From Ectobacillus antri (lineage in GTDB: Bacteria > Bacillota > Bacilli > Bacillales > Bacillaceae_G): a stretch of DNA of 64,000 nt. The notes beneath the pieces were generated by a model. The model was not told the DNA's origin. It saw only the letters and a program-made list of their open reading frames with translations, and searched no databases. Positions 1 to 64,000 of this stretch are shown in pieces; position 1 is the first letter of the stretch; every line of letters starts with the position of its first letter. A program made the position numbers and the translations under genes. The DNA lies in assembly GCF_003852715.1 (NCBI RefSeq), contig NZ_RIAV01000013.1, positions 1 to 64,000 on the forward strand. The letters run 5' to 3'.

Positions 1-51
<51 letters not shown>

Positions 52-139
52 AGTGTTTGTCTAGCTAAAATAAATGTTGACGTTTTGTACTTCGTTCAGT
101 TTTCAAAGAACTAACTTATTACTCTGAAGCGACTTTTGT

Positions 140-169
140 ATAATATCATTTCTCAATTTGTCTTGTCAA
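140..169 (-). promoter_or_regulatory. rrn proximal promoter (P2-like)
   Basis: Read on the minus strand: a perfect -35 TTGACA (164-169), an 18-bp spacer and -10 TATTAT (140-145), about 90 bp before the 16S 5' end. Bacillus rrn operons commonly carry tandem sigma-A promoters; this is the one closer to the gene. Confidence 0.7.
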
Positions 170-220
170 TATCTTTTTCAAAAGCTTTTTAGAGACAAGC
201 TTTATTGAGCAACGAAGATA

Positions 221-249
221 AATGTATCAGTTACCATAAAAAAAGTCAA
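221..249 (-). promoter_or_regulatory. rrn distal promoter (P1-like)
   Basis: Read on the minus strand: -35 TTGACT (244-249), a 17-bp spacer and -10 TACATT (221-226), about 80 bp upstream of the first rrn promoter. The tandem arrangement supports it; the -10 match is modest. Confidence 0.5.
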
Positions 250-418
250 CCCCATTCATTAATATTTTTTAATTACAGAATGGAGTCTTGGTAAAGCATT
301 ATGTTAGGAAAAATGAAAATACTATTACTAGCCTTTTACAACATTGCAACTATCCTTCTATTTCAATAAACATATGCTACACTAGCTGCAAAGAAACCAA
401 ATCAGGAGTGAGCGAATT

Positions 419-964
419 ATGATTAGAACCATTAAAGAAACTGATGCAAAAGCATTTTTAGAACTTTGTCAAACTATTGATAAAGAAACCCCAAACATGC
501 TCTATGAAGAAGGAGAACGTGTTTTAACTCTAGAAGAACAAAAGGAAATCATTAAACACTATTTACAGCAACCAAATTCAACAATATTAGTGGCAGAAAA
601 AGAAAGAAAGTTACTTGGCTATATTACTGCTACAGGCGAAACAGCGAATCGCACAAAACATACTGCATCGATTTCAGTCGGTGTTTTACAAACTTCAGCA
701 GGCATGGGCTTAGGAACACGACTATTTGAAAAACTTGAAAAATGGGCAAAGCAAGCCGGCATTATCCGACTTGAACTTTCTGTGTTGTCCAGTAATACTC
801 CAGCGATACGATTATATAGAAAGATGGGATTTAGAATTGAAGGTGCAAAAAAAGGGGCATGTATGATGGACGGTATTTTGTATGATGACTTTTTTATGTC
901 TAAACTACTAAAGTCTACACGATATGTAAAAAGACATAAACAACGACAAATTTCTATTTATTAA
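419..964 (+). CDS. GNAT family N-acetyltransferase
   Basis: 181 aa. The central block around residues 85-115 (SISVGVLQTSAGMGLGTRLF) is the GNAT motif A, with the Q-x-x-G-x-G-like acetyl-CoA pyrophosphate loop, followed by the conserved NTPAIRLYRKMGF motif B near residues 127-139. A good ribosome binding site (AGGAGTG, about 8 nt upstream) supports the ATG. GNAT enzymes transfer acetyl groups from acetyl-CoA to amines; the substrate cannot be read from the sequence. It stands alone between the rrn promoter region and the convergent pst operon, with which it shares a bidirectional terminator. The last ~15 residues (RYVKRHKQRQ...) are basic and extend past the GNAT fold. Confidence 0.85.
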   Translation: MIRTIKETDAKAFLELCQTIDKETPNMLYEEGERVLTLEEQKEIIKHYLQQPNSTILVAEKERKLLGYITATGETANRTKHTASISVGVLQTSAGMGLGTRLFEKLEKWAKQAGIIRLELSVLSSNTPAIRLYRKMGFRIEGAKKGACMMDGILYDDFFMSKLLKSTRYVKRHKQRQISIY

Positions 965-993
965 TACACTTAGATATCTCACACTCTTGTCGC

Positions 994-1033
994 AAATAAA
1001 GGCGCTACACCTAGATGTATAGCGCCTTTATTT
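994..1033. terminator. Bidirectional terminator between GNAT gene and pstA
   Basis: A 14-bp inverted repeat, AAATAAAGGCGCTA (994-1007) against TAGCGCCTTTATTT (1020-1033), sits exactly between two convergent genes. A and T tracts at both ends let it work in both directions. Confidence 0.85.
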
Positions 1034-1034
1034 A

Positions 1035-1946
1035 TTATGCTGTTTTTGTTTTACGTTTACGTACTTTTGTTCCTGATAGATATTTGTGTAGTACACTAGC
1101 CCCAAAGCGAGCTATTACGTTAAACACAAGAACCATAATGATAAGGATTGCTGCTGATTTTGTGGCAATTATTTTGGCATCCGGTACAATTCCTTCTGAA
1201 TTCAACTTCCAAATATGAACCGCTAAAGTTTCCGCAGGTCGGAATGGGTTTAGTGGATGCATAGGACTGGATAAATCAGCTGCAGCATTTAAAAATGGAG
1301 TTGTAAGACCCGCCGTATAAATTAATGCCGCTGCTTCACCGAAAATTCTTCCGGCAGCCAAAATGATACCTGTAATAATTTGCGGCAAAGCAGAAGGAAG
1401 ACTTACTCTTACTAATGTTTGCCACTTTGTAGCCCCAAGACCAAGACTGGCTTCTTTTACATTTGCTGGAACTTCTGTAATTGCATTCTCACATACACGT
1501 GTTAATCCCGGCAAATTTAGAATTGTTAAGGCTAATGCTCCTCCAATGAGCGTATAACCCCATCCTGTCAGAGTAACAAACACTAATAAACCGAATAAAC
1601 CAACAACAATAGAAGGAAGAGAAGCCATCGTTTCAATACATAAACGAACAAAATTTAAAAATCTTCCTTTTTTTGCATACTCCGCTAAATAGATACCTGC
1701 CCCTAAACCTAGCGGCACTGAAATAATTAATGTTAAGAACAACATATAAAAAGAGTTATACAATTGAGGACCAATTCCGCCTCCCGGTCTTGTATTACTC
1801 GGGCGACCAGTTAGGAATTCCATATCCCAAAAGCCCCAACCTTTTGCTATGATTTCATATACTAAGAAAAGCAGCAACGCTACAATAAGTCCAGCAATCG
1901 CATAAAAAATTCCGGTCCATATACTATTTACTGTTCTTGCATTCAT
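1035..1946 (-). CDS. pstA: Phosphate ABC transporter permease PstA
   Basis: 303 aa integral membrane permease with about six transmembrane segments. The EAA loop is visible near residues 160-185 (VKEASLGLGATKWQTLVRVSLPSALPQIITGI), the contact site for an ATPase. The N-terminal motif GPQLYNSFYML and the GLGAGIYLAEYA block are typical of PstA rather than PstC. It starts 2 bp after pstC stops, so the two are translationally coupled. It forms the membrane channel of the PstSCAB high-affinity phosphate importer with PstC. Unusually it is the last gene of the operon: a strong bidirectional terminator follows and no pstB ATPase is present in this window. Confidence 0.93.
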   Translation of the reverse strand: MNARTVNSIWTGIFYAIAGLIVALLLFLVYEIIAKGWGFWDMEFLTGRPSNTRPGGGIGPQLYNSFYMLFLTLIISVPLGLGAGIYLAEYAKKGRFLNFVRLCIETMASLPSIVVGLFGLLVFVTLTGWGYTLIGGALALTILNLPGLTRVCENAITEVPANVKEASLGLGATKWQTLVRVSLPSALPQIITGIILAAGRIFGEAAALIYTAGLTTPFLNAAADLSSPMHPLNPFRPAETLAVHIWKLNSEGIVPDAKIIATKSAAILIIMVLVFNVIARFGASVLHKYLSGTKVRKRKTKTA

Positions 1947-1948
1947 AA

Positions 1949-2842
1949 TTAACGGTCACCTCTTTGCCCAATTGCTCTAATTACAATAATGAATAAGAAG
2001 GAGATTATTAGCAGGATCATAGCTAATGTCCACAATGCATTGTTCCAAGCAGTACCGTTTAGCGTATTGGACATATCCATTGTTAAAATACCTGTTAAAG
2101 TAGATGTAGGACTATACAGCCCTTCCGGTAATTTAACTGTGTTACCAATAACCATTTGCACCGCTAGGGCTTCACCGAACGCTCGGGCTAGACCTAAAAC
2201 AATACCTGTCATGATACCAGTTTTAGCTGCCGGTACAATAACACGACTAATCGCTTGCCATTTTGTTGAACCTAGTCCGTAAGAAGCCTCTAAGTATTCA
2301 AACGGCACAGCGCGAATAGAATCAGATGCAATACTTGCGATAGTTGGCAAAATCATAATACTTAAGACCACAATACCTGCAATTAAACTAAACCCTACTC
2401 CTCCATAAGCATTGCGTAGCAGAGGGACCAAAATTGTAACACCTAACAAACCATATACAACAGAAGGAATACCTACTAAAAGTTCAAGGACCGGTTTTAA
2501 TACTCTATTGCCAAATTTAGGTGAAATTAAATTCATAAAAACCGCAAGAGCGATAGCAATAGGAGCACTAATTAAAACAGCTCCCAAAGACACTAAAGTA
2601 GAACCTACAATAAAAATAAGAGCACCAAATGCCGGTGTGTCGCTGTTAGGAGACCATTTGGTCGATGTAAGCATTTCTACGACAGAAATACCAGTTTGTG
2701 TAAAAGATTGAATTCCCTTTCCGCAAATGAATGCGATGATAGCCAAGGTTGTAAGTACAATTAAGAATCCGCAAGCTGTTACAAGCGTTCTTCCTATATA
2801 CTCACTTTTTACGTAGTTTATTTGTTTCTTCCCCTTCATCAC
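1949..2842 (-). CDS. pstC: Phosphate ABC transporter permease PstC
   Basis: 297 aa, first of the two membrane permeases of the phosphate importer. It contains FGALIFIVGSTLVSLGAVLISAPIA-type PstC sequence, the ELLVGIPSVVYGLLG segment, and an EAA loop (LEASYGLGSTKWQAISRVIVPAAKTGI, about residues 180-207). About six transmembrane helices. A PstC-specific feature is the long periplasmic-side loop WSPNSDTPAFGAL after the first helix. It lies 69 bp downstream of pstS across a hairpin that probably reduces read-through, so less permease than binding protein would be made. Confidence 0.93.
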   Translation of the reverse strand: MMKGKKQINYVKSEYIGRTLVTACGFLIVLTTLAIIAFICGKGIQSFTQTGISVVEMLTSTKWSPNSDTPAFGALIFIVGSTLVSLGAVLISAPIAIALAVFMNLISPKFGNRVLKPVLELLVGIPSVVYGLLGVTILVPLLRNAYGGVGFSLIAGIVVLSIMILPTIASIASDSIRAVPFEYLEASYGLGSTKWQAISRVIVPAAKTGIMTGIVLGLARAFGEALAVQMVIGNTVKLPEGLYSPTSTLTGILTMDMSNTLNGTAWNNALWTLAMILLIISFLFIIVIRAIGQRGDR

Positions 2843-2870
2843 TGAATCACCTTACCTAATAGAATGAAAT

Positions 2871-2901
2871 GAACAAGACTGGCTTGGCAGCCAGCCTGTT
2901 C
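2871..2901 (-). terminator. Intercistronic hairpin between pstS and pstC
   Basis: An imperfect inverted repeat (GAACAAGACTGGC against GCCAGCCTGTTC with a small bulge) lies just after the pstS stop. There is no strong T tract, so it is more likely an attenuator or a stabiliser of the pstS message than a full terminator. It would favour higher expression of the binding protein. Confidence 0.55.
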
Positions 2902-2911
2902 CAAACTTACA

Positions 2912-3796
2912 TTATTTGTTTAATTTCGTCATTGGGATGTATCCCATTTCCTCTACAGTCTTCTCGAAATCTTTACCTTTAATGTAGTCAATGTAAGCTT
3001 TAACAGCATCTTTCGCTTCGCCTTTTGTTACCATGTATTGGTATGCCCAGAACGGATACTTACCAGCAGCGATATCAGCAGTTGTTGGACTTGCATTTTC
3101 AATTTTAACTGTTTTTAAAGCACCCTTTTTATCGCCTACCATATAAGACATTGCAAGGTAGCTTACAGAACCAGGAGTAGAGTTGATTGCTTGTTCAACA
3201 GCACCGTTGGAATCTTGCGTTGTACCAATTGCATCGTTAGCTTTCGTACCTTTTAAGATTGTTTTCTCGAAAGTTGCACGTGTACCAGAAGAAGCTGGGC
3301 GGTTAATTACGTTAATTTTTTCATCTTTACCACCAACTTCTTTCCAGTTTGTTATTTTACCGGAGAAAATATCTTGAATTTGTTGCAAAGTTAAGTTTGT
3401 TACTGTCACATCTTTGTTTACTACTATACCAAATGCGATACCAGCAACTTTATTATCAACAAGCTCTTTTGCTTTTTCAGCGTCTAATTTTTCAGCAGCA
3501 GGAATATCAGAGTTACCGATTTGAACAGCACCTGAAGCTACTTGGTTAATACCTGTTCCACTTCCGCCACCTTGTACTGTGATAGAAACGTTAGGATTTT
3601 CACCCATGAATGCAGATGCAGCCTCTTCAGCAAGTGGTTGTAACGCTGTAGATCCAGCAGCAGCGATTGTACCGGAAAGTTCTTGCTTAGGTTCTTTGTT
3701 TGTGTCAGTTGCTGTGTCTTCTGACTTACCACAAGCAGCAAGCGCTCCTGTAATCATGAATGCAGCAAGAGTGAACTTAAAACCTTTTTTAATCAT
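2912..3796 (-). CDS. pstS: Phosphate-binding lipoprotein PstS
   Basis: 294 aa. A lipoprotein signal peptide ends in the lipobox GALAACGKS (Cys about residue 21), so the mature protein is anchored outside the membrane. Phosphate-binding motifs include AAGSTALQPL near the start of the mature part, GGGSGTGINQVASGAVQIGNSD, and NRPASSGTRATFEK, all characteristic of the PstS family. The start at 3796 (MIKKGFKF) is preferred over an in-frame ATG 12 codons upstream because GGGGG lies 8-9 nt before it. It delivers phosphate to PstC/PstA. Pho-regulon control is expected for the family, but I could not identify a convincing set of PhoP half-sites upstream. Confidence 0.94.
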   Translation of the reverse strand: MIKKGFKFTLAAFMITGALAACGKSEDTATDTNKEPKQELSGTIAAAGSTALQPLAEEAASAFMGENPNVSITVQGGGSGTGINQVASGAVQIGNSDIPAAEKLDAEKAKELVDNKVAGIAFGIVVNKDVTVTNLTLQQIQDIFSGKITNWKEVGGKDEKINVINRPASSGTRATFEKTILKGTKANDAIGTTQDSNGAVEQAINSTPGSVSYLAMSYMVGDKKGALKTVKIENASPTTADIAAGKYPFWAYQYMVTKGEAKDAVKAYIDYIKGKDFEKTVEEMGYIPMTKLNK

Positions 3797-4072
3797 TTTT
3801 GTACCCCCATATAATTTTAGGTTTTCTATCAACGTTTTGCTGTGCCTGTCCTAGGCACAAATACATTGTACGGCACTAATATTGTGTTAGTGTTAAGCGT
3901 TTTTTAATTTTAAGTAAAGGAGGAATTCTTATTTATCTTTTTCATTCATGTCTAGTTTTATTCTCTCTAAAGGTTGATTTTATAACACTTTTTTAGAATC
4001 CTTCTTTTAATTACTCTGTTAAAAATGAATTAGATAAAATTGAATTCTCCACTTTGTAAATTTAATGTAAAT

Positions 4073-5074
4073 GAGCGTGTCGCAAAACTCATCTTCATGC
4101 AGAAAATGTGCATAAAAAAGTCCGCTTCCTAACACTCTATGATAGACACCAATCCAACATAGAAAAGAAGACGGACTATCATTATGGTGACCCAAAATGT
4201 TTATACACATACGCATGTTTTACAAACTTTCTTTCATTACATTGACAGCCTTACTCTCACAGAAACCGTTCGGAACACAGGACGGCCTTCTCTGTGCCGA
4301 AAAACATTCTTGAAAAGCTTCTTTCTCAAAACATACTTCCGATTGGATTCGTTGCGAAAACTGGTCCGCTATCTGCGAGAATTTCCTTATTTCCAACATC
4401 TCTGCGGCTTTCCCACTCTTCCTCATCTTGCCACGTTTGCCCGAGTAGCAACCTAGTTTCGGGAGGAAGGATACGAGGAGATTCATACGGAAACGCTGCA
4501 TCGCTTAGGACTTCAGCACGGCATGCTAGCCGTCATTGACAGTACAGCTCTGAGAAGCAGTCTCCATGATTCACAAGCTACCTATGGAAAGTCTACCCGT
4601 CTTCACATGTTCAAAGGCTACAAGCTTCATTTGTATACATCTATCGAAGGGGTTGCACTCACGTATGCTTTTGTTCCGGCAAACCTTCATGACAGTGCCA
4701 TTATCCCAGCGTTGCTTCGTACTTCTGAAAATCTTGGTCTAGAAGTTGCCTGTGTACTTGGCGATGCTGCCTATGACAGTCGCGAAATTCGAGAAACAGC
4801 TGACTCATTAGGGATTCAGATGCTAACAGCGATTAACAAACGAAATGGTGTGAGAAAAGATGGATACGGCCGCGTGATGTCAGATTTCTTACAAACAGCG
4901 ATGGGTGTAGCCATTTTCAACCTACGAAATCAGATTGAACGCTTGTTTCATACTTTAAAAGATAAAGGGCTAGAAGGTCCCCGTATGTTTGGGTATAATC
5001 GGTATCATTTTCATGTTCAGTTTATCTTGCTTATGCATAATATTGGATATTCATCGTAGTTTTGCGACACGCTC
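4073..5074. mobile_element. Insertion sequence, ~1.0 kb, IS4/IS5-type DDE transposase
   Basis: The element is bounded by perfect 16-bp inverted repeats, GAGCGTGTCGCAAAAC at 4073-4088 and its reverse complement at 5059-5074. The flanking bases TAAAT occur on both sides (4068-4072 and 5075-5079), consistent with a 5-bp target duplication, although part of it could be chance in AT-rich DNA. Length (1002 bp), one transposase gene and the terminal repeats fit the IS4/IS5 superfamily; I cannot name the exact IS. It lies between the pst promoter region and feoA. The only transposase gene carries an internal stop codon, so this copy is probably not autonomous. Confidence 0.9.
4184..5059 (+). pseudogene. 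IS4/IS5-superfamily transposase with an in-frame amber codon
   Basis: One continuous reading frame of 291 codons is interrupted by a single TAG at 4454-4456. Upstream of it the frame encodes the N-terminal helical part (residues 1-90); downstream it reads FREEGYEEIHTETLHRLG and then the DDE core. The catalytic residues are visible: D in IDSTALRSS, D in LGDAAYDS, and E in NLRNQIERLFHTLKDK. The stop falls where related proteins would be expected to have Trp, so a TGG to TAG change is the simplest explanation. A product could come only from read-through or from re-initiation at 4523, which would still carry all three acidic residues. Confidence 0.85.
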
Positions 5075-5160
5075 TAAATAAATCAATCTTTTAAAACTGA
5101 TGCAAACTCACATTATTTAAATTTCACATACATTCTTAATGAGATGTTGCATATTTAGAA

Positions 5161-5189
5161 TTGACACATCCAACACTTCTTCATAAGAT
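5161..5189 (+). promoter_or_regulatory. Likely feo promoter
   Basis: TTGACA at 5161-5166, a 17-bp spacer and TAAGAT at 5184-5189, about 70 bp before feoA. It lies downstream of the IS right end (5074), so the IS does not interrupt it, but any operator further upstream may have been displaced. No clear Fur box is visible between the IS and feoA. Confidence 0.5.
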
Positions 5190-5257
5190 ATAAATAGATT
5201 TTTACCTAAACCAACTTTTTTGATAAAAACCTAAAAAAAGAGAGAGGGGAAATTTTC

Positions 5258-5512
5258 GTGAAACACATCAAACCACTCTCCGATTTTCAAATAGGAGAGA
5301 TAGTATTAATAGAAGCAATTGAATTAGAAGGAACCATGAAGCGTCGCTTGCTAGATCTTGGCTTTATTCCAGGAGGAGTAGTCAAAGTATTACAAAAAAG
5401 TCCATTAGGAGATCCTGTTGCCTATCAAGTAAGTAATACCACCATTGCTCTTCGCAAGCAAGAAAGTACCCGCATCATGGCTAGTTTAACGGAAGGTGAT
5501 CACGATGAATAA
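5258..5512 (+). CDS. feoA: Ferrous iron transport protein FeoA
   Basis: 84 aa, a single SH3-like FeoA domain. The diagnostic segment MKRRLLDLGFIPGGVVKVLQKSPLGDPVAYQV spans about residues 27-58. FeoA is a small cytoplasmic partner of the FeoB iron channel. Translation starts at a GTG with AGAGAGGGGA about 9 nt upstream. Its end overlaps the start of the FeoB GTPase gene by 8 bp, so the two are coupled. First gene of a three-gene feo operon. Confidence 0.93.
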   Translation: MKHIKPLSDFQIGEIVLIEAIELEGTMKRRLLDLGFIPGGVVKVLQKSPLGDPVAYQVSNTTIALRKQESTRIMASLTEGDHDE

Positions 5513-6239
5513 CTATCGAATTGCATTAGCGGGAAATCCTAATACAGGGAAAAGTACATTGTTCAATACCCTAACAGGAATGCGTCAGCATACAGGAAAT
5601 TGGACTGGTAAAACCGTGGCAAAAGCTGAAGGAGAATATGAATTTAATCACAAAACCTATACCATTATTGATTTACCAGGCACGTATTCTCTCTATTCTA
5701 ATTCTACAGACGAAGAAGTAGCACGAGATTACATCATTTTTGATAAACCTGATGTCACAGTAGTCGTAATAGATGCTACTTCAATGGAAAGAAACCTGAA
5801 CCTGGCATTGCAGGTTATGGAAATGACAGAAAAAGTTGTTGTTTGCATCAACTTGATTGATGAGGCAAAGAAAAAAGGAATTACTATAGATGAGAACAAA
5901 CTAGCAAGAAAACTGGGTGTTCCGGTGGTTAAAATTTCTGCTCGCAACAAATTAGGCATTTCCAAACTTCAGGCTGCCATTGAAGCTGTCGCTGCAGGAG
6001 AAATTACAACTGCTCCTTACCAAGTGCGATATAATGCTGAAATTGAGTCGATGGTAAGTGTGCTGCAACCGGAAGTTGAACAATTATTAGGAACACAATA
6101 TCCATCAAGATGGATTGCTTTACGGTTATTGGATGGCGATACAGGTTTTCTAAAAGCACTACAGGCAAGAGGATATAACAAGAGAGAGGAGGTACGTATA
6201 CCATGCAAAGAAACCACATCGGTTCATTCGACTCTATAG
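5505..6239 (+). CDS. feoB: FeoB, separate N-terminal GTPase subunit
   Basis: 244 aa if started at the ATG at 5505, which has GGAAGGTG just upstream; an alternative GTG lies 9 bp earlier. It contains the complete G domain of FeoB: G1 GNPNTGKST, the switch-I region with TGNWTGKTV, G3 DLPG, G4 NLID and G5 SARN. A helical GDI-like region follows (about residues 175-240). No membrane segments. The frame ends with a short unrelated tail (KETTSVHSTL) because the second half of FeoB begins inside it in another frame. It is expected to couple GTP binding to Fe2+ passage through the membrane half encoded next. Confidence 0.88.
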   Translation: MNNYRIALAGNPNTGKSTLFNTLTGMRQHTGNWTGKTVAKAEGEYEFNHKTYTIIDLPGTYSLYSNSTDEEVARDYIIFDKPDVTVVVIDATSMERNLNLALQVMEMTEKVVVCINLIDEAKKKGITIDENKLARKLGVPVVKISARNKLGISKLQAAIEAVAAGEITTAPYQVRYNAEIESMVSVLQPEVEQLLGTQYPSRWIALRLLDGDTGFLKALQARGYNKREEVRIPCKETTSVHSTL

Positions 6240-7594
6240 TAGAAAAAGCAAAAGCTTTAAACAAGGAAGACATCCGTGACAATCTTGTAGTTGGCATCTA
6301 TCAATCCTCCAGGGAGTTATGCCTTGATGCTGTAACGTATACAAACAAAAGCAAATTGGAGCGCTCTGAAAAGTTAGATAAGCTGTTTACATCTCCTATC
6401 TGGGGCTTTCCAATTATGCTTGGTATTTTATCTATCATTTTTTATATTACTATTGCCGGCGCTAATATTCCGTCCTCAATGATTGCTGACGGATTCAGTT
6501 GGGCTGAGGGACATATAACATATATGTTTAAAGCTCTTCATGCCCCGGATTGGTTACACGGTATTCTAGTTCTCGGTTTATTCAGGGGAACAGGGTGGGT
6601 CATCAGCGTTATGCTCCCTCCTATGGCGATTTTCTTTCCGGTATTCGCGTTATTAGAGAACTACGGCTATTTACCACGCGTTGCTTTTAATATGGATCGC
6701 TTATTTAAAAAGGCAGGTGCACATGGTAAACAATCTTTAACGATGGCGATGGGGTTTGGGTGTAATGCCGCCGCTATAATGTCTACCAGAATTATAGAAT
6801 CACCGCGCGAACGTATGCTTGCAATTTTAACAAATAACTTTGTACCTTGTAACGGAAGATGGCCAACACTTATTTTATTAGCTTCTTTATTTATGGCTGC
6901 TGACTTCACAGGAGGAATTCGCACTTTTGTAACGGCGGCTGTTGTAGTCGGAATGGTAGTCATCGGTATTGCAGTAACATTACTCGTATCATTTATACTT
7001 TCAAAAACGGCGCTCAAAGGAGTACCTACCCACTACACATTGGAGCTTCCTCCATATCGAAAACCAAGGATTTGGGAAACCGTTGTACGGGCGACATTGG
7101 ATAAATCGCTGTTTGTGTTGAAACGAGCGGTATTAGTTGCTGCACCAGCTGCTGTACTTACATGGATTTTAGCTAATGTGTATGTCACAGATAAAAGTAT
7201 TCTCATGCATTTTGTCCAATTTCTTGATCCATTCGCTAAACTCCTTGGTCTCGATGGCTATATTTTAGCTGCATTTATTATCGGACTGCCCGCAAATGAA
7301 ATTGTAGTTCCTGTATTACTGATGGCTTATTTGTCCACCGGTTCTTTAACTGAGTTGGAAAGCATGACCGAGTTGAAAAAACTCTTCCTAGCAAACGGTT
7401 GGACTTGGTTGACTGCTTTAAATATGATGCTGTTCTCGTTGCTCCATTTCCCATGTGGCACAACACTCTTCAATATTTATAAAGAAACCAAAAGTAAAAA
7501 GTGGACATTTTTATCCTTTGCAATCCCAACAGCAATTGCAATTGGTGTAACTTTTATGGTTACCCAGCTTGTTTACTTTTTTGATCTCCTGTAA
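6203..7594 (+). CDS. feoB: FeoB, separate membrane transport subunit
   Basis: 463 aa. It begins with the linker that in one-piece FeoB follows the G domain, then SPIWGFPIMLGILSIIFYITI, the first membrane helix. Two Gate domains are visible: GWVISVMLPPMAIFFPVFALLENYGYLPRVAF with GFGCNAAAIMSTRIIESPRERMLAILTNNFVPCNGRWP, and later the GLPANEIVVPVLLMAYL segment. The conserved Gate cysteines (GCN and PCNGR) are present. A strong Shine-Dalgarno GAGGAGGT lies about 10 nt before the ATG, and the gene overlaps the GTPase gene by 37 bp in a different frame, so this looks like a true two-gene FeoB rather than a recent frameshift. Confidence 0.88.
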   Translation: MQRNHIGSFDSIVEKAKALNKEDIRDNLVVGIYQSSRELCLDAVTYTNKSKLERSEKLDKLFTSPIWGFPIMLGILSIIFYITIAGANIPSSMIADGFSWAEGHITYMFKALHAPDWLHGILVLGLFRGTGWVISVMLPPMAIFFPVFALLENYGYLPRVAFNMDRLFKKAGAHGKQSLTMAMGFGCNAAAIMSTRIIESPRERMLAILTNNFVPCNGRWPTLILLASLFMAADFTGGIRTFVTAAVVVGMVVIGIAVTLLVSFILSKTALKGVPTHYTLELPPYRKPRIWETVVRATLDKSLFVLKRAVLVAAPAAVLTWILANVYVTDKSILMHFVQFLDPFAKLLGLDGYILAAFIIGLPANEIVVPVLLMAYLSTGSLTELESMTELKKLFLANGWTWLTALNMMLFSLLHFPCGTTLFNIYKETKSKKWTFLSFAIPTAIAIGVTFMVTQLVYFFDLL

Positions 7595-7622
7595 GAAGCC
7601 TAGAAATAGGCTTCTTTTTTTC
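7593..7622 (+). terminator. feo operon terminator
   Basis: A perfect 10-bp stem AAGAAGCCTA/TAGGCTTCTT with a GAAA tetraloop (7603-7606) followed by seven or more T residues, directly after the feoB stop codon. Confidence 0.92.
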
Positions 7623-7632
7623 TTCAAAAAGA

Positions 7633-7648
7633 AGGAAAGCGTTTTCAA
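7633..7648. promoter_or_regulatory. Possible cre site upstream of phhA
   Basis: AGGAAAGCGTTTTCAA; the reverse complement matches the CcpA site WTGNAANCGNWWNCAW at all but one position. It lies 48 bp before the phhA start, a plausible place for carbon-catabolite control. The single mismatch keeps this tentative. Confidence 0.35.
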
Positions 7649-7695
7649 ATTTAGAATGTATATACGTGGTTATCACTAAAAAGGGGGCTGTTTCT

Positions 7696-9432
7696 ATGCA
7701 AAAACAGGCTTTAAACGAAATACCAAAACACCTGAGACCATACATAAGTACACAGCATTATGATCAATATACACCCATTGATCACGCTGTTTGGCGCTAC
7801 ATTATGCGTCAAAACCATCATGCTTTAAAAGATGTTGCACACCCCGCCTATACAGAAGGTCTTCGTTCATCTGGTATCAGTATGGACTATATTCCTAGAG
7901 TAGAAGAAATGAATGCTTGTCTTGGAAAAGCAGGCTGGGGCGCTGTCACTATTGATGGTCTTATCCCAAGTGCTGCGTTCTTCGGGTTCCAGGGATATGG
8001 TATGCTCCCAATTGCCACCGAAATACGTAAAGTGGAAAATATTGAGTATACACCAGCACCCGACATTGTACATGAAGCAGCTGGTCATGCACCTATTTTA
8101 TTGGATGAAACATATGCGAAATACGTAAAGCTATTTGGCGAAATTGGCTCTAAGGGATTTGCTACAAAAGAAGAACATGAGCTCTTTGACGCTATTCGCA
8201 CCTTAACAATTGTTATGGAAAGTCGCACTTCTACTCCTAAAGAAGTGGAGGCAGCTAAATTAGCTGTAGCGGAAAAGCAAGCAGCAATTACGCATGTTTC
8301 AGAAATCCTGGAGATTTCACGCTTGTTTTGGTGGACTGTAGAATACGGTTTAATTGGCGATTTGGAAAATCCGAAAATATACGGCGCTGGTTTACTCTCC
8401 TCAGTAGGTGAAAGCAAGCACTGTTTGACTGATGCTGTGCAAAAAGTTCCCTATTCCGTAGAAGCTTGTATCCAAACAGATTACGATGTTACTGTTATGC
8501 AACCACAACTGTTTGTATGCTCATCCTTTGAACAGCTAATTGAAGGACTTGAAACGTATGCCAACACAATGGCACTGCGCCGCGGAGGTACAGAAGGATT
8601 AAATAAAGCACTTCGTTCGGGAACCACCGCTACAACCGTATTAAACTCCGGAATACAAATTACCGGTACAATAGCTCAAGTTATAACAAACAGTGACGGA
8701 GAAGCTATTTATATAAAAACCACTGGACCAACAGCTTTAAGTGTAGGTAACAAACAATTACCAAACCATAGTAAAGATATTCATGCAGATGGATTTGGTA
8801 CACCAATTGGGTTACTACAAAATGATATATGCCTGTCTCAATGCAGTTCAGCTGATTTACATAATCTAGGAATTGTGCCTGGTCATGTTGCATCACTAAC
8901 TTTTAAAAGTGGCATCCAGCTTTCTGGTCACGTAGAAGCCATTCATAAGAATGATGAGCATATAATACTCATCTCCTTTACAAACTGCGCTATTTCTTAT
9001 GGTGAGCAAATACTATTTAATCCATCTTGGGGCTCCTTTGATTTAGCTGTAGGCTCTTCTGTTGTATCTGTTTTTGCTGGCGCTGCCGATTGTGATGCTT
9101 TTTATGAGAATGTGGAATATACAACGACTATGCCAACTGTACGTAAATGGACTGAACTAGAGCAAATGTACGCGCATGTACGGGATGTACGCGAACAAGT
9201 TCATTGGACAAAGCAAACTGAACGGCTACTTCAATCACTACTACAAAAACTTCGGGATGCATATCCTGGAGAGTGGTTATTGCGACTTGAAATATTAGAA
9301 ATACTCCAAAAGCATAGCTCAGCATCTTACACTGCCTTAAAAGAAGAGTTGTTAACACTTAGCCAAAAAGAAGAGCTATCAAAATTAATTTTAAACGGAC
9401 TGACATTGCTTGAAGAGGAGGTTAAAAAATGA
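7696..9432 (+). CDS. phhA: Phenylalanine 4-monooxygenase (long Bacillus type)
   Basis: 578 aa. The N-terminal ~270 residues are an aromatic amino acid hydroxylase: GLIPSAAFFGFQGYGMLPIATEIR, then PDIVHEAAGHAPIL with the two iron-binding histidines, and WWTVEYGLIGD with the iron-binding glutamate, followed by YGAGLLSSVGE. It converts phenylalanine to tyrosine using O2 and tetrahydropterin. Residues ~300-578 form an extra C-terminal region not found in the ~260-300-residue proteobacterial enzyme; its role is unknown to me. The ATG at 7696 is chosen because AAGGGGG lies 8-9 nt upstream, ten codons inside the longest frame. It overlaps the pterin dehydratase gene by 4 bp. Confidence 0.92.
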   Translation: MQKQALNEIPKHLRPYISTQHYDQYTPIDHAVWRYIMRQNHHALKDVAHPAYTEGLRSSGISMDYIPRVEEMNACLGKAGWGAVTIDGLIPSAAFFGFQGYGMLPIATEIRKVENIEYTPAPDIVHEAAGHAPILLDETYAKYVKLFGEIGSKGFATKEEHELFDAIRTLTIVMESRTSTPKEVEAAKLAVAEKQAAITHVSEILEISRLFWWTVEYGLIGDLENPKIYGAGLLSSVGESKHCLTDAVQKVPYSVEACIQTDYDVTVMQPQLFVCSSFEQLIEGLETYANTMALRRGGTEGLNKALRSGTTATTVLNSGIQITGTIAQVITNSDGEAIYIKTTGPTALSVGNKQLPNHSKDIHADGFGTPIGLLQNDICLSQCSSADLHNLGIVPGHVASLTFKSGIQLSGHVEAIHKNDEHIILISFTNCAISYGEQILFNPSWGSFDLAVGSSVVSVFAGAADCDAFYENVEYTTTMPTVRKWTELEQMYAHVRDVREQVHWTKQTERLLQSLLQKLRDAYPGEWLLRLEILEILQKHSSASYTALKEELLTLSQKEELSKLILNGLTLLEEEVKK

Positions 9433-9731
9433 GTTCTTTAACAACCGAACAGATTCAACAAGCACTACCTACCTTGCAAAAATGGTCTTTAAAAGACGAC
9501 AAGAGAATCGAACGAAAGTATGTTTTTAAAGAGTTCTTACAAGCAATTTCATTTGTAAATGAGATTGCTCAATTATCAGAAGAAATGAACCATCATCCAT
9601 TTATTACAATTCAATATAAGATCGTACTTGTATCTTTAACATCTTGGAGCGCAAAAGGCTTAACACAAACCGATTTTGAAATGGCTGCCGAATTTGAAAA
9701 AATCTTTTCACGTATGACAAGTCATTTTTAA
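9429..9731 (+). CDS. phhB: Pterin-4a-carbinolamine dehydratase
   Basis: 100 aa, the usual family length. The signature E-E-M-N-H-H-P (residues 54-60 region, LSEEMNHHPFITIQYKIVLVSLTSW) contains the catalytic histidines. The enzyme dehydrates the 4a-hydroxypterin made by the phenylalanine hydroxylase so that the cofactor can be recycled. ATG overlaps the phhA stop (ATGA), showing tight coupling of the two steps. The operon ends in the hairpin-forming dispersed repeat at 9744-9899. Confidence 0.93.
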   Translation: MSSLTTEQIQQALPTLQKWSLKDDKRIERKYVFKEFLQAISFVNEIAQLSEEMNHHPFITIQYKIVLVSLTSWSAKGLTQTDFEMAAEFEKIFSRMTSHF

Positions 9732-9743
9732 ATATGATATAAT

Positions 9744-9899
9744 AAGAAGTTAGGACAAAAGGTTTTCAACCAAAGAAAAATCCGAACTATTAATCGGAAT
9801 TCTCTACACAGAATTCGATTTAGTTCGGATTTTTCCTTTATGAGTGTTCGTTATTCTCTATTCTGTTGGCTTTAGAGTTACATAATTCAGTTATGTCCT
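9744..9899 (+). repeat. ~155-bp dispersed hairpin repeat, copy A
   Basis: About 155 bp that recur at 23820-23973 in reverse complement with roughly 90% identity, from GGACAAAAGGTTTTCA at one edge to AGAGTTACATAATTCAG near the other. The centre folds into a long hairpin: outer arms GAAAAATCCGAACT/AGTTCGGATTTTTC and inner arms CGGAATTCT/AGAATTCG. Here it lies between convergent genes (phhB and the C39-like gene) and can act as a bidirectional terminator. Its size resembles the bcr-type repeats of the B. cereus group, but identity with any named family is unverified. Confidence 0.85.
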
Positions 9900-9911
9900 G
9901 GCTTCTTTTCA

Positions 9912-10652
9912 TCAAGGACTTAACGAAATGGCTTGCTTCCCCATTTGTCTCCATGCTTTTTCAAAATTAGATCGAGAAATGGCTGTTTGAGGCTCTTTCG
10001 CCAGTGGATCATTCACGTATACATATTCTTGGTCATAACCAACAATGACTACACTATGTTCGTGATAAGTAATTTTCACTTCACCTGCAGACGTTTGCCA
10101 TGTTTGAAATTCACTTTCCGGGAGTGGAACAAACTCAGCATTTGTGATTACCCAGACCGGCGTACCCATACTAATAGCCTTATATATATCCTCTACGTCA
10201 CGACCTGTTAAATTAAACAAACCATTTGGCAAATACTTCTGTCCTAACGCAAAAATTGGTTGATGATATACACCATATCCTGGGTTTCTTTTCGTATAAA
10301 TATCTCCTACAAACCCCTCATGTGGATTTCCACGCATACCATTCTCTTGAAATGGAACCTTTTTAATCTGTCGAGCTAGCTCCATTTTATCCACATTTAC
10401 TCCTCCGTATTGCAAAAGCATGGCTAAACTTGTTACTTCACAACCTCGCTCAAGTTCGGGCATTTGTCGAATGAACGGAACACCTTCAATCATTGCACTT
10501 TCCTTCATCTCCAAACTAACGTCCATCCTCAATTCCTGAAATGTTTGTGAAAACTGTATCTGTCCCTTTTCCACAATATCCATTACATCAGTGCATCCAC
10601 TCAGCAGAACCATTGCTAAAGCTGGTACAACCAACTGATTTACCTTCCTCAT
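9912..10652 (-). CDS. C39-like papain-fold lipoprotein
   Basis: 246 aa. The N-terminus is a lipoprotein signal with lipobox LLSGC (Cys about residue 20). The domain from about residue 58 on is a peptidase C39-like fold: RGCEVTSLAMLLQYGGV carries the candidate catalytic Cys, YHEHSVVIVGYDQEYVYVNDP carries the candidate His and Asn/Asp. This is the C39_2 type found in many Firmicute surface proteins; protease activity is inferred from the intact Cys-His-Asp/Asn pattern and is not certain. The AGGAGA ribosome site is 9 nt before the ATG. It is a single-gene unit, convergent with phhB and divergent from qox. Confidence 0.85.
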   Translation of the reverse strand: MRKVNQLVVPALAMVLLSGCTDVMDIVEKGQIQFSQTFQELRMDVSLEMKESAMIEGVPFIRQMPELERGCEVTSLAMLLQYGGVNVDKMELARQIKKVPFQENGMRGNPHEGFVGDIYTKRNPGYGVYHQPIFALGQKYLPNGLFNLTGRDVEDIYKAISMGTPVWVITNAEFVPLPESEFQTWQTSAGEVKITYHEHSVVIVGYDQEYVYVNDPLAKEPQTAISRSNFEKAWRQMGKQAISLSP

Positions 10653-11091
10653 GCCTGATTTCTCCTACTAAATATATTTTTCTATTTAAAACTTCGTTAA
10701 ATCCTCATAATATTTTAACTTCATACTTGATTGCAAGGCAACTTTGATTTATGAATTAACTTTTGCAACCATGCACTTCTTTACTAACAACAACTTTCAA
10801 ACAATTTTACAATAAGATTTCTTTTCATTCATCTTACAGATGCAGCACTTATCATTGGATATTATTAGGTATTTTGGTATAACTTTATTAGACAGAAAAT
10901 TCTAAAATAAGACATATGCGTTCAAATTTAGTTTACAATATTACTACCTTGATAACGTTAGTCAAGGTAGCAAACGTCCATTTGTGTCTATTTTTCAACA
11001 ATATCTGTCAAACTATTGTCAATACTAGTTTTATAGGGTTATATTATTTTATTGACATAGTGATACCTAAAAAAGAAAGGAGATTTGCACC
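10653..11091. other. Intergenic region upstream of qoxA
   Basis: 439 bp without a credible gene, very AT-rich. It separates the divergent C39-like gene and the qox operon and must hold both promoters. A candidate qox promoter is TTGTCA at 11016-11021, 18-bp spacer, TATATT at 11040-11045. I see no riboswitch or clear operator here. Confidence 0.5.
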
Positions 11092-11958
11092 GTGCAACTC
11101 AAGAAAGCGTTATGGAAAGTTCTCCCGCTCTCACTGATCACGGCGTTTCTTGGCGGATGTCAAAACCTTGTTCTTTTGAATCCACAAGGACCTGTTGCGA
11201 AGAGTCAATCTGACTTAATTATTTGGTCTTTTGCATTATTGTTAACCGTTATTGCGGTTGTATTCATCTTGTTCACAATTGTTATTATTCGTTATCGTGA
11301 AAGACCGGATAATATGGACTACGAGCCACCGGAAGATGAAGGAAACGTTTGGTTAGAAATTGTTTGGACTCTCGTTCCGGTTTTAATCGTTATTGCATTG
11401 TCAGTTCAGACTGTAAAAACGACATTTGCTTTAGAAAAACCACCTGAAAAATCCAAAGATATTAAACCGATTGAGATTTATGTTACATCAGCAAACTGGA
11501 AATGGTTGTTCAGCTATCCGGAGGAAAATATTGAAACCGTTAACTACGTCAATATTCCTGCGGGTGTTCCTGTGAAATTCAAGCTAACTTCTGTTGGTCC
11601 AATGAACTCATTCTGGGTACCAGAGCTTGGCGGTCAGAAGTATACGATGGACGGCATGATTATGGATTTATACTTACAAGCTGACAAACCAGGTGAGTAT
11701 ACAGGCCGAAGCGCTAACTTCTCAGGAGAAGGTTTTACACACATGGAATTCCAAGTTGTCTCTCAAACAGCTGAAGAGTTTAAAAAATGGAAAGAAGAAG
11801 TTAAATCCACAGCTCCTAAATTGTCTGAAGACAAGTATAACGACATTATCAAACCAGGTGTTGTGGGGCGCATGACGTTCTCTAATCATCACCTTGATTA
11901 TGTAGATCCTGAATCTCTTGAGTACTGCGACTACAACTATTACAAAAATAAAAAATAA
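11092..11958 (+). CDS. qoxA: Cytochrome aa3-600 quinol oxidase subunit II
   Basis: 288 aa lipoprotein: lipobox FLGGC at about residues 20-24, two transmembrane helices (about 42-65 and 88-108), then an external cupredoxin-like domain. The CuA ligand set of cytochrome c oxidases is absent, as expected for a quinol oxidase. The segment GPMNSFWVPELGGQKYTMDGM is typical of QoxA. Starts at GTG with AGGAG about 9 nt upstream. First gene of qoxABCD, which encodes the terminal menaquinol oxidase that reduces O2 and pumps protons. Confidence 0.94.
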   Translation: MQLKKALWKVLPLSLITAFLGGCQNLVLLNPQGPVAKSQSDLIIWSFALLLTVIAVVFILFTIVIIRYRERPDNMDYEPPEDEGNVWLEIVWTLVPVLIVIALSVQTVKTTFALEKPPEKSKDIKPIEIYVTSANWKWLFSYPEENIETVNYVNIPAGVPVKFKLTSVGPMNSFWVPELGGQKYTMDGMIMDLYLQADKPGEYTGRSANFSGEGFTHMEFQVVSQTAEEFKKWKEEVKSTAPKLSEDKYNDIIKPGVVGRMTFSNHHLDYVDPESLEYCDYNYYKNKK

Positions 11959-11985
11959 TGCCTACTACAGATTGGAGTGAAAACA

Positions 11986-13917
11986 GTGAAGCTTGATGAA
12001 TTTTTTGTCACAGGCGATCCCATTATTTATGGTGCCGACGCTTCTATTGTTTTAGTAACATTAGGTATCATTTTTGTACTGACAAAGTACAAAAAATGGC
12101 GTTGGCTTTGGGATGAATGGTTAACATCTGTTGATCATAAAAAAATTGGTATTATGTATATCATCTCTGCGGTATTGATGTTATTCCGCGGTGGTGTGGA
12201 CGGCTTAATGATTCGTGCGCAGCTAAGCTTCCCTGGTACACCTTACTTGGATGCCGAGCACTACAACGGCATTTTTACGACGCACGGTACAGTTATGATT
12301 CTGTTCATGGCGATGCCATTTGTTATCGGCTTAATGAACATCGCAATTCCACTGCAAATTGGTGCACGTGACGTTGCATATCCTTATTTAAATGCACTTA
12401 GCTTTTGGTTATTCTTTATTGGTGCGATGCTTTTCAACATTGCCTTCGTTATCGGTGGATCACCTGATGCAGGCTGGACAATGTACTTCCCATTAGCAGG
12501 TACAGAATTTAGCCCGGGTGTTGGTAACAACTATTACGCAATTGCCTTGCAAATCTCTGGTCTTGGTACACTAATGACCGGTATTAACTTCTTAGTTACA
12601 ATTTTAAAAATGAGAACACCTGGTATGAAGCTTATGCAAATGCCAATGTTCACATGGTCTATCTTGATCACTTGTGTAATCATCATTTTCGCATTCCCAG
12701 TGCTTACAGTAGCACTTGCGATGATGACGTTTGACCGCGTATTCGGAACAGCGTTCTTTACAATGGCAAACGAAGGTATGCCAATGCTTTGGGCGAACTT
12801 GTTCTGGGTTTGGGGTCACCCTGAAGTATACATTGTTATCTTGCCGGCTTTCGGTATTTTCTCCGAAATAGTCAGCACATTCTCTCGTAAACGTTTGTTC
12901 GGTTACAATGCGATGGTTTACTCTATGGTCGCAATTGCAATTTTGAGTGGTCTTGTATGGTTGCACCACTTCTTCACAATGGGTGCAAGCGCTGCGGTTA
13001 ACTCCTTCTTCTCCATCTCAACGATGGCGATTTCAATTCCTACAGGGGTTAAAATCTTTAACTGGCTCTTTACCATGTACAAAGGGCGCATACGCTTTAG
13101 CGTGCCAATGCTGTGGACGCTTGGATTTATTCCGAACTTCGTAATCGGTGGTGTAACAGGAGTTATGCTTGCAATGGCAGCGGCTGACTATCAGTACCAC
13201 AACAGCTACTTCCTAGTTGCTCACTTCCATAACGTATTGATTACAGGTACAGTATTTGGTATGTTTGCTGGTTTATACTACTGGTATCCAAAAATGTTCG
13301 GTCATAGATTGAACGAACGTCTTGGTAAAATTGAGTTTTGGCTATGGGTTATTGGTTACAATATCTGTTTCATGCCTCAATACTTCTTAGGTCTTGACGG
13401 TATGACACGTCGTATGTACACGTACTCAGATGATCTTGGTTGGACTTGGTTGAACCAACTATCTTCTGTTGGTGCAGTTCTGATGGGTATCGGTTTCCTT
13501 GTTCTTTGCTACAACATCTATTGGAGCGCACGTTATGCAGAACGCGATGTAACTGGCGATCCTTGGGATGGCAGAACGCTTGAATGGGCAACACAGTCTC
13601 CTGTTCAGCACTATAATTTTGCTGCTCTTCCTGAGATTAAGTCTATTGATGCTTGGTGGTACATGAAGAAAAATGGTGAGTCTCACATTGACTGGAAAAA
13701 TGTAAAGCCAATTCATATGCCTAGCAATACAAACCTAGCATTCCCATTATCCATCATGTTCTTTATCGCCGGCTTTGGTTTGGTATTTACTTGGATTCCA
13801 ATGGCAATCATCGGTGGTATCGGTATTTTAATCGGATTGTTTATGCGTTCCTTTGATTACGATGACGGTTATTATATCAGCGTTGAAGAAATTAAAAAGA
13901 CAGAAAATGTTGCATGA
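11986..13917 (+). CDS. qoxB: Cytochrome aa3-600 quinol oxidase subunit I
   Basis: 643 aa haem-copper oxidase core subunit with 14-15 membrane helices. Haem and CuB ligands are visible: FTTHGTVMI-type helix II His, WGHPEVY with the His-Tyr pair, LHHFFTMG with two His, and [11 protein letters not shown] with the haem His residues. The GTG at 11986 ([12 protein letters not shown]) is preferred to one three codons upstream because GGAGTG sits 6 nt before it and the N-terminus then matches the family. It contains the O2-reducing binuclear centre. Confidence 0.95.
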
Positions 13918-13930
13918 GAGGTGAAGCATA

Positions 13931-14542
13931 ATGGCAGCAGTCAGTGAAGAATACAAAAATGCCCCTCTTGAGTATCAAGACGCGCAAAGTCGCTTGAATA
14001 TTCTTGGGTTCTGGATCTTCCTTGGAGCGGAAATCGTGCTATTTGCTACACTTTTCGCTTCCTACCTTGTGTTGGCCGGCCGTACAGCGGACGGTCCGAC
14101 ACAGCTAGAAATGTTTGAAATCACGCCGATTATGATGGAAACGATTATACTTTTAACAAGTAGTTTCACATGCGGTATTGCCATTCATGAAATGCGTAAA
14201 GGCAACATGAAAGGCTTATTGACTTGGTTTATTATTACTCTTATCTTAGGACTTGGCTTCCTTGGCATGGAGATTTATGAGTTTGTTCACTATGTACATC
14301 TTGGTGCAACAATTCAAACAAGCGGATTCCTTTCTGCGTTCTTCACGCTTCTAGGAACGCACGGTGCCCACGTTACAGGCGGTATCCTTTGGGGTATTGC
14401 AGTAATTATTCAGCTTTTGAAACGTGGATTAACACCTGTCACAGCACGTAAGGTGTTCATCATAAGCTTGTACTGGCACTTCCTTGATGTTGTGTGGATC
14501 TTCATTTACACATTAGTTTACTTGAATGGGTTGGTGGCATAA
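13931..14542 (+). CDS. qoxC: Cytochrome aa3-600 quinol oxidase subunit III
   Basis: 203 aa, five predicted transmembrane helices. The N-terminus (EYQDAQSRLNILGFWIFLGAEIVLFATLFASYLVL) and the motif THGAHVTGGILWGI are characteristic of haem-copper oxidase subunit III of the quinol type. Good AGAGGTGA ribosome site 9 nt upstream. It lies 13 bp after qoxB and 2 bp before qoxD. Confidence 0.95.
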   Translation: MAAVSEEYKNAPLEYQDAQSRLNILGFWIFLGAEIVLFATLFASYLVLAGRTADGPTQLEMFEITPIMMETIILLTSSFTCGIAIHEMRKGNMKGLLTWFIITLILGLGFLGMEIYEFVHYVHLGATIQTSGFLSAFFTLLGTHGAHVTGGILWGIAVIIQLLKRGLTPVTARKVFIISLYWHFLDVVWIFIYTLVYLNGLVA

Positions 14543-14544
14543 TT

Positions 14545-14841
14545 ATGGCACAACAAAAAACACAAAATCATAAAGGCTTTCCATGGTCTCACGTTTTTGG
14601 ATTTGTTTTATCACTTGTTTTAACATTTGCAGCTTTGTTCATCGCATACTCGCCGCTTTCATTGGCAACAATTTTAACTCTTATTATTGCTCTTGCCATT
14701 GTTCAAGCGATTTTGCAGCTTGTGATGTTTATGCATATGTCTGAAGGAGAAGGTGTTACTCAAACCATCTCGATTGCATTCAGCTTCTTTATTGCAGTTG
14801 TAACAGTCGGCGGTACTGTTTGGATTTTCTTCTCCATGTAA
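14545..14841 (+). CDS. qoxD: Cytochrome aa3-600 quinol oxidase subunit IV
   Basis: 98 aa with three transmembrane helices, typical of subunit IV (FMHMSEGEG after helix 2). The start at 14545 (MAQQKTQ) fits the family; a longer in-frame extension into qoxC is unlikely to be used. Subunit IV helps assemble the oxidase. Followed directly by a strong terminator. Confidence 0.93.
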   Translation: MAQQKTQNHKGFPWSHVFGFVLSLVLTFAALFIAYSPLSLATILTLIIALAIVQAILQLVMFMHMSEGEGVTQTISIAFSFFIAVVTVGGTVWIFFSM

Positions 14842-14843
14842 GT

Positions 14844-14879
14844 AAAAAAGAACGTCCCGATATCGGGACGTTCTTTTTT
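14844..14879 (+). terminator. qox operon terminator
   Basis: A near-perfect palindrome, arms AAAAAGAACGTCCCGAT and its complement, ending in a T run. Symmetric, so it could also stop transcription from the right. Confidence 0.92.
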
Positions 14880-14947
14880 ATGCGCTATTTTTGCAGCATT
14901 CATTGGTTGCAAAGGTACACTTTCTACAAATTATATAATGACTATCA

Positions 14948-14983
14948 TAAAAAGCACACAGGATTCTAATCTGCGTGCTTTTA
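14948..14983 (-). terminator. Terminator of the purine permease gene
   Basis: Hairpin AAAGCACACAG/CTGCGTGCTTT with one mismatch and a 9-nt loop, followed on the minus strand by TTTTATGAT, just after the permease stop codon. Confidence 0.75.
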
Positions 14984-14988
14984 TATTA

Positions 14989-16272
14989 CTATCCTAAAAA
15001 TAAATGACAGCCAAACAATACAGCAAATACATATAATAAAAATGGAACTTCTTTCGCCTTTCCACTAGCAATTTTCAAAAGTGGATATAATAAAAATCCA
15101 ATGGCAATACCATTAGCAATACTTGACGTGAGGGGAATACTAATGACAGTTAGAAATGCCGGCAGTGCTTCCTCAAATTCATCCCACCCAATATCACGAA
15201 TACTTTTTGCCATTAAGCTCCCTACAATGATTAGTGAAGGCGCTGTAATGGCAGCAACACTTGATAATGAAGCAATAACCGGACTGAAAAATGCTGTGAT
15301 AATTGTTAAAACAATGACAATAATACCTGTTAAGCCAGTTCTTCCACCTGCAGCAATTCCTGCTGAAGATTCAATTGTAGCAGCTGTCGGGCTCGTTCCA
15401 AACATAGCACCAGTTGTACCGCCAATAGCATCTGCCACAAAAGCCTTACCAAATCGATCTTCTGATGCATTCAATCCTGCTTGTTTAACAAGACCTAGCA
15501 AGGCGCCAGTTGTGTCAAATAACAAAACTAACAAAAATGAAAATACAACACCATACAATCCGTACTCAATTATATCTGAAACAGCTGTAATTGGATTAAA
15601 CGTAATTACCCCTTCTGGCAAGTGTGGCACTTCTATCAACTCATTACCAAATTTTAGTTGACCTGTAAAAAACGCAATTACAGCTGTAACGAGCATGCTT
15701 ACGAATAAAGCACCTCGCACATTCAATGTCATCAGTATAGCGGCAATCACGATGCCTACTAAAGTGAGGCGAACAGTCGGGGAATGAAAGTCTCCAATTG
15801 TCACCAGATTATTGGGATGATCCACAATAATACCGGATAAACGTAGACCAATAAATGCAATAAACAAACCAATTCCCGCAGCGATAGCATGTTTTAAGCT
15901 ATCGGGAATTGCTTCAATTAACTTCTTACGAAACGATGTGAGAGACAAAATAAGAAAAATGAGACCCGTAACAAATACGGCAGCAAACGCCACTTTGTAC
16001 GTAACATCACCCTGTACAACCGCATAAGCGAAATATGCATTCATACCCATGGCCGGAGCAATAATGATGGGATAGTTGGCCAATAAGGCCATCGCAGCTG
16101 TTCCAGCAATGGTTGCAATAATCGTAGCCATAAAGGCTTGATCAAATGAAATACCTGCATCCGATAAGATCTTTGGATTGATGACAAGTATATAAGCAAA
16201 AGTAAAAAATGTTGTAATACCTGCAAGTACTTCTTGCTTAACATTGGTACCATGTTTGGACAAATTCAACAT
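14989..16272 (-). CDS. NCS2-family purine permease (AzgA/PbuG type)
   Basis: 427 aa with about 12-14 membrane segments. Motifs of the AzgA-like branch of the nucleobase:cation symporter-2 family are clear: EVLAGITTFFTFAYILVINP at the N-terminus, PAMGMNAYFAY, and the signature GTSPTAATIESSAGIAAGGRTGLTGI near residues 288-313. Family members import hypoxanthine, guanine or adenine. It is a single-gene unit. No purine riboswitch could be recognised in the ~120 bp upstream, although pbuG-type genes in Bacillus often have one. Substrate cannot be assigned from sequence. Confidence 0.88.
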   Translation of the reverse strand: MLNLSKHGTNVKQEVLAGITTFFTFAYILVINPKILSDAGISFDQAFMATIIATIAGTAAMALLANYPIIIAPAMGMNAYFAYAVVQGDVTYKVAFAAVFVTGLIFLILSLTSFRKKLIEAIPDSLKHAIAAGIGLFIAFIGLRLSGIIVDHPNNLVTIGDFHSPTVRLTLVGIVIAAILMTLNVRGALFVSMLVTAVIAFFTGQLKFGNELIEVPHLPEGVITFNPITAVSDIIEYGLYGVVFSFLLVLLFDTTGALLGLVKQAGLNASEDRFGKAFVADAIGGTTGAMFGTSPTAATIESSAGIAAGGRTGLTGIIVIVLTIITAFFSPVIASLSSVAAITAPSLIIVGSLMAKSIRDIGWDEFEEALPAFLTVISIPLTSSIANGIAIGFLLYPLLKIASGKAKEVPFLLYVFAVLFGCHLFLG

Positions 16273-16493
16273 ACATAAATTCCTTTCTATTTCTTATAAG
16301 TCAGTATAAAAATGAACAATTAATCATACCAATCCGTAAAAATGAAAGTCAAGGTATGTTATTATAGTCAAACTAGCAAGATAAAGCGGAATATTTATTT
16401 AAATAAGATAATGCATGAACTTATGCAGATCAATTATATGCATTCTTCGCTCTTTTGCTTCTATGCTGAATTAGTATACATGTACGATAACAA
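16273..16493. other. AT-rich intergenic stretch
   Basis: About 220 bp between the permease start and the decayed gene fragment. It must carry the permease promoter on the minus strand; I see no riboswitch, repeat or gene in it. Confidence 0.4.
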
Positions 16494-16519
16494 GAGGCTG
16501 TCTCATGTCAGACAGCCTC
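16494..16519 (-). terminator. Hairpin behind the decayed propeller gene
   Basis: A perfect 10-bp inverted repeat GAGGCTGTCT/AGACAGCCTC lies 14 bp after the stop codon of the pseudogene on the minus strand. It is probably the terminator of the once-intact gene. Confidence 0.7.
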
Positions 16520-16532
16520 CCATTATTCTACA

Positions 16533-16875
16533 TTATTTTTGAAAAGAATAAAAAGTTAATACACCATCAACCTCATCCGCGCTCACAAACATGTTTTGGT
16601 TTTGAATTTTATGAATCCCTTCAGGTCCCTGACCATTGGATGGAACAAGTCCTAAATATACGGGGAACATCGGGAATGTGACATCAAAGAATAAAACTGC
16701 ATTAGAGCGTTCCGTCGCTACCGCAAGAATAGGACTACCTTCTATTAAGGTGTTGTTAAGTTTTCAACCTCACTGCCTCTGTTTTCACTGCGACTATCCG
16801 GGTATAAACCAGCCTCAGTACTCCGATCCATAATTGTCTTAATTCCATCGCTCCCTTGTTTACTTTCAATTCATC
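16533..16875 (-). pseudogene. Remnant of a choice-of-anchor-I-like beta-propeller protein
   Basis: Two pieces of one protein can be read on the minus strand. The C-terminal piece (16533 to ~16743) reads SPILAVATERSNAVLFFDVT ... GPEGIHKIQNQNMFVSADEVDGVLTFYSFQK and ends in TAA. Just upstream, in another frame, comes a piece reading GIKTIMDRSTEAGLYPDSRSENRGSEVENLTTP followed by stops. The patterns RS(E/D)NRG.E.EN and GPEGI...SA.EVDG..T.Y.. resemble the choice-of-anchor-I propeller domain of secreted phosphatase/nucleotidase-like proteins. Most of the gene is missing and an internal deletion or frameshift joins the pieces. Family assignment is from memory of the motif and is moderately sure. Confidence 0.6.
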
Positions 16876-16911
16876 ATATCGAAACAATATGGAATATTAT
16901 TAAAAAAATGT

Positions 16912-16938
16912 AAAAAAGAGCAGGGTAAACCCTACTCC
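16912..16938 (-). terminator. Terminator of the 3D-domain gene
   Basis: GAGCAGGGT/ACCCTACTC hairpin with one mismatch; the minus strand continues with a T run (TTTTTT). It begins directly after the stop codon at 16939. Confidence 0.8.
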
Positions 16939-18051
16939 TTAGTTACGAAGAATAATCTTTATGGCTTTTTTCCGTCCCCATTTCATAGCTTCTGCTTCTG
17001 TGGGAAATAATACATCAATAATATTACCTTTAATTTTTCCACCGGTATCTCCAGCAACTGCCTCACCGTAGTCTTCTACCCATACCCGTGTTCCAAGTGG
17101 GATAACACGAGGATCCACTGCAATAAGCTTTATGTTTGGATTGGCTTTCAAATTATATCCAGCTGCCGTAATTCCTTCGCCAAGCTGTAAGCTTTTCTCA
17201 ACGCTATAAGCAGTAGATTCCATGTAAAGTACTTCTCCTGCCGGCGCCGGACCAGGCGGCTTCATTTGCTGAATTTGCTCCGCGTTTCTTTTTGCTTCTT
17301 CTTGCTGACGTGCCATCGCTTCTTGAATGCTGCGGATATTCGCTTCGAGTACTTGTTTATCTTGTTCAGCCATTGCGATTTCATTGCCAATTTCAGCATA
17401 CTTCGCTTGAACTGTCTGTAACATAGATTGTTTTACTTGTATATTCGCTTCTAGCTCGGCTTGATTTTTAGCAAGCTTTTCATGCTCTTTTATTAACATC
17501 TGTTCCTTTTGATCAATAATGCGCTTGTCCGCTTCAATTTGTGCTTTATCTTCTTGTTGCATACGCATAATATCTTTATCTGCATCAAGAATGGTTGCTA
17601 CAGCCTTCATTTTTTCCAATAAGGTGGCTAAATTTTCAGAGTTAATGAGAATTTCTATAAGTAAACTAGAATTATCGTTGTTTTGCATGGAAACAATACG
17701 TTTTTTCATGACTTCTTGACGCGCTAGCACCTTATTTTCAAGAACAATAATAGCCTCTCTCTTTTCTTGAATTAACTGTTGCGTCGCATCGATGTTAGCT
17801 TGATTGACTTCCATTTGCTTTTTTGTTTGATTTATAGATGCATTTACCTCTTCCAAGGATGCTTGTAATGCTTGAATTTCTTCGTTTAGCTTTGCTCTTT
17901 CCTGTTCTTTCTGCTGAATTAGCGCATCATTTTGACGCAATTGTTGTTCAACTTGATTCAGGGCACCATTTGCTTGTGCATGCAGACCTGGACTAATCAT
18001 TACTAGAATAAGAGCGCATATGGAGCCGGTAATCTGTTTGATTAGTTTCAT
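16939..18051 (-). CDS. Secreted coiled-coil protein with C-terminal 3D domain
   Basis: 370 aa. A signal peptide (residues 1-25, ending near LHAQANG) leads into a long coiled coil (about 28-265) of the PcsB/CwlO-N type, rich in Gln and Glu. A Pro-rich linker (MKPPGPAPAGE) and a 3D domain follow: YMESTAYS, GITAAGYNLK, IAVDPRVIPLGTRVWVEDYGEAVAGDTGG and IDVLFPTEAEAMKWGRK. The three aspartates (IAVD, AGDTGG, IDV) that name the domain are present. Such proteins resemble lytic transglycosylase-like wall enzymes or their activators. The ATG at 18051 is chosen over an in-frame ATG 27 codons upstream: it follows AAGGAGAG and begins the signal peptide, while the longer version would start inside a dispersed repeat. 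Confidence 0.88.
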   Translation of the reverse strand: MKLIKQITGSICALILVMISPGLHAQANGALNQVEQQLRQNDALIQQKEQERAKLNEEIQALQASLEEVNASINQTKKQMEVNQANIDATQQLIQEKREAIIVLENKVLARQEVMKKRIVSMQNNDNSSLLIEILINSENLATLLEKMKAVATILDADKDIMRMQQEDKAQIEADKRIIDQKEQMLIKEHEKLAKNQAELEANIQVKQSMLQTVQAKYAEIGNEIAMAEQDKQVLEANIRSIQEAMARQQEEAKRNAEQIQQMKPPGPAPAGEVLYMESTAYSVEKSLQLGEGITAAGYNLKANPNIKLIAVDPRVIPLGTRVWVEDYGEAVAGDTGGKIKGNIIDVLFPTEAEAMKWGRKKAIKIILRN

Positions 18052-18071
18052 AAATCTATCCCTCTCTCCTT

Positions 18072-18259
18072 CTATATAAGTACAACTAGAAAAACCGACA
18101 TTCTTTTTTGGGTGGGAAAGAAGAACGGGCAATGTATGGTTGCGGTCAGTGCCTAAGAGATACGCGTGTCAAGTCAGAACATATACACGTAGCGAGGCGT
18201 TCTAGCACTGTGATTTTCTTTCTGTTTCTATGTCGAAAAAACTATGTAGACTTATATAG
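18072..18259 (-). repeat. ~188-bp dispersed repeat with terminal inverted repeats, copy 1
   Basis: Starts CTATATAAGTACAAC and ends GTCTACATAG-like sequence into ACTTATATAG; the outer 10 bp form exact terminal inverted repeats. About 90% identical to the copy at 43627-43815 (opposite orientation) and similar to 26752-26934 and 37056-37232. No open frame is shared by the copies, so it is non-coding and MITE-like. It lies directly upstream of the 3D-domain gene, whose ribosome site begins just outside the repeat, so the promoter of that gene lies in or beyond the repeat. Confidence 0.88.
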
Positions 18260-18352
18260 TTATAACATATTTAGAGAGAAAGTTATTTTACAAGTTCTTT
18301 AAATAGAATACAGACGTTTTAATATGAGGATATAACAACAATTAATATATAC

Positions 18353-18402
18353 AAAAAGAACAGCAAAGTGTTTACCATAAATCCTACACTTCTCTGTCCT
18401 TT
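18353..18402 (-). terminator. Terminator of the LacI/TetR operon
   Basis: An imperfect hairpin AAAGAACAGCAAAGTGT against ACACTTCTCTGTCCTTT; the minus strand continues with TTCTTTTTG. It lies just downstream of the LacI-type regulator stop codon. Confidence 0.75.
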
Positions 18403-18418
18403 GGATGTGATTTACATA

Positions 18419-19405
18419 TTATGTTGTAGATCTCTCAATTAAATGAAACATGAGCTGTTGCTTTTTAGGTTCATACTTATGACTGTAAATATGCTCGTAT
18501 GTCAGTAAAAATGCTGCTTCCCCTAACTTTTCACCGGGATGCTCAATCGTTGTAATATCAAGAACCTGTGAAATAGCATGATTATCAAAGCCAATAACCG
18601 CTAAATCCTCTGGTACTCGTATATCATGCTTTTTAGCCTCAGCAATAATGCCGGCCGCAACTTGGTCGCTTGAAACAAGTAAAGCGGTAGGTTGGTTCTT
18701 CATCTTCATTAGTTGCTTTACCACACGTGCCCCATCGGCAATTGTTAAACATTGTTCAAACATCCATTCTTTCTGTAACGGTGCTCCAATTTGCATCAAC
18801 ATATCTTGATAGGCCTGCTTACGTAAATAACTGTTATAGCTATTGCCTCTTGCAATGCAGTATCCGATGCTTGTATGCCCTCTAGAAATCAAGTGCTTCA
18901 TGCCAAGCAAGAAGCCTTCGTAGTGATCAATGTAGACAGAAGAAACGAAATGCTGCCCTGCATCTTCACAGGCAACAATAGGTCCAAACTTCGTGTAAGG
19001 CTCTATTTCTTCCCACTTACTGATTTTGGAGCAAATGATAATACCATCTACTTGTCTTGTCCGCAACAGCTGCAATGCCTGCTTTTCCTCATCTGCATTA
19101 TAATTTGTCTGACAGATCATGAATTGATAATGTTTCTCTAATGCTTTCGCTGCAATTCCTTTTAAAATGGTAGAAAAGTAAGGGTGGTCTACAAAAGGCA
19201 AAACAACTGCAATAATGTTTGTTTTACCTTTTGATAAATGTACTGCATTCACATTCGGTGTGTAATTGAGCTTCTTTACAACCGCCATGACCTGCTGACG
19301 CTTTTCCTCACTGACGTAAGGATAGTTGTTTAAAACGCGGGATACGGTTGTAACAGATACCCCTGCCATCTTAGCAATTTCTCTAATGTTAGTCACTTTC
19401 TTCAC
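18419..19405 (-). CDS. LacI/GalR-family transcriptional regulator
   Basis: 328 aa. The N-terminal helix-turn-helix and hinge are textbook: IREIAKMAGVSVTTVSRVLNNYPYVSEEKRQQVMAVVKKLNYTPNVNAVHLSKGKTN. The rest is a periplasmic-binding-protein-like sensor domain (LLRTRQVDGIIICSK, DLAVIGFDNHAISQVLDITTIEHPGEKLGEAAF). It starts 3 bp after the stop of the TetR gene and shares its terminator, so the two regulators form one operon. No sugar-metabolism gene is adjacent, so ligand and targets are unknown. Confidence 0.9.
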   Translation of the reverse strand: MKKVTNIREIAKMAGVSVTTVSRVLNNYPYVSEEKRQQVMAVVKKLNYTPNVNAVHLSKGKTNIIAVVLPFVDHPYFSTILKGIAAKALEKHYQFMICQTNYNADEEKQALQLLRTRQVDGIIICSKISKWEEIEPYTKFGPIVACEDAGQHFVSSVYIDHYEGFLLGMKHLISRGHTSIGYCIARGNSYNSYLRKQAYQDMLMQIGAPLQKEWMFEQCLTIADGARVVKQLMKMKNQPTALLVSSDQVAAGIIAEAKKHDIRVPEDLAVIGFDNHAISQVLDITTIEHPGEKLGEAAFLLTYEHIYSHKYEPKKQQLMFHLIERSTT

Positions 19406-19408
19406 CTC

Positions 19409-20008
19409 TTACTCTACAGGACCAAATAACTGAATGCCGCATGGTACGAAAAGCTTCCATACGTCATGTTCCGGTCCATCAATGGTGGTAAGACGTAGTC
19501 CGTTCAAAAAACTTAAATACGAAATTGCTACAGCCTCAACATGTAATATGCGCAGCTGCCCAAGCTCTTGACCTCTCTTTATTAAAATTCCCATCTTGTT
19601 TTGAAATAACTGAAAAAACTGATTTAAGATTTCAAACTCTCTTTTAAAACGTTCAGGCTGACCAAGCACTTGTTGAAACAGTCTTAAATAAACAGGCTGC
19701 TGAGAAATCAGCAGAACATGCTTTTGTACCAACGCTTCAATTTCTTTCATCGGATTTACTGCATTACTGTCAAAAGACAGCAGTTCCTCTCCTAACTTTT
19801 CAAGTGGTTCTTTTATAGTCGCATAGAAAAGCTCCTCTTTACTTGCGAAATACGTAAATACACTGCCAAATGAAATCCCGGCAGCGTTGGCAACCTTGGC
19901 AATTGTTGTATCATTGTAGCCATGGACTGCAAATAACATAGTTGCTTCTTGCAAAATCTTTTCACGCTTTTTGTGCATCGCTTTCATTTGATCTTCTGAT
20001 AATGCCAT
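19409..20008 (-). CDS. TetR/AcrR-family transcriptional regulator
   Basis: 199 aa. The N-terminal DNA-binding domain is clear: KILQEATMLFAVHGYNDTTIAKVANAAGISFGSVFTYFASKEELFYA (about residues 17-63). The C-terminal ligand domain is unspecific. First gene of a two-regulator operon with the LacI-type gene. A 16-bp perfect dyad 25-40 bp upstream of its start is a likely auto-operator. It lies near an MFS exporter gene on the same strand but is separated from it by the IS607-derived gene; the palindrome before the exporter is of a different sequence type, so regulation of that exporter by this protein is not supported. Confidence 0.88.
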   Translation of the reverse strand: MALSEDQMKAMHKKREKILQEATMLFAVHGYNDTTIAKVANAAGISFGSVFTYFASKEELFYATIKEPLEKLGEELLSFDSNAVNPMKEIEALVQKHVLLISQQPVYLRLFQQVLGQPERFKREFEILNQFFQLFQNKMGILIKRGQELGQLRILHVEAVAISYLSFLNGLRLTTIDGPEHDVWKLFVPCGIQLFGPVE

Positions 20009-20032
20009 TTTACTTTTCCTGCTACTAAAAAC

Positions 20033-20048
20033 ATAGACAAACGTCTAT
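20033..20048. promoter_or_regulatory. Dyad operator upstream of the TetR gene
   Basis: ATAGACAAACGTCTAT: two 6-bp arms around a 4-bp centre, a layout typical of TetR-family operators. It sits 25 bp before the TetR start and immediately beside the right end of the IS607-derived element. Confidence 0.6.
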
Positions 20049-20059
20049 TCTTAGAGTAT

Positions 20060-20166
20060 TCCTGCTTCTACAAACTCGACCTCGCCAATTACTCGCTACT
20101 ATCGTTTGTATAGTTCTCCACAGGCGTAAATTCCGATGTAGCCCACCGTACATATATACAATTTAT
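20060..20166 (-). ncRNA. Candidate TnpB guide RNA (omega-RNA) / IS607 right end
   Basis: Immediately downstream of the tnpB stop on the minus strand is a structured segment containing CGGAATTTACGCCTGTGGAGA and ending near GAAGCAGGAATAC. These patterns recur at the right ends of IS200/IS605 and IS607 elements, where they form the scaffold of the RNA that guides TnpB; the element boundary is set by this resemblance. If transcribed, the guide portion would be the flanking DNA to the left (20033-20059), that is, the TetR operator region. Boundaries are approximate. Confidence 0.45.
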
Positions 20167-21498
20167 TTAAGTTAGTATTGTATATTCTTTTGCTTGTAAA
20201 AGGTTGATAGATGCATTTAAATCTCTATTCATGATGTTTCCGCAATCGCATTCATATATTCGGTCAGATAGCTTTAAATCAACTTTCTTTTGACCGCAAC
20301 ATGAGCACAATTTAGAAAATGGATAGAATCTGTCTACTTGGCGTAATTCAATACCATATTCTTTGCATTTTGCTATTAGCCATGCTTTAAACATATAAAA
20401 ACATTGTTCTGCGACTGATCTAGATAAATGCTTATTTTTCATCATCACTTTTACGTTTAAATCCTCAATTGTGATATACATTGGCTTGGCTTTCACCAAT
20501 TCATTCACAACCCATTTTACATACTCTGTTCGTATGTTTGATAGTCGAACATGTAGCTTTTGTACTCTAAGAATGTTTTTGTTTATATTTGCTCTTTTAG
20601 CAACAGTTTTTTCACCTCTCTTTTTTAGATTTTCGTATTTGCGTGACAAAGAGCGCTGTTCACGTTTTAATTTCTTCTCTAATTTCTTCAACTTTGCTGT
20701 TTTATTAATGTTTTTGTGGACTTTACCATCACTACGAACAGCAAAATCTTTTATGCCTAAGTCGATGCCTAGACCACCTTCATTTAATTTGTTTACATGT
20801 TTTCTTGTATTCACTTCACAAAGGACAGATACAAAATACCTTCCTGCCTGTTGAGAAACAGTTCCACTTTTTACAATCGCATCTTTCGGGATATAACCAT
20901 ACTCTTTTAATTTTATCCAACCAATCGTTGGGATTTTTATTCTGTGCCTTTCTACAGTCCAATCAGTTTTATTGTTCTTAGAGAAATCACATTTGACATT
21001 TTGATTTTTCTTTTTCTTGTAGCTAGGAAATTTAGACAACCCTTTGAAAAATCTATTAAAAGCCTTATCACCATTCATGATGGCTTGCTTAACAGCTTTG
21101 CTAGATACTTCTTTGATCCATTTATCGTATTCTTTTCTCAATCCATATATTCTGCAACTGAAAACATGAATGATAGATATTAAGTCTTGAACAAGTTCTT
21201 CTTGAGGTGACAACTTATCATTGTTAACAACAATGATTTCTACTGCCATCTTGCGAAGAAATCGCTCAAACCAATCATAACCAAACCGAACAAACCTATC
21301 TTTGTGTGCGATAATAATTCGTGAAACTTCACCTTCCGCACATCTATCAATCAACTTGTTCCATTGTTTTCTATTGTAATTTAAGCCACTACCAATATCC
21401 GTAACAATTTCATCAACTATCATTCCTCTTGCATTGGCAAATGTTTTCAAAAACTCAATTTGATTTTCCAAATCATCTTTCTGTCCTTGATTAGACAC
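20167..21498 (-). CDS. In-frame fusion: IS607 serine recombinase (TnpA) - TnpB
   Basis: 443 aa. Residues 1-~122 are the catalytic domain of an IS607-type serine recombinase (SNQGQKDDLENQIEFLK, ITDIGSGLN-like DIGSGLNYNRK, AHKDRFVRFGYDWFERF, LSPQEELVQDLISIIHVFSCRIYGLRK). From ~123 the sequence continues without a break as TnpB (WIKEVSSKAVKQAIMNGDKAFNRFFKG...). TnpB's RuvC residues are intact: D246 (GIDLGIKDF), E345 (ITIEDLN), D426 (NRDLNAS), plus the zinc ribbon C398/C401/C417/C419. Missing are the N-terminal MerR-like domain of TnpA and about the first 60-70 residues of TnpB. The frame is open a further ~7 codons upstream of the GTG, including IYARVS, where the S is the catalytic serine; the GTG start keeps that Ser but loses the preceding Arg. 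It therefore looks like a deletion derivative, not an active transposase. Confidence 0.85.
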   Translation of the reverse strand: MSNQGQKDDLENQIEFLKTFANARGMIVDEIVTDIGSGLNYNRKQWNKLIDRCAEGEVSRIIIAHKDRFVRFGYDWFERFLRKMAVEIIVVNNDKLSPQEELVQDLISIIHVFSCRIYGLRKEYDKWIKEVSSKAVKQAIMNGDKAFNRFFKGLSKFPSYKKKKNQNVKCDFSKNNKTDWTVERHRIKIPTIGWIKLKEYGYIPKDAIVKSGTVSQQAGRYFVSVLCEVNTRKHVNKLNEGGLGIDLGIKDFAVRSDGKVHKNINKTAKLKKLEKKLKREQRSLSRKYENLKKRGEKTVAKRANINKNILRVQKLHVRLSNIRTEYVKWVVNELVKAKPMYITIEDLNVKVMMKNKHLSRSVAEQCFYMFKAWLIAKCKEYGIELRQVDRFYPFSKLCSCCGQKKVDLKLSDRIYECDCGNIMNRDLNASINLLQAKEYTILT

Positions 21499-21521
21499 TC
21501 TGGCGTAAATAAGAGTCTTAC

Positions 21522-22778
21522 CTATACCCCCACTTCAACGATTGACTTCGGTTTCTTTTTTCCCAGTTCCCGTAAAGGTTTTAATGTAGCTGTCAATACG
21601 AGAGCCAATATCATCAAAGCAAGACTAGTAACTGCCAAAACTGTTTGCGGTCCTGCAATGTCAGCAAAAAATGTTCCAACTCCCACTGCAATTGTTCCAA
21701 ATACACTGTGTAACATCCCTAAAAAACCAAATACTCTACCTTGAATAGCAGGTGCGGTTTGCACACGCAAAGCAATGTTAACAAGCAGAGTTGAGACAGC
21801 AAACATAAAGCCAAGTAAAATAATAAACGGGTATACGTAAGAGATATATTCGATTTCCGAAATGCAATAGTAAATGGGCCCAATTAATAAAAAACCGCCA
21901 AAGATCCAATATCCTTTTCGCTGGATTCGTGTATCTAATTTCATAATAACGAGTGACCCCAGAATATAACCGAATGGAATACAAGCTTCTATCAAGCCAA
22001 ACTCCCATCCCTTCGCCTTCCATGTTTGAACAGCTGTTACTTGAATCATCATTAACGCCATTGTAAATGATGATCCTAAAATCGGAAAAAGAATAAGTAC
22101 GGAACGAATGAAAGGTTCTTTTACAAGCAATTGTAAACCTTCCTTAAAATCCTTAAAAAAAGACTTTTTCTCTTGAAGCTTGCCATCATGTTCTACTGCA
22201 AGATGAGATTGTGGAATGACCCCTGCCATCAAAACGAATCCTGCCGATAATATATAGGTACATGTATTTACTAAAAAGGCAGTAAAACTTCCAAACAATC
22301 CAATAAATAACCCGCCAAGAGCCAATCCACTAATACGAGAAATATTATCCATAATTGTAATAGCACCTGTCGCTTTTGACATATTCTCTTTTTCTACTAT
22401 GTTGCTTAATGAGGCTTGAAATGCAGGACCATGGAATAGTCCGATAAAGACTTGCAGTCCAAATAAAACGATGAGAAATGGAATGGATGTAAAGGATGTA
22501 TACATACAAGCTGCTACAACGAAAATGATAGCTGCATTCAGTAAATCACACACCCACATGATGGTACGGCGGTCATAGCGATCAGCAAAGGTTCCTGCCA
22601 CTCCCCCGAATAATACATTAATAGCTAAAACAACCATGAAAAATACAAACATGATTCTAGCGCTTCCTGTCGTTTCTAGCACCCAAAAGTTAATAGCGAT
22701 GGTCGAAAAACTGCTTCCAAGTAACGAAACACCATAGCTTAGGAATAAATAACGAAATATTTTATTTTGAAACAGCAT
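21522..22778 (-). CDS. MFS transporter, multidrug/siderophore-exporter type
   Basis: 418 aa with 12 predicted membrane helices. The cytoplasmic loop 2-3 motif FGGVAGTFADRYDRRTIMW is the MFS signature; FHGPAFQASLSNIV is typical of the MFS_3/EntS-like exporter group. AGGAGGAAC lies just before the ATG. The promoter region contains a 44-bp perfect palindrome that looks like a TetR-type operator. The 3' end is abutted by the truncated IS607 element (the frame of the latter begins ~5 bp after this stop), so the element entered or was deleted right at the end of this gene. Substrate unknown. Confidence 0.88.
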   Translation of the reverse strand: MLFQNKIFRYLFLSYGVSLLGSSFSTIAINFWVLETTGSARIMFVFFMVVLAINVLFGGVAGTFADRYDRRTIMWVCDLLNAAIIFVVAACMYTSFTSIPFLIVLFGLQVFIGLFHGPAFQASLSNIVEKENMSKATGAITIMDNISRISGLALGGLFIGLFGSFTAFLVNTCTYILSAGFVLMAGVIPQSHLAVEHDGKLQEKKSFFKDFKEGLQLLVKEPFIRSVLILFPILGSSFTMALMMIQVTAVQTWKAKGWEFGLIEACIPFGYILGSLVIMKLDTRIQRKGYWIFGGFLLIGPIYYCISEIEYISYVYPFIILLGFMFAVSTLLVNIALRVQTAPAIQGRVFGFLGMLHSVFGTIAVGVGTFFADIAGPQTVLAVTSLALMILALVLTATLKPLRELGKKKPKSIVEVGV

Positions 22779-22790
22779 GCTGTTCCTCCT

Positions 22791-22834
22791 TATGTTTTAT
22801 TTATGATTGATTAATCAATCATAAATAAAACATA
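22791..22834. promoter_or_regulatory. 44-bp perfect palindrome, likely TetR-type operator
   Basis: Both 22-bp arms are exactly complementary, with no loop. The core TGATTGATTAATCAATCA resembles operators of TetR/AcrR-family repressors. It lies 13 bp upstream of the MFS start codon, between the ribosome site and the presumed promoter, so it could block transcription or form a hairpin in the 5' leader. Confidence 0.7.
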
Positions 22835-22937
22835 ACATATATTGGAAATGAAGTACACATCGATCATAAAATATTTTATATTAGTTGTATTTTTCTAAAA
22901 ATACTGAGATAATATGAACAATTGCATAATTTACTCA

Positions 22938-23045
22938 TTCTTATCATGAGAGGCGGAGGGACTGGCCCGACGATGCCTCAGCAACCCCTGAAATTTAGGA
23001 AGGTGCTAATTCCTGCAGAGCAAAAGCTCTGAGAGATAAGAGGTC
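22938..23045 (+). promoter_or_regulatory. SAM-I (S-box) riboswitch
   Basis: The conserved S-box core is present in order: CTTATCATGAGAGGCGGAGG, ACTGGCCCGACGATGCC, TCAGCAACCCC, AAGGTGCTAATTCCTGCAG, and the closing GAGAGATAAGAGG. P1 pairs CTTATC (22940-22945) with GATAAG (23035-23040). The 3' half of P1 belongs to ATAAGAGGTC (23036-23045), which is perfectly complementary to GACCTCTTAT (23061-23070), giving an antiterminator when SAM is absent. Binding of SAM would free 23061-23070 for the terminator. It controls the racemase gene that follows. Confidence 0.95.
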
Positions 23046-23060
23046 AAACTCAATACAACA

Positions 23061-23088
23061 GACCTCTTATGATAAGAGGTCTTTTTTA
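23061..23088 (+). terminator. Riboswitch-controlled terminator
   Basis: GACCTCTTA/TAAGAGGTC stem with a 3-nt loop and a run of six T residues. The 3' arm repeats the same ten bases found in P1 (23036-23045), the hallmark of a switch between antiterminator and terminator. Confidence 0.93.
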
Positions 23089-23124
23089 TGTCCTCTGTCA
23101 CATTTTATTCTAAGGAGGATTTGT

Positions 23125-23826
23125 ATGAAAACAATTGGCATGATTGGTGGATTAAGTTGGGAGTCGACATCACTGTACAGTACGTATCTAAACGAATTTG
23201 CTCAAAAAGCATGCTCTCATTGCGCTCCCCTAGTAATTCAAGGGATGGATTTTACTGAAGTGACTCATTGGTTAGAACGGGGTGATGATGAGTCGCTCAC
23301 AACTGCACTCATTGAAACAGCACAGCAAGTGGAAGAGATGGGAGCTGACTGTTTGCTGCTTTGTTCAAATACCGTCCATATTTTTGCAAACGAAGTCGCT
23401 GAAGCTATATCAATTCCACTTCTTCATATTAGTGATGCTAGCGCCGAAGCGATCCGTATGCAATCTATAAACAAAATTGGCGTACTCGGAACAAAGCACA
23501 CACTCAAAAAAGGTTTTTATCTTGAAAAATTAGAATCTCATGGTTTACAAGCGCTTTGTCCAAGTTCAGAAGAGTGCACCTGGATGCACAACATTATCAT
23601 GAATGAACTCAGTCAAGGAATTTTATCTCCTAAAACAAAAGCCGACTTTCAAAATATCATTCAAAACTTAATTGTACAAGGTGCGGAGGGCATTTTATTG
23701 GCCTGCACTGAAATTCCTCTTCTAATTACGCAAGAAGACGTGTCAGTACCATTGTTTGATACAGCGTACTTGCATGCCCAGCAAGCCATTTCATTTGCGC
23801 TGCAAAAAGAAGAGGCCGTGACATAA
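23125..23826 (+). CDS. Aspartate/glutamate-type amino acid racemase under S-box control
   Basis: 233 aa. N-terminus MKTIGMIGGLSWESTSLYSTYLN is typical of the Asp/Glu racemase family. Both catalytic cysteines are present: C80 in LLLCSNTVH and C194 in LLACTEIPLL. Enzymes of this cofactor-independent family interconvert L- and D-amino acids. E. coli YgeA, a relative, is a broad-specificity racemase that acts well on homoserine. The SAM riboswitch directly upstream links this gene to methionine or sulfur supply, so a role with D-methionine, homoserine or a related compound is a reasonable inference. AAGGAGG lies 8 nt before the ATG. The stop codon lies at the edge of repeat copy B. Confidence 0.9.
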   Translation: MKTIGMIGGLSWESTSLYSTYLNEFAQKACSHCAPLVIQGMDFTEVTHWLERGDDESLTTALIETAQQVEEMGADCLLLCSNTVHIFANEVAEAISIPLLHISDASAEAIRMQSINKIGVLGTKHTLKKGFYLEKLESHGLQALCPSSEECTWMHNIIMNELSQGILSPKTKADFQNIIQNLIVQGAEGILLACTEIPLLITQEDVSVPLFDTAYLHAQQAISFALQKEEAVT

Positions 23827-23973
23827 CTGAATTATGTAACTCTAAAGCCGACAGAATAAAGAATAACTAACACTCATAAAGGAAAAATCCGAGCTAAATC
23901 GAATTCTGTGTGGAGAATTCCGACTAATAGTTCGGATTTTTCATTGGCTGAAAACCTTTTGTCCCAGCCTCTT
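23820..23973 (-). repeat. ~155-bp dispersed hairpin repeat, copy B
   Basis: Reverse complement of copy A (9744-9899) at roughly 90% identity over its length. The hairpin arms match, with one change that leaves a G-U pair in the plus-strand RNA. It overlaps the last codons of the racemase gene and can serve as its terminator. Confidence 0.85.
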
Positions 23974-24049
23974 CTCTAAAAATTTGTATACCTTTCTTTT
24001 ACATGTGAGGTTAATATAAAAATAACCATTATATAATGGAGGCGGATAT

Positions 24050-24352
24050 ATGCGTTTTATCTTTCATTACTTAGCTTGGCTAAACGCGGCAGACGGTATC
24101 GTCTCTTTTGTTGGCCTACAGTTGCGTCTCATTGAAGAAGGGAATCTCGTGATGCGCATCCTATATGAGTACAACCCCTACTTGTTTTTAGCTTGCAAAC
24201 TTACTTTATCAGCTATTTTATTACCATTCGTTCTTTATAAAGGATATTTCTCGAGTAAATTTTTGAAAATAACAGCTTGCTCTGCCTCGTTTGTTTATAC
24301 GATTATCTTTGTTCTTCACGGCATTTGGATTATCTTAGCTTTGCCAATCTAG
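24050..24352 (+). CDS. Small membrane protein, DUF5658-like
   Basis: 100 aa with three hydrophobic helices (about 5-25, 44-63, 75-97). The pattern LNAADGIVSFVGLQLRLIEEGNLVMRILYEYNPYLFLACKLTLS resembles the DUF5658 family, whose function is unknown. GGAGGCGG lies about 8 nt before the ATG. Its last 18 bp overlap the end of the convergent helD gene. Confidence 0.7.
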   Translation: MRFIFHYLAWLNAADGIVSFVGLQLRLIEEGNLVMRILYEYNPYLFLACKLTLSAILLPFVLYKGYFSSKFLKITACSASFVYTIIFVLHGIWIILALPI

Positions 24353-26620
24353 TAAGGAATGGTCAATGCTATTTAACAATACGTCCTCTTCTTGCTGTGC
24401 AAATACAGTTAATTGATGCAAAGGTCTTGTCATCGCTACATACATCAACTTGACGTCTAATTCATCTTTTGTAAAACGTTCTTTATAAGAAACGATCCCT
24501 ACACAATCAAATTCCAATCCTTTTGCAACGTGTACAGGGAGAATGGAGAGCATATTATGGCGTAGTTCTTGCTGCTCTGTCATTAATGCACACGGTAGCT
24601 TTTCCTGTAACAAAAGGTACAGTTCGTTGCATTCTTCTTTTGTTCTTCCAAGCAAGGCAAACGATTTAAATCCATGTTGCTTGCCTTCTTTTACAAAACA
24701 TTCCACAGCCTCCTGCAAAGCGGCTGCCCCTTCGTATTTTTGAAAAACAGGACGATTTCCATGTCGTACTACCGGAATTGCAATCGGGACACGTACATCA
24801 CTGTGACCGGTCAAAACCGCATTTGCGACGTTCATAATTTCGATTGTTGTCCGGTAACTGCTTTGCAATGTTAAATAATTAGCTTTAGGGAAGATACGCT
24901 TGATTAGCAAATCCCAATCTTTAATTCCTCGGTATCCATGAATGCCTTGCGATAAATCGCCCAGTATCGTAAACAACTCTGTACCACACACTTTTTTAAG
25001 CACAAACATTTCAAATAAGGTGTAATCCTGTGCCTCATCAATAATAATGCTTTTTATTTTTATATTCTTTTTCACACCGTACAGATGGTGTTGTAAATAT
25101 AATAGCGCAGCTGCATCACCTACTTCATAATGAAACTTGCGCTTTCGCAAAGAAGCTGTCATATTGGCTATAATTGTTTCGCTTAATCCTTCGGGCCCAT
25201 ACTTTCGCATGTTCTCTGCACTTTGAAGGAGCTCCTTATAATAAGAAAACACATCTTTTTTCGGAAACTTTTTTATATAGCTTGCCACCGCTGTACGACA
25301 TTCCTTCTGAAACTCTTTCAGCAGCGCTTCCTTTTTGTCCATCAGACGAATGACCGTTTCCTTACGCCTTGTCGCGTCTCTTATAAGAAGTGCTCTTTCA
25401 ATTTTACTATCATAATGTTCAATAATACGCGCTTCCATTTCCTTTTTCTTGGCCTTCACATGATTTTGCAAGACACGCTTCAGTTTGTCGATTCGTTTAT
25501 ATACCGGTAAATATTTATATTCATATAAAAACAGCCTTCTAAGTCTTTCATATTTGTAAACCGTCAGCGTACCAATACAAAAATCCTCCTGCGGCAAAAG
25601 GCTTCTTTCAATATCTTGCATATATCTGCTTATCATTTTGGCAAACGGTAACGAACCTTTAAAAGACAACAAGCGTTCTTTTTCCCGCTTTGCTTGCATG
25701 TCTTCCTCCTGTAATAAATCAACTAGAGCCTCATCCATACGCGTAAATACGAGCTTTACATTTATACACTCTGTTACAAAATCTAAGAAAGTAGTTTGTT
25801 GCACTTGATCTACCCCAAGCTCAGGTAATACATCTGAAATATAGGTTAAAAATAATTTACTGGGTGCTAAAATCATCATAGATTCGGGTGCAAAATATTG
25901 CGCGTGCTTGTAAATATAGTAAGCAATACGATGCAGTGCAATCGTTGTTTTTCCGCTCCCCGCCACACCTTGTACGATAAGAGGATGATATAAATCAGCA
26001 CGAATAATTCGATTTTGCTCCTCTTGAATGGTTGATACAATTTCCGTCAATCTGCTTTCAGCATTGCCGCCGAGAGATTGCTGCAGAAGTTCGTCCTTTG
26101 TTGTAATATCAATATCACGTATTTCCTGCAGTGCCCCGTCCTCAATGATATATTGTCTCTTTAAGGATAAATCTCCCTCTATCATTCCGTCTTCTACCTC
26201 ATAAGAGACTCGACCTAGTCTGCCATCATAGTACACATTAGCAATCGGCGATCGCCAATCTACAATGATATCTTCTTGCGATTCACGGTCAAACAAAGAT
26301 ATTTTACCGATATATAGTGTTTCTGGTGCACTTTGTGACGTATTTTGAAAATCAATTCTAGCAAAGTAAGGCCTATGCTGAACACGCTCTAGATGACGAT
26401 GTTCACGCTCTGTCATCTCTAAAAACTTGGCATTAGTTAAAAGACTAATATAGCCTAAAGAGCTATCGCCAGAATTTAAGTTCATAATTGCTTGCCGAAT
26501 GTGTTCCCGATATTCCGTTTCATTGTTTCGCGCTGCCTCTAGTAAAAGCTGAATATACGACTTTGTAAACACAAATCGATCTTGTTCTGCTATATAATCC
26601 GGATGCTTTTTTGCGTGCAT
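24335..26620 (-). CDS. helD: HelD, RNA polymerase recycling ATPase (UvrD-like helicase fold)
   Basis: 761 aa. An N-terminal coiled-coil/HelD-specific region (about 1-200, with LYIGKISLFDRESQEDIIVDWRSPIANVYYDG) precedes a superfamily-1 motor: Walker A GVAGSGKTTIALHRIAYY, motif II IIIDEAQDYT, LGDLSQGIHGYRG, LQSSYRTT and the C-terminal HVAKGLEFDCVGIV and MYVAMTRPLHQL blocks. In B. subtilis HelD binds RNA polymerase, opens its channels and releases it from DNA. The start at 26620 (MHAKKHPDYI) has GGAGAGGAGG just upstream; in-frame ATGs before it lack such a site. Confidence 0.92.
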   Translation of the reverse strand: MHAKKHPDYIAEQDRFVFTKSYIQLLLEAARNNETEYREHIRQAIMNLNSGDSSLGYISLLTNAKFLEMTEREHRHLERVQHRPYFARIDFQNTSQSAPETLYIGKISLFDRESQEDIIVDWRSPIANVYYDGRLGRVSYEVEDGMIEGDLSLKRQYIIEDGALQEIRDIDITTKDELLQQSLGGNAESRLTEIVSTIQEEQNRIIRADLYHPLIVQGVAGSGKTTIALHRIAYYIYKHAQYFAPESMMILAPSKLFLTYISDVLPELGVDQVQQTTFLDFVTECINVKLVFTRMDEALVDLLQEEDMQAKREKERLLSFKGSLPFAKMISRYMQDIERSLLPQEDFCIGTLTVYKYERLRRLFLYEYKYLPVYKRIDKLKRVLQNHVKAKKKEMEARIIEHYDSKIERALLIRDATRRKETVIRLMDKKEALLKEFQKECRTAVASYIKKFPKKDVFSYYKELLQSAENMRKYGPEGLSETIIANMTASLRKRKFHYEVGDAAALLYLQHHLYGVKKNIKIKSIIIDEAQDYTLFEMFVLKKVCGTELFTILGDLSQGIHGYRGIKDWDLLIKRIFPKANYLTLQSSYRTTIEIMNVANAVLTGHSDVRVPIAIPVVRHGNRPVFQKYEGAAALQEAVECFVKEGKQHGFKSFALLGRTKEECNELYLLLQEKLPCALMTEQQELRHNMLSILPVHVAKGLEFDCVGIVSYKERFTKDELDVKLMYVAMTRPLHQLTVFAQQEEDVLLNSIDHSLLDWQS

Positions 26621-26751
26621 GATCATCCTCCTCTCCATTTGCACATTGGGTTTATTTCCCATGCAGTATTACTAATAGTATGATAAAACGGAGGAGATTG
26701 CAAAGCGAAGTTCGTAAAAAATACGAGAATAGTCAGCTTATCTCTATAGGG

Positions 26752-26934
26752 TTATATAAGTCTACATAGTTTTTTCGACATATAAACAGCAAGAAAATAA
26801 TAGCTCCAAAACACCTCGCTACGTGTGTATGTTCTTACTTGACACGGGTATCTCTTAGGTCCTGACCGCAACCACACCTTGCCCGTTCTTCTTTCCTACC
26901 AAAAAAGAATGTCGTTTTTTCTAGTTGTACTTAC
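26752..26934 (+). repeat. ~188-bp dispersed repeat, copy 2
   Basis: Begins TTATATAAGTCTACATAG and ends near CTAGTTGTACTTA; shares the core CCTCGCTACGTGTGTATG, CTTACTTGACACG and CTGACCGCAACCA with copies 1 and 3. The right terminal repeat has decayed. It lies between the start of helD and the end of the propeller-cytochrome operon. Confidence 0.85.
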
Positions 26935-26963
26935 CACAATTCTCCGATTAGAGCTAATACATG

Positions 26964-26995
26964 AAAAAAGAGACGAATTACTCCGTCCCTTTTTT
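26964..26995 (-). terminator. Terminator of the lipoprotein/propeller operon
   Basis: Minus strand: GGGACGG ... CGTCTC hairpin (one mismatch) flanked by A and T runs, overlapping the stop codon of the propeller-cytochrome gene. Confidence 0.75.
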
Positions 26996-28955
26996 ACTCA
27001 AGCGATTTGACATAGGATGCAATCATTTCAATTTCCTGCTGTGTCAAATCAGTCCGTTCTTGATATTGATGTCGCTCAATTGCTTCTTCAATGCTTTTAG
27101 CACTGCCGTCATGTAAATATGGCGCGGTTGCCCAAACGCCTCTTAATGTAGGTGGATCAAATTGAGAACGACTTCTCGGGTTGGTGAAAGCAGCACGCGC
27201 ATCTCCCTTTGAATCTTGATCTGTACTATTCGCCGTACCAATATCATATAGAAACCGCATATTCGCTGTTGTCAGTTTGCCTGTCTCATCTACTGCGTTC
27301 ACGCTGGCAGTAAAATATTCGCCGCCATGACAGCTCAAACAGTTCCCTTTCCCATTGAACAACGCTTCACCACGTTCCGCTGTTTTTGTCAGCTTGCCAT
27401 TCTCTCGATACGGGCTTTTCGGCACCGGAAATGAGGAGGGATCATCCAAATATGCAAGCAATGCATCATACATATGCTGCACATCGGCTGGCATTGGCTG
27501 GCCTGGGTCAACGTTCATCATCCCTCCCATTTCTCCCTGTACCGTATGAATGTAATCCGTAAAATCATCGCGCGAGCCGTCCCACATGAACAATCCTGTT
27601 TTTGTGGTCAACACGTTACTAGGCACATTTCTCGGTCCTTTTGCTGTGCTGAGCGTAAGAGAGTTAATATCTCCGTCGCTATGACAAGAAGCGCAGCTCA
27701 TCCAATTGTTTCCTGTAATTGGAGCTGCATACTCATCCGTGTTGGCACTGTAAAAAATTCGCTTCCCTTCTCGTACAAGCCCGGAAAGGGGATCATTGGC
27801 AATTAAATTCATTTTAATGTCTGTCAGCTTCACCTTTGCGTAAGAGCCCTCCTGCGGTGCTTGCAACACGACCACATTATGGCTCATCGCATTATGGACG
27901 AATAATTCCTTTTTCTTGTTTGAAAGAACAATCCCTCTTGGATTATCTCCGGGAATACGGCGCACTACTTGCGAAGCGTTTCCTCCGCGCGTCAAATCGA
28001 AAACGACGAGATCTTCACTGCCCGACATGACAGCAAAAGCCTTCGTTCCCTTTGCATCAAACACGACATCGTACGGATTTGACACGATGATGGTAGCGTT
28101 TTTGCTGTCCTTCACATTCATTTCCTCAAACAATTCTTTCCGCTCGGCAACGATTTCTTCATCCTTCTCTAAATCAATTATAGAAATGGCCGGAAAAATT
28201 GTTTCCTCAAAATGGATGGGGGTATCTGTATTCGTCAGCAAATGGGGCACCCATGCTGTTTTCCCGTCAGGCGCGATGACGAATTGCTCCAATGTATTTG
28301 GGATTCCTTGGCTTTTTTTCCGGTCTTCTTTATCTGGTGAAGGGGCAAGCTTAATTTCCTTTTGGACTTGATTTCGCTTCGTGTCCACCACACTAATTGT
28401 TCCGTCTAAATAGTGCGGCACATATAGCTTTTCTCCGTCTGCAGTCATCGCTAGTGTCCTTGGCCGATCGCCAATTTTAATACTTTTACGTTCCTTTTCT
28501 TTTTCTATATCAATCACAGACAACGTGCCAGAACGAAAATTTGCAACATACAAAAGCCTCCCGTCTTGGCTGGTTAAAAGGCCAAAAGGCTCAATACCTG
28601 TTTTTAATTTTTTGACGACCTTCCGTTTATGCAGGTCTATAACATCAACTCGGTCGCTTTGCATGCAAGATACATAGAGATACGCTTCATCCGGACTTAG
28701 AGTGAGCTGTCGCGGCTCTTTTCCCACCTTAATTTCCTTTTCTGTTTTTTTGGTTTTGGTATTCACAATCGTGACCGTATTCGTATCCATATTGGCTGTG
28801 TATATATAATTTTCATCCTTGCTCAGTATAATGTTGTCACTATTGATAGCGGTATTACGTACATTCTGCTCTTTAGATGTTTGTATGCTACAACCTGCAA
28901 ACGCCCCTGCAAGCAGGAGCGTCAACCAGAGAAGAGAAAACTGTTTCATATTCAA
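26994..28955 (-). CDS. YVTN beta-propeller / di-haem cytochrome c peroxidase-like lipoprotein
   Basis: 653 aa lipoprotein (lipobox GAFAGCS, Cys about residue 22). Residues ~40-400 are YVTN-type propeller repeats (IYTANMDTNTVTIVNTKTKK, LYVSCMQSDRVDVIDLHKRK, LYVANFRSGTLSVIDIEKEK, LYVPHYLDGTISVVDTKRN). The C-terminal part resembles di-haem cytochrome c peroxidase/MauG proteins: two CxxCH haem sites (CASCH and CLSCH), FNGKGNCLSCHGGEYF, and PPTLRGVWATAPYLHDGSAKSIEEAI. It would be exported, anchored by lipid and carry two c-type haems outside the membrane. It lies 7 bp behind the large lipoprotein gene, and both follow a Fur box. An oxidase or peroxidase role outside the cell, linked to iron limitation, is inferred, not shown. 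Confidence 0.85.
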   Translation of the reverse strand: MNMKQFSLLWLTLLLAGAFAGCSIQTSKEQNVRNTAINSDNIILSKDENYIYTANMDTNTVTIVNTKTKKTEKEIKVGKEPRQLTLSPDEAYLYVSCMQSDRVDVIDLHKRKVVKKLKTGIEPFGLLTSQDGRLLYVANFRSGTLSVIDIEKEKERKSIKIGDRPRTLAMTADGEKLYVPHYLDGTISVVDTKRNQVQKEIKLAPSPDKEDRKKSQGIPNTLEQFVIAPDGKTAWVPHLLTNTDTPIHFEETIFPAISIIDLEKDEEIVAERKELFEEMNVKDSKNATIIVSNPYDVVFDAKGTKAFAVMSGSEDLVVFDLTRGGNASQVVRRIPGDNPRGIVLSNKKKELFVHNAMSHNVVVLQAPQEGSYAKVKLTDIKMNLIANDPLSGLVREGKRIFYSANTDEYAAPITGNNWMSCASCHSDGDINSLTLSTAKGPRNVPSNVLTTKTGLFMWDGSRDDFTDYIHTVQGEMGGMMNVDPGQPMPADVQHMYDALLAYLDDPSSFPVPKSPYRENGKLTKTAERGEALFNGKGNCLSCHGGEYFTASVNAVDETGKLTTANMRFLYDIGTANSTDQDSKGDARAAFTNPRSRSQFDPPTLRGVWATAPYLHDGSAKSIEEAIERHQYQERTDLTQQEIEMIASYVKSLE

Positions 28956-28962
28956 CCCTTCT

Positions 28963-31029
28963 TTAATTTTTATTTTTCACTTCAATATCCACCAAAATCG
29001 GCGCGATTCCATATTTGCCATGTCCAGCTTGCACTTGTGGCACGTTGTCCTTATCTGTATTTCCCGTTTTATCTCCTTTTTTATAGGAGTCTCCCGTATC
29101 CCAGAATTCACTTACCTGCATACCTTCCTTCAAAGAAGGACCGTCTATGATTCTATCATAAAAATCCATATAGCGAGAGACAACGGTTTCTTTTTCTAAA
29201 GATGAATATTGCTGTTTATCACTTTCCATGTTTCCTAGATTCAATAGCGCGAGACGAAATGCCGCTGATATGCTTGCTGCTGTATACGGCGTGTATTTCA
29301 TGCTATCGCCCTCTGTTTTATAAACTTTTAGCTTTTTATCCCACATCTTTGTATCGACTGCATTATAAATAGTACGGGCTGCTTCACGATACTTTTCTTT
29401 CTTTGTCGCAAGGTACGTTGCCGTCAAGCCGCGAACAGCGCCAAGCTGTGCTTCCAATGTGGCCGCTTTCTCGTCCGGTCCTTTCCCGATTGTAAATCCG
29501 TTCACGATCAAACCGTCCTTTGTCATCATTTTTTCAATCATGAAGTCAGCTTGCTTTTTCATCATATCCAATGCTAGCTTTCCTTCCTCTGTTTGTAGAC
29601 CTTGCGCGTCTTCACCACTTGCGTAACCTACCGGTAGACCGTCGATAGCACGCTGGAAAATACGAAGTGCTTCAAGCGTATAGCCCGCCTCGAACGCATC
29701 AACATAGTCGCCTTGTTTTTGTCCATCGTGTATGTTGATGAAAGCGCCAACTTCTTTATTAAAATGCATCGCTTGTAAATTTTTAAACACCTGTAGCAGT
29801 ACGTCTCTATTTAAAGAATAAGCGTCATACGCAATTACGTCATTGTTCGTTGCAGCGTCTGTATTCTCTTGCGGCGCGGCTGCAAATGGCACTCCGTCAA
29901 AAGCGGCACGGAAAGCAGGATTCACATTCTTATTTTCCTGGCGCTGATCTGTCATACCGTAAAATTCGGACGCTGGCCACAGCATCATCCATTGATCGCG
30001 CAAAAAGCTTCTGGAATCGGATACTTCTAAATTGGAAGCTTTTGCAACATCTTGACCTTCCTCCGTAACTTTAATTGCATGTGGCAAATATACAAAACCG
30101 TTCGCAGGATCGTATTGTGTGCCACTTCCCTTTACCAGCTGCTTTGTATTGGCATCATAAAACAAGCCATCGCGTATATATGCAAGCTTATTCCAGATTT
30201 CTTCCGTTAAGATAACACCTTGAAAGCCATCAGCTGCACTTACACCAAGGCGAATATTTGCGTCTTTATCCTGATTAGGCGCCTCCGCTTCTAATTCTTC
30301 GTCCTTATCCACAGTATGAAAGCCGCTTAAGAAATCTCCGGCCCATAATGCTTGCTTCAAAAATGCCCCTCCGTATGCTGCCGGCATCAGGATTTTGTCC
30401 ATCTTATCGCGATCCCAACGCAATGTTTTAAAATCGACCTGATATACAGGCGTGTATGTTTTATCGTCGCTTTCTGCATACGCGGATGTATCAACCTTTT
30501 GTATGTAATGCGGGTCCCCTTTGCTATACTCCATAAACGTTGGATACATATTGCGGAAAATTTCTCCCTTGTCATAACCGACGCTTTCAGCAAGCTGATA
30601 AAAGCGCTCTTCCAAAGCCTGCGGTGCTTGTTTACCGGATTCCTTCGCCATCTTATCTACAATAGGACCATTGATTAAATGCAATCCGAGACCGGATTTC
30701 TCAACAAGCTCATACATTGCTTCCTCAGAGTACTCATAGGATTCCACACCTGCTGTATAATCGAAAGCTGTAGGCTTGTTCACTTTTTGCGGATCAAGCA
30801 AGTCCAAATCTAAACCCAGAGCTTCCGCAAGAGGCTCCCCTGAGAGCTCAAATTCTGCATAAGCAAGCATGTTACCTGCGGTGTAGAAGTTATAATTCGT
30901 GACAGATGCAGAATAATTTACATCTTGCTTTTCCTCACTTGTTATCTGCTTTTGTGTACAGCCTGTAGCTACTAAAAGTGATGCTACGATACCTAGTGTC
31001 GACATCGCCTTCCAAGGTCTATTTTTCAT
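28963..31029 (-). CDS. Large lipoprotein of unknown function, Fur-controlled
   Basis: 688 aa. Lipobox LLVATGC (Cys about residue 24). The mature part has no motif I can name with confidence; the region ~400-620 is mostly helical with paired-helix spacing (DAFEAGYTLEALRIFQRAI, EAQLGAVRGLTATYLATKKEKYREAARTIYNAV, AASISAAFRLALLNLG) resembling an alpha/alpha-barrel fold. It ends KYGIAPILVDIEVKNKN. Good GGGGAG ribosome site. First gene of a two-gene operon with the di-haem propeller lipoprotein, 25 bp downstream of a perfect Fur box. It may be a partner or substrate receptor for the haem protein. I do not recognise the family. Confidence 0.8.
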   Translation of the reverse strand: MKNRPWKAMSTLGIVASLLVATGCTQKQITSEEKQDVNYSASVTNYNFYTAGNMLAYAEFELSGEPLAEALGLDLDLLDPQKVNKPTAFDYTAGVESYEYSEEAMYELVEKSGLGLHLINGPIVDKMAKESGKQAPQALEERFYQLAESVGYDKGEIFRNMYPTFMEYSKGDPHYIQKVDTSAYAESDDKTYTPVYQVDFKTLRWDRDKMDKILMPAAYGGAFLKQALWAGDFLSGFHTVDKDEELEAEAPNQDKDANIRLGVSAADGFQGVILTEEIWNKLAYIRDGLFYDANTKQLVKGSGTQYDPANGFVYLPHAIKVTEEGQDVAKASNLEVSDSRSFLRDQWMMLWPASEFYGMTDQRQENKNVNPAFRAAFDGVPFAAAPQENTDAATNNDVIAYDAYSLNRDVLLQVFKNLQAMHFNKEVGAFINIHDGQKQGDYVDAFEAGYTLEALRIFQRAIDGLPVGYASGEDAQGLQTEEGKLALDMMKKQADFMIEKMMTKDGLIVNGFTIGKGPDEKAATLEAQLGAVRGLTATYLATKKEKYREAARTIYNAVDTKMWDKKLKVYKTEGDSMKYTPYTAASISAAFRLALLNLGNMESDKQQYSSLEKETVVSRYMDFYDRIIDGPSLKEGMQVSEFWDTGDSYKKGDKTGNTDKDNVPQVQAGHGKYGIAPILVDIEVKNKN

Positions 31030-31053
31030 ATCAATGACTCCCCTTGTTGAAAC

Positions 31054-31068
31054 TGATAATTATTATCA
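31054..31068. promoter_or_regulatory. Fur box upstream of the lipoprotein/di-haem operon
   Basis: TGATAATTATTATCA is an exact 7-1-7 Fur box of the Bacillus consensus (TGATAATnATTATCA). It lies 25 bp upstream of the start codon on the minus strand, where it could block the promoter when iron is plentiful. Confidence 0.88.
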
Positions 31069-31195
31069 AAACTATCATCTATTATATTATGAGTTCTTGT
31101 ATCTGTAAACGTGCTTTTATCTACCAGTTGATTCATAAAACTATGCACACTGCTTACAAACCAAAAGAACAGTTCTATCAAGATTGCATAAAAAC

Positions 31196-31221
31196 ATAAA
31201 AAAGAGGCCTGTACGGCCCCT
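31196..31221 (-). terminator. Terminator of the TauE/SafE gene
   Basis: Minus strand: AGGGGCC ... GGCCTCTTTTTT hairpin with a T run, right after the permease stop. Confidence 0.7.
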
Positions 31222-31226
31222 TATCC

Positions 31227-32105
31227 TTATGATACTACTTGTTTTGGTTTAGGTATCTTACGATGGTTGCGAATAGTCGCAAATAAAGCAATACTCCATA
31301 CGATAAAAATACCGGTATAGATAACAGGATGCGTTTCTTTAGCTACTCCCCATGCATTCAGCAAGGTACGAGCGTTAGTGGCGATAATAAGCCCCCCAAC
31401 AAGAACTCCAAGTAAATGAGATGGAATAATTCTTACAAGCCACGCAGCGATTGGTGCCGCCACAAGACCTCCTGCCATTAAAGTTCCAACCCAAAACCAG
31501 TTCACTTGTCCCCAGCCAAGGGATAATACAAACCCAATTGTGGCTGCTAAAGCCACTGCAAATTCTGCCGTATCAACAGTGCCAATGACTTTTCGCGGCG
31601 CTACGTTTCGTTTCGTTAGCAAAACAGGTGTAGTAATCGGTCCCCAGCCACCGCCACCTGTTGCATCAAAGAATCCTGCGATTAGACCGAGGGGAACGAG
31701 CTGTTTGTTTGTCAGTTTTTTACCGTCAGGCGGGGTAATTGGCTGAGAAAGGAAACGAAATAAAATATAAATACCCAAAGTAAGAAGAAATAGGGAAACA
31801 TAAGGCTTTACCAAATCTCCAGGCAAATTACTCAAAAAACATGCGCCCACAAAAGCGCCAACTGCTCCAGGCAAAATCAAACGTAACACCATATGACGAT
31901 CGACGTTTCCAAATTTAATATGTGATGCGCCCGATGCGGCCGTTGTAACAACCTCCGCCAAATGTACAGAGGCGGACGCCATAGCAGGTGCCACGCCAAA
32001 CGTAAGTAACAATGTTGTAGATGTGACACCGTACGCCATCCCCAAAGATCCATCAATCAGTTGGGCCATAAATCCGATAAAAATAAACACAAGTAGCTTT
32101 TTCAT
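31227..32105 (-). CDS. TauE/SafE (TSUP) family membrane transporter
   Basis: 292 aa, 7-8 membrane helices. The family repeats are clear: FIGFMAQLIDGSLGMAYGVTSTTLLLTFGV at the start and GLIAGFFDATGGGGWGPITTPVLL (about residues 140-163). TSUP proteins export or import small sulfur anions such as sulfite, thiosulfate or sulfoacetate. This one is not beside sulfur genes, but its leader carries a terminator hairpin, suggesting conditional expression. Substrate not predictable. Confidence 0.85.
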   Translation of the reverse strand: MKKLLVFIFIGFMAQLIDGSLGMAYGVTSTTLLLTFGVAPAMASASVHLAEVVTTAASGASHIKFGNVDRHMVLRLILPGAVGAFVGACFLSNLPGDLVKPYVSLFLLTLGIYILFRFLSQPITPPDGKKLTNKQLVPLGLIAGFFDATGGGGWGPITTPVLLTKRNVAPRKVIGTVDTAEFAVALAATIGFVLSLGWGQVNWFWVGTLMAGGLVAAPIAAWLVRIIPSHLLGVLVGGLIIATNARTLLNAWGVAKETHPVIYTGIFIVWSIALFATIRNHRKIPKPKQVVS

Positions 32106-32131
32106 ATGTCTCCCCCTGTTTTAAAATAAGA

Positions 32132-32160
32132 AAGGCACCCGCTTAATTAACGGGTGCCTT
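32132..32160 (-). terminator. Leader terminator upstream of the TauE/SafE gene
   Basis: A perfect 10-bp stem AAGGCACCCG/CGGGTGCCTT with an AT loop, followed on the minus strand by TTCTTATTTT, lies 27 bp before the transporter start codon. On the minus strand, a possible promoter lies further upstream (TTGACA near 32230). A terminator between promoter and gene suggests attenuation; I could not match the leader to a known riboswitch or T-box. Confidence 0.6.
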
Positions 32161-32463
32161 CAGTTTCTCTGATCAGCAAAATAACAGAAAATTCAATTTT
32201 AAATTATTTTAATACTTATTATTCCTAGTTGTCAAGTGTGTTTTATGGACTTATTTTTAGCTATTCCGTTTTATAACATCTAAAAAGGTACAGCCTCACT
32301 CTCTAGAAAGTATATGCGACACAGCTTGGGGAAGTTATATTCTCTTCGTGTAACTAAGCTTCCACTTTATAGAAATAAATCCACCTCTATAGCTCTTATT
32401 ATGATACATTTACACTACAAGAACACCAATCATGAGTAACATTCAGGACGAGGAGGAAAAAAT

Positions 32464-32985
32464 ATGGACTTACGCTATCCGCTTGGAAAGTTTGAAGCAC
32501 CTGAACTCTTTAACGATAAGCTCCGCAAGACTTGGATACATGACATCCGCAAAGCTCCGACTGCTGTTAAACGTGCCATTGAAGGGCTATCGGATAACAA
32601 GTTGGACACACCTTACAGGACGGAAGGCTGGACAATCCGACAAGTCATCCATCACATGGCGGACAGCCATATGAACAGCTTTATACGCTTCAAACTAGCA
32701 CTGACAGAAGACAATCCCACCATAAAACCTTATCATGAAGACCGATGGGCCCTACTTCCAGATACAAATACTGCGCCGGTTTCTCTTTCTCTTTCTCTAT
32801 TGGAGGGTCTTCATAAAAGATGGGTTATTCTTCTTGAGTCTTTGACGGATGAAGATTTCAAACGCACATTTTATCACCCTGACCTCGGTGAAGTAACACT
32901 AGACACAGCCCTAGCTTTATATGCTTGGCATAGCAAGCATCATACCGCACACATCACATCCTTACGCTTGCGAATGGGCTGGTAA
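32464..32985 (+). CDS. bstA: BstA/YfiT-like DinB-superfamily protein (bacillithiol transferase type)
   Basis: 173 aa. The DinB four-helix fold is indicated by the metal-binding histidines: H63/H64 in IRQVIHHMADSHMN and the H155-x2-HH-x2-H162 cluster in YAWHSKHHTAHI, as in B. subtilis YfiT. The opening DLRYPLGKFEAP is also diagnostic of this subgroup. Family members are zinc or nickel proteins and several transfer bacillithiol to electrophiles. GAGGAGGAAAAA lies just upstream of the ATG. Single gene, sharing a bidirectional terminator with the convergent histidine kinase. Confidence 0.87.
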   Translation: MDLRYPLGKFEAPELFNDKLRKTWIHDIRKAPTAVKRAIEGLSDNKLDTPYRTEGWTIRQVIHHMADSHMNSFIRFKLALTEDNPTIKPYHEDRWALLPDTNTAPVSLSLSLLEGLHKRWVILLESLTDEDFKRTFYHPDLGEVTLDTALALYAWHSKHHTAHITSLRLRMGW

Positions 32986-32990
32986 CTTAC

Positions 32991-33020
32991 AGCGACAAAC
33001 CTCATCGAGGTTCGTCGCTT
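32991..33020. terminator. Bidirectional terminator between bstA and the kinase gene
   Basis: Hairpin AGCGACAAACCTC/GAGGTTCGTCGCT (one mismatch, 3-nt loop). It overlaps the last codons of the kinase gene on the minus strand. Confidence 0.75.
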
Positions 33021-34471
33021 TCGCTTTTAGGAAGTGCAATAAATACTTGTAGCGTATCCCCTTTACTTTCAGCCCAAATACGCCCGCCATGCAAATCAAC
33101 AATACGCTTTGTGATGGCTAAACCAAGACCAGATCCTTGAATGCGACTCGAACGCGCTTGATCCCTTCTGTAAAATTTATCGAATAATCGGGAAAGCTCC
33201 TTCTCTGGAATATTATCGGTTCTGTTCACCACCGCTATGACAATTTCGTGCTGTGCTTGTACAAGTGTCACCTTCACCTCCGAACGAGGATGACTATACT
33301 TCTGAGCGTTAGAAAGCAGATTATCAAACACGCGCACCATTTTTTCGATGTCGACTTCTATCTCCGTTGCATGCTCTGGTACGACCAAGCTCAACCGAAG
33401 TCCACGCTGTTCAAAAATAGGCACATATTCTCCAATGAATTGTCGCAGCACACCCGATAAGTCCACCTTTTCCTTCTCTAAAATGGTATCGTGTGAGGAA
33501 AGTTTCGTATATTCAAAGAGTTCGTTCATCAAATTGTTTAGCTTTATTGATGTATTGTATGTCACAGAAAGATATGCTTTCATTTCTTCTTCATTTTTGT
33601 AACGCCCATCTTGTAGCAAGCCTAAATATCCGATAATAGAAGTAAGCGGCGTTCGCAAATCATGAGATATATTTGTGATTAATTCGTTTTTCATTTGCTC
33701 TAGCGCCCGTTCTTTTTCAAAGCTATCTCGAAGCTCTTTTGTCATCCAATTGATATTTGACGCCAAGGAAGATAACTCATCTCTTCCCTTTACACGAATA
33801 AAATAATCCCAGTCCCTATGCGCAATTTTTCGCACACCGCTCTCTATCTCATGTATGTAGCGGATAATCGGCCTCATAAGAAGCAAAAAGACAAGAATAA
33901 ATCCACCTATGCTGCCAATAAAAGATAGCAATGTGGTTCTATTATAATCTCCAGGCGTAATATCCGGTTGTGTAAACGGAATTTGTCCGACAAGAAAACC
34001 TAAATCGTTCCGTAACAACGGATAAACAGCTAGAATACGCTCTGAATTCAACTCATTTCCTTTTTGGGCATCTATACCTAATTTATAGCTCAGTACTTCC
34101 TGTAAGTCCACATTTGTAGACTTTCCGCCGTCTAATAAAGCACTTCCTTCTTCATCATAGATTTGAAAAACTGCTTGCCTATTTAATCCTTTAGCATTTG
34201 CTACAGCTTTTTGAATTTCATCTCGTATTTCATCTTGGTCATGTATCGTGTAATTCTTTTCTTCTATAATTTTCCCTAGTTCATGAGCCATAACGTTTAA
34301 GTTATCTTGAAACTGTACGTATCTTGCACTAGAGTAGATAATGGGATTTTGCAGTTGAATGAGAACAAAAATTCCTGTTGCCGCCAAAAGGCAAATAATA
34401 AATATAACGATTAACCGGATATTCAGTCGACGGGACAACCATTTTTTAATGACCCTCGCCAGTCTGTTCAA
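33002..34471 (-). CDS. Sensor histidine kinase
   Basis: 489 aa. Two membrane helices (about 17-40 and 165-190) bracket an extracellular sensor of ~125 residues. A HAMP-like linker precedes HisKA with the phospho-acceptor in ELITNISHDLRTPLTSIIGYLG, and the HATPase has N-box FDNLLSNAQKYS and GSGLGLAITKRIVDLHGG. It overlaps the response regulator gene by 4 bp. Third gene of a methyltransferase-regulator-kinase operon. Signal unknown. Confidence 0.92.
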   Translation of the reverse strand: MNRLARVIKKWLSRRLNIRLIVIFIICLLAATGIFVLIQLQNPIIYSSARYVQFQDNLNVMAHELGKIIEEKNYTIHDQDEIRDEIQKAVANAKGLNRQAVFQIYDEEGSALLDGGKSTNVDLQEVLSYKLGIDAQKGNELNSERILAVYPLLRNDLGFLVGQIPFTQPDITPGDYNRTTLLSFIGSIGGFILVFLLLMRPIIRYIHEIESGVRKIAHRDWDYFIRVKGRDELSSLASNINWMTKELRDSFEKERALEQMKNELITNISHDLRTPLTSIIGYLGLLQDGRYKNEEEMKAYLSVTYNTSIKLNNLMNELFEYTKLSSHDTILEKEKVDLSGVLRQFIGEYVPIFEQRGLRLSLVVPEHATEIEVDIEKMVRVFDNLLSNAQKYSHPRSEVKVTLVQAQHEIVIAVVNRTDNIPEKELSRLFDKFYRRDQARSSRIQGSGLGLAITKRIVDLHGGRIWAESKGDTLQVFIALPKSESDEPR

Positions 34472-35148
34472 ACCTTATACCCCACTCCCCAAACCGTTTT
34501 TATATACAGAGGTTTTTTTGGGTTCTCTTCAATTTTTTCTCTTATTTTAGTAATATGAACCATCACTGTGTTATCCGATTTATAGAAGGGTTCTCCCCAA
34601 ACCATTTCATAAATTTTTTCAATGCTAAATACTTGCCCCTTATTGCGGACAAGCAAAGCAAGAATATCAAATTCTTTTGGTGTAAGACGCACATCTTGCT
34701 CTCCAATAAATACCTGTCTTGTTTCTTCTTCCATGCGCAGGTTTCCGACTTCAAGCACTTGCGATTCGTTCGGCTGATACGCTCGATACCGACGCAACTG
34801 CGATTTCACACGCGCAATCAATTCAAGCGGGTTAAAGGGCTTTACCATATAGTCATCCGCACCGCTCATCAATCCATGAATTTTGTCCATATCCTGTGAC
34901 TTTGCCGATAAAAAAATAATCGGCATTTCATAAGTCTCACGAATGCGCATACAGGTTTCGATCCCATCCATTCCGGGCATCATCACATCTAGTATGACCA
35001 AATCAGCTTTCATACGCTGTAGTAGCTCCAGCGCTTCTATCCCGGTTGATGCATGTGATACCTCGTATCCTTCGTTTTTCAGATAAATGGACAACACATT
35101 ACGAATATCTTCTTCATCATCTACCAATAAAATATTTGCATAGTTCAT
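34468..35148 (-). CDS. OmpR/PhoB-family response regulator
   Basis: 226 aa. Receiver domain with acidic pocket (VDDEED), phospho-acceptor Asp in LVILDVMMPGMDG (about residue 53), Lys in VKPFNP; then a winged-helix output domain (LTPKEFDILALLVRNKGQVFSIEKIYEMVWG ... VMVHITKIREKIE). Partner of the downstream kinase; it overlaps both neighbouring genes by 4 bp. Confidence 0.94.
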   Translation of the reverse strand: MNYANILLVDDEEDIRNVLSIYLKNEGYEVSHASTGIEALELLQRMKADLVILDVMMPGMDGIETCMRIRETYEMPIIFLSAKSQDMDKIHGLMSGADDYMVKPFNPLELIARVKSQLRRYRAYQPNESQVLEVGNLRMEEETRQVFIGEQDVRLTPKEFDILALLVRNKGQVFSIEKIYEMVWGEPFYKSDNTVMVHITKIREKIEENPKKPLYIKTVWGVGYKV

Positions 35149-35714
35149 ATATTCAATCCTTTCTTACACGTAAACACATAAGCGGGCGGTACATTTTGCC
35201 AAACTCGCTTCACCTTGATCTGTTCAAAAAAGCTTTTAAAAAAGATGCTTTTCACCTTTGAATATTGAAAGGTCATAAATGCCCCTTGCTCACTGAGTGT
35301 TTTTTCAGTTTCTTCCAATATACGCGTTGACACATCAGCTGGCAAGCTGGTAAAAGGCAAACCAGATATCACATAATCAGCTTTTGCAAAACCGTGCTGA
35401 CGAACATAATAAGATACATGTTCCGCTGAATCATTAATAATATATACATTTGGGATATGCCCATATGTTTGCTTCAGCTCCCAACAAAAAGCAGCATTCG
35501 TTTCTAGGATTAATAATATGGTTTCACTATGCTTAGATTCAATCAGTCTTTTTGTAAATACACCGGTGCCCGGACCATATTCTACAATGCATTTCGCTTT
35601 TGAGAAGTCGATAGATGCGATCATCTCTTGTGCAAGATACTTTGAGCTTGGTAAAACAGCTCCTACCGTTCTTGGCTCTTTCATAAATTGCTGTAAAAAT
35701 CCAACTGCACTCAT
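35145..35714 (-). CDS. Class I SAM-dependent methyltransferase (phospholipid N-methyltransferase-like)
   Basis: 189 aa. Motif I is VEYGPGTGVFTKRL (about residues 43-56), with the rest of the Rossmann core following (ILLILETNAAF, ADYVISGLPFTSLP). The start MSAVGFLQQFMKEPRTVGAVLPSSKYLAQEM is typical of the PmtA-like branch. Family members methylate phosphatidylethanolamine or act on other lipids; the substrate here is open. It is the first gene of the operon with the response regulator and kinase and overlaps the regulator by 4 bp. Confidence 0.85.
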   Translation of the reverse strand: MSAVGFLQQFMKEPRTVGAVLPSSKYLAQEMIASIDFSKAKCIVEYGPGTGVFTKRLIESKHSETILLILETNAAFCWELKQTYGHIPNVYIINDSAEHVSYYVRQHGFAKADYVISGLPFTSLPADVSTRILEETEKTLSEQGAFMTFQYSKVKSIFFKSFFEQIKVKRVWQNVPPAYVFTCKKGLNI

Positions 35715-35900
35715 CTCAATCTCTCCTTCTTTGTAGGTTCTATATAAGATATAAACATGAACTTGTATCAGCTATATGACCTACTTTACAGAGAAAACCT
35801 TAATATACTATGAAGAAAGTTCTTAAGATTTATTAAGAAAATTGAGTGTGCCTTTACAGGCTAGAAGAATATATAGATAAGATACCCCTTCCACTCCAAT

Positions 35901-35932
35901 AAAAAACGACTTTCCATTTACATGAAAAGTCG
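35901..35932 (-). terminator. Terminator of the COG0523 GTPase gene
   Basis: Minus strand: CGACTTTTC/GGAAAGTCG stem followed by TTTTTT. The stop codon lies in the loop. Confidence 0.85.
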
Positions 35933-36892
35933 CTCTTCCTTCTGATTACCCGTATGATTTTGCCATGAAAACGTATTTGCAAAGGACTGCTTCAAATCTG
36001 CCACAGCCTGTTTATCGCCAATAAACACGAGACTAGTACTTGTACTCGGATCATCAACGTACATCGCCTCTAGCCTTAGTAAGCCTGAAGCATACTGTAG
36101 CTCATATATCTCCTTCTTTCCTTCTAGCCTAACGATTCCTTTCCCTCTATATATGTTTTGAGGAAGCATTTTCACCCAGTCCTGTAATCGCTTCTGCGAT
36201 AAGATTGGTACATCTTCTAATCGAATAGCTTTTACAACAGCATGATGCGAGACTCTTTCCTCACTTTCTTGTGATAGAACGATACGCTTTTTCAGCACCT
36301 CATCAATCTGTATGTTACCAAACGACGTTTTATAAATAGAAACACCCGGTGCCAAGAAGGAACGTAGCTTTTGCTCTACACTAAGCAGCTTCTTCGCAGA
36401 GAGAACATCAGTTTTATTTAAAATGATATACGAGGCACACTTAATTTGATCTTTAAATAGTATGCGCATATCACTAGAGCTAAAGAAAATACTTGTATAC
36501 TCCAAAAAACGGGAAGCATCTACTACACCAATAACGGACTGAAGTGAAAGTGACAATGTATACTTAGGTTCTGTTAATACTTCAATGAGTTCTATTGGAT
36601 TTGCGACTCCCGTTCCTTCAATAATAAGTAAATCTATGTCCTTGCTTACCGTAAGCTCGTCCAAAACATCACGAAAATTATTTTGAATGGTACAGCAGAT
36701 GCAACCATCTAGCAATTCATTAACTTGATCTTCGGAGAATAAATGCTTCTCTACGTTTACCTTACCAAGTTCATTTAAGATAATCGCAGGCTTCTTCCCC
36801 GCTGCTTTTACAGCTTCAATCATACGTAGTAAAACTGTTGTTTTGCCACTCCCTAAAAACCCACTTAAAATATAGACTGGTGTACGCTTCAC
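35918..36892 (-). CDS. COG0523/CobW-family metallochaperone GTPase
   Basis: 324 aa. P-loop GFLGSGKTT near the N-terminus, the conserved metal-binding CxCC (GCICC) at about residue 65, Walker B-type LLIIEGTGVANP, and NKTD for guanine binding; the C-terminal CobW domain (AVVKAIRLED ... YRGKGIVRLEGK) follows. These GTPases insert or store Zn, Co or Ni; some Bacillus members are Zur-regulated. The GTG at 36892 is chosen because AAAGGGGAG lies 6 nt upstream. No clear Zur box is visible; only a weak TGATAATTCTGAC-like stretch. Confidence 0.88.
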   Translation of the reverse strand: MKRTPVYILSGFLGSGKTTVLLRMIEAVKAAGKKPAIILNELGKVNVEKHLFSEDQVNELLDGCICCTIQNNFRDVLDELTVSKDIDLLIIEGTGVANPIELIEVLTEPKYTLSLSLQSVIGVVDASRFLEYTSIFFSSSDMRILFKDQIKCASYIILNKTDVLSAKKLLSVEQKLRSFLAPGVSIYKTSFGNIQIDEVLKKRIVLSQESEERVSHHAVVKAIRLEDVPILSQKRLQDWVKMLPQNIYRGKGIVRLEGKKEIYELQYASGLLRLEAMYVDDPSTSTSLVFIGDKQAVADLKQSFANTFSWQNHTGNQKEERLFM

Positions 36893-36979
36893 GATTTTCT
36901 CCCCTTTACACAAGCTATCATAATCTATTCTATCATCTAATAGTCAGAATTATCATTATTTTAATGGGATCTAAAACAA

Positions 36980-37004
36980 AAAAGCTTACATCGTTGTAAG
37001 CTTT
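36980..37004 (-). terminator. Orphan minus-strand hairpin with T run
   Basis: Perfect 10-bp stem AAAGCTTACA/TGTAAGCTTT; the minus strand continues TTTTTTGTTTT. It lies upstream of the GTPase gene and downstream of no recognisable minus-strand gene, so it is either a leader attenuator or guards against transcription from the repeat region. Confidence 0.55.
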
Positions 37005-37055
37005 TACAGCAAACTTCATATCTGTTCTTCCTCTCCTTATCTGTCTCTTATTACT

Positions 37056-37232
37056 CTATAAGTGCATATTATTTCTCCGCCATATTAATAGCCAGAAAAT
37101 AAAAATGCTAGAATGCTTCACTAGGTGCGTACAGTCTTTACGTAACACGGAAGGTTATTAGACCACAACCACACATCTTCCATTCCTCTCTCCCATCTAA
37201 AAAAGAAGGTTCATTTTTCTACTATTATTAAC
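37056..37232 (+). repeat. ~188-bp dispersed repeat, degenerate copy 4
   Basis: Clearly related to copy 2 over its whole length (CTATAAGTGCATATTATTT, GCCAGAAAATAA, TAACACGG, GACCACAACCACAC, AAAAAAGAAGGTTC) but with many substitutions. The terminal repeats have eroded. It lies in the intergenic region between the GTPase and MoxR genes. Confidence 0.75.
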
Positions 37233-37391
37233 ATAAAAACTTGAACATCCTTTTTATCCTACCGAAATTCTCACCTAGAAAAAAGACATGTTGCTTTTCT
37301 TTTATATTACAAAATATTTACACCCGTATCTGTTTCTTTGCACATGCTGTCAAAACAAGTTATCATAACAGAAGCACGATGAAAGGAATGA

Positions 37392-38291
37392 ATGGTGATA
37401 CTGATGAAACTTCCAGTAAATGAGAAACTACAAAGACTTCTAAATGAAGTACATGAAACAAATAAAAAAAAGATTGGTAATGACGTCTCCTTGATTGGCA
37501 GCAAATTATATAAAGCACAAGATGCAAGTATTTTAGAAGATGCGATTACAGCTTTGCTTCTTGGCAAAAACGTTTTACTCAAAGGACCAACTGGTAGCGG
37601 TAAAACCGTTTTAGCAGAAACACTTTCTTATCTATTTCAAAAACCAATGCACAGCATTAACTGTTCTGTGGACTTGGATGTAGAAGGTATCCTTGGCTAT
37701 AATACCCTGCGCTCTGATGGCAGTAACTCTCATGTAGTGTTCGTTGACGGGCCGCTTATGAAAGCGATGAAGAACGGTCATTTCTTATATATTGACGAAA
37801 TTAATATGGCAAAACCAGAAACTCTACCACTTTTACACGGCGCACTCGATTATCGCAAAATGGTGACTAATCCCTTTACACAAGAAGTCGTATACGGTGA
37901 TAAAGACTATCGTGTCATTGCGGCGATTAACGAGGGGTACGTAGGAACAAGCGAATTAAATGAAGCTTTAAAAAACCGCTTTGTAATTATAGAAGTTCCT
38001 TATATTCAAGGCGATACATTAAAAGACTTGCTTGTAAGCGAATCGAAGCAAACAGATATGCACATTATTGAAAAGTTTACAAAATTTTCAAGAGACCTTA
38101 TTCCATTGGCACGCGATGGCAGAATTAGTGAAGAAGCGGCAAGTATTCGCGGTATTATTGATGCTTGTGACCTAAGCGTATACATTCCTGTTCTTCGTGC
38201 AATTGAGCGAAGCATCGTAGCAAAAATGAGTGATGAAACCGAACAAATGACACTTCGTGAGCTTGCGGAAAGTTATTTCCTAGAGGAATAG
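37392..38291 (+). CDS. MoxR-type AAA+ ATPase (YojN/NorQ-like)
   Basis: 299 aa. Walker A GPTGSGKTVLAETL (about residue 64), Walker B FLYIDEINMA, sensor and Arg-finger regions (IAAINEGYVGTSELNEALKNRF). It matches the MoxR/NorQ/CbbQ group and the YojN-YojO pair of B. subtilis. Such ATPases act with VWA-domain partners as chaperones in the assembly or metal loading of enzymes. Starts at ATG after AAAGGAATGA; 2 bp separate it from its VWA partner. Confidence 0.88.
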   Translation: MVILMKLPVNEKLQRLLNEVHETNKKKIGNDVSLIGSKLYKAQDASILEDAITALLLGKNVLLKGPTGSGKTVLAETLSYLFQKPMHSINCSVDLDVEGILGYNTLRSDGSNSHVVFVDGPLMKAMKNGHFLYIDEINMAKPETLPLLHGALDYRKMVTNPFTQEVVYGDKDYRVIAAINEGYVGTSELNEALKNRFVIIEVPYIQGDTLKDLLVSESKQTDMHIIEKFTKFSRDLIPLARDGRISEEAASIRGIIDACDLSVYIPVLRAIERSIVAKMSDETEQMTLRELAESYFLEE

Positions 38292-38293
38292 AC

Positions 38294-40168
38294 ATGAGAC
38301 AAATATTCACAGATAAAAAAATTGATGCTTCGTTATTTCTTCGCATGGAAAACTTAATGTACGCTTTGCTGAAAAGTAAAGATGCATTTTTAGAGTACGG
38401 CTATCAAGCTTACTACGACGAATTAGAAAATAAGGTTGTCATCAGCCGCTTCTGGGACGATCGTCATCCAAACGATAAAGCAATTGGGCTAAAAAGCGAA
38501 GTGTATCTCAAAGCATTAGGGTATAAACACTTCGCAGACATGAATTTAATTCGCTCTTATAGCTTGGAATTACAAGCCTCACCCCTACGAAGCTTTTTAA
38601 CACAGCTATTTGTACTTTTGGAGGATTTGCGTACAGAAGAATTAATAAAAAAAGAGCGACCCGGTACTGCTTCTATTTTTAAACGTCGACGTACCCTCTA
38701 TCGCAATCATTTTACGTCACAATTTGAGATTAACCGCATTCGCAACTTTCAAAGCGATATGCTGTTTTGCTTATGCTATTTGGCATTAACAAGCGATAAG
38801 TATGAAAGCTATGCAAACGAATATTTTGAACAAATTGAGCTGATTCTCCATGATGCTTTCCATGCCACAAATACAGAGGAAACGATGTATGTTGTGGAGA
38901 AAATCCGCTATCGCCTTGAGGAGGTACTTCACAGCGATATGATTAACCACTACTTTGGTCTTGCACCACTGAATAGTGACGCGGCTGAAGCAAAGAAAGA
39001 GGAAAAAGCAAAAGAACTCGCGAACTGCGATATACAACAACTCAACGATAATGAGAAAAAGAATAAGGAAGAGGAATCGTTCTCAACTTGGCATCGTGAA
39101 AATAAAAACAATGACAATGAAAACTTTTTGCGTTTCGAACTCGAAAGCGGCACAAAAACAAATCTAATGGGACATGCGGCGCGTGAATCAGAAGATCAAG
39201 ATCAAGCTATGGCGTCCGTTCAAGGTCAGTCAAAACAGAGCTCGCAATCAAACTTTGGAACAGAAACGCTTGATGCAATAGCTACCTCTAATGCTGAAGG
39301 CACTCCATATGGTAAGTTTAATGTAGGTGCCGTTCATCGCTTTAAAGAAGCTCGTAAGCCTTCACCTGGTGAAAAGGCAGAGTATCAGGTTATCAAATCG
39401 CTTGTTAATAAAGATGTAAAAGAGTTAAAAAAGACGATTGAAAAGACCATTGAAAATAAAACAAACGCAACTTCTGAAAAGTTTTACGGTCGCCTTGGCA
39501 AAAAGCTACTTCGTATATATACAGAAAAACAACCTCGTTTATTTTACAAAAAAGGGCAGGAGTCAAAAGAACTAGATGTTACGTTTCATCTTCTTATTGA
39601 TTGCTCCGGCTCTATGTTTAATAAAATGGAAGAAACAAAAAAAAGCGTTGTTTTATTTCATGAAGCCTTAAAGTCTTTAAAAATCCCCCACGCCATCAGC
39701 GGCTTCTGGGAAGATGCTTCAAACGCCAAAAAAGAACACAAGCCAAACATCATTCATGAGGTCATTACACATCGTCACTCCATAACACCAGGCATAGGAC
39801 CTGAGATTATGCAGCTCCGTGAAGAAGAAGATAACCGAGATGGCTATATTATCCGAATCATATCTGATTTACTCGTAAAAAGACGAGAAAAGCATAAATT
39901 TTTACTTGTCTTTACAGACGGCGAGCCATCAGCTTTAGATTACAATCAAGATGGCATTTTAGATACACATGAGGCCGTAAAACTAGCACGTAAGAAAGGG
40001 CTAGAGGTTATCGGTATTTTCATTGAAGAAGGCGAAGCAAAAGAAGAAACATATGCTCTTATGAAAAATATTTATAACCATCACTTCTTGGTTGCGAACC
40101 ATGCAGAGGATTTGCGACATAAAATTAAGCCGCTCTTAAAGAAACTGCTGTTAAAAACAATTCAATAG
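38294..40168 (+). CDS. VWA-domain partner of MoxR ATPase (YojO/NorD-like)
   Basis: 624 aa. The C-terminal von Willebrand A domain (about 420-620) has the MIDAS motif DCSGSMFNKM and later FTDGEPS. The long N-terminal helical part contains a charged linker (~230-330, KKEEKAKELANC ... EDQDQAMASVQGQSKQSSQS). Same operon as the AAA+ ATPase; the pair matches YojN-YojO/NorQ-NorD. No nitric oxide reductase is nearby, so the client enzyme is unknown. Confidence 0.88.
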   Translation: MRQIFTDKKIDASLFLRMENLMYALLKSKDAFLEYGYQAYYDELENKVVISRFWDDRHPNDKAIGLKSEVYLKALGYKHFADMNLIRSYSLELQASPLRSFLTQLFVLLEDLRTEELIKKERPGTASIFKRRRTLYRNHFTSQFEINRIRNFQSDMLFCLCYLALTSDKYESYANEYFEQIELILHDAFHATNTEETMYVVEKIRYRLEEVLHSDMINHYFGLAPLNSDAAEAKKEEKAKELANCDIQQLNDNEKKNKEEESFSTWHRENKNNDNENFLRFELESGTKTNLMGHAARESEDQDQAMASVQGQSKQSSQSNFGTETLDAIATSNAEGTPYGKFNVGAVHRFKEARKPSPGEKAEYQVIKSLVNKDVKELKKTIEKTIENKTNATSEKFYGRLGKKLLRIYTEKQPRLFYKKGQESKELDVTFHLLIDCSGSMFNKMEETKKSVVLFHEALKSLKIPHAISGFWEDASNAKKEHKPNIIHEVITHRHSITPGIGPEIMQLREEEDNRDGYIIRIISDLLVKRREKHKFLLVFTDGEPSALDYNQDGILDTHEAVKLARKKGLEVIGIFIEEGEAKEETYALMKNIYNHHFLVANHAEDLRHKIKPLLKKLLLKTIQ

Positions 40169-40216
40169 TGAAAAGCAGTTAACTGATACACCTTAAAATC
40201 CAACATTTTTTAAGGT

Positions 40217-40268
40217 GGACATAAAGAAAGGCACGAAGCATTTTCGCTTCGTGCCTTTCTTTATGTCC
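40217..40268. terminator. Strong bidirectional terminator
   Basis: A perfect 23-bp stem with a 6-nt loop (40240-40245) between the convergent VWA gene and the siderophore operon. A- and T-rich arms near both ends. Confidence 0.92.
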
Positions 40269-40291
40269 AAATTTGAACATCCGCCCGGAAT

Positions 40292-40534
40292 TTACGAGCG
40301 ATATAATTGTCCATTGCGCACCTCAGCTACCATATCGGTACCCTCACCGATAAATAGGCCATTACTCAAACCGTGATCGTATGTGTTATAAAAATACCCT
40401 TTATGTACATTTCCCGGCGCCGCAGCTTCACTCCACAAATGGCTGTATTCTTCCTGAGATAGAAGAACCATATTGCTTTCATTGCCAATTAGATACGCCG
40501 GAATTTTTCCTGTTAAAAACCCATGTTGTTCCAT
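40292..40534 (-). CDS. Small conserved-looking protein at the end of the siderophore operon
   Basis: 80 aa. The start at 40534 (MEQHGFLTGKIPAYLI) is chosen because GGGAGGTG lies 6 nt before it. No signal peptide, membrane helix or cysteine; rich in aromatic and Gly residues (NVHKGYFYNTYDHGLSNGLFIGEGTD). It is the last gene of the Fec-type ABC operon, 48 bp after the ATPase. I do not recognise the family; the strong ribosome site and operon position argue that it is real. Confidence 0.6.
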   Translation of the reverse strand: MEQHGFLTGKIPAYLIGNESNMVLLSQEEYSHLWSEAAAPGNVHKGYFYNTYDHGLSNGLFIGEGTDMVAEVRNGQLYRS

Positions 40535-40582
40535 AGCTACACCTCCCGTTACAGCATGCCCCATTTTAAACAGGGCTATGCG

Positions 40583-41401
40583 TCACGAAATAATAGCATT
40601 TTGTTTAACAACACAACGTCCCTTACCTTGCGGGATACATAGTGGTGTTCCGAATAACGGATCTGCCGTAATTTTACATTCCATCCGAAATACATCACGT
40701 ACCAATTGACAGCTAATAATATCTTCAGGTTTTCCCTGCGCATATACCTTTTTATCGCGAATCGCTACAATGTGATGTGCATAGCGACAAGCAAGGTTCA
40801 AGTCGTGAAGTACCATAACAACCGTTCGCTTTTCCTTTTCATTCAATTCAAACAACAAATCTAAAATTTCAATTTGATGCGTCATATCTAAATATGTTGT
40901 AGGTTCATCAAGCAAGATAATTTCTGTTTCTTGTGCAAGTGTCATTGCAATCCAAGCGCGTTGCCGTTGTCCCCCGGAAAGAGAATCTACTTGCCGATCG
41001 GCAAGTTCTGTCATACCCGTCGCTGCAAGTGCGTTTTGGACCGCCTGTTCATCGCGCTGTGACCATTGCTTAAACCATGATTGGTATGGATAGCGCCCTT
41101 GCTTTACCAATTGCAGTACTGTTAAACCTTCCGGAGCAATTGGTCCTTGCGGCAAGATTGCCATGCGGCGAGCAACTTCCTTGGTAGGCAATTTGTCAAT
41201 TGCTTCTCCTTCTAAGAGAACCGTTCCAGAAGAAGGCTTCAATAATCGTGCCAAAGAGCGTAACAAAGTTGACTTACCACAACCATTGCCGCCAATAAAT
41301 ACGGTAATTTCTCCCTTAGGAATTTCAAGGTTTAGTTTATCTATAATTAATGTGTCACCATAGGATAATTTTAGTTCTTTTGTTTTTAACTGCATAGACA
41401 T
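40583..41401 (-). CDS. Siderophore ABC transporter ATP-binding protein (FecE-like)
   Basis: 272 aa. Walker [13 protein letters not shown], signature [13 protein letters not shown], Walker [12 protein letters not shown] and the His switch HDLN. Sequence around [35 protein letters not shown] is typical of iron-siderophore/cobalamin ATPases. It powers the two FecCD-type permeases just upstream. GGAAG lies 6 nt before the start. Confidence 0.92.
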
Positions 41402-41413
41402 ATCTTCCTTTTC

Positions 41414-42472
41414 TTATGCATTTCGGCTTTTATATAGCAAATAGACAAAGTACGGCGCACCGATTGCTGCCGTAAACACGCCCGCTGGAATTTCCAATGG
41501 TGAAAATGCCATGCGTCCAATTAAATCAGCGATTAATACAAGAATGGCACCAACAAGTGCAGAAACCGGAATTAAAGCACCAAATGCCGAACCAACCAAT
41601 CGTCTGGCAATATGGGGTGCCATTAAACCTACGAACCCAATTGCGCCCGAAAATGCCACGGCCCCTCCAATTAGCGCTGTACAAATCAACAGTAGCACTA
41701 GACGCTGTTTTTGTACTTCATTTCCCAATCCAATCGCCAGTTCATCGCCGAGTTCTTGTACATTTAATTTTCTAGCCAATATGAATGTTATCACAATGAG
41801 AACAAGGGTCCAAGGCGCAAGTATCGCTACATTCTTCCAATTAGATCCGTACACCGTACCCGTCAACCAAATATTTGCCTGGCTCGCCTGATGAATTGGA
41901 CCTAAAATCATAAACAATGTTGTCAACGCTTTAGCAAGCGCGGAAATACCAATTCCGATAAGCACCATGCGTAACGGCGGGACTTCACCATTTTTAAAGG
42001 ACAACGTGTATAATAATAAAGCTGTTATCGTAGCCCCTGCAAATGCGCCAAGCGGTAACCAATGCACACTAATTGTTAAAGCGCCGCTTCGATCGCTGAA
42101 CAGGGCTAAAAATAAAACAACTGCCACACCAGCTCCACCTGTCACACCTAACACTTCAGGTGATGCAAGCGGATTACGAATTAATCCTTGCAAAATACCC
42201 CCAGCAACCGCAAGTGCCATACCTACAAGTAAAGCAATTAAAATACGTGGCATGCGAAATGACATCACAATTAAAAAATCTGTTTCAGAACCTTGTCCAA
42301 TCAGAGCTTGAAATACGACCCACGGCGCGATTTTCATTTCTCCCATTCCCGCACTTGTAAAAAAGATGACTATAACAACAGCTAAAAGACTAGCGAATGT
42401 GAAGATTGCTTTTCTATCTATTAAAAAAGATGCAAAATCTTTTCCAATTCGGAACGTTATGTGCTTTTTCAT
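41414..42472 (-). CDS. Siderophore ABC transporter permease, FecCD family (second)
   Basis: 352 aa, about 10 transmembrane helices. FecCD hallmarks: LRMVLIGIGISALAKALTTL, AFSGAIGFVGLMAPHIARRLVG and IPAGVFTAAIGAPYFVYLL. It overlaps the first permease gene by 4 bp, so they are coupled as a heterodimer. Confidence 0.92.
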   Translation of the reverse strand: MKKHITFRIGKDFASFLIDRKAIFTFASLLAVVIVIFFTSAGMGEMKIAPWVVFQALIGQGSETDFLIVMSFRMPRILIALLVGMALAVAGGILQGLIRNPLASPEVLGVTGGAGVAVVLFLALFSDRSGALTISVHWLPLGAFAGATITALLLYTLSFKNGEVPPLRMVLIGIGISALAKALTTLFMILGPIHQASQANIWLTGTVYGSNWKNVAILAPWTLVLIVITFILARKLNVQELGDELAIGLGNEVQKQRLVLLLICTALIGGAVAFSGAIGFVGLMAPHIARRLVGSAFGALIPVSALVGAILVLIADLIGRMAFSPLEIPAGVFTAAIGAPYFVYLLYKSRNA

Positions 42473-43485
42473 TTAGACATCACTCCTTTACGTGCAATGT
42501 AGATAAAGAATGGTGTTCCAATGAAAGCGGTCATAACTCCTACCGGCACTTCCTGCGGCATAAGAATATATCTTGCACTAATATCAGCCAATAACAATAA
42601 AATTCCACCTAGCATTGCACTATAAGGAATCACCCAGCGATAGTCCGTCCCAATAAGCGCTCGCGCAAAATGCGGCACGACTACACCAATAAACGAAATG
42701 GGACCAGCTATTGCAACAGAACCTCCTGCCAATAGAACAACCAAAGCAGCTAATATTCCTTTGAATAATAAGGTGCGCTGACCAAGTCCGCGAGATATAT
42801 CATCGCCCATCATTAGAATATTAATTTTCCCCGACATGATAACCGTACCCACCCAGGCAAGAACCAAATACGGAAACACATGTGTCAACATTTCCAGCTT
42901 ACGCCCTTGAACAGAGCCAGCAAGCCAAAATAAAACCTGATCTAGGGCTGTTTCATTTAATACCAGAAGACCTTGTGTAAACGAAGCGAAAAAAGCACCC
43001 ATGGCAACACCTGCCAAGGTAAATTTAATTGGCGTAAGCCCCTCTCGTCCAAAGGAACTGATTATATACACAATCATAGCCGCAATAGCTGCACCAGCAA
43101 ATGCAATCCAAGTGAACGCTTGTATAGATTGTACGGAGAAGATTGCAACAGCAACTACAATAAAAAATGAGGCACCTGCGTTAATCCCCATAATATCAGG
43201 AGAGGCTAGGGGATTTTTCATTAAGACTTGTAGCAACGCACCAGCTAGTGCAAGACTAATACCAACTGCAGCCGCAATGAAAGCACGCGGCAATCTGACT
43301 GTCGTAATAATAATATGTTTGTTAGAACCATTAGGATTGATAAATGCTTGAATTGCTGTGTGCGAATTTGTATCAGTGTAACCATATATAATACTAGCCC
43401 ATATGCAATATATAAGAAGAATTGCACATACTACTAGTCCTATCGTCTTCGCTCGAATGGACTCCAACATCATTTCAATAGACAC
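42469..43485 (-). CDS. Siderophore ABC transporter permease, FecCD family (first)
   Basis: 338 aa, about 9-10 transmembrane helices. Hallmarks: LRPRAFI-type RLPRAFIAAAVGISLALAGALLQVLMKNPLASPDIMGINAGA, GPISFIGVVVPHFARALIGTDYR and VPVGVMTAFIGTPFFIYI. First gene of the minus-strand operon, divergent from the binding protein. The arrangement resembles B. subtilis yfiZ-yfhA with yfiY. Confidence 0.92.
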   Translation of the reverse strand: MSIEMMLESIRAKTIGLVVCAILLIYCIWASIIYGYTDTNSHTAIQAFINPNGSNKHIIITTVRLPRAFIAAAVGISLALAGALLQVLMKNPLASPDIMGINAGASFFIVVAVAIFSVQSIQAFTWIAFAGAAIAAMIVYIISSFGREGLTPIKFTLAGVAMGAFFASFTQGLLVLNETALDQVLFWLAGSVQGRKLEMLTHVFPYLVLAWVGTVIMSGKINILMMGDDISRGLGQRTLLFKGILAALVVLLAGGSVAIAGPISFIGVVVPHFARALIGTDYRWVIPYSAMLGGILLLLADISARYILMPQEVPVGVMTAFIGTPFFIYIARKGVMSK

Positions 43486-43626
43486 CTTCTATCTCTGTAA
43501 ATTCACATACATTGTAATATTTTTTACTTGTTTTCTATAAGTATAATTAGCTTTTTCAATATAACAGCAACAGAGAATTAAACATGCAAGATCTCTAACC
43601 TGAACAGGCACGTGCTTCTCTCCTAT

Positions 43627-43815
43627 CTATATAAGTCCACATGATTTGTTCGACATAGAAATAACAAGAAAGTCACAGCTTCAGAACGCCTCGCTACGTG
43701 TGTATGTTCTTACTTGACACGTGTATCTCTTAGGCACTGACCGCAACCATGCATTTCCCCTTCTTCTTTCCCACCCCAAAAAAGAATGTCGGTTTTTATA
43801 GTTGTACTTATATAG
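43627..43815 (+). repeat. ~188-bp dispersed repeat, copy 3
   Basis: CTATATAAGTCCAC at one end and TTGTACTTATATAG at the other give exact 10-bp terminal inverted repeats. About 90% identical to copy 1. It sits in the divergent promoter region of the siderophore system, between the permease operon and the Fur boxes of the binding-protein gene. Confidence 0.88.
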
Positions 43816-43881
43816 AAGCAGGCCATTTTTCAATTTGTATGTATATATGTTCAGTCTAACGAACAATAGAAAGAGCGTCAA

Positions 43882-43966
43882 TGATAATGATAATTTTTTT
43901 CAATTATTTATTGACAATCATTCTCACAAATTATACTATTTGGTTTGTGAATGAAAATAATTATCA
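43882..43966. promoter_or_regulatory. Fur boxes upstream of the siderophore-binding protein
   Basis: Two 7-1-7 matches: TGACAATCATTCTCA at 43912-43926 and TGAAAATAATTATCA at 43952-43966. A half-match, TGATAATGATAAT, lies at 43882-43894. The first overlaps a TTGACA -35 (43912-43917 region). Repression by Fur under iron sufficiency is the natural reading. Confidence 0.8.
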
Positions 43967-43987
43967 ATAAAATCTGGAGGTACATAT

Positions 43988-44938
43988 ATGAAAAAAACAT
44001 CTTGGGCCATGCTCATACTACTTCTTTCTTTATCACTTGTAGTAAGTGCTTGTGGTAAAAAAGAAGAGCCAAAACAAGAGGCAAAGAAATCTGTAAGCTA
44101 TACTGTACAACATGCGATGGGTTCAACGGAGATTAAGGGGGATCCAAAACGCGTTGTTGTTTTGACAAACGAAGGTACAGAAGCAATTCTTGCGATGGGT
44201 ATTAAACCTGTAGGTGCTGTACAATCTTGGACAGGCAAACCATGGTATAAGCATATTGAAAAAGATATGAAAGATGCAAAAGTTGTCGGTACAGAGAGTG
44301 AAGTGAATTTAGAAGCAATTGCAGCATTAAAGCCGGATTTAATCATTGGTAACAAAATGCGTCAAGAAAAGGTATACGAGCAATTAAATGCGATTGCACC
44401 AACTGTATTTTCTGAAACATTACGCGGTGATTGGAAAGAAAACTTCAACTTCTATGCAAAGGCGTTAAACAAAGAAGCTGAAGGTAAAAAAGTAATGGAT
44501 ACATACGAATCACGTATCAAGGAACTTCAAGGTAAACTTGGCGACAAACTAAACCAAAAAGTTTCTATTGTACGTTTTATGGGCGGTGATGTACGCATCT
44601 ATCATAAGGATTCCTTCTCCGGCGTTATTTTAGAAGAAATCGGCTTTAAACGCCCTGAATCGCAAGATAAGCCTGACTTTGCTGAAAAAGGTGTGACAAA
44701 AGAACGCGTTCCTGCAATGGATGGTGATATCCTATTCTATTTCACTTATGATGAGGGCGATGGTAAAGGTAAACAAGTTCAAGATGAGTGGATAAAAGAT
44801 CCATTGTTCCAAAACCTACAAGTTGCGAAAAATAAACAAGTCTTTGAAGTAAGTGATACCATTTGGAATACAGCAGGCGGTGTAAAAGCAGCAAATCTAT
44901 TCCTTGATGATATTGAAAAGTATTTCTTGAAGAAATAA
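43988..44938 (+). CDS. Siderophore-binding lipoprotein (FecB/YfiY-like)
   Basis: 316 aa. Lipobox LVVSACGKK (Cys about residue 22). The helical-backbone binding fold is shown by KRVVVLTNEGTEAILAMGIKPVGAV, DLIIGNKMRQEKVYEQLNAIAPTV and the C-terminal WNTAGGVKAANLFLDDIE. It most resembles the YfiY-type hydroxamate/schizokinen group, though that is from memory. TGGAGG lies 8 nt before the ATG. Divergent from its permeases and ATPase; three Fur-like sites precede it. Confidence 0.9.
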   Translation: MKKTSWAMLILLLSLSLVVSACGKKEEPKQEAKKSVSYTVQHAMGSTEIKGDPKRVVVLTNEGTEAILAMGIKPVGAVQSWTGKPWYKHIEKDMKDAKVVGTESEVNLEAIAALKPDLIIGNKMRQEKVYEQLNAIAPTVFSETLRGDWKENFNFYAKALNKEAEGKKVMDTYESRIKELQGKLGDKLNQKVSIVRFMGGDVRIYHKDSFSGVILEEIGFKRPESQDKPDFAEKGVTKERVPAMDGDILFYFTYDEGDGKGKQVQDEWIKDPLFQNLQVAKNKQVFEVSDTIWNTAGGVKAANLFLDDIEKYFLKK

Positions 44939-44959
44939 AAAACTATCCCGTTTACTCTT

Positions 44960-44997
44960 GGGCATGAGCGTGGTATAAAACCGAGCTCATGCCCTTT
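44960..44997 (+). terminator. Terminator of the binding-protein gene
   Basis: 10-bp stem GGGCATGAGC/GCTCATGCCC followed by TTTCATTTT. Confidence 0.85.
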
Positions 44998-45224
44998 CAT
45001 TTTAGTAGTTCAGATTTATTATTTTCGAATAATTTATTTTTTTTTGCTTAGTGAAAATTTTTAGATTATATAAAATGAAAATTTTTTTATTATCCTTATA
45101 CTGCAAGCCATAAGGCTTATTCTCCTTTTTACCTGTTTATCCCATTGACTTTTGAATAATTATTGCATTAAAATGATTACCGTATAAATTGTTGGAAAAT
45201 TTACGAAATGAGGAGGAACTATAA

Positions 45225-46589
45225 ATGGATGCAACTGTACAACATACAAAAAAACATCCTCCGGGTTTATACTTGCTTTTCTTTACAGAAATGTGGGAAC
45301 GGTTCAGTTATTACGGTATGCGAGGCCTATTAGTACTTTATTTAACAACTTCTTACTTAAGTGGAGGGCTTGGTGTTAAAGAAAGTACTGCTATGCTTCT
45401 GTATGGTATTTTTACGGGAACAGTGTACTTTACCCCTATATTAGGAGGTTATTTAACAGACCGCTTTTTAGGAAGACGATTCGCAATTACACTTGGCGGT
45501 ATTATCATGGCTGCTGGTAACTTTGTTTTATTCGCGCTTCATAGCCAAATCGGTTTATATATCGGTCTAAGTCTTTTAATTATTGGTAACGGTTTTTTCA
45601 AACCAAATATCTCTACACTTGTTGGTGAATTATACGGTGAAAATGATAGGCGCAAAGATAGTGCTTTTACGATCTTCTACATGGGCATTAACTTAGGTGC
45701 TGTTTTCGCACCACTTGTATGCGGATTCTTAGCGGAAGATTTCTTTAAAACAACAGTTGATGGCGTAGAAAAGTTTGGATTTAAATATGGTTTCTTAGCT
45801 GCTTGTATCGGTATGATTATTGGTCAAATTATTTTTAATGTCTTTGGTCCTCGCTACTTAGGCGACATTGGTAAAGAACCGACTAATAAAAAAGTAGCGA
45901 CATCTACTGCAACTCCAAAAGAACCATTGTCAAAAAAAGAAAAACAGCGTACAGCAGTAATTCTAATTTTAACATGCTTCAGCGTATTTTTCTGGGCAGG
46001 CTTTGAACAAGCTGGTAGTTCATTTACGCTTTACACACAAAAATTTGTAGACCGTTCTATTTTCGGATGGACAATGCCGATTTCTTGGTTCCAGTCTATT
46101 AACCCATTGTTTATTATCTTATTTGCACCAATCATCTCCTTACTTTCAATTAAATTAGCGTCTACTAAACGCGGGGATTTCAGTGCTCCAACAAAAATGG
46201 GGATTGCACTGATTTTAATGGGTGGCGGCTTTATCGTCTTGCTTGCTTCACTAGCAGGGACAGGCACAGATCCTGATCATGTAGTAAATAAAGCAAATAT
46301 CCTGTTTATTATTATGACGTACTTCTTCCACACAATTGCGGAGCTATACCTATCTCCAGTAGGTTTGTCCATGGTAAGTACGATTGCACCTGTTAAACTT
46401 ACATCTTTATTGATGGGTGTATGGCTTGCAGGTTCCGGTATTGCAAACTATCTTGCAGGTGGACTAGCTGCCTTTACATCCACATTAGGATTCGCAGAAG
46501 TCTTTATGGTAATTGGCGGTACAGCCGTTGTTCTTGGGATTCTTTTGTTAGTAGCTTCACCAAAACTTCAAAAAATGATGAATGCGTAA
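45225..46589 (+). CDS. dtpT: Proton-dependent di/tripeptide symporter (POT/PTR2 family)
   Basis: 454 aa, 12-14 membrane helices. The ExxERFSYYGMR motif is present as EMWERFSYYGMRGLLVLYL, and both PTR2 signatures are seen: GGYLTDRFLGRR region and FTIFYMGINLGAVFAPLVCGF. It imports short peptides with protons, which fits with the extracellular protease encoded near 55 kb. AGGAGGAAC lies 8 nt upstream. Monocistronic with its own terminator. Confidence 0.92.
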   Translation: MDATVQHTKKHPPGLYLLFFTEMWERFSYYGMRGLLVLYLTTSYLSGGLGVKESTAMLLYGIFTGTVYFTPILGGYLTDRFLGRRFAITLGGIIMAAGNFVLFALHSQIGLYIGLSLLIIGNGFFKPNISTLVGELYGENDRRKDSAFTIFYMGINLGAVFAPLVCGFLAEDFFKTTVDGVEKFGFKYGFLAACIGMIIGQIIFNVFGPRYLGDIGKEPTNKKVATSTATPKEPLSKKEKQRTAVILILTCFSVFFWAGFEQAGSSFTLYTQKFVDRSIFGWTMPISWFQSINPLFIILFAPIISLLSIKLASTKRGDFSAPTKMGIALILMGGGFIVLLASLAGTGTDPDHVVNKANILFIIMTYFFHTIAELYLSPVGLSMVSTIAPVKLTSLLMGVWLAGSGIANYLAGGLAAFTSTLGFAEVFMVIGGTAVVLGILLLVASPKLQKMMNA

Positions 46590-46630
46590 AGAAAAGCGAA
46601 GCTAGGGAACGCAAGCCGCATTAAACATAT

Positions 46631-46659
46631 AAAAGAGCCGGACAGATTCCGGCTCTTTT
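46631..46659. terminator. Terminator between dtpT and sspH
   Basis: Perfect 12-bp stem AAAAGAGCCGGA/TCCGGCTCTTTT between convergent genes, usable in both directions. Confidence 0.9.
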
Positions 46660-46660
46660 A

Positions 46661-46837
46661 TTATTCTTGTAGCTCTGAAATATTAACTTGGACTGTCTCA
46701 TGCGGATTTGTTATATCGTGGACTTGTGCGACAGCACTTTCCTCATCGCAACTCTCAATCCATACAGATACACCATTATAAGAAACCGGAATATTTGCAG
46801 GAGACGATAAAATTTGCTTCACTCTTTTTACATCCAT
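46661..46837 (-). CDS. sspH: Small acid-soluble spore protein H
   Basis: 58 aa. The translation [20 protein letters not shown] continues with [20 protein letters not shown] and ends ISELQE, which matches the SspH family throughout. SspH is a minor SASP made in the forespore. GAGGAGG lies 6-7 nt before the ATG. Forespore (sigma-G) transcription is expected for the family; I did not define the promoter. It confirms a spore-forming organism. Confidence 0.93.
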
Positions 46838-46974
46838 ATGTATCCTCCTCTTTTTGAATTCTTTTTTATCATGCCTTAATCCATGATAATTATAAGAAAG
46901 AATACTAACAAAAATACTCGTTTACATATGGCGTTTTTTCTTAAGAGGCCTGTCAATAGAAGCAATAGGTTCGT

Positions 46975-47238
46975 TTATCTACTTTTAACAAGAAGATTGA
47001 CAGCTTCTTGAACTAAGTTTTGCCCCTCGTACTCTCCCTTTTCAATCTGATCTCGTAAGCACTGTTCTAGGTTTGTTCCTACAATAACCCCTATTGTGCG
47101 ATCAATGGCCGAGCGCGCTGCACTTAGTTGTGTAATCACATCCTTACAATCCTTCTCTTCTTCTAACATACGGAGCACCCCCCGCACTTGTCCTTCAATT
47201 CGCTTTAAGCGATTTTTCATTTCTTGCGTGTACTCCAT
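46975..47238 (-). CDS. cstR: CstR-type persulfide-sensing repressor
   Basis: 87 aa CsoR/RcnR-fold protein. The two sensing cysteines are at C31 (EKDCKDVITQL) and C60 (NLEQC), and residue 56, His in copper-sensing CsoR, is Asn (GTNLEQC). This Cys-Asn-Cys pattern is that of CstR, which forms di- to tetrasulfide bridges and derepresses sulfide-detoxifying genes. No cst operon lies next to it; it is monocistronic, downstream of the ArsR/thioredoxin-like pair on the same strand. Confidence 0.88.
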   Translation of the reverse strand: MEYTQEMKNRLKRIEGQVRGVLRMLEEEKDCKDVITQLSAARSAIDRTIGVIVGTNLEQCLRDQIEKGEYEGQNLVQEAVNLLVKSR

Positions 47239-47307
47239 TATGTAACCACCTTCTCCGATACTGTTATAGGTATATTAATACACCAAATACCAATTGTCAA
47301 AATAGAT

Positions 47308-47339
47308 AAAAACAGCTTGAAAATGCTCAAGCTGTTTTT
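47308..47339 (-). terminator. Terminator of the ArsR/thioredoxin-like operon
   Basis: Perfect 13-bp stem AAAAACAGCTTGA/TCAAGCTGTTTTT with flanking T run on the minus strand (TTTTTATCTATTT). Confidence 0.88.
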
Positions 47340-47350
47340 ATCTATTTCTA

Positions 47351-47638
47351 TTAAGTAAACAATGTACCCATTACATGATTTACTTTATCATCTTGTACTT
47401 TATAATATACTTCCAATCCACGTCTTTGAAATTGGACTACTTTTGTCTGTTTTAACTTTGTTAAATGCTGCGAAACAGTAGATTGTGGAATTTGCAGTGC
47501 CTCTTGCAATTGAGTCACATTACAAGTACCACGATTCATCAATTCTTTAACCAATCGTAATCGTAACGGATGCGCAAGCGCTCGAAGCATTTGTACATCA
47601 TCTTCACAAATATTGTAATCAAATTTTTTTGCACACAT
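47351..47638 (-). CDS. ArsR/SmtB-family winged-helix regulator
   Basis: 95 aa. MLRALAHPLRLRLVKELMNRGTCNVTQLQEALQIPQSTVSQHLTKLKQTKVVQFQRRGLEVYYKV is a clear ArsR DNA-binding domain. Cysteines at about C2, C11 and C38 could sense thiol or persulfide chemistry; no canonical metal-box is evident. GTGGGG lies 8 nt before the ATG at 47638. It follows the thioredoxin-like gene by 18 bp in the same operon. Confidence 0.85.
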   Translation of the reverse strand: MCAKKFDYNICEDDVQMLRALAHPLRLRLVKELMNRGTCNVTQLQEALQIPQSTVSQHLTKLKQTKVVQFQRRGLEVYYKVQDDKVNHVMGTLFT

Positions 47639-47656
47639 GTTTTTTCCCCACATTCT

Positions 47657-47971
47657 TTATATATATTTTTGTAAGATACTATCCAAGAAGCTTTTCGGCT
47701 GAGAGTCAGTGATGTGCTTGAAGGGATTTCCTTCTTTAAAAAGAACCAATGCTGGAATGCTTGTAATACCGAGCTGATATGCCACTGCTTGACAGCGGTC
47801 GACATTTACCCTCACAACTTGCAATTGATCTCCCCACTTCTCATCCAATTCCTTTAGAACTGTTTCAGTCATGTGGGAAGCCCTGCTCCAAGGTGCCCAA
47901 AATCCTACAAGAACAAATCCGTCCTGTACAGAATCAGAAAAGTTTTCATCTGTAGCATCAACGATGGCCAT
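47657..47971 (-). CDS. Thioredoxin-fold protein lacking the catalytic cysteines
   Basis: 104 aa, the size and layout of thioredoxin: VLVGFWAPWSRASHMTETVLKEL and VRVNVDRCQAVAYQLGITSIPALVLFKEG, including the cis-Pro (SIPAL). But the active site WCGPC is replaced by W28-S29-R30-A31-S32, so neither redox cysteine is present. It cannot act as a dithiol oxidoreductase; a binding, scaffold or sensory role is more likely. First gene of an operon with the ArsR regulator. Confidence 0.85.
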   Translation of the reverse strand: MAIVDATDENFSDSVQDGFVLVGFWAPWSRASHMTETVLKELDEKWGDQLQVVRVNVDRCQAVAYQLGITSIPALVLFKEGNPFKHITDSQPKSFLDSILQKYI

Positions 47972-48143
47972 CTACATGCACCTGCTTTCTTCCACAGCTT
48001 CTTTTTTATCTTTCTATTATATTTTTTATTTATTGTACTATATAAGATATAAAATCACAATGCTAACGACTGATAAAACGAACAAATACCATGTATTACC
48101 TATATTATAGCAACTTTGTTACATATATTGAGATAACGTGTCA

Positions 48144-48190
48144 TAGTGTGTCAAATTGGATTGACACACTATACCTCCTCCAACTATACT
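48144..48190 (+). promoter_or_regulatory. lctP promoter with 11-bp inverted repeat over the -35
   Basis: An 11-bp perfect inverted repeat, TAGTGTGTCAA (48144-48154) and TTGACACACTA (48161-48171), encloses the -35 TTGACA (48161-48166). -10 TATACT is at 48185-48190 (18-bp spacer). The repeat is placed like a repressor operator; the protein is unknown. Confidence 0.7.
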
Positions 48191-48205
48191 TATTCCATAA
48201 GTTAT

Positions 48206-48244
48206 TTGTGAAATTTTTCACAATATATGTGAAAAATTTCACAA
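48206..48244. promoter_or_regulatory. Tandem Rex boxes upstream of the lactate permease
   Basis: TTGTGAAATTTTTCACAA at 48206-48223 is an exact match to the Rex operator (TTGTGAAnnnnTTCACAA). ATGTGAAAAATTTCACAA at 48227-48244 differs at one base. They lie just downstream of the -10, where bound Rex would block transcription. Rex leaves DNA when NADH is high, so the permease would be induced under low-oxygen or fermentative conditions. Confidence 0.88.
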
Positions 48245-48291
48245 ATAAATGCATCTTTTTCATATACATTCTTTAAAAGGAGTTGCTTACA

Positions 48292-49908
48292 ATGAATACA
48301 TGGACTCAAATGTACGACCCCATGGAAAATATCTGGCTTTCTGCTCTTATGGCCGCTATTCCCATTATCTCATTTATTGCCTGCTTGACCGTTTTTAAAA
48401 TGAAAAGTTATATATCCGGACTCATTAGTGTACTAATTGCAATTTTAGTGGCTGTTTTTATATATGATATGCCCATTCCCCTTGCTGCAACCGCTGCTGG
48501 CTTTGGTGCTGCATATGGCTTTTATCCGATTTGTTCGATTGTAATTGCCGCAATCTTTCTATATAAGCTTACCGTTAAAACAGAACAATTTAATGTGATT
48601 CGTAACAGCATTGCTTCTATCACAGATGATTCTCGTCTACAAGTTCTATTAATTGCTTTTTCGTTTGGTGCATTTTTAGAAGGAGCTGCCGGATTCGGTG
48701 TACCAGTTGCTATTACCGCAGCTCTACTAGTTGGTATGGGTTTTGATCCTCTTAAAGCAGCAGCTGTTTGCCTGGTGGCAAATATTGCGGGAGGTGCCTT
48801 TGGTGCTATGGGTATCCCTGTTACTGTTCCTGCACAACTTACACAATTGGATGCCTTGTCCGTCGGAAGACATACAGTAACTTTTCTTCCAATCATTAGC
48901 TTAATTGTACCGTTCCTTCTTGTATTCATGATTGATGGGTTTAAGGGTATCAAGCAGACATTGCCTGCTATCCTTATCAGTGGTGGCTCATTCGCAATCA
49001 CACAATTTGTCGTACTCTACTTTTTAGGAGCAGAACTTGGTAATATTTTCTCTGCCGTTGTCAGTATGGTTGCACTTGCTCTATTCCTTCGTATTTGGCA
49101 GCCGAAAGAAAAATATCATTTTGCGGAAAAACAAGCAAATGAGAAACAAAGTTATTCCTTGGGTCAAATATTGTACGCCTGGTCACCTTTTGCATTTTTA
49201 ACTGCATTCGTAACCATCTTTAACTTAAAATTCATGAAAGCACTCTTTGCACCAGGTGGCTCTTTAGAAAACTTAGTTTATAATCTATCTATCCCTGGTC
49301 TGAACAATGCTATTTTGAAAACCGCACCAATTGTTTCGCAGGATACACCTTTTCCTGCTGTGTTTAAGTTAGATGTTTTCTCTTCTACTACAACAGCAAT
49401 TGTGTTGGCAATTATTATTTCTTTGCTTGTATTCAAAGCGCAAAAACAACTGGTGAAAGAATTGACAATTGACACAATAAAAGAGTTAAAAGCTCCTATC
49501 TATACAATTTGTAGTGTAATTGCTTTAGCTTATGTCACAAACTATTCTGGCATGTCATCTACGCTTGGACTTGCACTTTCCTCTACAGGAGATGCATTCC
49601 CTGTTCTATCACCTATACTTGGTTGGATTGGTGTATTCCTAACAGGATCGGTTGTATCTAGTGGTTCTCTGTTTGCACCATTACAAGCTGTTACGGCAGC
49701 ACAAATTGACATGATACCGGCAACACTTGTTGCATTAAATGTAGTTGGAGGTACAATGGCTAAAATGGTATCTCCGCAATCAATTGCAGTTGCCTGTGCT
49801 GCAGTTGGCCTTGTCGGAAAAGAGTCCGTCCTGTTTAAAACATCCATTAAGTACAGTGTGGCACTTCTCCTATTAATTAGCTTGTTACAGCTAAGCTACG
49901 TATTCTAA
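48292..49908 (+). CDS. lctP: L-lactate permease (LctP family)
   Basis: 538 aa, about 12-14 membrane helices. Typical LctP/LldP sequence: FGAFLEGAAGFGVPVAITAALLVGMGFDPLKAAAVCLVANIAGGAFGAMGIPV, and the C-terminal GSVVSSGSLFAPLQAVTAAQIDM and VSPQSIAVACAAVGLVGKES. The ATG at 48292 follows AAAAGGAG by 9 nt. It exchanges or symports lactate with protons. Two Rex boxes and an inverted repeat control it. Monocistronic. Confidence 0.93.
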   Translation: MNTWTQMYDPMENIWLSALMAAIPIISFIACLTVFKMKSYISGLISVLIAILVAVFIYDMPIPLAATAAGFGAAYGFYPICSIVIAAIFLYKLTVKTEQFNVIRNSIASITDDSRLQVLLIAFSFGAFLEGAAGFGVPVAITAALLVGMGFDPLKAAAVCLVANIAGGAFGAMGIPVTVPAQLTQLDALSVGRHTVTFLPIISLIVPFLLVFMIDGFKGIKQTLPAILISGGSFAITQFVVLYFLGAELGNIFSAVVSMVALALFLRIWQPKEKYHFAEKQANEKQSYSLGQILYAWSPFAFLTAFVTIFNLKFMKALFAPGGSLENLVYNLSIPGLNNAILKTAPIVSQDTPFPAVFKLDVFSSTTTAIVLAIIISLLVFKAQKQLVKELTIDTIKELKAPIYTICSVIALAYVTNYSGMSSTLGLALSSTGDAFPVLSPILGWIGVFLTGSVVSSGSLFAPLQAVTAAQIDMIPATLVALNVVGGTMAKMVSPQSIAVACAAVGLVGKESVLFKTSIKYSVALLLLISLLQLSYVF

Positions 49909-49924
49909 ATTTTTCAACCATGTC

Positions 49925-49961
49925 AAAAAGACTTCCCTTATTTCGTAAGGGAAGTCTTTTT
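49925..49961. terminator. Bidirectional terminator between lctP and aspA
   Basis: Perfect 16-bp stem AAAAAGACTTCCCTTA/TAAGGGAAGTCTTTTT with a 5-nt loop, between convergent genes. Confidence 0.93.
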
Positions 49962-49980
49962 ATCAAAGTTTATTATCATC

Positions 49981-51426
49981 TCAGGCTTCTTGATGTTGTC
50001 TTTTCTCTGCAAGTAAAGACGCACCTGCAATTTCAGGGTGTGTCATTTCGAACGGATCTAGGATTACATCAAGTTCCGCTTCTGTTAAAACACCATAACT
50101 AATACACAGTTCTCGAACAGATTTACCAGTTAAAATTGCTTCACGTGCAATACGTGATGCTGTTTCGTATCCAATGTGAGGATTAACTGCAGTGATAACA
50201 CCAACACTTTGCTCTACGTACTGTTTTAAAATCTCTTCGTTAGCTGTAATACCAGCGATACAATACTCTCTAAATACCTCGAAAGCATTGTTCATAATAT
50301 CAATAGATTGCAACAAGTTAAAAACCAGTACCGGCTCCATTACATTCAATTCCATTTGTCCAGCCTCAGATGCCAAGCAAATTGTATGATCGTTACCGAT
50401 AACCTGGAATGCAACCTGATTAATTACTTCAGCCATAACCGGATTTACTTTCCCTGGCATGATAGATGAACCAGGCTGACGAGGAGGCAGCTGAATTTCT
50501 GCTAAACCTACACGTGGACCAGAAGCCATCAAACGTAAGTCGTTTGCTACCTTTGACATATTCATCATACAAACTTTTAAAGCGGCTGATACTTCCGTAT
50601 AAGCGTCTGTATTTTGCGTTGCATCTACAAGATCTTCTGCACCTACAAGTGGAAAACCGCTAATTTCCGCAAGATGCTCTACAACTCGTTCAATATAACG
50701 TGGATCTGCGTTCAAACCTGTTCCGACTGCTGTCGCCCCCATATTAACTTCATATAAATGTTGACGAGATTGTTTCATACGCTTTATGTCTCTGGCTAAA
50801 ACGCGGCGATACGCTTCAAACTCTTGTCCCAATCGAATAGGCACTGCATCTTGTAAATGTGTTCTTCCCATTTTAATAATATGATCAAATTCCTTTGCTT
50901 TTTGCGCAAATGCATCATGAAGCTTTTCGGCTGTTACCAGTAACTTTTCAAGCATGTCCAATACGGCGATATGAATACCTGTCGGAAAAGCATCGTTAGT
51001 AGATTGTGCCATGTTAACATGGGAGTTAGGACTTAAGGTTGCATAGTCTCCCTTTTCTTTCCCCATAATCTCCAAAGCACGATTCGCAATTACTTCGTTC
51101 GTATTCATATTAATGGACGTTCCTGCACCGCCCTGAATGGGGTCAACCATAAATTGATCATGTAGAGACCCTGCAATAATTTCTTCAGCCGCTTGTACGA
51201 TAGGACGAGCTAAATCTGGGCTTAAATACCCTGTTTCCATGTTAGCTAAAGCAGCTGCTTTTTTAACCATTGCCATCGCCACAATAAGTGAAGGATGTAA
51301 TCGATAGCCTGTAATTGGGAAGTTTTCAACTGCGCGCATCGTTTGTACACCGTAGTATGCATCCTTCGGTATCTCTTTTTCTCCAAGAAAATCTTTTTCA
51401 ATACGAGTTTCTATCATAACAGTCAT
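49981..51426 (-). CDS. aspA: Aspartate ammonia-lyase
   Basis: 481 aa, the family's usual size. The fumarase/aspartase signature GSSIMPGKVNP is present, and so are TGIHIAVLDMLEKLL, MGRTHLQDAVPIRLGQEF and GGAGTSINMNTNEVIANRA. It converts L-aspartate to fumarate and ammonia. The start at 51426 (MTVMIETRIEKDFLG) follows AGGGGATAG; the longer upstream frame is untranslated leader. A cre site lies about 320 bp upstream. Confidence 0.94.
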   Translation of the reverse strand: MTVMIETRIEKDFLGEKEIPKDAYYGVQTMRAVENFPITGYRLHPSLIVAMAMVKKAAALANMETGYLSPDLARPIVQAAEEIIAGSLHDQFMVDPIQGGAGTSINMNTNEVIANRALEIMGKEKGDYATLSPNSHVNMAQSTNDAFPTGIHIAVLDMLEKLLVTAEKLHDAFAQKAKEFDHIIKMGRTHLQDAVPIRLGQEFEAYRRVLARDIKRMKQSRQHLYEVNMGATAVGTGLNADPRYIERVVEHLAEISGFPLVGAEDLVDATQNTDAYTEVSAALKVCMMNMSKVANDLRLMASGPRVGLAEIQLPPRQPGSSIMPGKVNPVMAEVINQVAFQVIGNDHTICLASEAGQMELNVMEPVLVFNLLQSIDIMNNAFEVFREYCIAGITANEEILKQYVEQSVGVITAVNPHIGYETASRIAREAILTGKSVRELCISYGVLTEAELDVILDPFEMTHPEIAGASLLAEKRQHQEA

Positions 51427-51745
51427 TATTCTATCCCCTGTTTGTATAGTCTGTGTGTATAGGTTAAAAAATAAAATGAACTTTATTTTTTGCTGTGCTA
51501 CAGTCAATTGCCCCTTTTGCACATTCGCTTATAGGACTTTCTCTACACCATAATGTAAATTTCTCCTGTATTCTTGAAAAGCTTCAATGCTTACTTTTCA
51601 ATTCCTCAGTACCTTAGACCCAAATCAACTTTTGATATGGTCTACTTTATACATACAAAACAATATTTTCCCTGAAAAGTTTTTGTTTGGCAAGAGAAAA
51701 TATTAACAATTGCTCCCTTCGCCTCAAATATATAATAACAAAGCT

Positions 51746-51761
51746 TGAAAGCGCAATCATT
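51746..51761. promoter_or_regulatory. cre site (CcpA) in the aspA upstream region
   Basis: TTGAAAGCGCAATCAT matches WTGNAANCGNWWNCAW at all positions. It lies between aspA (start 320 bp away) and the VOC gene terminator, so aspA is the likely target, though the distance is long. Confidence 0.5.
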
Positions 51762-51804
51762 TATTTTGTGTAATAAAAAATAATATTATTCAGAAAAAAC
51801 ATAT

Positions 51805-51840
51805 AACAAAAACAGACTTTCATGAAAGTCTGTTTTTGTT
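51805..51840 (-). terminator. Terminator of the VOC gene
   Basis: A 36-bp perfect palindrome (arms AACAAAAACAGACTTTCA and complement) just after the VOC stop codon; T-rich on the minus strand. Confidence 0.88.
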
Positions 51841-51851
51841 ATATACAGGTA

Positions 51852-52238
51852 TTACATTTCGTAAATTTCTAGCGGCAAACCATCCGGGTCTTGAAAAAAC
51901 GTAAATTTCTTTCCTGTTACTGGATCAAGACGAATTTCTTCAACCTTTATACCACGTTCTTTTAGAGTCGTAGCGGCAGTTTCTACACATTCTGTTTCAA
52001 ATGCTAAATGGCGAAGGCCTGTTGCTTCTGGAAAACTAGGACGTTCTGGCGGGTTTGGAAACGAAAACAATTCAATTTGGTACAAACCGTTCACAGCCAA
52101 ATCAAGCTTATATGAATTACGTTCCTCCCTATATACTTCTTTCACTATTTCTAGCCCTAACACTTCCGTATAAAATTGTTTAGAAACTTCGTAATTACTA
52201 CAAATAACTGCAACATGATGAATTCGTTTTAACTTCAT
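51852..52238 (-). CDS. VOC-superfamily (glyoxalase-like) protein
   Basis: 128 aa, one vicinal-oxygen-chelate domain of two beta-alpha-beta-beta-beta modules. Metal-ligand candidates are the His in RIHHVAVIC, the Glu in LYQIELFSF, the His in GLRHLAFE and the Glu in LPLEIYEM. It resembles the small Gram-positive GloA2/SMU1112c-type proteins. AAAGGATGTG lies upstream of the ATG at 52238. Substrate unknown; monocistronic. Confidence 0.87.
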   Translation of the reverse strand: MKLKRIHHVAVICSNYEVSKQFYTEVLGLEIVKEVYREERNSYKLDLAVNGLYQIELFSFPNPPERPSFPEATGLRHLAFETECVETAATTLKERGIKVEEIRLDPVTGKKFTFFQDPDGLPLEIYEM

Positions 52239-52292
52239 AGCTCGCACATCCTTTCATGTATATTCTCATTTTAACTGCTTAATCTATAAAGT

Positions 52293-52547
52293 GAAGCTTC
52301 CATTTTTGAAATGCTGGGTGAATATATTCTAAATGGCTTTAAAGTCGCAATTGTTGTTGGTGCCACGCTGATTGGATTTGCCGCTCTTATCAGCATGATA
52401 AACAATTGATTTAATGTCATATTCGGTATAACTTTTCAGGAGATTCTCAATTATTTGTTTGCACCAATCGCCTTTATTATGGGGGCGGGAAAAGAAATTG
52501 TTTCAGCTGGAAGCATCATGGCAACAAAGCTTGTGACAAATGAATGA
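52293..52547 (+). pseudogene. Fragment of a NupC-type nucleoside transporter
   Basis: One frame reads [38 protein letters not shown], a TGA stop, then FNVIFGITFQEILNYLFAPI, AFIMGAGKEIVSAGSIMATK and LVTNE before another stop. This is an internal part of a concentrative nucleoside transporter (NupC/CNT). Both ends of the gene are missing, a stop interrupts the middle, and the segment after FIMG is shorter than in intact proteins. Confidence 0.8.
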
Positions 52548-52934
52548 TACATGCTTACTAAAGTGACTAATGTATTTTCCAAAATTTTAGGTAAGCATTT
52601 TACTATACGAATATTAGGTAAAATGTTACAATAAAATTTCAAAAGACATAACTCTTCGCTTCACCGTCCACTTACGACTAAATATCCTTTTTATAAAAAG
52701 TTAAGGCATATTACAAATTCGTAACAAATTTTATTTTTTAGTTACACAAACCCCTTTTTTAGTAGTATACTAGTAAGTAATATGTTGTGCGATATAACAG
52801 CTATTTACATACACTTCATATGCTGTCAGCAAAAGAAGCTTTACATTTCTGTCATCACAATACGTCATTAGTCTAAACGCCTGTGAAATATATGAAAAGC
52901 ATGCACTACATACAAAGCACTAGGGGGAAAACAA
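52548..52934. other. Intergenic region upstream of the VanW gene
   Basis: 387 bp, AT-rich, between the nupC remnant and the VanW gene. Contains no open frame worth calling. The promoter of the VanW gene should lie here; TAGTATACTAGTAAGTAATATG near 52762 offers a possible -10 region, but I cannot define it. Confidence 0.35.
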
Positions 52935-54203
52935 ATGAAAATGCGCAATTGGATTATTGGCTCCGTTATTGCCGGAGGCGTAGGTCTATGTGTAGCAGGC
53001 GGTGTTGCATACAGCTACACATCAAAACTAAATCAACAGCTTGACACATACGTTTTGCCCCATACTTCCTTTGAGGGCATTTCTTTAGATGGAAAAACAA
53101 AGAAAGAAGTGGAAGAGATTGTACAGCAAAAAGTTGATCAATTAAATCAGCAAACAATTTCTTATACGCTAAATGGAGTAACAGAGACATATACTTGGAA
53201 AGACTTAGGTGTTCAATATAAAGGGACTGATGTAGCTAAGCAAGTTTTTGAAGAGCAACAAGGTAATTTGAAAGAGCGCTATAATTTTCGAAAGAAAGCT
53301 GAAAATAACGAGTTAAACCGCTCCTATAAGCTAGAAGCAAAACTGGATTCCCAGAAATATGAGGCATTTATAAAAGATAAGTACAACAATCTGTTAAGTA
53401 AACCTAAAAATGCTTCTATTGCTATTAACGGTACTGCTATTACAATCACAGAAAGCAAAGACGGGTCTCAAGTTGATAAAAATCAGCTTAAAGCTTTAAC
53501 AGAACAATCCATTGCCACGGCTAATACCCAAATTCAAGTACCTATTATGGCAGTACGCCCGGAACGTACTACTGAAGATGTAAAAAACATGGGCATTACA
53601 GAAGTGATTGCTGAATATAGAACACCAATGAATGGACGAAATGCCAGTCAAACATTTAACGTACAGCGCGCCGCAAGTACATTAACTGGCGCATTTGTTG
53701 CACCTGATGAAGTATTTAGCTTTAACGGTCGAGTTGGGATTACCGATGCAAAAAATGGCTACCAATCTGCGGCAGTTTTTATTAACGGCAAAATAGAACA
53801 AAGTGCGGGTGGCGGTGTATGCCAAGTCAGCAGCACACTTTACGGTGCTGTATTACGTGCGGATCTAGCAGTTGTTGAGCGCAGTAATCACTCCTTACCA
53901 GTTGGCTATATTCCATTAGGGCAAGATGCCGCTGTCGCTGATTATGGTCCAGACTTAAAGTTTAAAAACAACACTGGCAAACATATTTACATTCAATCTT
54001 TCGTTGAAAATAACCAAGCGGTTGCTCGTATTTTTGGAACCAGCACAGGAAAGAATGTACAGGTTTCTTCTAAAGTTATTAGCGATACAGATAAAGCAGT
54101 CGTTGTAGACACATATAAAACTGTTACATTGAACGGGAAAGTATTGCAAAGCGGTCGCATTTCAAAAAGCACATATAAGAAACCAGAAAAAGCAGGAGCT
54201 TAA
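52935..54203 (+). CDS. VanW-family surface protein (YoaR-like)
   Basis: 422 aa. A single N-terminal membrane helix (about residues 6-27), then a putative peptidoglycan-binding domain (about 45-165, SFEGISLDGKTKKEVEEIVQQKV), then the VanW domain (about 225-345: YRTPMNGRNASQTFNVQRAASTLTGAFVAPDEVFSFNGRVG, GGGVCQVSSTLYGAVLRADLAVVERSNHS) and a short G5-like C-terminal part (YKTVTLNGKVLQSGRIS). VanW proteins are cell-envelope proteins of unclear biochemical role. GGGGGAAA lies just before the ATG. Confidence 0.9.
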   Translation: MKMRNWIIGSVIAGGVGLCVAGGVAYSYTSKLNQQLDTYVLPHTSFEGISLDGKTKKEVEEIVQQKVDQLNQQTISYTLNGVTETYTWKDLGVQYKGTDVAKQVFEEQQGNLKERYNFRKKAENNELNRSYKLEAKLDSQKYEAFIKDKYNNLLSKPKNASIAINGTAITITESKDGSQVDKNQLKALTEQSIATANTQIQVPIMAVRPERTTEDVKNMGITEVIAEYRTPMNGRNASQTFNVQRAASTLTGAFVAPDEVFSFNGRVGITDAKNGYQSAAVFINGKIEQSAGGGVCQVSSTLYGAVLRADLAVVERSNHSLPVGYIPLGQDAAVADYGPDLKFKNNTGKHIYIQSFVENNQAVARIFGTSTGKNVQVSSKVISDTDKAVVVDTYKTVTLNGKVLQSGRISKSTYKKPEKAGA

Positions 54204-54219
54204 TGCTCTTGCTTTTTCT
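54187..54219 (+). terminator. Terminator of the VanW gene
   Basis: AAAAAGCAGGAGC/GCTCTTGCTTTTT stem (one G-T pair), overlapping the stop codon and ending in T residues. Confidence 0.85.
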
Positions 54220-54406
54220 GTTTAAGCTGTGTTACACGTTGTTGAGTAGTTATTAACATAAATCACAAGCACCCTATTATTTTCACTCTAAACCAATCTA
54301 AATGCTTGTACCACTGGATTAGAATGTTTTATATACCAATCGGGTATCTTATAACTAATATATTTGTTCATATTCCTAGAATACATGAAAGATTGGTGAG
54401 GAACAT

Positions 54407-54746
54407 ATGGAACCCCCCCCCTACAATCAGTGGAGTATTTAGCCTTAAAAAAATTAACCGTGTTTCGTCAAAGTATTGTGCAGTATATAATGAGAGCTAT
54501 ATTAGCTAGTATGTTTATTGGATTCGGTGTAATCGTGGCATTTAAATCAGGGAACTATTTTTATACCGAACATTCGCCGTTAGCATATCCTATGGCCGCA
54601 CTCACATTCGGTGCAGCAATCATTCTTATCGCATACGGAGGAGCAGATTTATTTACTGGAAATACATTTTACTTTACATATGCTGCGTTACGAAAAAAAT
54701 GAATTGGCGAGATGTATTCATATGGGAGCTTTTTACTACTATGTAA
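54407..54746 (+). pseudogene. N-terminal fragment of a formate/nitrite transporter with two homopolymer frameshifts
   Basis: ATG at 54407 follows GGTGAGGA. Nine C residues (54413-54421) put the first codons out of frame with the downstream sequence; ten C would give MEPPPLQSVEYLALKKLTVF. The body reads FRQSIVQYIMRAILASMFIG and ends GGADLFTGNTFYFTYAALRKK, the FNT signature of the first half of the channel. Seven A residues at 54693-54699 then shift the frame again; one more A would restore KMNWRDVFIWELF before a stop. The rest of the transporter is absent. Confidence 0.75.
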
Positions 54747-54802
54747 ATAAGCCATTTTTAGATAAAGAATGAATATCGGTAATAAAAACAACAAGAATGA
54801 CT

Positions 54803-54845
54803 AAAAAACCTCAGCTCTATGGGATATAGAACAGAGGCTTTTTAC
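54803..54845 (-). terminator. Terminator of the neutral protease gene
   Basis: Imperfect hairpin CCTC-AGCTCTAT against ATAGAACAGAGG, flanked by A and T runs. Confidence 0.7.
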
Positions 54846-54909
54846 GTTCTTTATATTATTATCCTTGCAAGGGCGTAATTCACTTGGTTGCTACCTTTTT
54901 CTTCTTTGA

Positions 54910-56547
<1,638 letters not shown>

Positions 56548-56683
56548 CTAACTTTTTTTGAAGATATGCACATCTTACCATTTGTCTGATAGTTTGAAAA
56601 TACAGAAAACTAACTTTTTAATTTTCTCAATATTTGTGTCTATTTTTAAAACAATTTGATATAAAGATGCTATATTAAACAAA

Positions 56684-56719
56684 AAACCCTTTCACCTAAT
56701 GGTTGGGTGAAAGGGTTTT
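56684..56719 (-). terminator. Terminator of nprR-nprX
   Basis: A 13-bp stem AAACCCTTTCACC/GGGTGAAAGGGTTT with T run on the minus strand, immediately after the nprX stop. Confidence 0.88.
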
Positions 56720-56726
56720 ACTTTGT

Positions 56727-56846
56727 TCAAGCGATTACCTTAAAATCTGCCTCACCTCGAAACGGTGGGTGAAATTCATATTGTGGTTTGTCCATAACTA
56801 CCAAGATTGCAGCCGTTAAGAGAGCAAATGCTAATAACTTTTTCAT
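56727..56846 (-). CDS. nprX: NprX-type signalling pre-peptide
   Basis: 39 aa, too short for the usual cut-offs. The translation starts MKKLLAFALLTAAILVVMDK and ends FHPPFRGEADFKVIA: a positively charged start, a hydrophobic export segment, then a short polar tail. GGAGGTGAGG lies just before the ATG, overlapping the end of the regulator gene 13 bp upstream. Position, size and layout match NprX, the peptide whose C-terminal part re-enters the cell and activates NprR. The mature heptapeptide motif known from B. cereus (SKPDI) is not present; the DKPQYEF segment is a candidate, but this is a guess. Confidence 0.8.
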   Translation of the reverse strand: MKKLLAFALLTAAILVVMDKPQYEFHPPFRGEADFKVIA

Positions 56847-56859
56847 GTCCTCACCTCCT

Positions 56860-58119
56860 TCATCTATTTTGGATTGCAATAGCTAATTTATAGTAGCGAT
56901 TGCTTTCTTTATATTCTAATTGACTTTCCGAATATTCTGCAAGTTCAATATATATGTTTTTCAACTCTTGTGCGTCTTTAAATTGTTTAAATACAGGAAT
57001 GGCTTCTTTCTCTAAGAAGTCTTTATATTCCCCAGAGCTACGAAAGTATTTATATTGCAACATGAGTAGTAGATAATAATTCCTTTTTTCGAAAGTATTG
57101 TCTTTAGATGCTTTTAATCCTTTTTCAATCCAAACCTTTGCATCAGGAAACTGTTTCAACTCTATATAAGATTTAACAAGCTCATACATAGTCACTACAT
57201 ATGCCTCAATATGTGATTCCTTATAACGTAAACTATCTAAATATAATTCAGTTGCTTTTTTATGTTCTCCCTGTCTAGCATATAAGTATCCTAGATTGTG
57301 AAGTGTTCTTGCAAATATTTCTTCTTTGTCAGAAAAAGATGGTGCCGCCTGCAAAATATTTTCATACGTTTCTATCGCTTTATCATATTCTTTTAAACGT
57401 GCGTAGTTAATCCCTTGTATCACTTGACAGTCTATAATATAGCGAAACTTAGAAGCTTTACTATATAAATGTATTGCCTGTTCGACAAAATACAAAGACA
57501 TACTAACGTTATGGATCATACTATAAACCAATGCTAAGTTGTAATAGATACTCGGCTCACTGTACTTAATGGCTCTAGCCTGTTGTTCACATGTGACAAA
57601 ATAACCCGCTCCTTTTTCCCATTCCCCTTTTTTGCAAAACATTAATCCATTTACATAATGGAAAATAACATTATGAAAGGGGCTATATTTACTAGAAAGT
57701 TTTTTACATTCTTCTAAAAGACAAATCGCTTCATCCATCCGTCCCATTAATAAAAAATAGCGAACAGATAATAGTTGATAAAAGTTTAAAACTTCCGCAT
57801 CCTGAACTTGCAAAATAACGGGTTGAAGCTGCTTATATAGCTCCGTTGCTTTTTCTTGATTGGTATATACAAGTGCCGTATGCAATTGCTCTAACATCTT
57901 TTTTGCTTCCCCTGTTGTATTTTGCAAACTTGATAAACTGATTCCTAGCCTTTCGCATAAGAGTTGCATAATTAACTCTGAAGCTTCAATTTTATCATTT
58001 TCAATCTTGCTCAAATAAGACACTGAGCAAATCCCCTGACATAACTCTTCTTGCGTAATTCCTTGTTGCACACGTTTGTGAAAAATAAGCTTTCCTGACT
58101 GATGTAAGACGGTCCGCAT
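56860..58119 (-). CDS. nprR: NprR, RNPP-family peptide-responsive regulator
   Basis: 419 aa from the chosen ATG (58119). N-terminal HTH_3 domain (KRVQQGITQEELCQGICSVSYLSKIENDKIEASELIMQLLCERL), then about nine TPR units (for example LVYSMIHNVSMSLYFVEQAIHLY, INYARLKEYDKAIETYENIL, LGYLYARQGEHKKATELYLDSL). This matches NprR of the Rap-NprR-PlcR-PrgX family in length and layout. Binding of NprX converts NprR to an activator of protease and other necrotrophic genes. Alternative starts at 58134 and 58158 exist; 58119 is preferred because GGAGTGTGAGAAG precedes it. Confidence 0.9.
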   Translation of the reverse strand: MRTVLHQSGKLIFHKRVQQGITQEELCQGICSVSYLSKIENDKIEASELIMQLLCERLGISLSSLQNTTGEAKKMLEQLHTALVYTNQEKATELYKQLQPVILQVQDAEVLNFYQLLSVRYFLLMGRMDEAICLLEECKKLSSKYSPFHNVIFHYVNGLMFCKKGEWEKGAGYFVTCEQQARAIKYSEPSIYYNLALVYSMIHNVSMSLYFVEQAIHLYSKASKFRYIIDCQVIQGINYARLKEYDKAIETYENILQAAPSFSDKEEIFARTLHNLGYLYARQGEHKKATELYLDSLRYKESHIEAYVVTMYELVKSYIELKQFPDAKVWIEKGLKASKDNTFEKRNYYLLLMLQYKYFRSSGEYKDFLEKEAIPVFKQFKDAQELKNIYIELAEYSESQLEYKESNRYYKLAIAIQNR

Positions 58120-58230
58120 CTTCTCACACTCCATTCGCACTAAAGTAAAACTCCCCACATAAAATAGCCTCTGATGATTCTTAAACTAATCTTGTATATT
58201 CATTTTACACACTTTTCAGAAAAAATAAAT

Positions 58231-58260
58231 AGAAAAGCACAGGAAACCCTGTGCTTTTCT
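58231..58260 (-). terminator. Terminator of the amino-acid permease gene
   Basis: Perfect 13-bp stem AGAAAAGCACAGG/CCTGTGCTTTTCT with loop AAAC. Confidence 0.88.
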
Positions 58261-58270
58261 GTGAAGTATC

Positions 58271-59674
58271 TTAATTTGCTTTCTTCAGTGGTATTTCATT
58301 GTTCTCTTGTAATACACTATGCTTACGAGAGTATCCAAGGTATACTATTACGCCAAGCAATACCCAAACACTGAAATATAACCATGTTGTCCCAGGTAAA
58401 TTTACCATTAAAAATACACAGCAAGCCACTGAAATAATAGGTAATACCGGGACAAACGGAACGCGGAAGCCGCGCTGTAAATCCGGATGTGATTTACGGA
58501 ACAAAATAACAGCAAGTCCAATTACAGCAAATGTTAGTAAAGCACCAATATTCGCCAAGTTAGCCAGCTCTTTCAGGTCAACAAAACCTGCAATAAATGC
58601 GCTCCCCGCACCTGTAATCCATGTTGAGAAAGTGGGTACACCAGATGCATTTGTTTTAGAAAACATGGCTGGCAATAATCCATCACGGCTCATTGCGAAC
58701 AAAATTCGAGTAGACGCGTACACATAAGCAAAGATAACTGCCATAATACCGATAATCGCACCGACAGCGATTACACCTGCTACTGCATCTTGCCCAACAG
58801 AATGCAAAACATATGCCATTGCTTCTGCTACATTTAACTCTGTATATGGCACCATACCTGTCATGACTAGACAAACAGCAACATAGATAATTGTACAAAT
58901 TACAAGTGACGAGATAATTCCAATAGGCAAGTCTCGTTGCGGATTTTTTACTTCTTCCGCTGACGTAGACAAGGCATCAAAACCTAAAAATGCAAAGAAT
59001 ACAGCAGCTCCCCCTGCTATTACACCTTCTAAACCGTATGGCATAAACGGTGTCCAATTTTCAGGTTTTACATAAAAAGCACCTACTACAATGAATAAAC
59101 CAATTACAACTAGCTTTACTAATACCATAAAGTTATTTACTTTTTTACTTTCCTTCGTTCCTCTGGATAAAAGCCATGTAATTGCTAGGGTAATACAAAT
59201 GGCCGGTAAATTGACCGTTCCGCCTTGTGAAGGGATGGTTACAAACTCCTTTGGTATTGCTAACCCAAATCCACCTAAAAAATTATTAAAATATGCTGAC
59301 CAACCGTTCGCAACAGCAGATGTTGTCAACACATATACAGAAAGAAGCGTCCATCCCATCGTATGTGCTGCAAACTCTCCAATTGTTGCATATGCATATG
59401 TGTATACACTACCTGATGCAGGAATCGTCGAAGCAAACTCCGCGTAGCAAAGTGCGGCAAAACCACATACAATAGCAGCCAGCATAAAGGATAGAATCAC
59501 TGCTGGACCAGCATCTCTAGCAGCTACCAATCCGGTTAACACGAGAACACCTGTCCCGATAACGGCACCGATACCAAGTAAAGTTAAATCAAACGCACCT
59601 AACGTTTTTTCTAGTTGTTTTTTCTTTGATTGCTCCAACATGAGCGTAACTGATTTTTTCTTAAACAATCCCAT
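58271..59674 (-). CDS. APC-superfamily amino acid permease (YfnA/CAT-like)
   Basis: 467 aa, about 12 membrane helices. Hallmarks: LGAFDLTLLGIGAVIGTGVLVLTG, FFAFLGFDALSTSAEEVKNPQRDLPIGI and SRDGLLPAMFSKTNASGVPTFSTW. It lies 60 bp downstream of ald on the same strand, separated by a weak hairpin, so alanine (or another amino acid deaminated by the cell) is a plausible cargo. Confidence 0.88.
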   Translation of the reverse strand: MGLFKKKSVTLMLEQSKKKQLEKTLGAFDLTLLGIGAVIGTGVLVLTGLVAARDAGPAVILSFMLAAIVCGFAALCYAEFASTIPASGSVYTYAYATIGEFAAHTMGWTLLSVYVLTTSAVANGWSAYFNNFLGGFGLAIPKEFVTIPSQGGTVNLPAICITLAITWLLSRGTKESKKVNNFMVLVKLVVIGLFIVVGAFYVKPENWTPFMPYGLEGVIAGGAAVFFAFLGFDALSTSAEEVKNPQRDLPIGIISSLVICTIIYVAVCLVMTGMVPYTELNVAEAMAYVLHSVGQDAVAGVIAVGAIIGIMAVIFAYVYASTRILFAMSRDGLLPAMFSKTNASGVPTFSTWITGAGSAFIAGFVDLKELANLANIGALLTFAVIGLAVILFRKSHPDLQRGFRVPFVPVLPIISVACCVFLMVNLPGTTWLYFSVWVLLGVIVYLGYSRKHSVLQENNEIPLKKAN

Positions 59675-59734
59675 ACCGTTATTCCCCTTTATAAATTGAG
59701 AACCGAGAGACCCTGTCCCTCGGCTCTTTTATAA

Positions 59735-60862
59735 TTATACGTGTGCAGCTTGCAAAAGCTCTGCAGCATCCGCATATTGTAAACCATGCGCCTCTGCCAC
59801 AGCTTGATATGTTACATAGCCATTGAGCGTATTGATACCACTTAGCAATGCTTTGTTTTCTAGACAAGCTTTTTCATAGCCTTTGTTCGCAATTTGTACT
59901 GCATACGGTACAGTCACGTTTGTTAATGCGATTGTAGATGTACGAGGTACAGCACCTGGCATATTAGCAACTGCATAATGAACAACACCATGCTTCACAT
60001 ATGTTGGCTCATCATGTGTTGTAATGCGATCTGTTGTTTCAAAAATACCGCCTTGGTCAATTGCAATATCCACTACTACAGAGCCTGGCTCCATAGATTG
60101 AATCATTTCTTCTGTTACAAGCTTTGGTGCTTTAGCACCTGGAATCAAAACTGCGCCAATCACAAGATCAGATGTTTTTACTGCTTCTGCAATGTTATAT
60201 GGATTAGAAATTAATGTTGTTACTTGATGACCAAAAATGTCATCTAATTGACGTAAACGATCTGGATTCAAGTCGATAATCGTTACTTCTGCACCAAGAC
60301 CGACAGCTACTTTCGCAGCATTTGTACCTGCCACACCACCGCCAATAATTGTTACCTTACCACGATTAACTCCAGGCACACCACCAAGAAGAATACCTTT
60401 ACCGCCCTCAGGCTTCTCTAAAAATTGCGCACCGATTTGTGCAGACATACGTCCTGCTACTTCACTCATTGGTGTTAACAAAGGCAATGTTCCATTAGAT
60501 GCTTGTACTGTTTCATAAGCAATAGCTGTAACTTTCTTTTCAATTAAAGCCTTTGTTAAAGCAGGCTCTGGAGCAAGGTGTAGATATGTAAACAAAATTA
60601 ATCCTTCACGGAAGTAGCCGTATTCACTTGCAATCGGTTCTTTTACTTTCATAACCATATCCATAGCCCACGCTTCTGCAGCCGTTGCAACAATTGTAGC
60701 ACCCGCTGCTACGTATTGCTCATCCGTAAAACCAGAACCTAATCCTGCTCCAGCTTGAATATATACTTCGTGCCCATTTCTAATTAAGTGCACAACACCC
60801 GCTGGTGTCATCGCTACACGATTTTCATTGTTTTTAATTTCTGCTGGTACCCCAATACGCAT
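59735..60862 (-). CDS. ald: Alanine dehydrogenase
   Basis: 375 aa, the usual size. N-terminus [23 protein letters not shown] with the pyruvate-binding Arg and Lys residues, and the NAD-binding glycine motif [31 protein letters not shown]. It oxidatively deaminates L-alanine to pyruvate and ammonia. The start at 60862 follows AAGGAGATG by 8 nt. A perfect cre site lies about 97 bp upstream. Together with the downstream permease it forms an alanine use unit. Confidence 0.95.
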
Positions 60863-60958
60863 AATTTCAACATCTCCTTCAAGCAATACATATAATCTTT
60901 TATTCTATTAACATAGTATTTATTTCACATATTCATATTACCATTCTCTCTTTCATAT

Positions 60959-60974
60959 TGAAAGCGCTAACAAC
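60959..60974. promoter_or_regulatory. cre site (CcpA) upstream of ald
   Basis: TTGAAAGCGCTAACAA is a full match to the CcpA consensus WTGNAANCGNWWNCAW, including the near-palindromic core TGAAAGCGCTAACA. Located 97-112 bp before the ald start, consistent with catabolite repression or activation. Confidence 0.75.
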
Positions 60975-61162
60975 AAGAAAAATAAAGTCTTTTTATTCGG
61001 AAGAAACAGTATATTCTGGTATTTTTATACTTGTATGCAACACTCTACGTACAAAACAATTTCTTTTTCTTTACCATTTGTATATTAAAAAAATATATTA
61101 ATAGTGTCGAAAGAAATAGAATTACAGTCTTTTATTATATTAAAATTAAAAACAAGCGACGA

Positions 61163-62482
61163 CTATACCGTCGCCGCTTGCTCTTCATTCATAATCTTAC
61201 GAATTTCTACTCGTTTAATTTGATGAGAATCTTTAGCAAGAACCTTAAATTCATAGCCATCCGCTTCTACGGAGATACCTTCTTCGATTTCATGATTTTG
61301 CATCATGATCCAACCGCCAACAGTATCAACGATTTCTTCATCCATATGAAGGCCGAATAAATCATTAATATCACTTACTAGTACCTTACCGTCAACAATT
61401 TTATGATACTCGCTAATATGCTGAATTGGAGGATGTTCATCTTCGTCATACTCATCTCGAATTTCGCCTACAATTTCTTCTAAAATATCTTCAAGTGTAA
61501 CCAGGCCTGCCGTTCCGCCATACTCATCATACAGAATTGCCATTGGAATACGCTTTTTCTGCATTTGCAAGAGCAAATCATGAATAGCAATAGTTTCCAT
61601 AACCTCAATCACAGGACGCATATATTCTCGAATTGGAGGCAATTCATTGCTATCACCGTTCATATAACGAATAAATACATCCTTTACATTGACCATTCCA
61701 ATGATATCATCTTTATCTTCACCAAATATTGGATATCTTGTATACTTTTCACTTTGAATAATTTTCATATGGTCTTCTGCAGAATCTTCTTCATACAAAC
61801 CAATAATCTCTGTACGAGGCACCATAATCTCTTTTGCAATTCGATTATCAAACTCAAATATATTATTTACATATTTAAACTCCGTTTGATTAATTTCACC
61901 ACTTTCATAGCTTTCAGAAAGAATCAAGCGAAGCTCATCTTCAGAGTGAGCTGCCTCATGCTCGGAAGCGGGTTTAAGACCAAATAGTCCGGTAATAAAA
62001 CGAGCTGATCCGTTTAATGTCCAGATAAAAGGGTACGCAAGTTTATAAAAAAACATCAGTGGCTTAGCAACTAACATTGTAACTTGTTCTGCCTTTTGAA
62101 TTGCAACTGTTTTAGGAGCAAGCTCTCCCACTACAACATGCAAGAAGGTAATAAATGCGAAGGCTACAACAAAAGCGAGTGTACTCGCTACCGCCGCAGG
62201 CAAGTTCAATTTCTCCATCAAAGGCTCCAGCATATGATGAAGCGTAGGTTCTCCAAGCCATCCAAGTCCCAGCGCCGTCACTGTAATTCCAAGCTGACAC
62301 GCTGATAAATATTCATCCAAATGCGTAGTTACCTTTTTAGCTGATAAAGCACCTCGTTTTCCCTCTGTTACAAGTTGATCAATCCGGCTGGTTCGCACTT
62401 TCACAATCGCGAACTCCGCCGCAACGAAAAAACCTGTAAGAGCAATTAAAAACGCTACCATGACTAAATTAAATATGTCCAA
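61163..62482 (-). CDS. mpfA: CNNM/CBS-domain Mg2+ exporter-like protein (MpfA/YhdP-type)
   Basis: 439 aa. Four membrane segments in the DUF21/CNNM domain (about 1-190: FFVAAEFAIVKVRTSRIDQL, LGLGWLGEPTLHHML), then a CBS pair (MVPRTEIIGLYEEDSAEDHMK ... RIPMAILYDEYGGTAGLVTLEDILEEIVGEI) and the CorC/HlyC C-terminal domain. Often labelled hemolysin; B. subtilis MpfA of this type exports Mg2+. The gene starts at TTG; a short hairpin covers its ribosome site. It lies 65 bp downstream of a MerR gene, the same order as yhdQ-yhdP in B. subtilis. Confidence 0.85.
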   Translation of the reverse strand: MDIFNLVMVAFLIALTGFFVAAEFAIVKVRTSRIDQLVTEGKRGALSAKKVTTHLDEYLSACQLGITVTALGLGWLGEPTLHHMLEPLMEKLNLPAAVASTLAFVVAFAFITFLHVVVGELAPKTVAIQKAEQVTMLVAKPLMFFYKLAYPFIWTLNGSARFITGLFGLKPASEHEAAHSEDELRLILSESYESGEINQTEFKYVNNIFEFDNRIAKEIMVPRTEIIGLYEEDSAEDHMKIIQSEKYTRYPIFGEDKDDIIGMVNVKDVFIRYMNGDSNELPPIREYMRPVIEVMETIAIHDLLLQMQKKRIPMAILYDEYGGTAGLVTLEDILEEIVGEIRDEYDEDEHPPIQHISEYHKIVDGKVLVSDINDLFGLHMDEEIVDTVGGWIMMQNHEIEEGISVEADGYEFKVLAKDSHQIKRVEIRKIMNEEQAATV

Positions 62483-62487
62483 GCAAT

Positions 62488-62510
62488 CCCCTTAGTCCAA
62501 TGAACTAAGG
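62488..62510 (-). promoter_or_regulatory. Hairpin covering the mpfA ribosome binding site
   Basis: On the minus strand CCTTAGT (504-510 side) pairs with ACTAAGG, whose last bases are part of AAGGGG, the Shine-Dalgarno sequence of the TTG start at 62482. The 7-bp stem and 7-nt loop could limit translation initiation. Confidence 0.5.
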
Positions 62511-62547
62511 TATCCACCTCCTGTAATGGTTATCCTCTCGTCTACTA

Positions 62548-62940
62548 CTATCCTAAAAACAAAAGCAACGTCTGCATCAAATTTGTCGCACGACCTGATA
62601 CATACTTCATTATTGTTTCACGTTGTTCATTTGTTAACTCATCTAGCAGCGGCTTTAAATGTGCCAACTCCTGTTCTAATTCTTGAATATGCCGTGTGAC
62701 TTCATCCACATGTGTAGCCACAGAATGACTTGTATCAATGGCTGTATGCTTACGCGCAAGCAACTGTTTAATATCACTAAGCGGCATATGCATCTTTTTG
62801 CATTGTTCAATAAAATGCAAGATTTCAACTGCGTTTTTATCATAATAACGATAATTAGAATCTGATCGATGTGCGGTCAAAAGTCCTAAATTCGTATAAT
62901 AATCAATGGTTCGTTTTGAAACATGGGCAATTTCAGCCAA
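62548..62940 (-). CDS. MerR-family regulator, possibly frameshifted at its start
   Basis: 130 aa if started at the TTG at 62940. IAHVSKRTIDYYTNLGLLTAHRSDSNYRYYDKNAVEILHFIEQCKKMHMPLSDIKQLL is a MerR DNA-binding domain; a coiled coil and a short C-terminal tail follow. But the expected first residues (YRIGELAE) are encoded in the same frame upstream without a start codon, while a good site (AGGGGGC then ATG, 5 nt apart, near 62970) is one base out of frame. One extra A in the GGGAACGG stretch near 62960 would join them. Either a TTG start is used, giving a shortened first helix, or the gene carries a frameshift or sequencing error. Ligand unknown; no obvious metal-binding cysteine cluster. Confidence 0.65.
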   Translation of the reverse strand: MAEIAHVSKRTIDYYTNLGLLTAHRSDSNYRYYDKNAVEILHFIEQCKKMHMPLSDIKQLLARKHTAIDTSHSVATHVDEVTRHIQELEQELAHLKPLLDELTNEQRETIMKYVSGRATNLMQTLLLFLG

Positions 62941-63370
62941 CTCTCCGATTCGGTATCCGTTCCCAACATATTCGCCCCCTATTATAATAGTAATTATATG
63001 TTATCATACAAAAAACTGTACAGTCAAACGTGACAGTTATAGAACAATCATACATATATTTTAAAAATCGATCATAATACTTCTTACAAATATATGTACT
63101 ATTTTCAGCAATATAACATTTTTCAACAAAAGTTTATTGCGAAATTTATATCTTAGGTCTTCATAAAACGGAAAATACATAGTCGTACTATATAGATAAA
63201 ATTACAATATAAAAAACATGAACAAAAATTACTTCAAATCCATATGCGCTCGGTAATAATATTTTTACATCGTACATAGAGGAATTTAGTATATTGCTTT
63301 ATAATAAAGATACATCTCATTTTCCGTAAACAGCGGAACAGTGCGTTGAAAAGGAGAGGAGAGTTTTTTC
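62941..63370. other. Intergenic region between MerR and the AI-2E-family gene
   Basis: 430 bp, very AT-rich, divergent promoters. On the minus strand TTGTAT, a 19-bp spacer and TATAAT (near 62980-63012) fits the long-spacer promoters used by MerR proteins. A 6-bp inverted repeat AACTGT/ACAGTT with a 13-bp gap lies just beyond. I see no gene, repeat or RNA element. Confidence 0.4.
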
Positions 63371-64000
63371 ATGTGGAAGAAGTGGTTGCTTGTCAGTATA
63401 TTCATTCTTATAATACTCTTTTTGATTCCATATAGCTTGCCAGTTATTTTTGCTTTATTAACTGCCATTCTGCTAGAAGGAATCGTATCCCGCTTGCAAA
63501 AGCATGGACGATTTCCAAGGTTGTATGCTGTTTTAACCGCATTTTTATTGTACTTGGCTACACTCACACTCATTGGTTATTTCATGATCCATACAATTTT
63601 TCAGCAAGTTGTGTCTCTTTCTCACAAAGCACCTGGCTTTGCGAAAGAGTTTTATTATACAACTGTGTTGCCCATGATCAACAGTTGGCACAAGTATTCA
63701 GAAACATTGCCGACTGAAGTACTTTCTTCTATAGAGCGTGCGCTAGAAAATAGCGTAAATTCGTTAGATCTACTGGCTAAAAATCTAATTTCTGGAACAA
63801 TCGGATTTGTTGCTGTTGTACCGGGATTTTTATTAGAGTTTTTAATTTATCTCATTGCATTATTCTTAATCAGCCTAGAACTTCCGAGTCTCAAAGAAAA
63901 ATTAGAATCGTATATGACGCTAGAGTCCCGTGAAAAATTTCATCTAGTCGCAGAGCAATTAAGCGGCGCAGGTGTCGGCTTCGTTAAAGCACAACTGTTT
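63371..64000 (+). CDS. AI-2E/PerM-family membrane protein, N-terminal part
   Basis: The frame starts at ATG 63371 after AAGGAGAGGAG and runs to the end of the window (210 codons seen). Hydrophobic segments: WLLVSIFILIILFLIPYSLP, VIFALLTAILLEGIVSRL, LYAVLTAFLLYLATLTLIGYFMI and GFVAVVPGFLLEFLIYLIALFLISL. The layout fits the AI-2 exporter/PerM-like family, including the sporulation protein YtvI. Which member it is cannot be decided without the C-terminal part. Confidence 0.85.
   Translation, partial: MWKKWLLVSIFILIILFLIPYSLPVIFALLTAILLEGIVSRLQKHGRFPRLYAVLTAFLLYLATLTLIGYFMIHTIFQQVVSLSHKAPGFAKEFYYTTVLPMINSWHKYSETLPTEVLSSIERALENSVNSLDLLAKNLISGTIGFVAVVPGFLLEFLIYLIALFLISLELPSLKEKLESYMTLESREKFHLVAEQLSGAGVGFVKAQLF

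What the first reader, a model, noticed from the sequence alone, without database searches (positions are those of the whole stretch)
20167..21530. In-frame fusion of an IS607 serine recombinase to TnpB with an intact RuvC site
One 443-residue frame joins the catalytic domain of an IS607 TnpA (through YGLRK) directly to TnpB from WIKEVSSKAVKQ on. RuvC residues D246, E345, D426 and the zinc ribbon are intact, while TnpA's DNA-binding domain and TnpB's first ~60-70 residues are gone. In normal IS607 elements the two proteins are separate. An in-frame deletion at a short shared sequence (LRK/KEY) explains its origin, but the long open frame with no further decay suggests either a recent event or retention.
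Basis: partly seen in the sequence, partly recalled or inferred. Interest (0 to 1): 0.75.

Follow-up and report, generated by a model that had tools for sequence, protein, structure and literature searches.

The report
Deletion-scarred IS607 transposon remnant
An already crippled copy of a common bacterial jumping gene lost 221 bases, which happened to join its two protein genes in one reading frame; the one close relative that can be compared still has them apart, so this looks like decay and not a new enzyme.

Summary
Retention is not supported. Relative G003 (same genus) carries the element at the same site, between the same MFS and TetR genes, with tnpA and tnpB separate. Against it the window lacks 221 bp at a 4-bp AAAA repeat: TnpA's last 11 residues and TnpB's first 62. 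TnpA's DNA-binding domain was lost earlier, an event G003 shares. A second copy in the own genome keeps a 384-aa TnpB frame. The fused copy has five private tnpB substitutions, all amino-acid changing, one at a site that is serine in 27 of 27 related TnpBs, one at the counterpart of ISFba1 Y117. No other match covers both halves in 19 family genomes or, among strong matches, in 397 genomes of the order. Verdict: a private and very probably non-functional deletion remnant.

The parts
20167..21498 (-). Fused frame, 443 aa: TnpA catalytic-domain remnant (aa 1-122) joined to TnpB lacking its first 62 residues
21133..21136 (-). Deletion junction: AAAA microhomology where 221 bp present in G003 are absent
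21137..21521 (-). 5'-truncated tnpA; homology to E. panaciterrae tnpA starts about codon 58; DNA-binding domain and left end missing; truncation shared with G003
20167..21132 (-). tnpB remnant (TnpB residues 64-384) with five private amino-acid changes: Y112D, P114S, G292V, T313A, S335F in TnpB numbering
20059..20124 (-). RAGATH-18 RNA, the guide-RNA scaffold of IS607 TnpBs; 58.0 bits here against 61.3 in G003 and in copy C6; one private substitution at 20072
   Evidence: PMC11061315 (abstract and passages)
20019..20166 (-). Right end of the element, including the RAGATH-18 RNA; identity with the second genomic copy stops at 20019
21522..22778 (-). Flanking MFS transporter (named by eye, no family search run); 418 of 418 residues identical in G003; its stop codon lies at the tnpA truncation point
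19409..20008 (-). Flanking TetR-type regulator (named by eye, no family search run), on the other side of the element in both genomes

Best explanation
This is a dead IS607-family element. An IS607 transposon with a serine transposase (tnpA), tnpB and a RAGATH-18 guide RNA came to lie between an MFS and a TetR gene in the lineage shared by the window's species and its relative G003 (by descent or by later exchange of this stretch). An older deletion, shared by both, removed the left end and the TnpA DNA-binding domain, so the copy could no longer move on its own (shown: the truncation is shared; inferred: loss of mobility). Later, in the window's lineage, a 221-bp deletion between two AAAA tracts removed the end of tnpA, the tnpB start codon and the first 62 TnpB codons; because the two genes are in different frames, this length happened to bring them into one frame (shown by alignment; which of the two states is older is inferred from the separate genes in G003, in copy C6 and in other IS607 elements). 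The fused frame is very unlikely to make a working recombinase or nuclease (inferred from what is missing), and its later substitutions look like unconstrained drift. The RuvC residues survive because the event is recent (inferred).
For: Same locus, same neighbours, separate genes in G003. One 221-bp length difference with 4-bp microhomology. Second copy in the own genome has a full 384-aa tnpB frame. TnpA truncation identical in G003; the 199-aa E. panaciterrae TnpA starts about 58 residues earlier, and with it as query the matches in G000 and G003 begin at residue 51 or later. Fusion-private changes: 5 in tnpB, all amino-acid changing, plus 1 in the RAGATH-18 RNA. S335 is serine in 27 of 27 and Y112 tyrosine in 23 of 26 TnpBs with a residue there, among 29 rows under 95% identity. 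Y112 aligns with ISFba1 Y117, whose Y117A change reduced cleavage, and the deleted segment holds the equivalents of N61 and N62 in REC1 (PMC11061315 passages). In 19 family genomes no other match covers both halves; likewise among 18 matches at E <= 1e-80 in 397 order genomes, at most 4 candidates scored per genome. The other 22 of 23 IS607 TnpA hits at E <= 1e-20 in 397 genomes, at most 8 candidates scored per genome, have open frames of at most 247 aa.
Against: The frame is still open over 443 codons, with all three RuvC residues and the zinc ribbon present. Of the 24 ISFba1 residues named in the passages seen, 21 have their counterparts in the retained part and not at a substituted site; only N61 and N62 are deleted and Y117 changed. 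Five changing to zero silent substitutions fits neutrality (about a 0.25 chance, my arithmetic from the 23% silent fraction) but does not prove it; the private C6 and G003 changes are also mostly amino-acid changing (5 of 6 and 2 of 3). Two of the five changed sites are not conserved (P114 3 of 15, T313 9 of 28). Only one genome with the orthologous locus was available, and the order-wide searches were capped.
Confidence: 0.93

Rival explanations
1. The fusion is retained and functional: a recombinase-nuclease chimera, or an RNA-guided binder or repressor acting on the neighbouring TetR or MFS genes.
For: Open 443-codon frame, RuvC residues intact; RAGATH-18 RNA still present beside it; frame lies downstream of the MFS gene on the same strand; counterparts of most named RNA-contacting residues of ISFba1 are retained.
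Against: Absent from G003 at the same site and not found elsewhere. Lacks TnpB residues 1-62, including REC1 residues that contact the TAM, and carries Y112D and S335F. From its GTG start the TnpA part lacks the strand and arginine before the catalytic serine (their roles recalled). No evident ribosome-binding site directly before the GTG (read by eye).
Confidence: 0.03
2. The junction is an assembly artefact joining two IS607 copies.
For: The genome is a 74-contig draft and the second copy lies at the very start of contig C6, 119 bp before the two copies diverge, so this repeat did disturb the assembly.
Against: Only 4 bp are shared at the junction, far below usual assembly word lengths (word lengths recalled). 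After the junction the sequence carries the bases of G003 and not of C6 at 6 of 6 C6-private positions, and the flanks on both sides are those of G003. A contig starting exactly at a shared 119-mer suggests that the assembler saw both branches (inference).
Confidence: 0.04

Closest known systems
IS607-family transposon with RAGATH-18-guided TnpB (e.g. ISFba1; structure 8iaz)
   Same: Serine transposase gene followed by tnpB and a RAGATH-18 RNA at the right end; TnpB half aligns to 8iaz chain residues 67-382
   Different: Left end, TnpA DNA-binding domain, tnpA 3' end and TnpB residues 1-62 missing; the two genes fused in frame
The orthologous IS607 remnant in G003
   Same: Same insertion site, same 5' truncation of tnpA, 99-100% identical DNA
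   Different: tnpA and tnpB separate; tnpB a full 384-aa frame
TldR-type nuclease-dead TnpB repressors (recalled, not searched)
   Same: TnpB-derived protein next to host genes, beside a guide RNA
   Different: Those have lost RuvC residues; here RuvC residues are intact and the N-terminal part is lost instead

Membership tests
IS607-family element | Serine-recombinase TnpA catalytic domain of the IS607 type | tested here: met
   NF033518 166 bits, cut-off 110
IS607-family element | N-terminal DNA-binding domain of TnpA | tested here: not met
   Missing; truncated at about codon 58 in both G000 and G003
IS607-family element | tnpB with RAGATH-18 RNA downstream | tested here: met
IS607-family element | Two separate genes, tnpA and tnpB | tested here: not met
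   One frame here; separate in G003 and E. panaciterrae, and tnpB starts with its own ATG in C6
Active RNA-guided TnpB nuclease | RuvC acidic triad and zinc ribbon | tested here: met
   D246, E345, D426, CSCCG and CDCG
Active RNA-guided TnpB nuclease | N-terminal TAM-interacting and REC1 parts | tested here: not met
   TnpB residues 1-62 deleted, with equivalents of ISFba1 N61/N62
Active RNA-guided TnpB nuclease | Guide-RNA-dependent DNA cleavage | not testable with these tools
   needs an assay
TldR-like repressor | Loss of RuvC catalytic residues with the rest of the protein kept | tested here: not met
   Catalytic residues kept, N-terminal part lost; definition recalled

The most novel reading that the evidence does not exclude
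The fused protein is made by readthrough or reinitiation behind the MFS gene, still holds the RAGATH-18 RNA through its REC2, RuvC and RBD contacts, and acts as a guide-RNA sink or weak repressor at the MFS-TetR locus.
Probability: 0.03. Interest if true: 0.7.

Novelty: already known. Interest (0 to 1): 0.1.

Why it matters
It shows how an intact-looking catalytic site and a long open frame can survive in a dead transposon for a while after a chance in-frame deletion. Such fusions will turn up in genome scans for new TnpB or Cas12-like architectures, and the check that settles them is the orthologous locus in a close relative, not the open frame.

Tried and rejected
Retained fusion: rejected on the orthologous locus, lack of recurrence and the substitutions. 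Assembly artefact: judged unlikely, cannot be closed without reads. Statistical test of selection on the fused copy: five substitutions are too few; zero silent of five has about a 0.25 chance under neutrality (my arithmetic from the 23% silent fraction), so I rely on which sites changed and not on the ratio.

Searches with no gain: phage records no match; plasmid records one match, an Exiguobacterium record with two places, the best being a 112-base piece of a TnpB gene at 78%; exact junction 27-mer in viral contigs 0 matches. I tried to find the upstream part of copy C6 through G003's version of that region, without success: 4.3 kb of G003 there matches G000 only in 84 bases of C6 itself. 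Literature: 'TnpA-TnpB fusion' 0 papers; in two wider searches I saw listings only (2 papers; 7 papers), and no title or abstract start there reports a natural TnpA-TnpB fusion. Passages of two of the papers listed: one describes working TnpBs shortened at the C-terminus (PMC10951260); in the other, a mutational scan of TnpB, stop codons were depleted except after residue 376 and most zinc-finger mutations were depleted (PMC11844463). Neither passage set tells of an N-terminal truncation. No structure prediction was run: a fold of the fused chain would not decide between the readings.

Full report
What is there. On the minus strand, 20167-21498 is a single 443-aa frame starting with GTG. Its first 122 or so residues match IS607 transposase (NF033518, 166 bits, cut-off 110) and residues 123-435 match the RNA-guided TnpB family (253 bits, cut-off 100); the narrower full-length IS200_TnpB and IS607_TnpB models stay below their cut-offs. 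Downstream, at 20059-20124 on the same strand, lies a RAGATH-18 RNA (58.0 bits, gathering score 44.9). RAGATH-18-derived RNAs are the guide RNAs of IS607 TnpBs (PMC11061315, abstract and passages seen). The element sits between an MFS transporter gene (21522-22778) and a TetR-type gene (19409-20008), all on the minus strand (both named by eye).

Where it lies. The held genus has 4 genomes, the own one included.

The relative settles the origin. G003, a one-contig genome of the same genus, has the MFS gene, a 5'-truncated tnpA frame (133 aa from the same GTG), a separate 384-aa tnpB and the TetR gene in the same order. tnpA and tnpB overlap there as ATGA and so are in different frames. Aligned to G003, the window lacks 221 bp; five breakpoint positions are equivalent, giving a 4-bp AAAA microhomology. 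The loss removes 11 residues from the TnpA end and TnpB residues 1-62, and joins the frames. A second copy in the own genome, at the start of contig C6, also keeps tnpB as a 384-aa frame. Of the three other genus genomes only G003 has the MFS gene and the TetR gene (where the only other match is a 37-base piece in G001 that falls in the element's right end), so this rests on one relative.

The DNA-binding domain was lost earlier. The E. panaciterrae TnpA is 199 aa with the N-terminal part. In both G000 and G003 homology begins at about its codon 58, right at the stop codon of the MFS gene. So the fusion arose in a copy that was already crippled. In IS607 TnpAs the DNA-binding domain is N-terminal (PMC6188088, abstract and passages). 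Read from its GTG, the fused protein starts one residue before the serine of the ARVS motif and lacks the preceding strand; its match to the TnpA structure 6dgc begins at chain residue 10 (the roles of the serine and arginine of ARVS are recalled from serine recombinases).

Drift since the split. Comparing fused copy, G003 and C6: six positions are private to the fused copy, five in tnpB, all amino-acid changing (Y112D, P114S, G292V, T313A, S335F in TnpB numbering), and one in the RAGATH-18 RNA. G003 has three private positions (two changing), C6 six (five changing). The 392 bp of the tnpA side are identical to G003. In 29 related TnpB rows under 95% identity (of 34 distinct rows; the other five are G003 three times, C6 and the fusion itself; five of the 29 hold stops and are counted), S335 is serine in 27 of 27 with a residue there, Y112 tyrosine in 23 of 26, G292 glycine in 22 of 29, T313 threonine in 9 of 28, P114 proline in 3 of 15. 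About 18% of random changing mutations would hit sites conserved at 80% or more; here 2 of 5 do. This is suggestive, not a formal test.

What the missing parts mean. TnpB aligns to structure 8iaz; with an offset of three, 24 of 24 residues that the ISFba1 paper names in the passages seen agree with that chain. Y112 corresponds to Y117, whose alanine mutant had reduced activity, and the deleted segment holds the equivalents of N61 and N62 of REC1, which contact the backbone of the TAM (passages). S335 falls between the equivalents of W336 and K341, which contact the RNA. The other 21 named residues have counterparts in the retained part, so some RNA binding cannot be excluded. Loss of nuclease function is therefore very likely, but inferred.

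Recurrence. With the fused protein as query against 19 family genomes (17 with a match, all candidates scored), only the window's own locus covers both halves: other matches that run through the TnpB half begin no earlier than residue 107, and matches that begin in the TnpA half end no later than residue 153, those two (G003 and C6) running through two stops. In 397 genomes of the order, 18 matches at E <= 1e-80 in 11 genomes were listed, at most 4 candidates scored per genome; apart from the window's own, none starts before residue 117. IS607 TnpA hits at E <= 1e-20 (23 matches in 16 of 397 genomes, at most 8 candidates scored per genome) have open frames of at most 247 aa other than the window's 455. 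These searches sample one genome per species; other strains of the window's own species were not available.

Verdict. A real but ordinary deletion remnant of an IS607 element.

Noticed in passing
window 21001-22500 against G003: Identity to G003 is 100% over 1.5 kb (tnpA part and most of the MFS gene), while the other well-covered 500-base steps of the aligned region range from about 90 to 99.6%; this may be a recent recombination or transfer tract between the two species.
   Followed up: partly
L007:2157-2222 (G000 contig C67): A solo IS607 right end with a RAGATH-18 RNA (61.3 bits), 86% identical over about 175 bp to the window's element; the search with the fused protein lists no match on that contig. 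An orphan guide RNA that a TnpB elsewhere might use.
   Followed up: partly
L006:1-119 (G000 contig C6 start): Contig C6 starts inside tnpA, 119 bp before it diverges from the window's copy, and I found no contig holding the upstream part; the left side of this copy is unresolved.
   Followed up: partly
window 22938-23042: SAM riboswitch (101 bits) on the plus strand upstream of a gene at 23125-23826 that resembles an aspartate/glutamate racemase (by eye).
   Followed up: no
window 18073-18258 and 43628-43814: Two copies in opposite orientation, 90% and 88% identical to the same 185-bp stretch of G003; no Rfam family reaches its threshold there. Possibly a small mobile or intergenic repeat.
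   Followed up: no
L017:3399-4448 (E. panaciterrae): tnpB of this full-length-TnpA relative in the genus is itself cut short at 349 aa, with the rest of the match continuing in another frame, so this element is decaying in more than one place in the genus.
   Followed up: no
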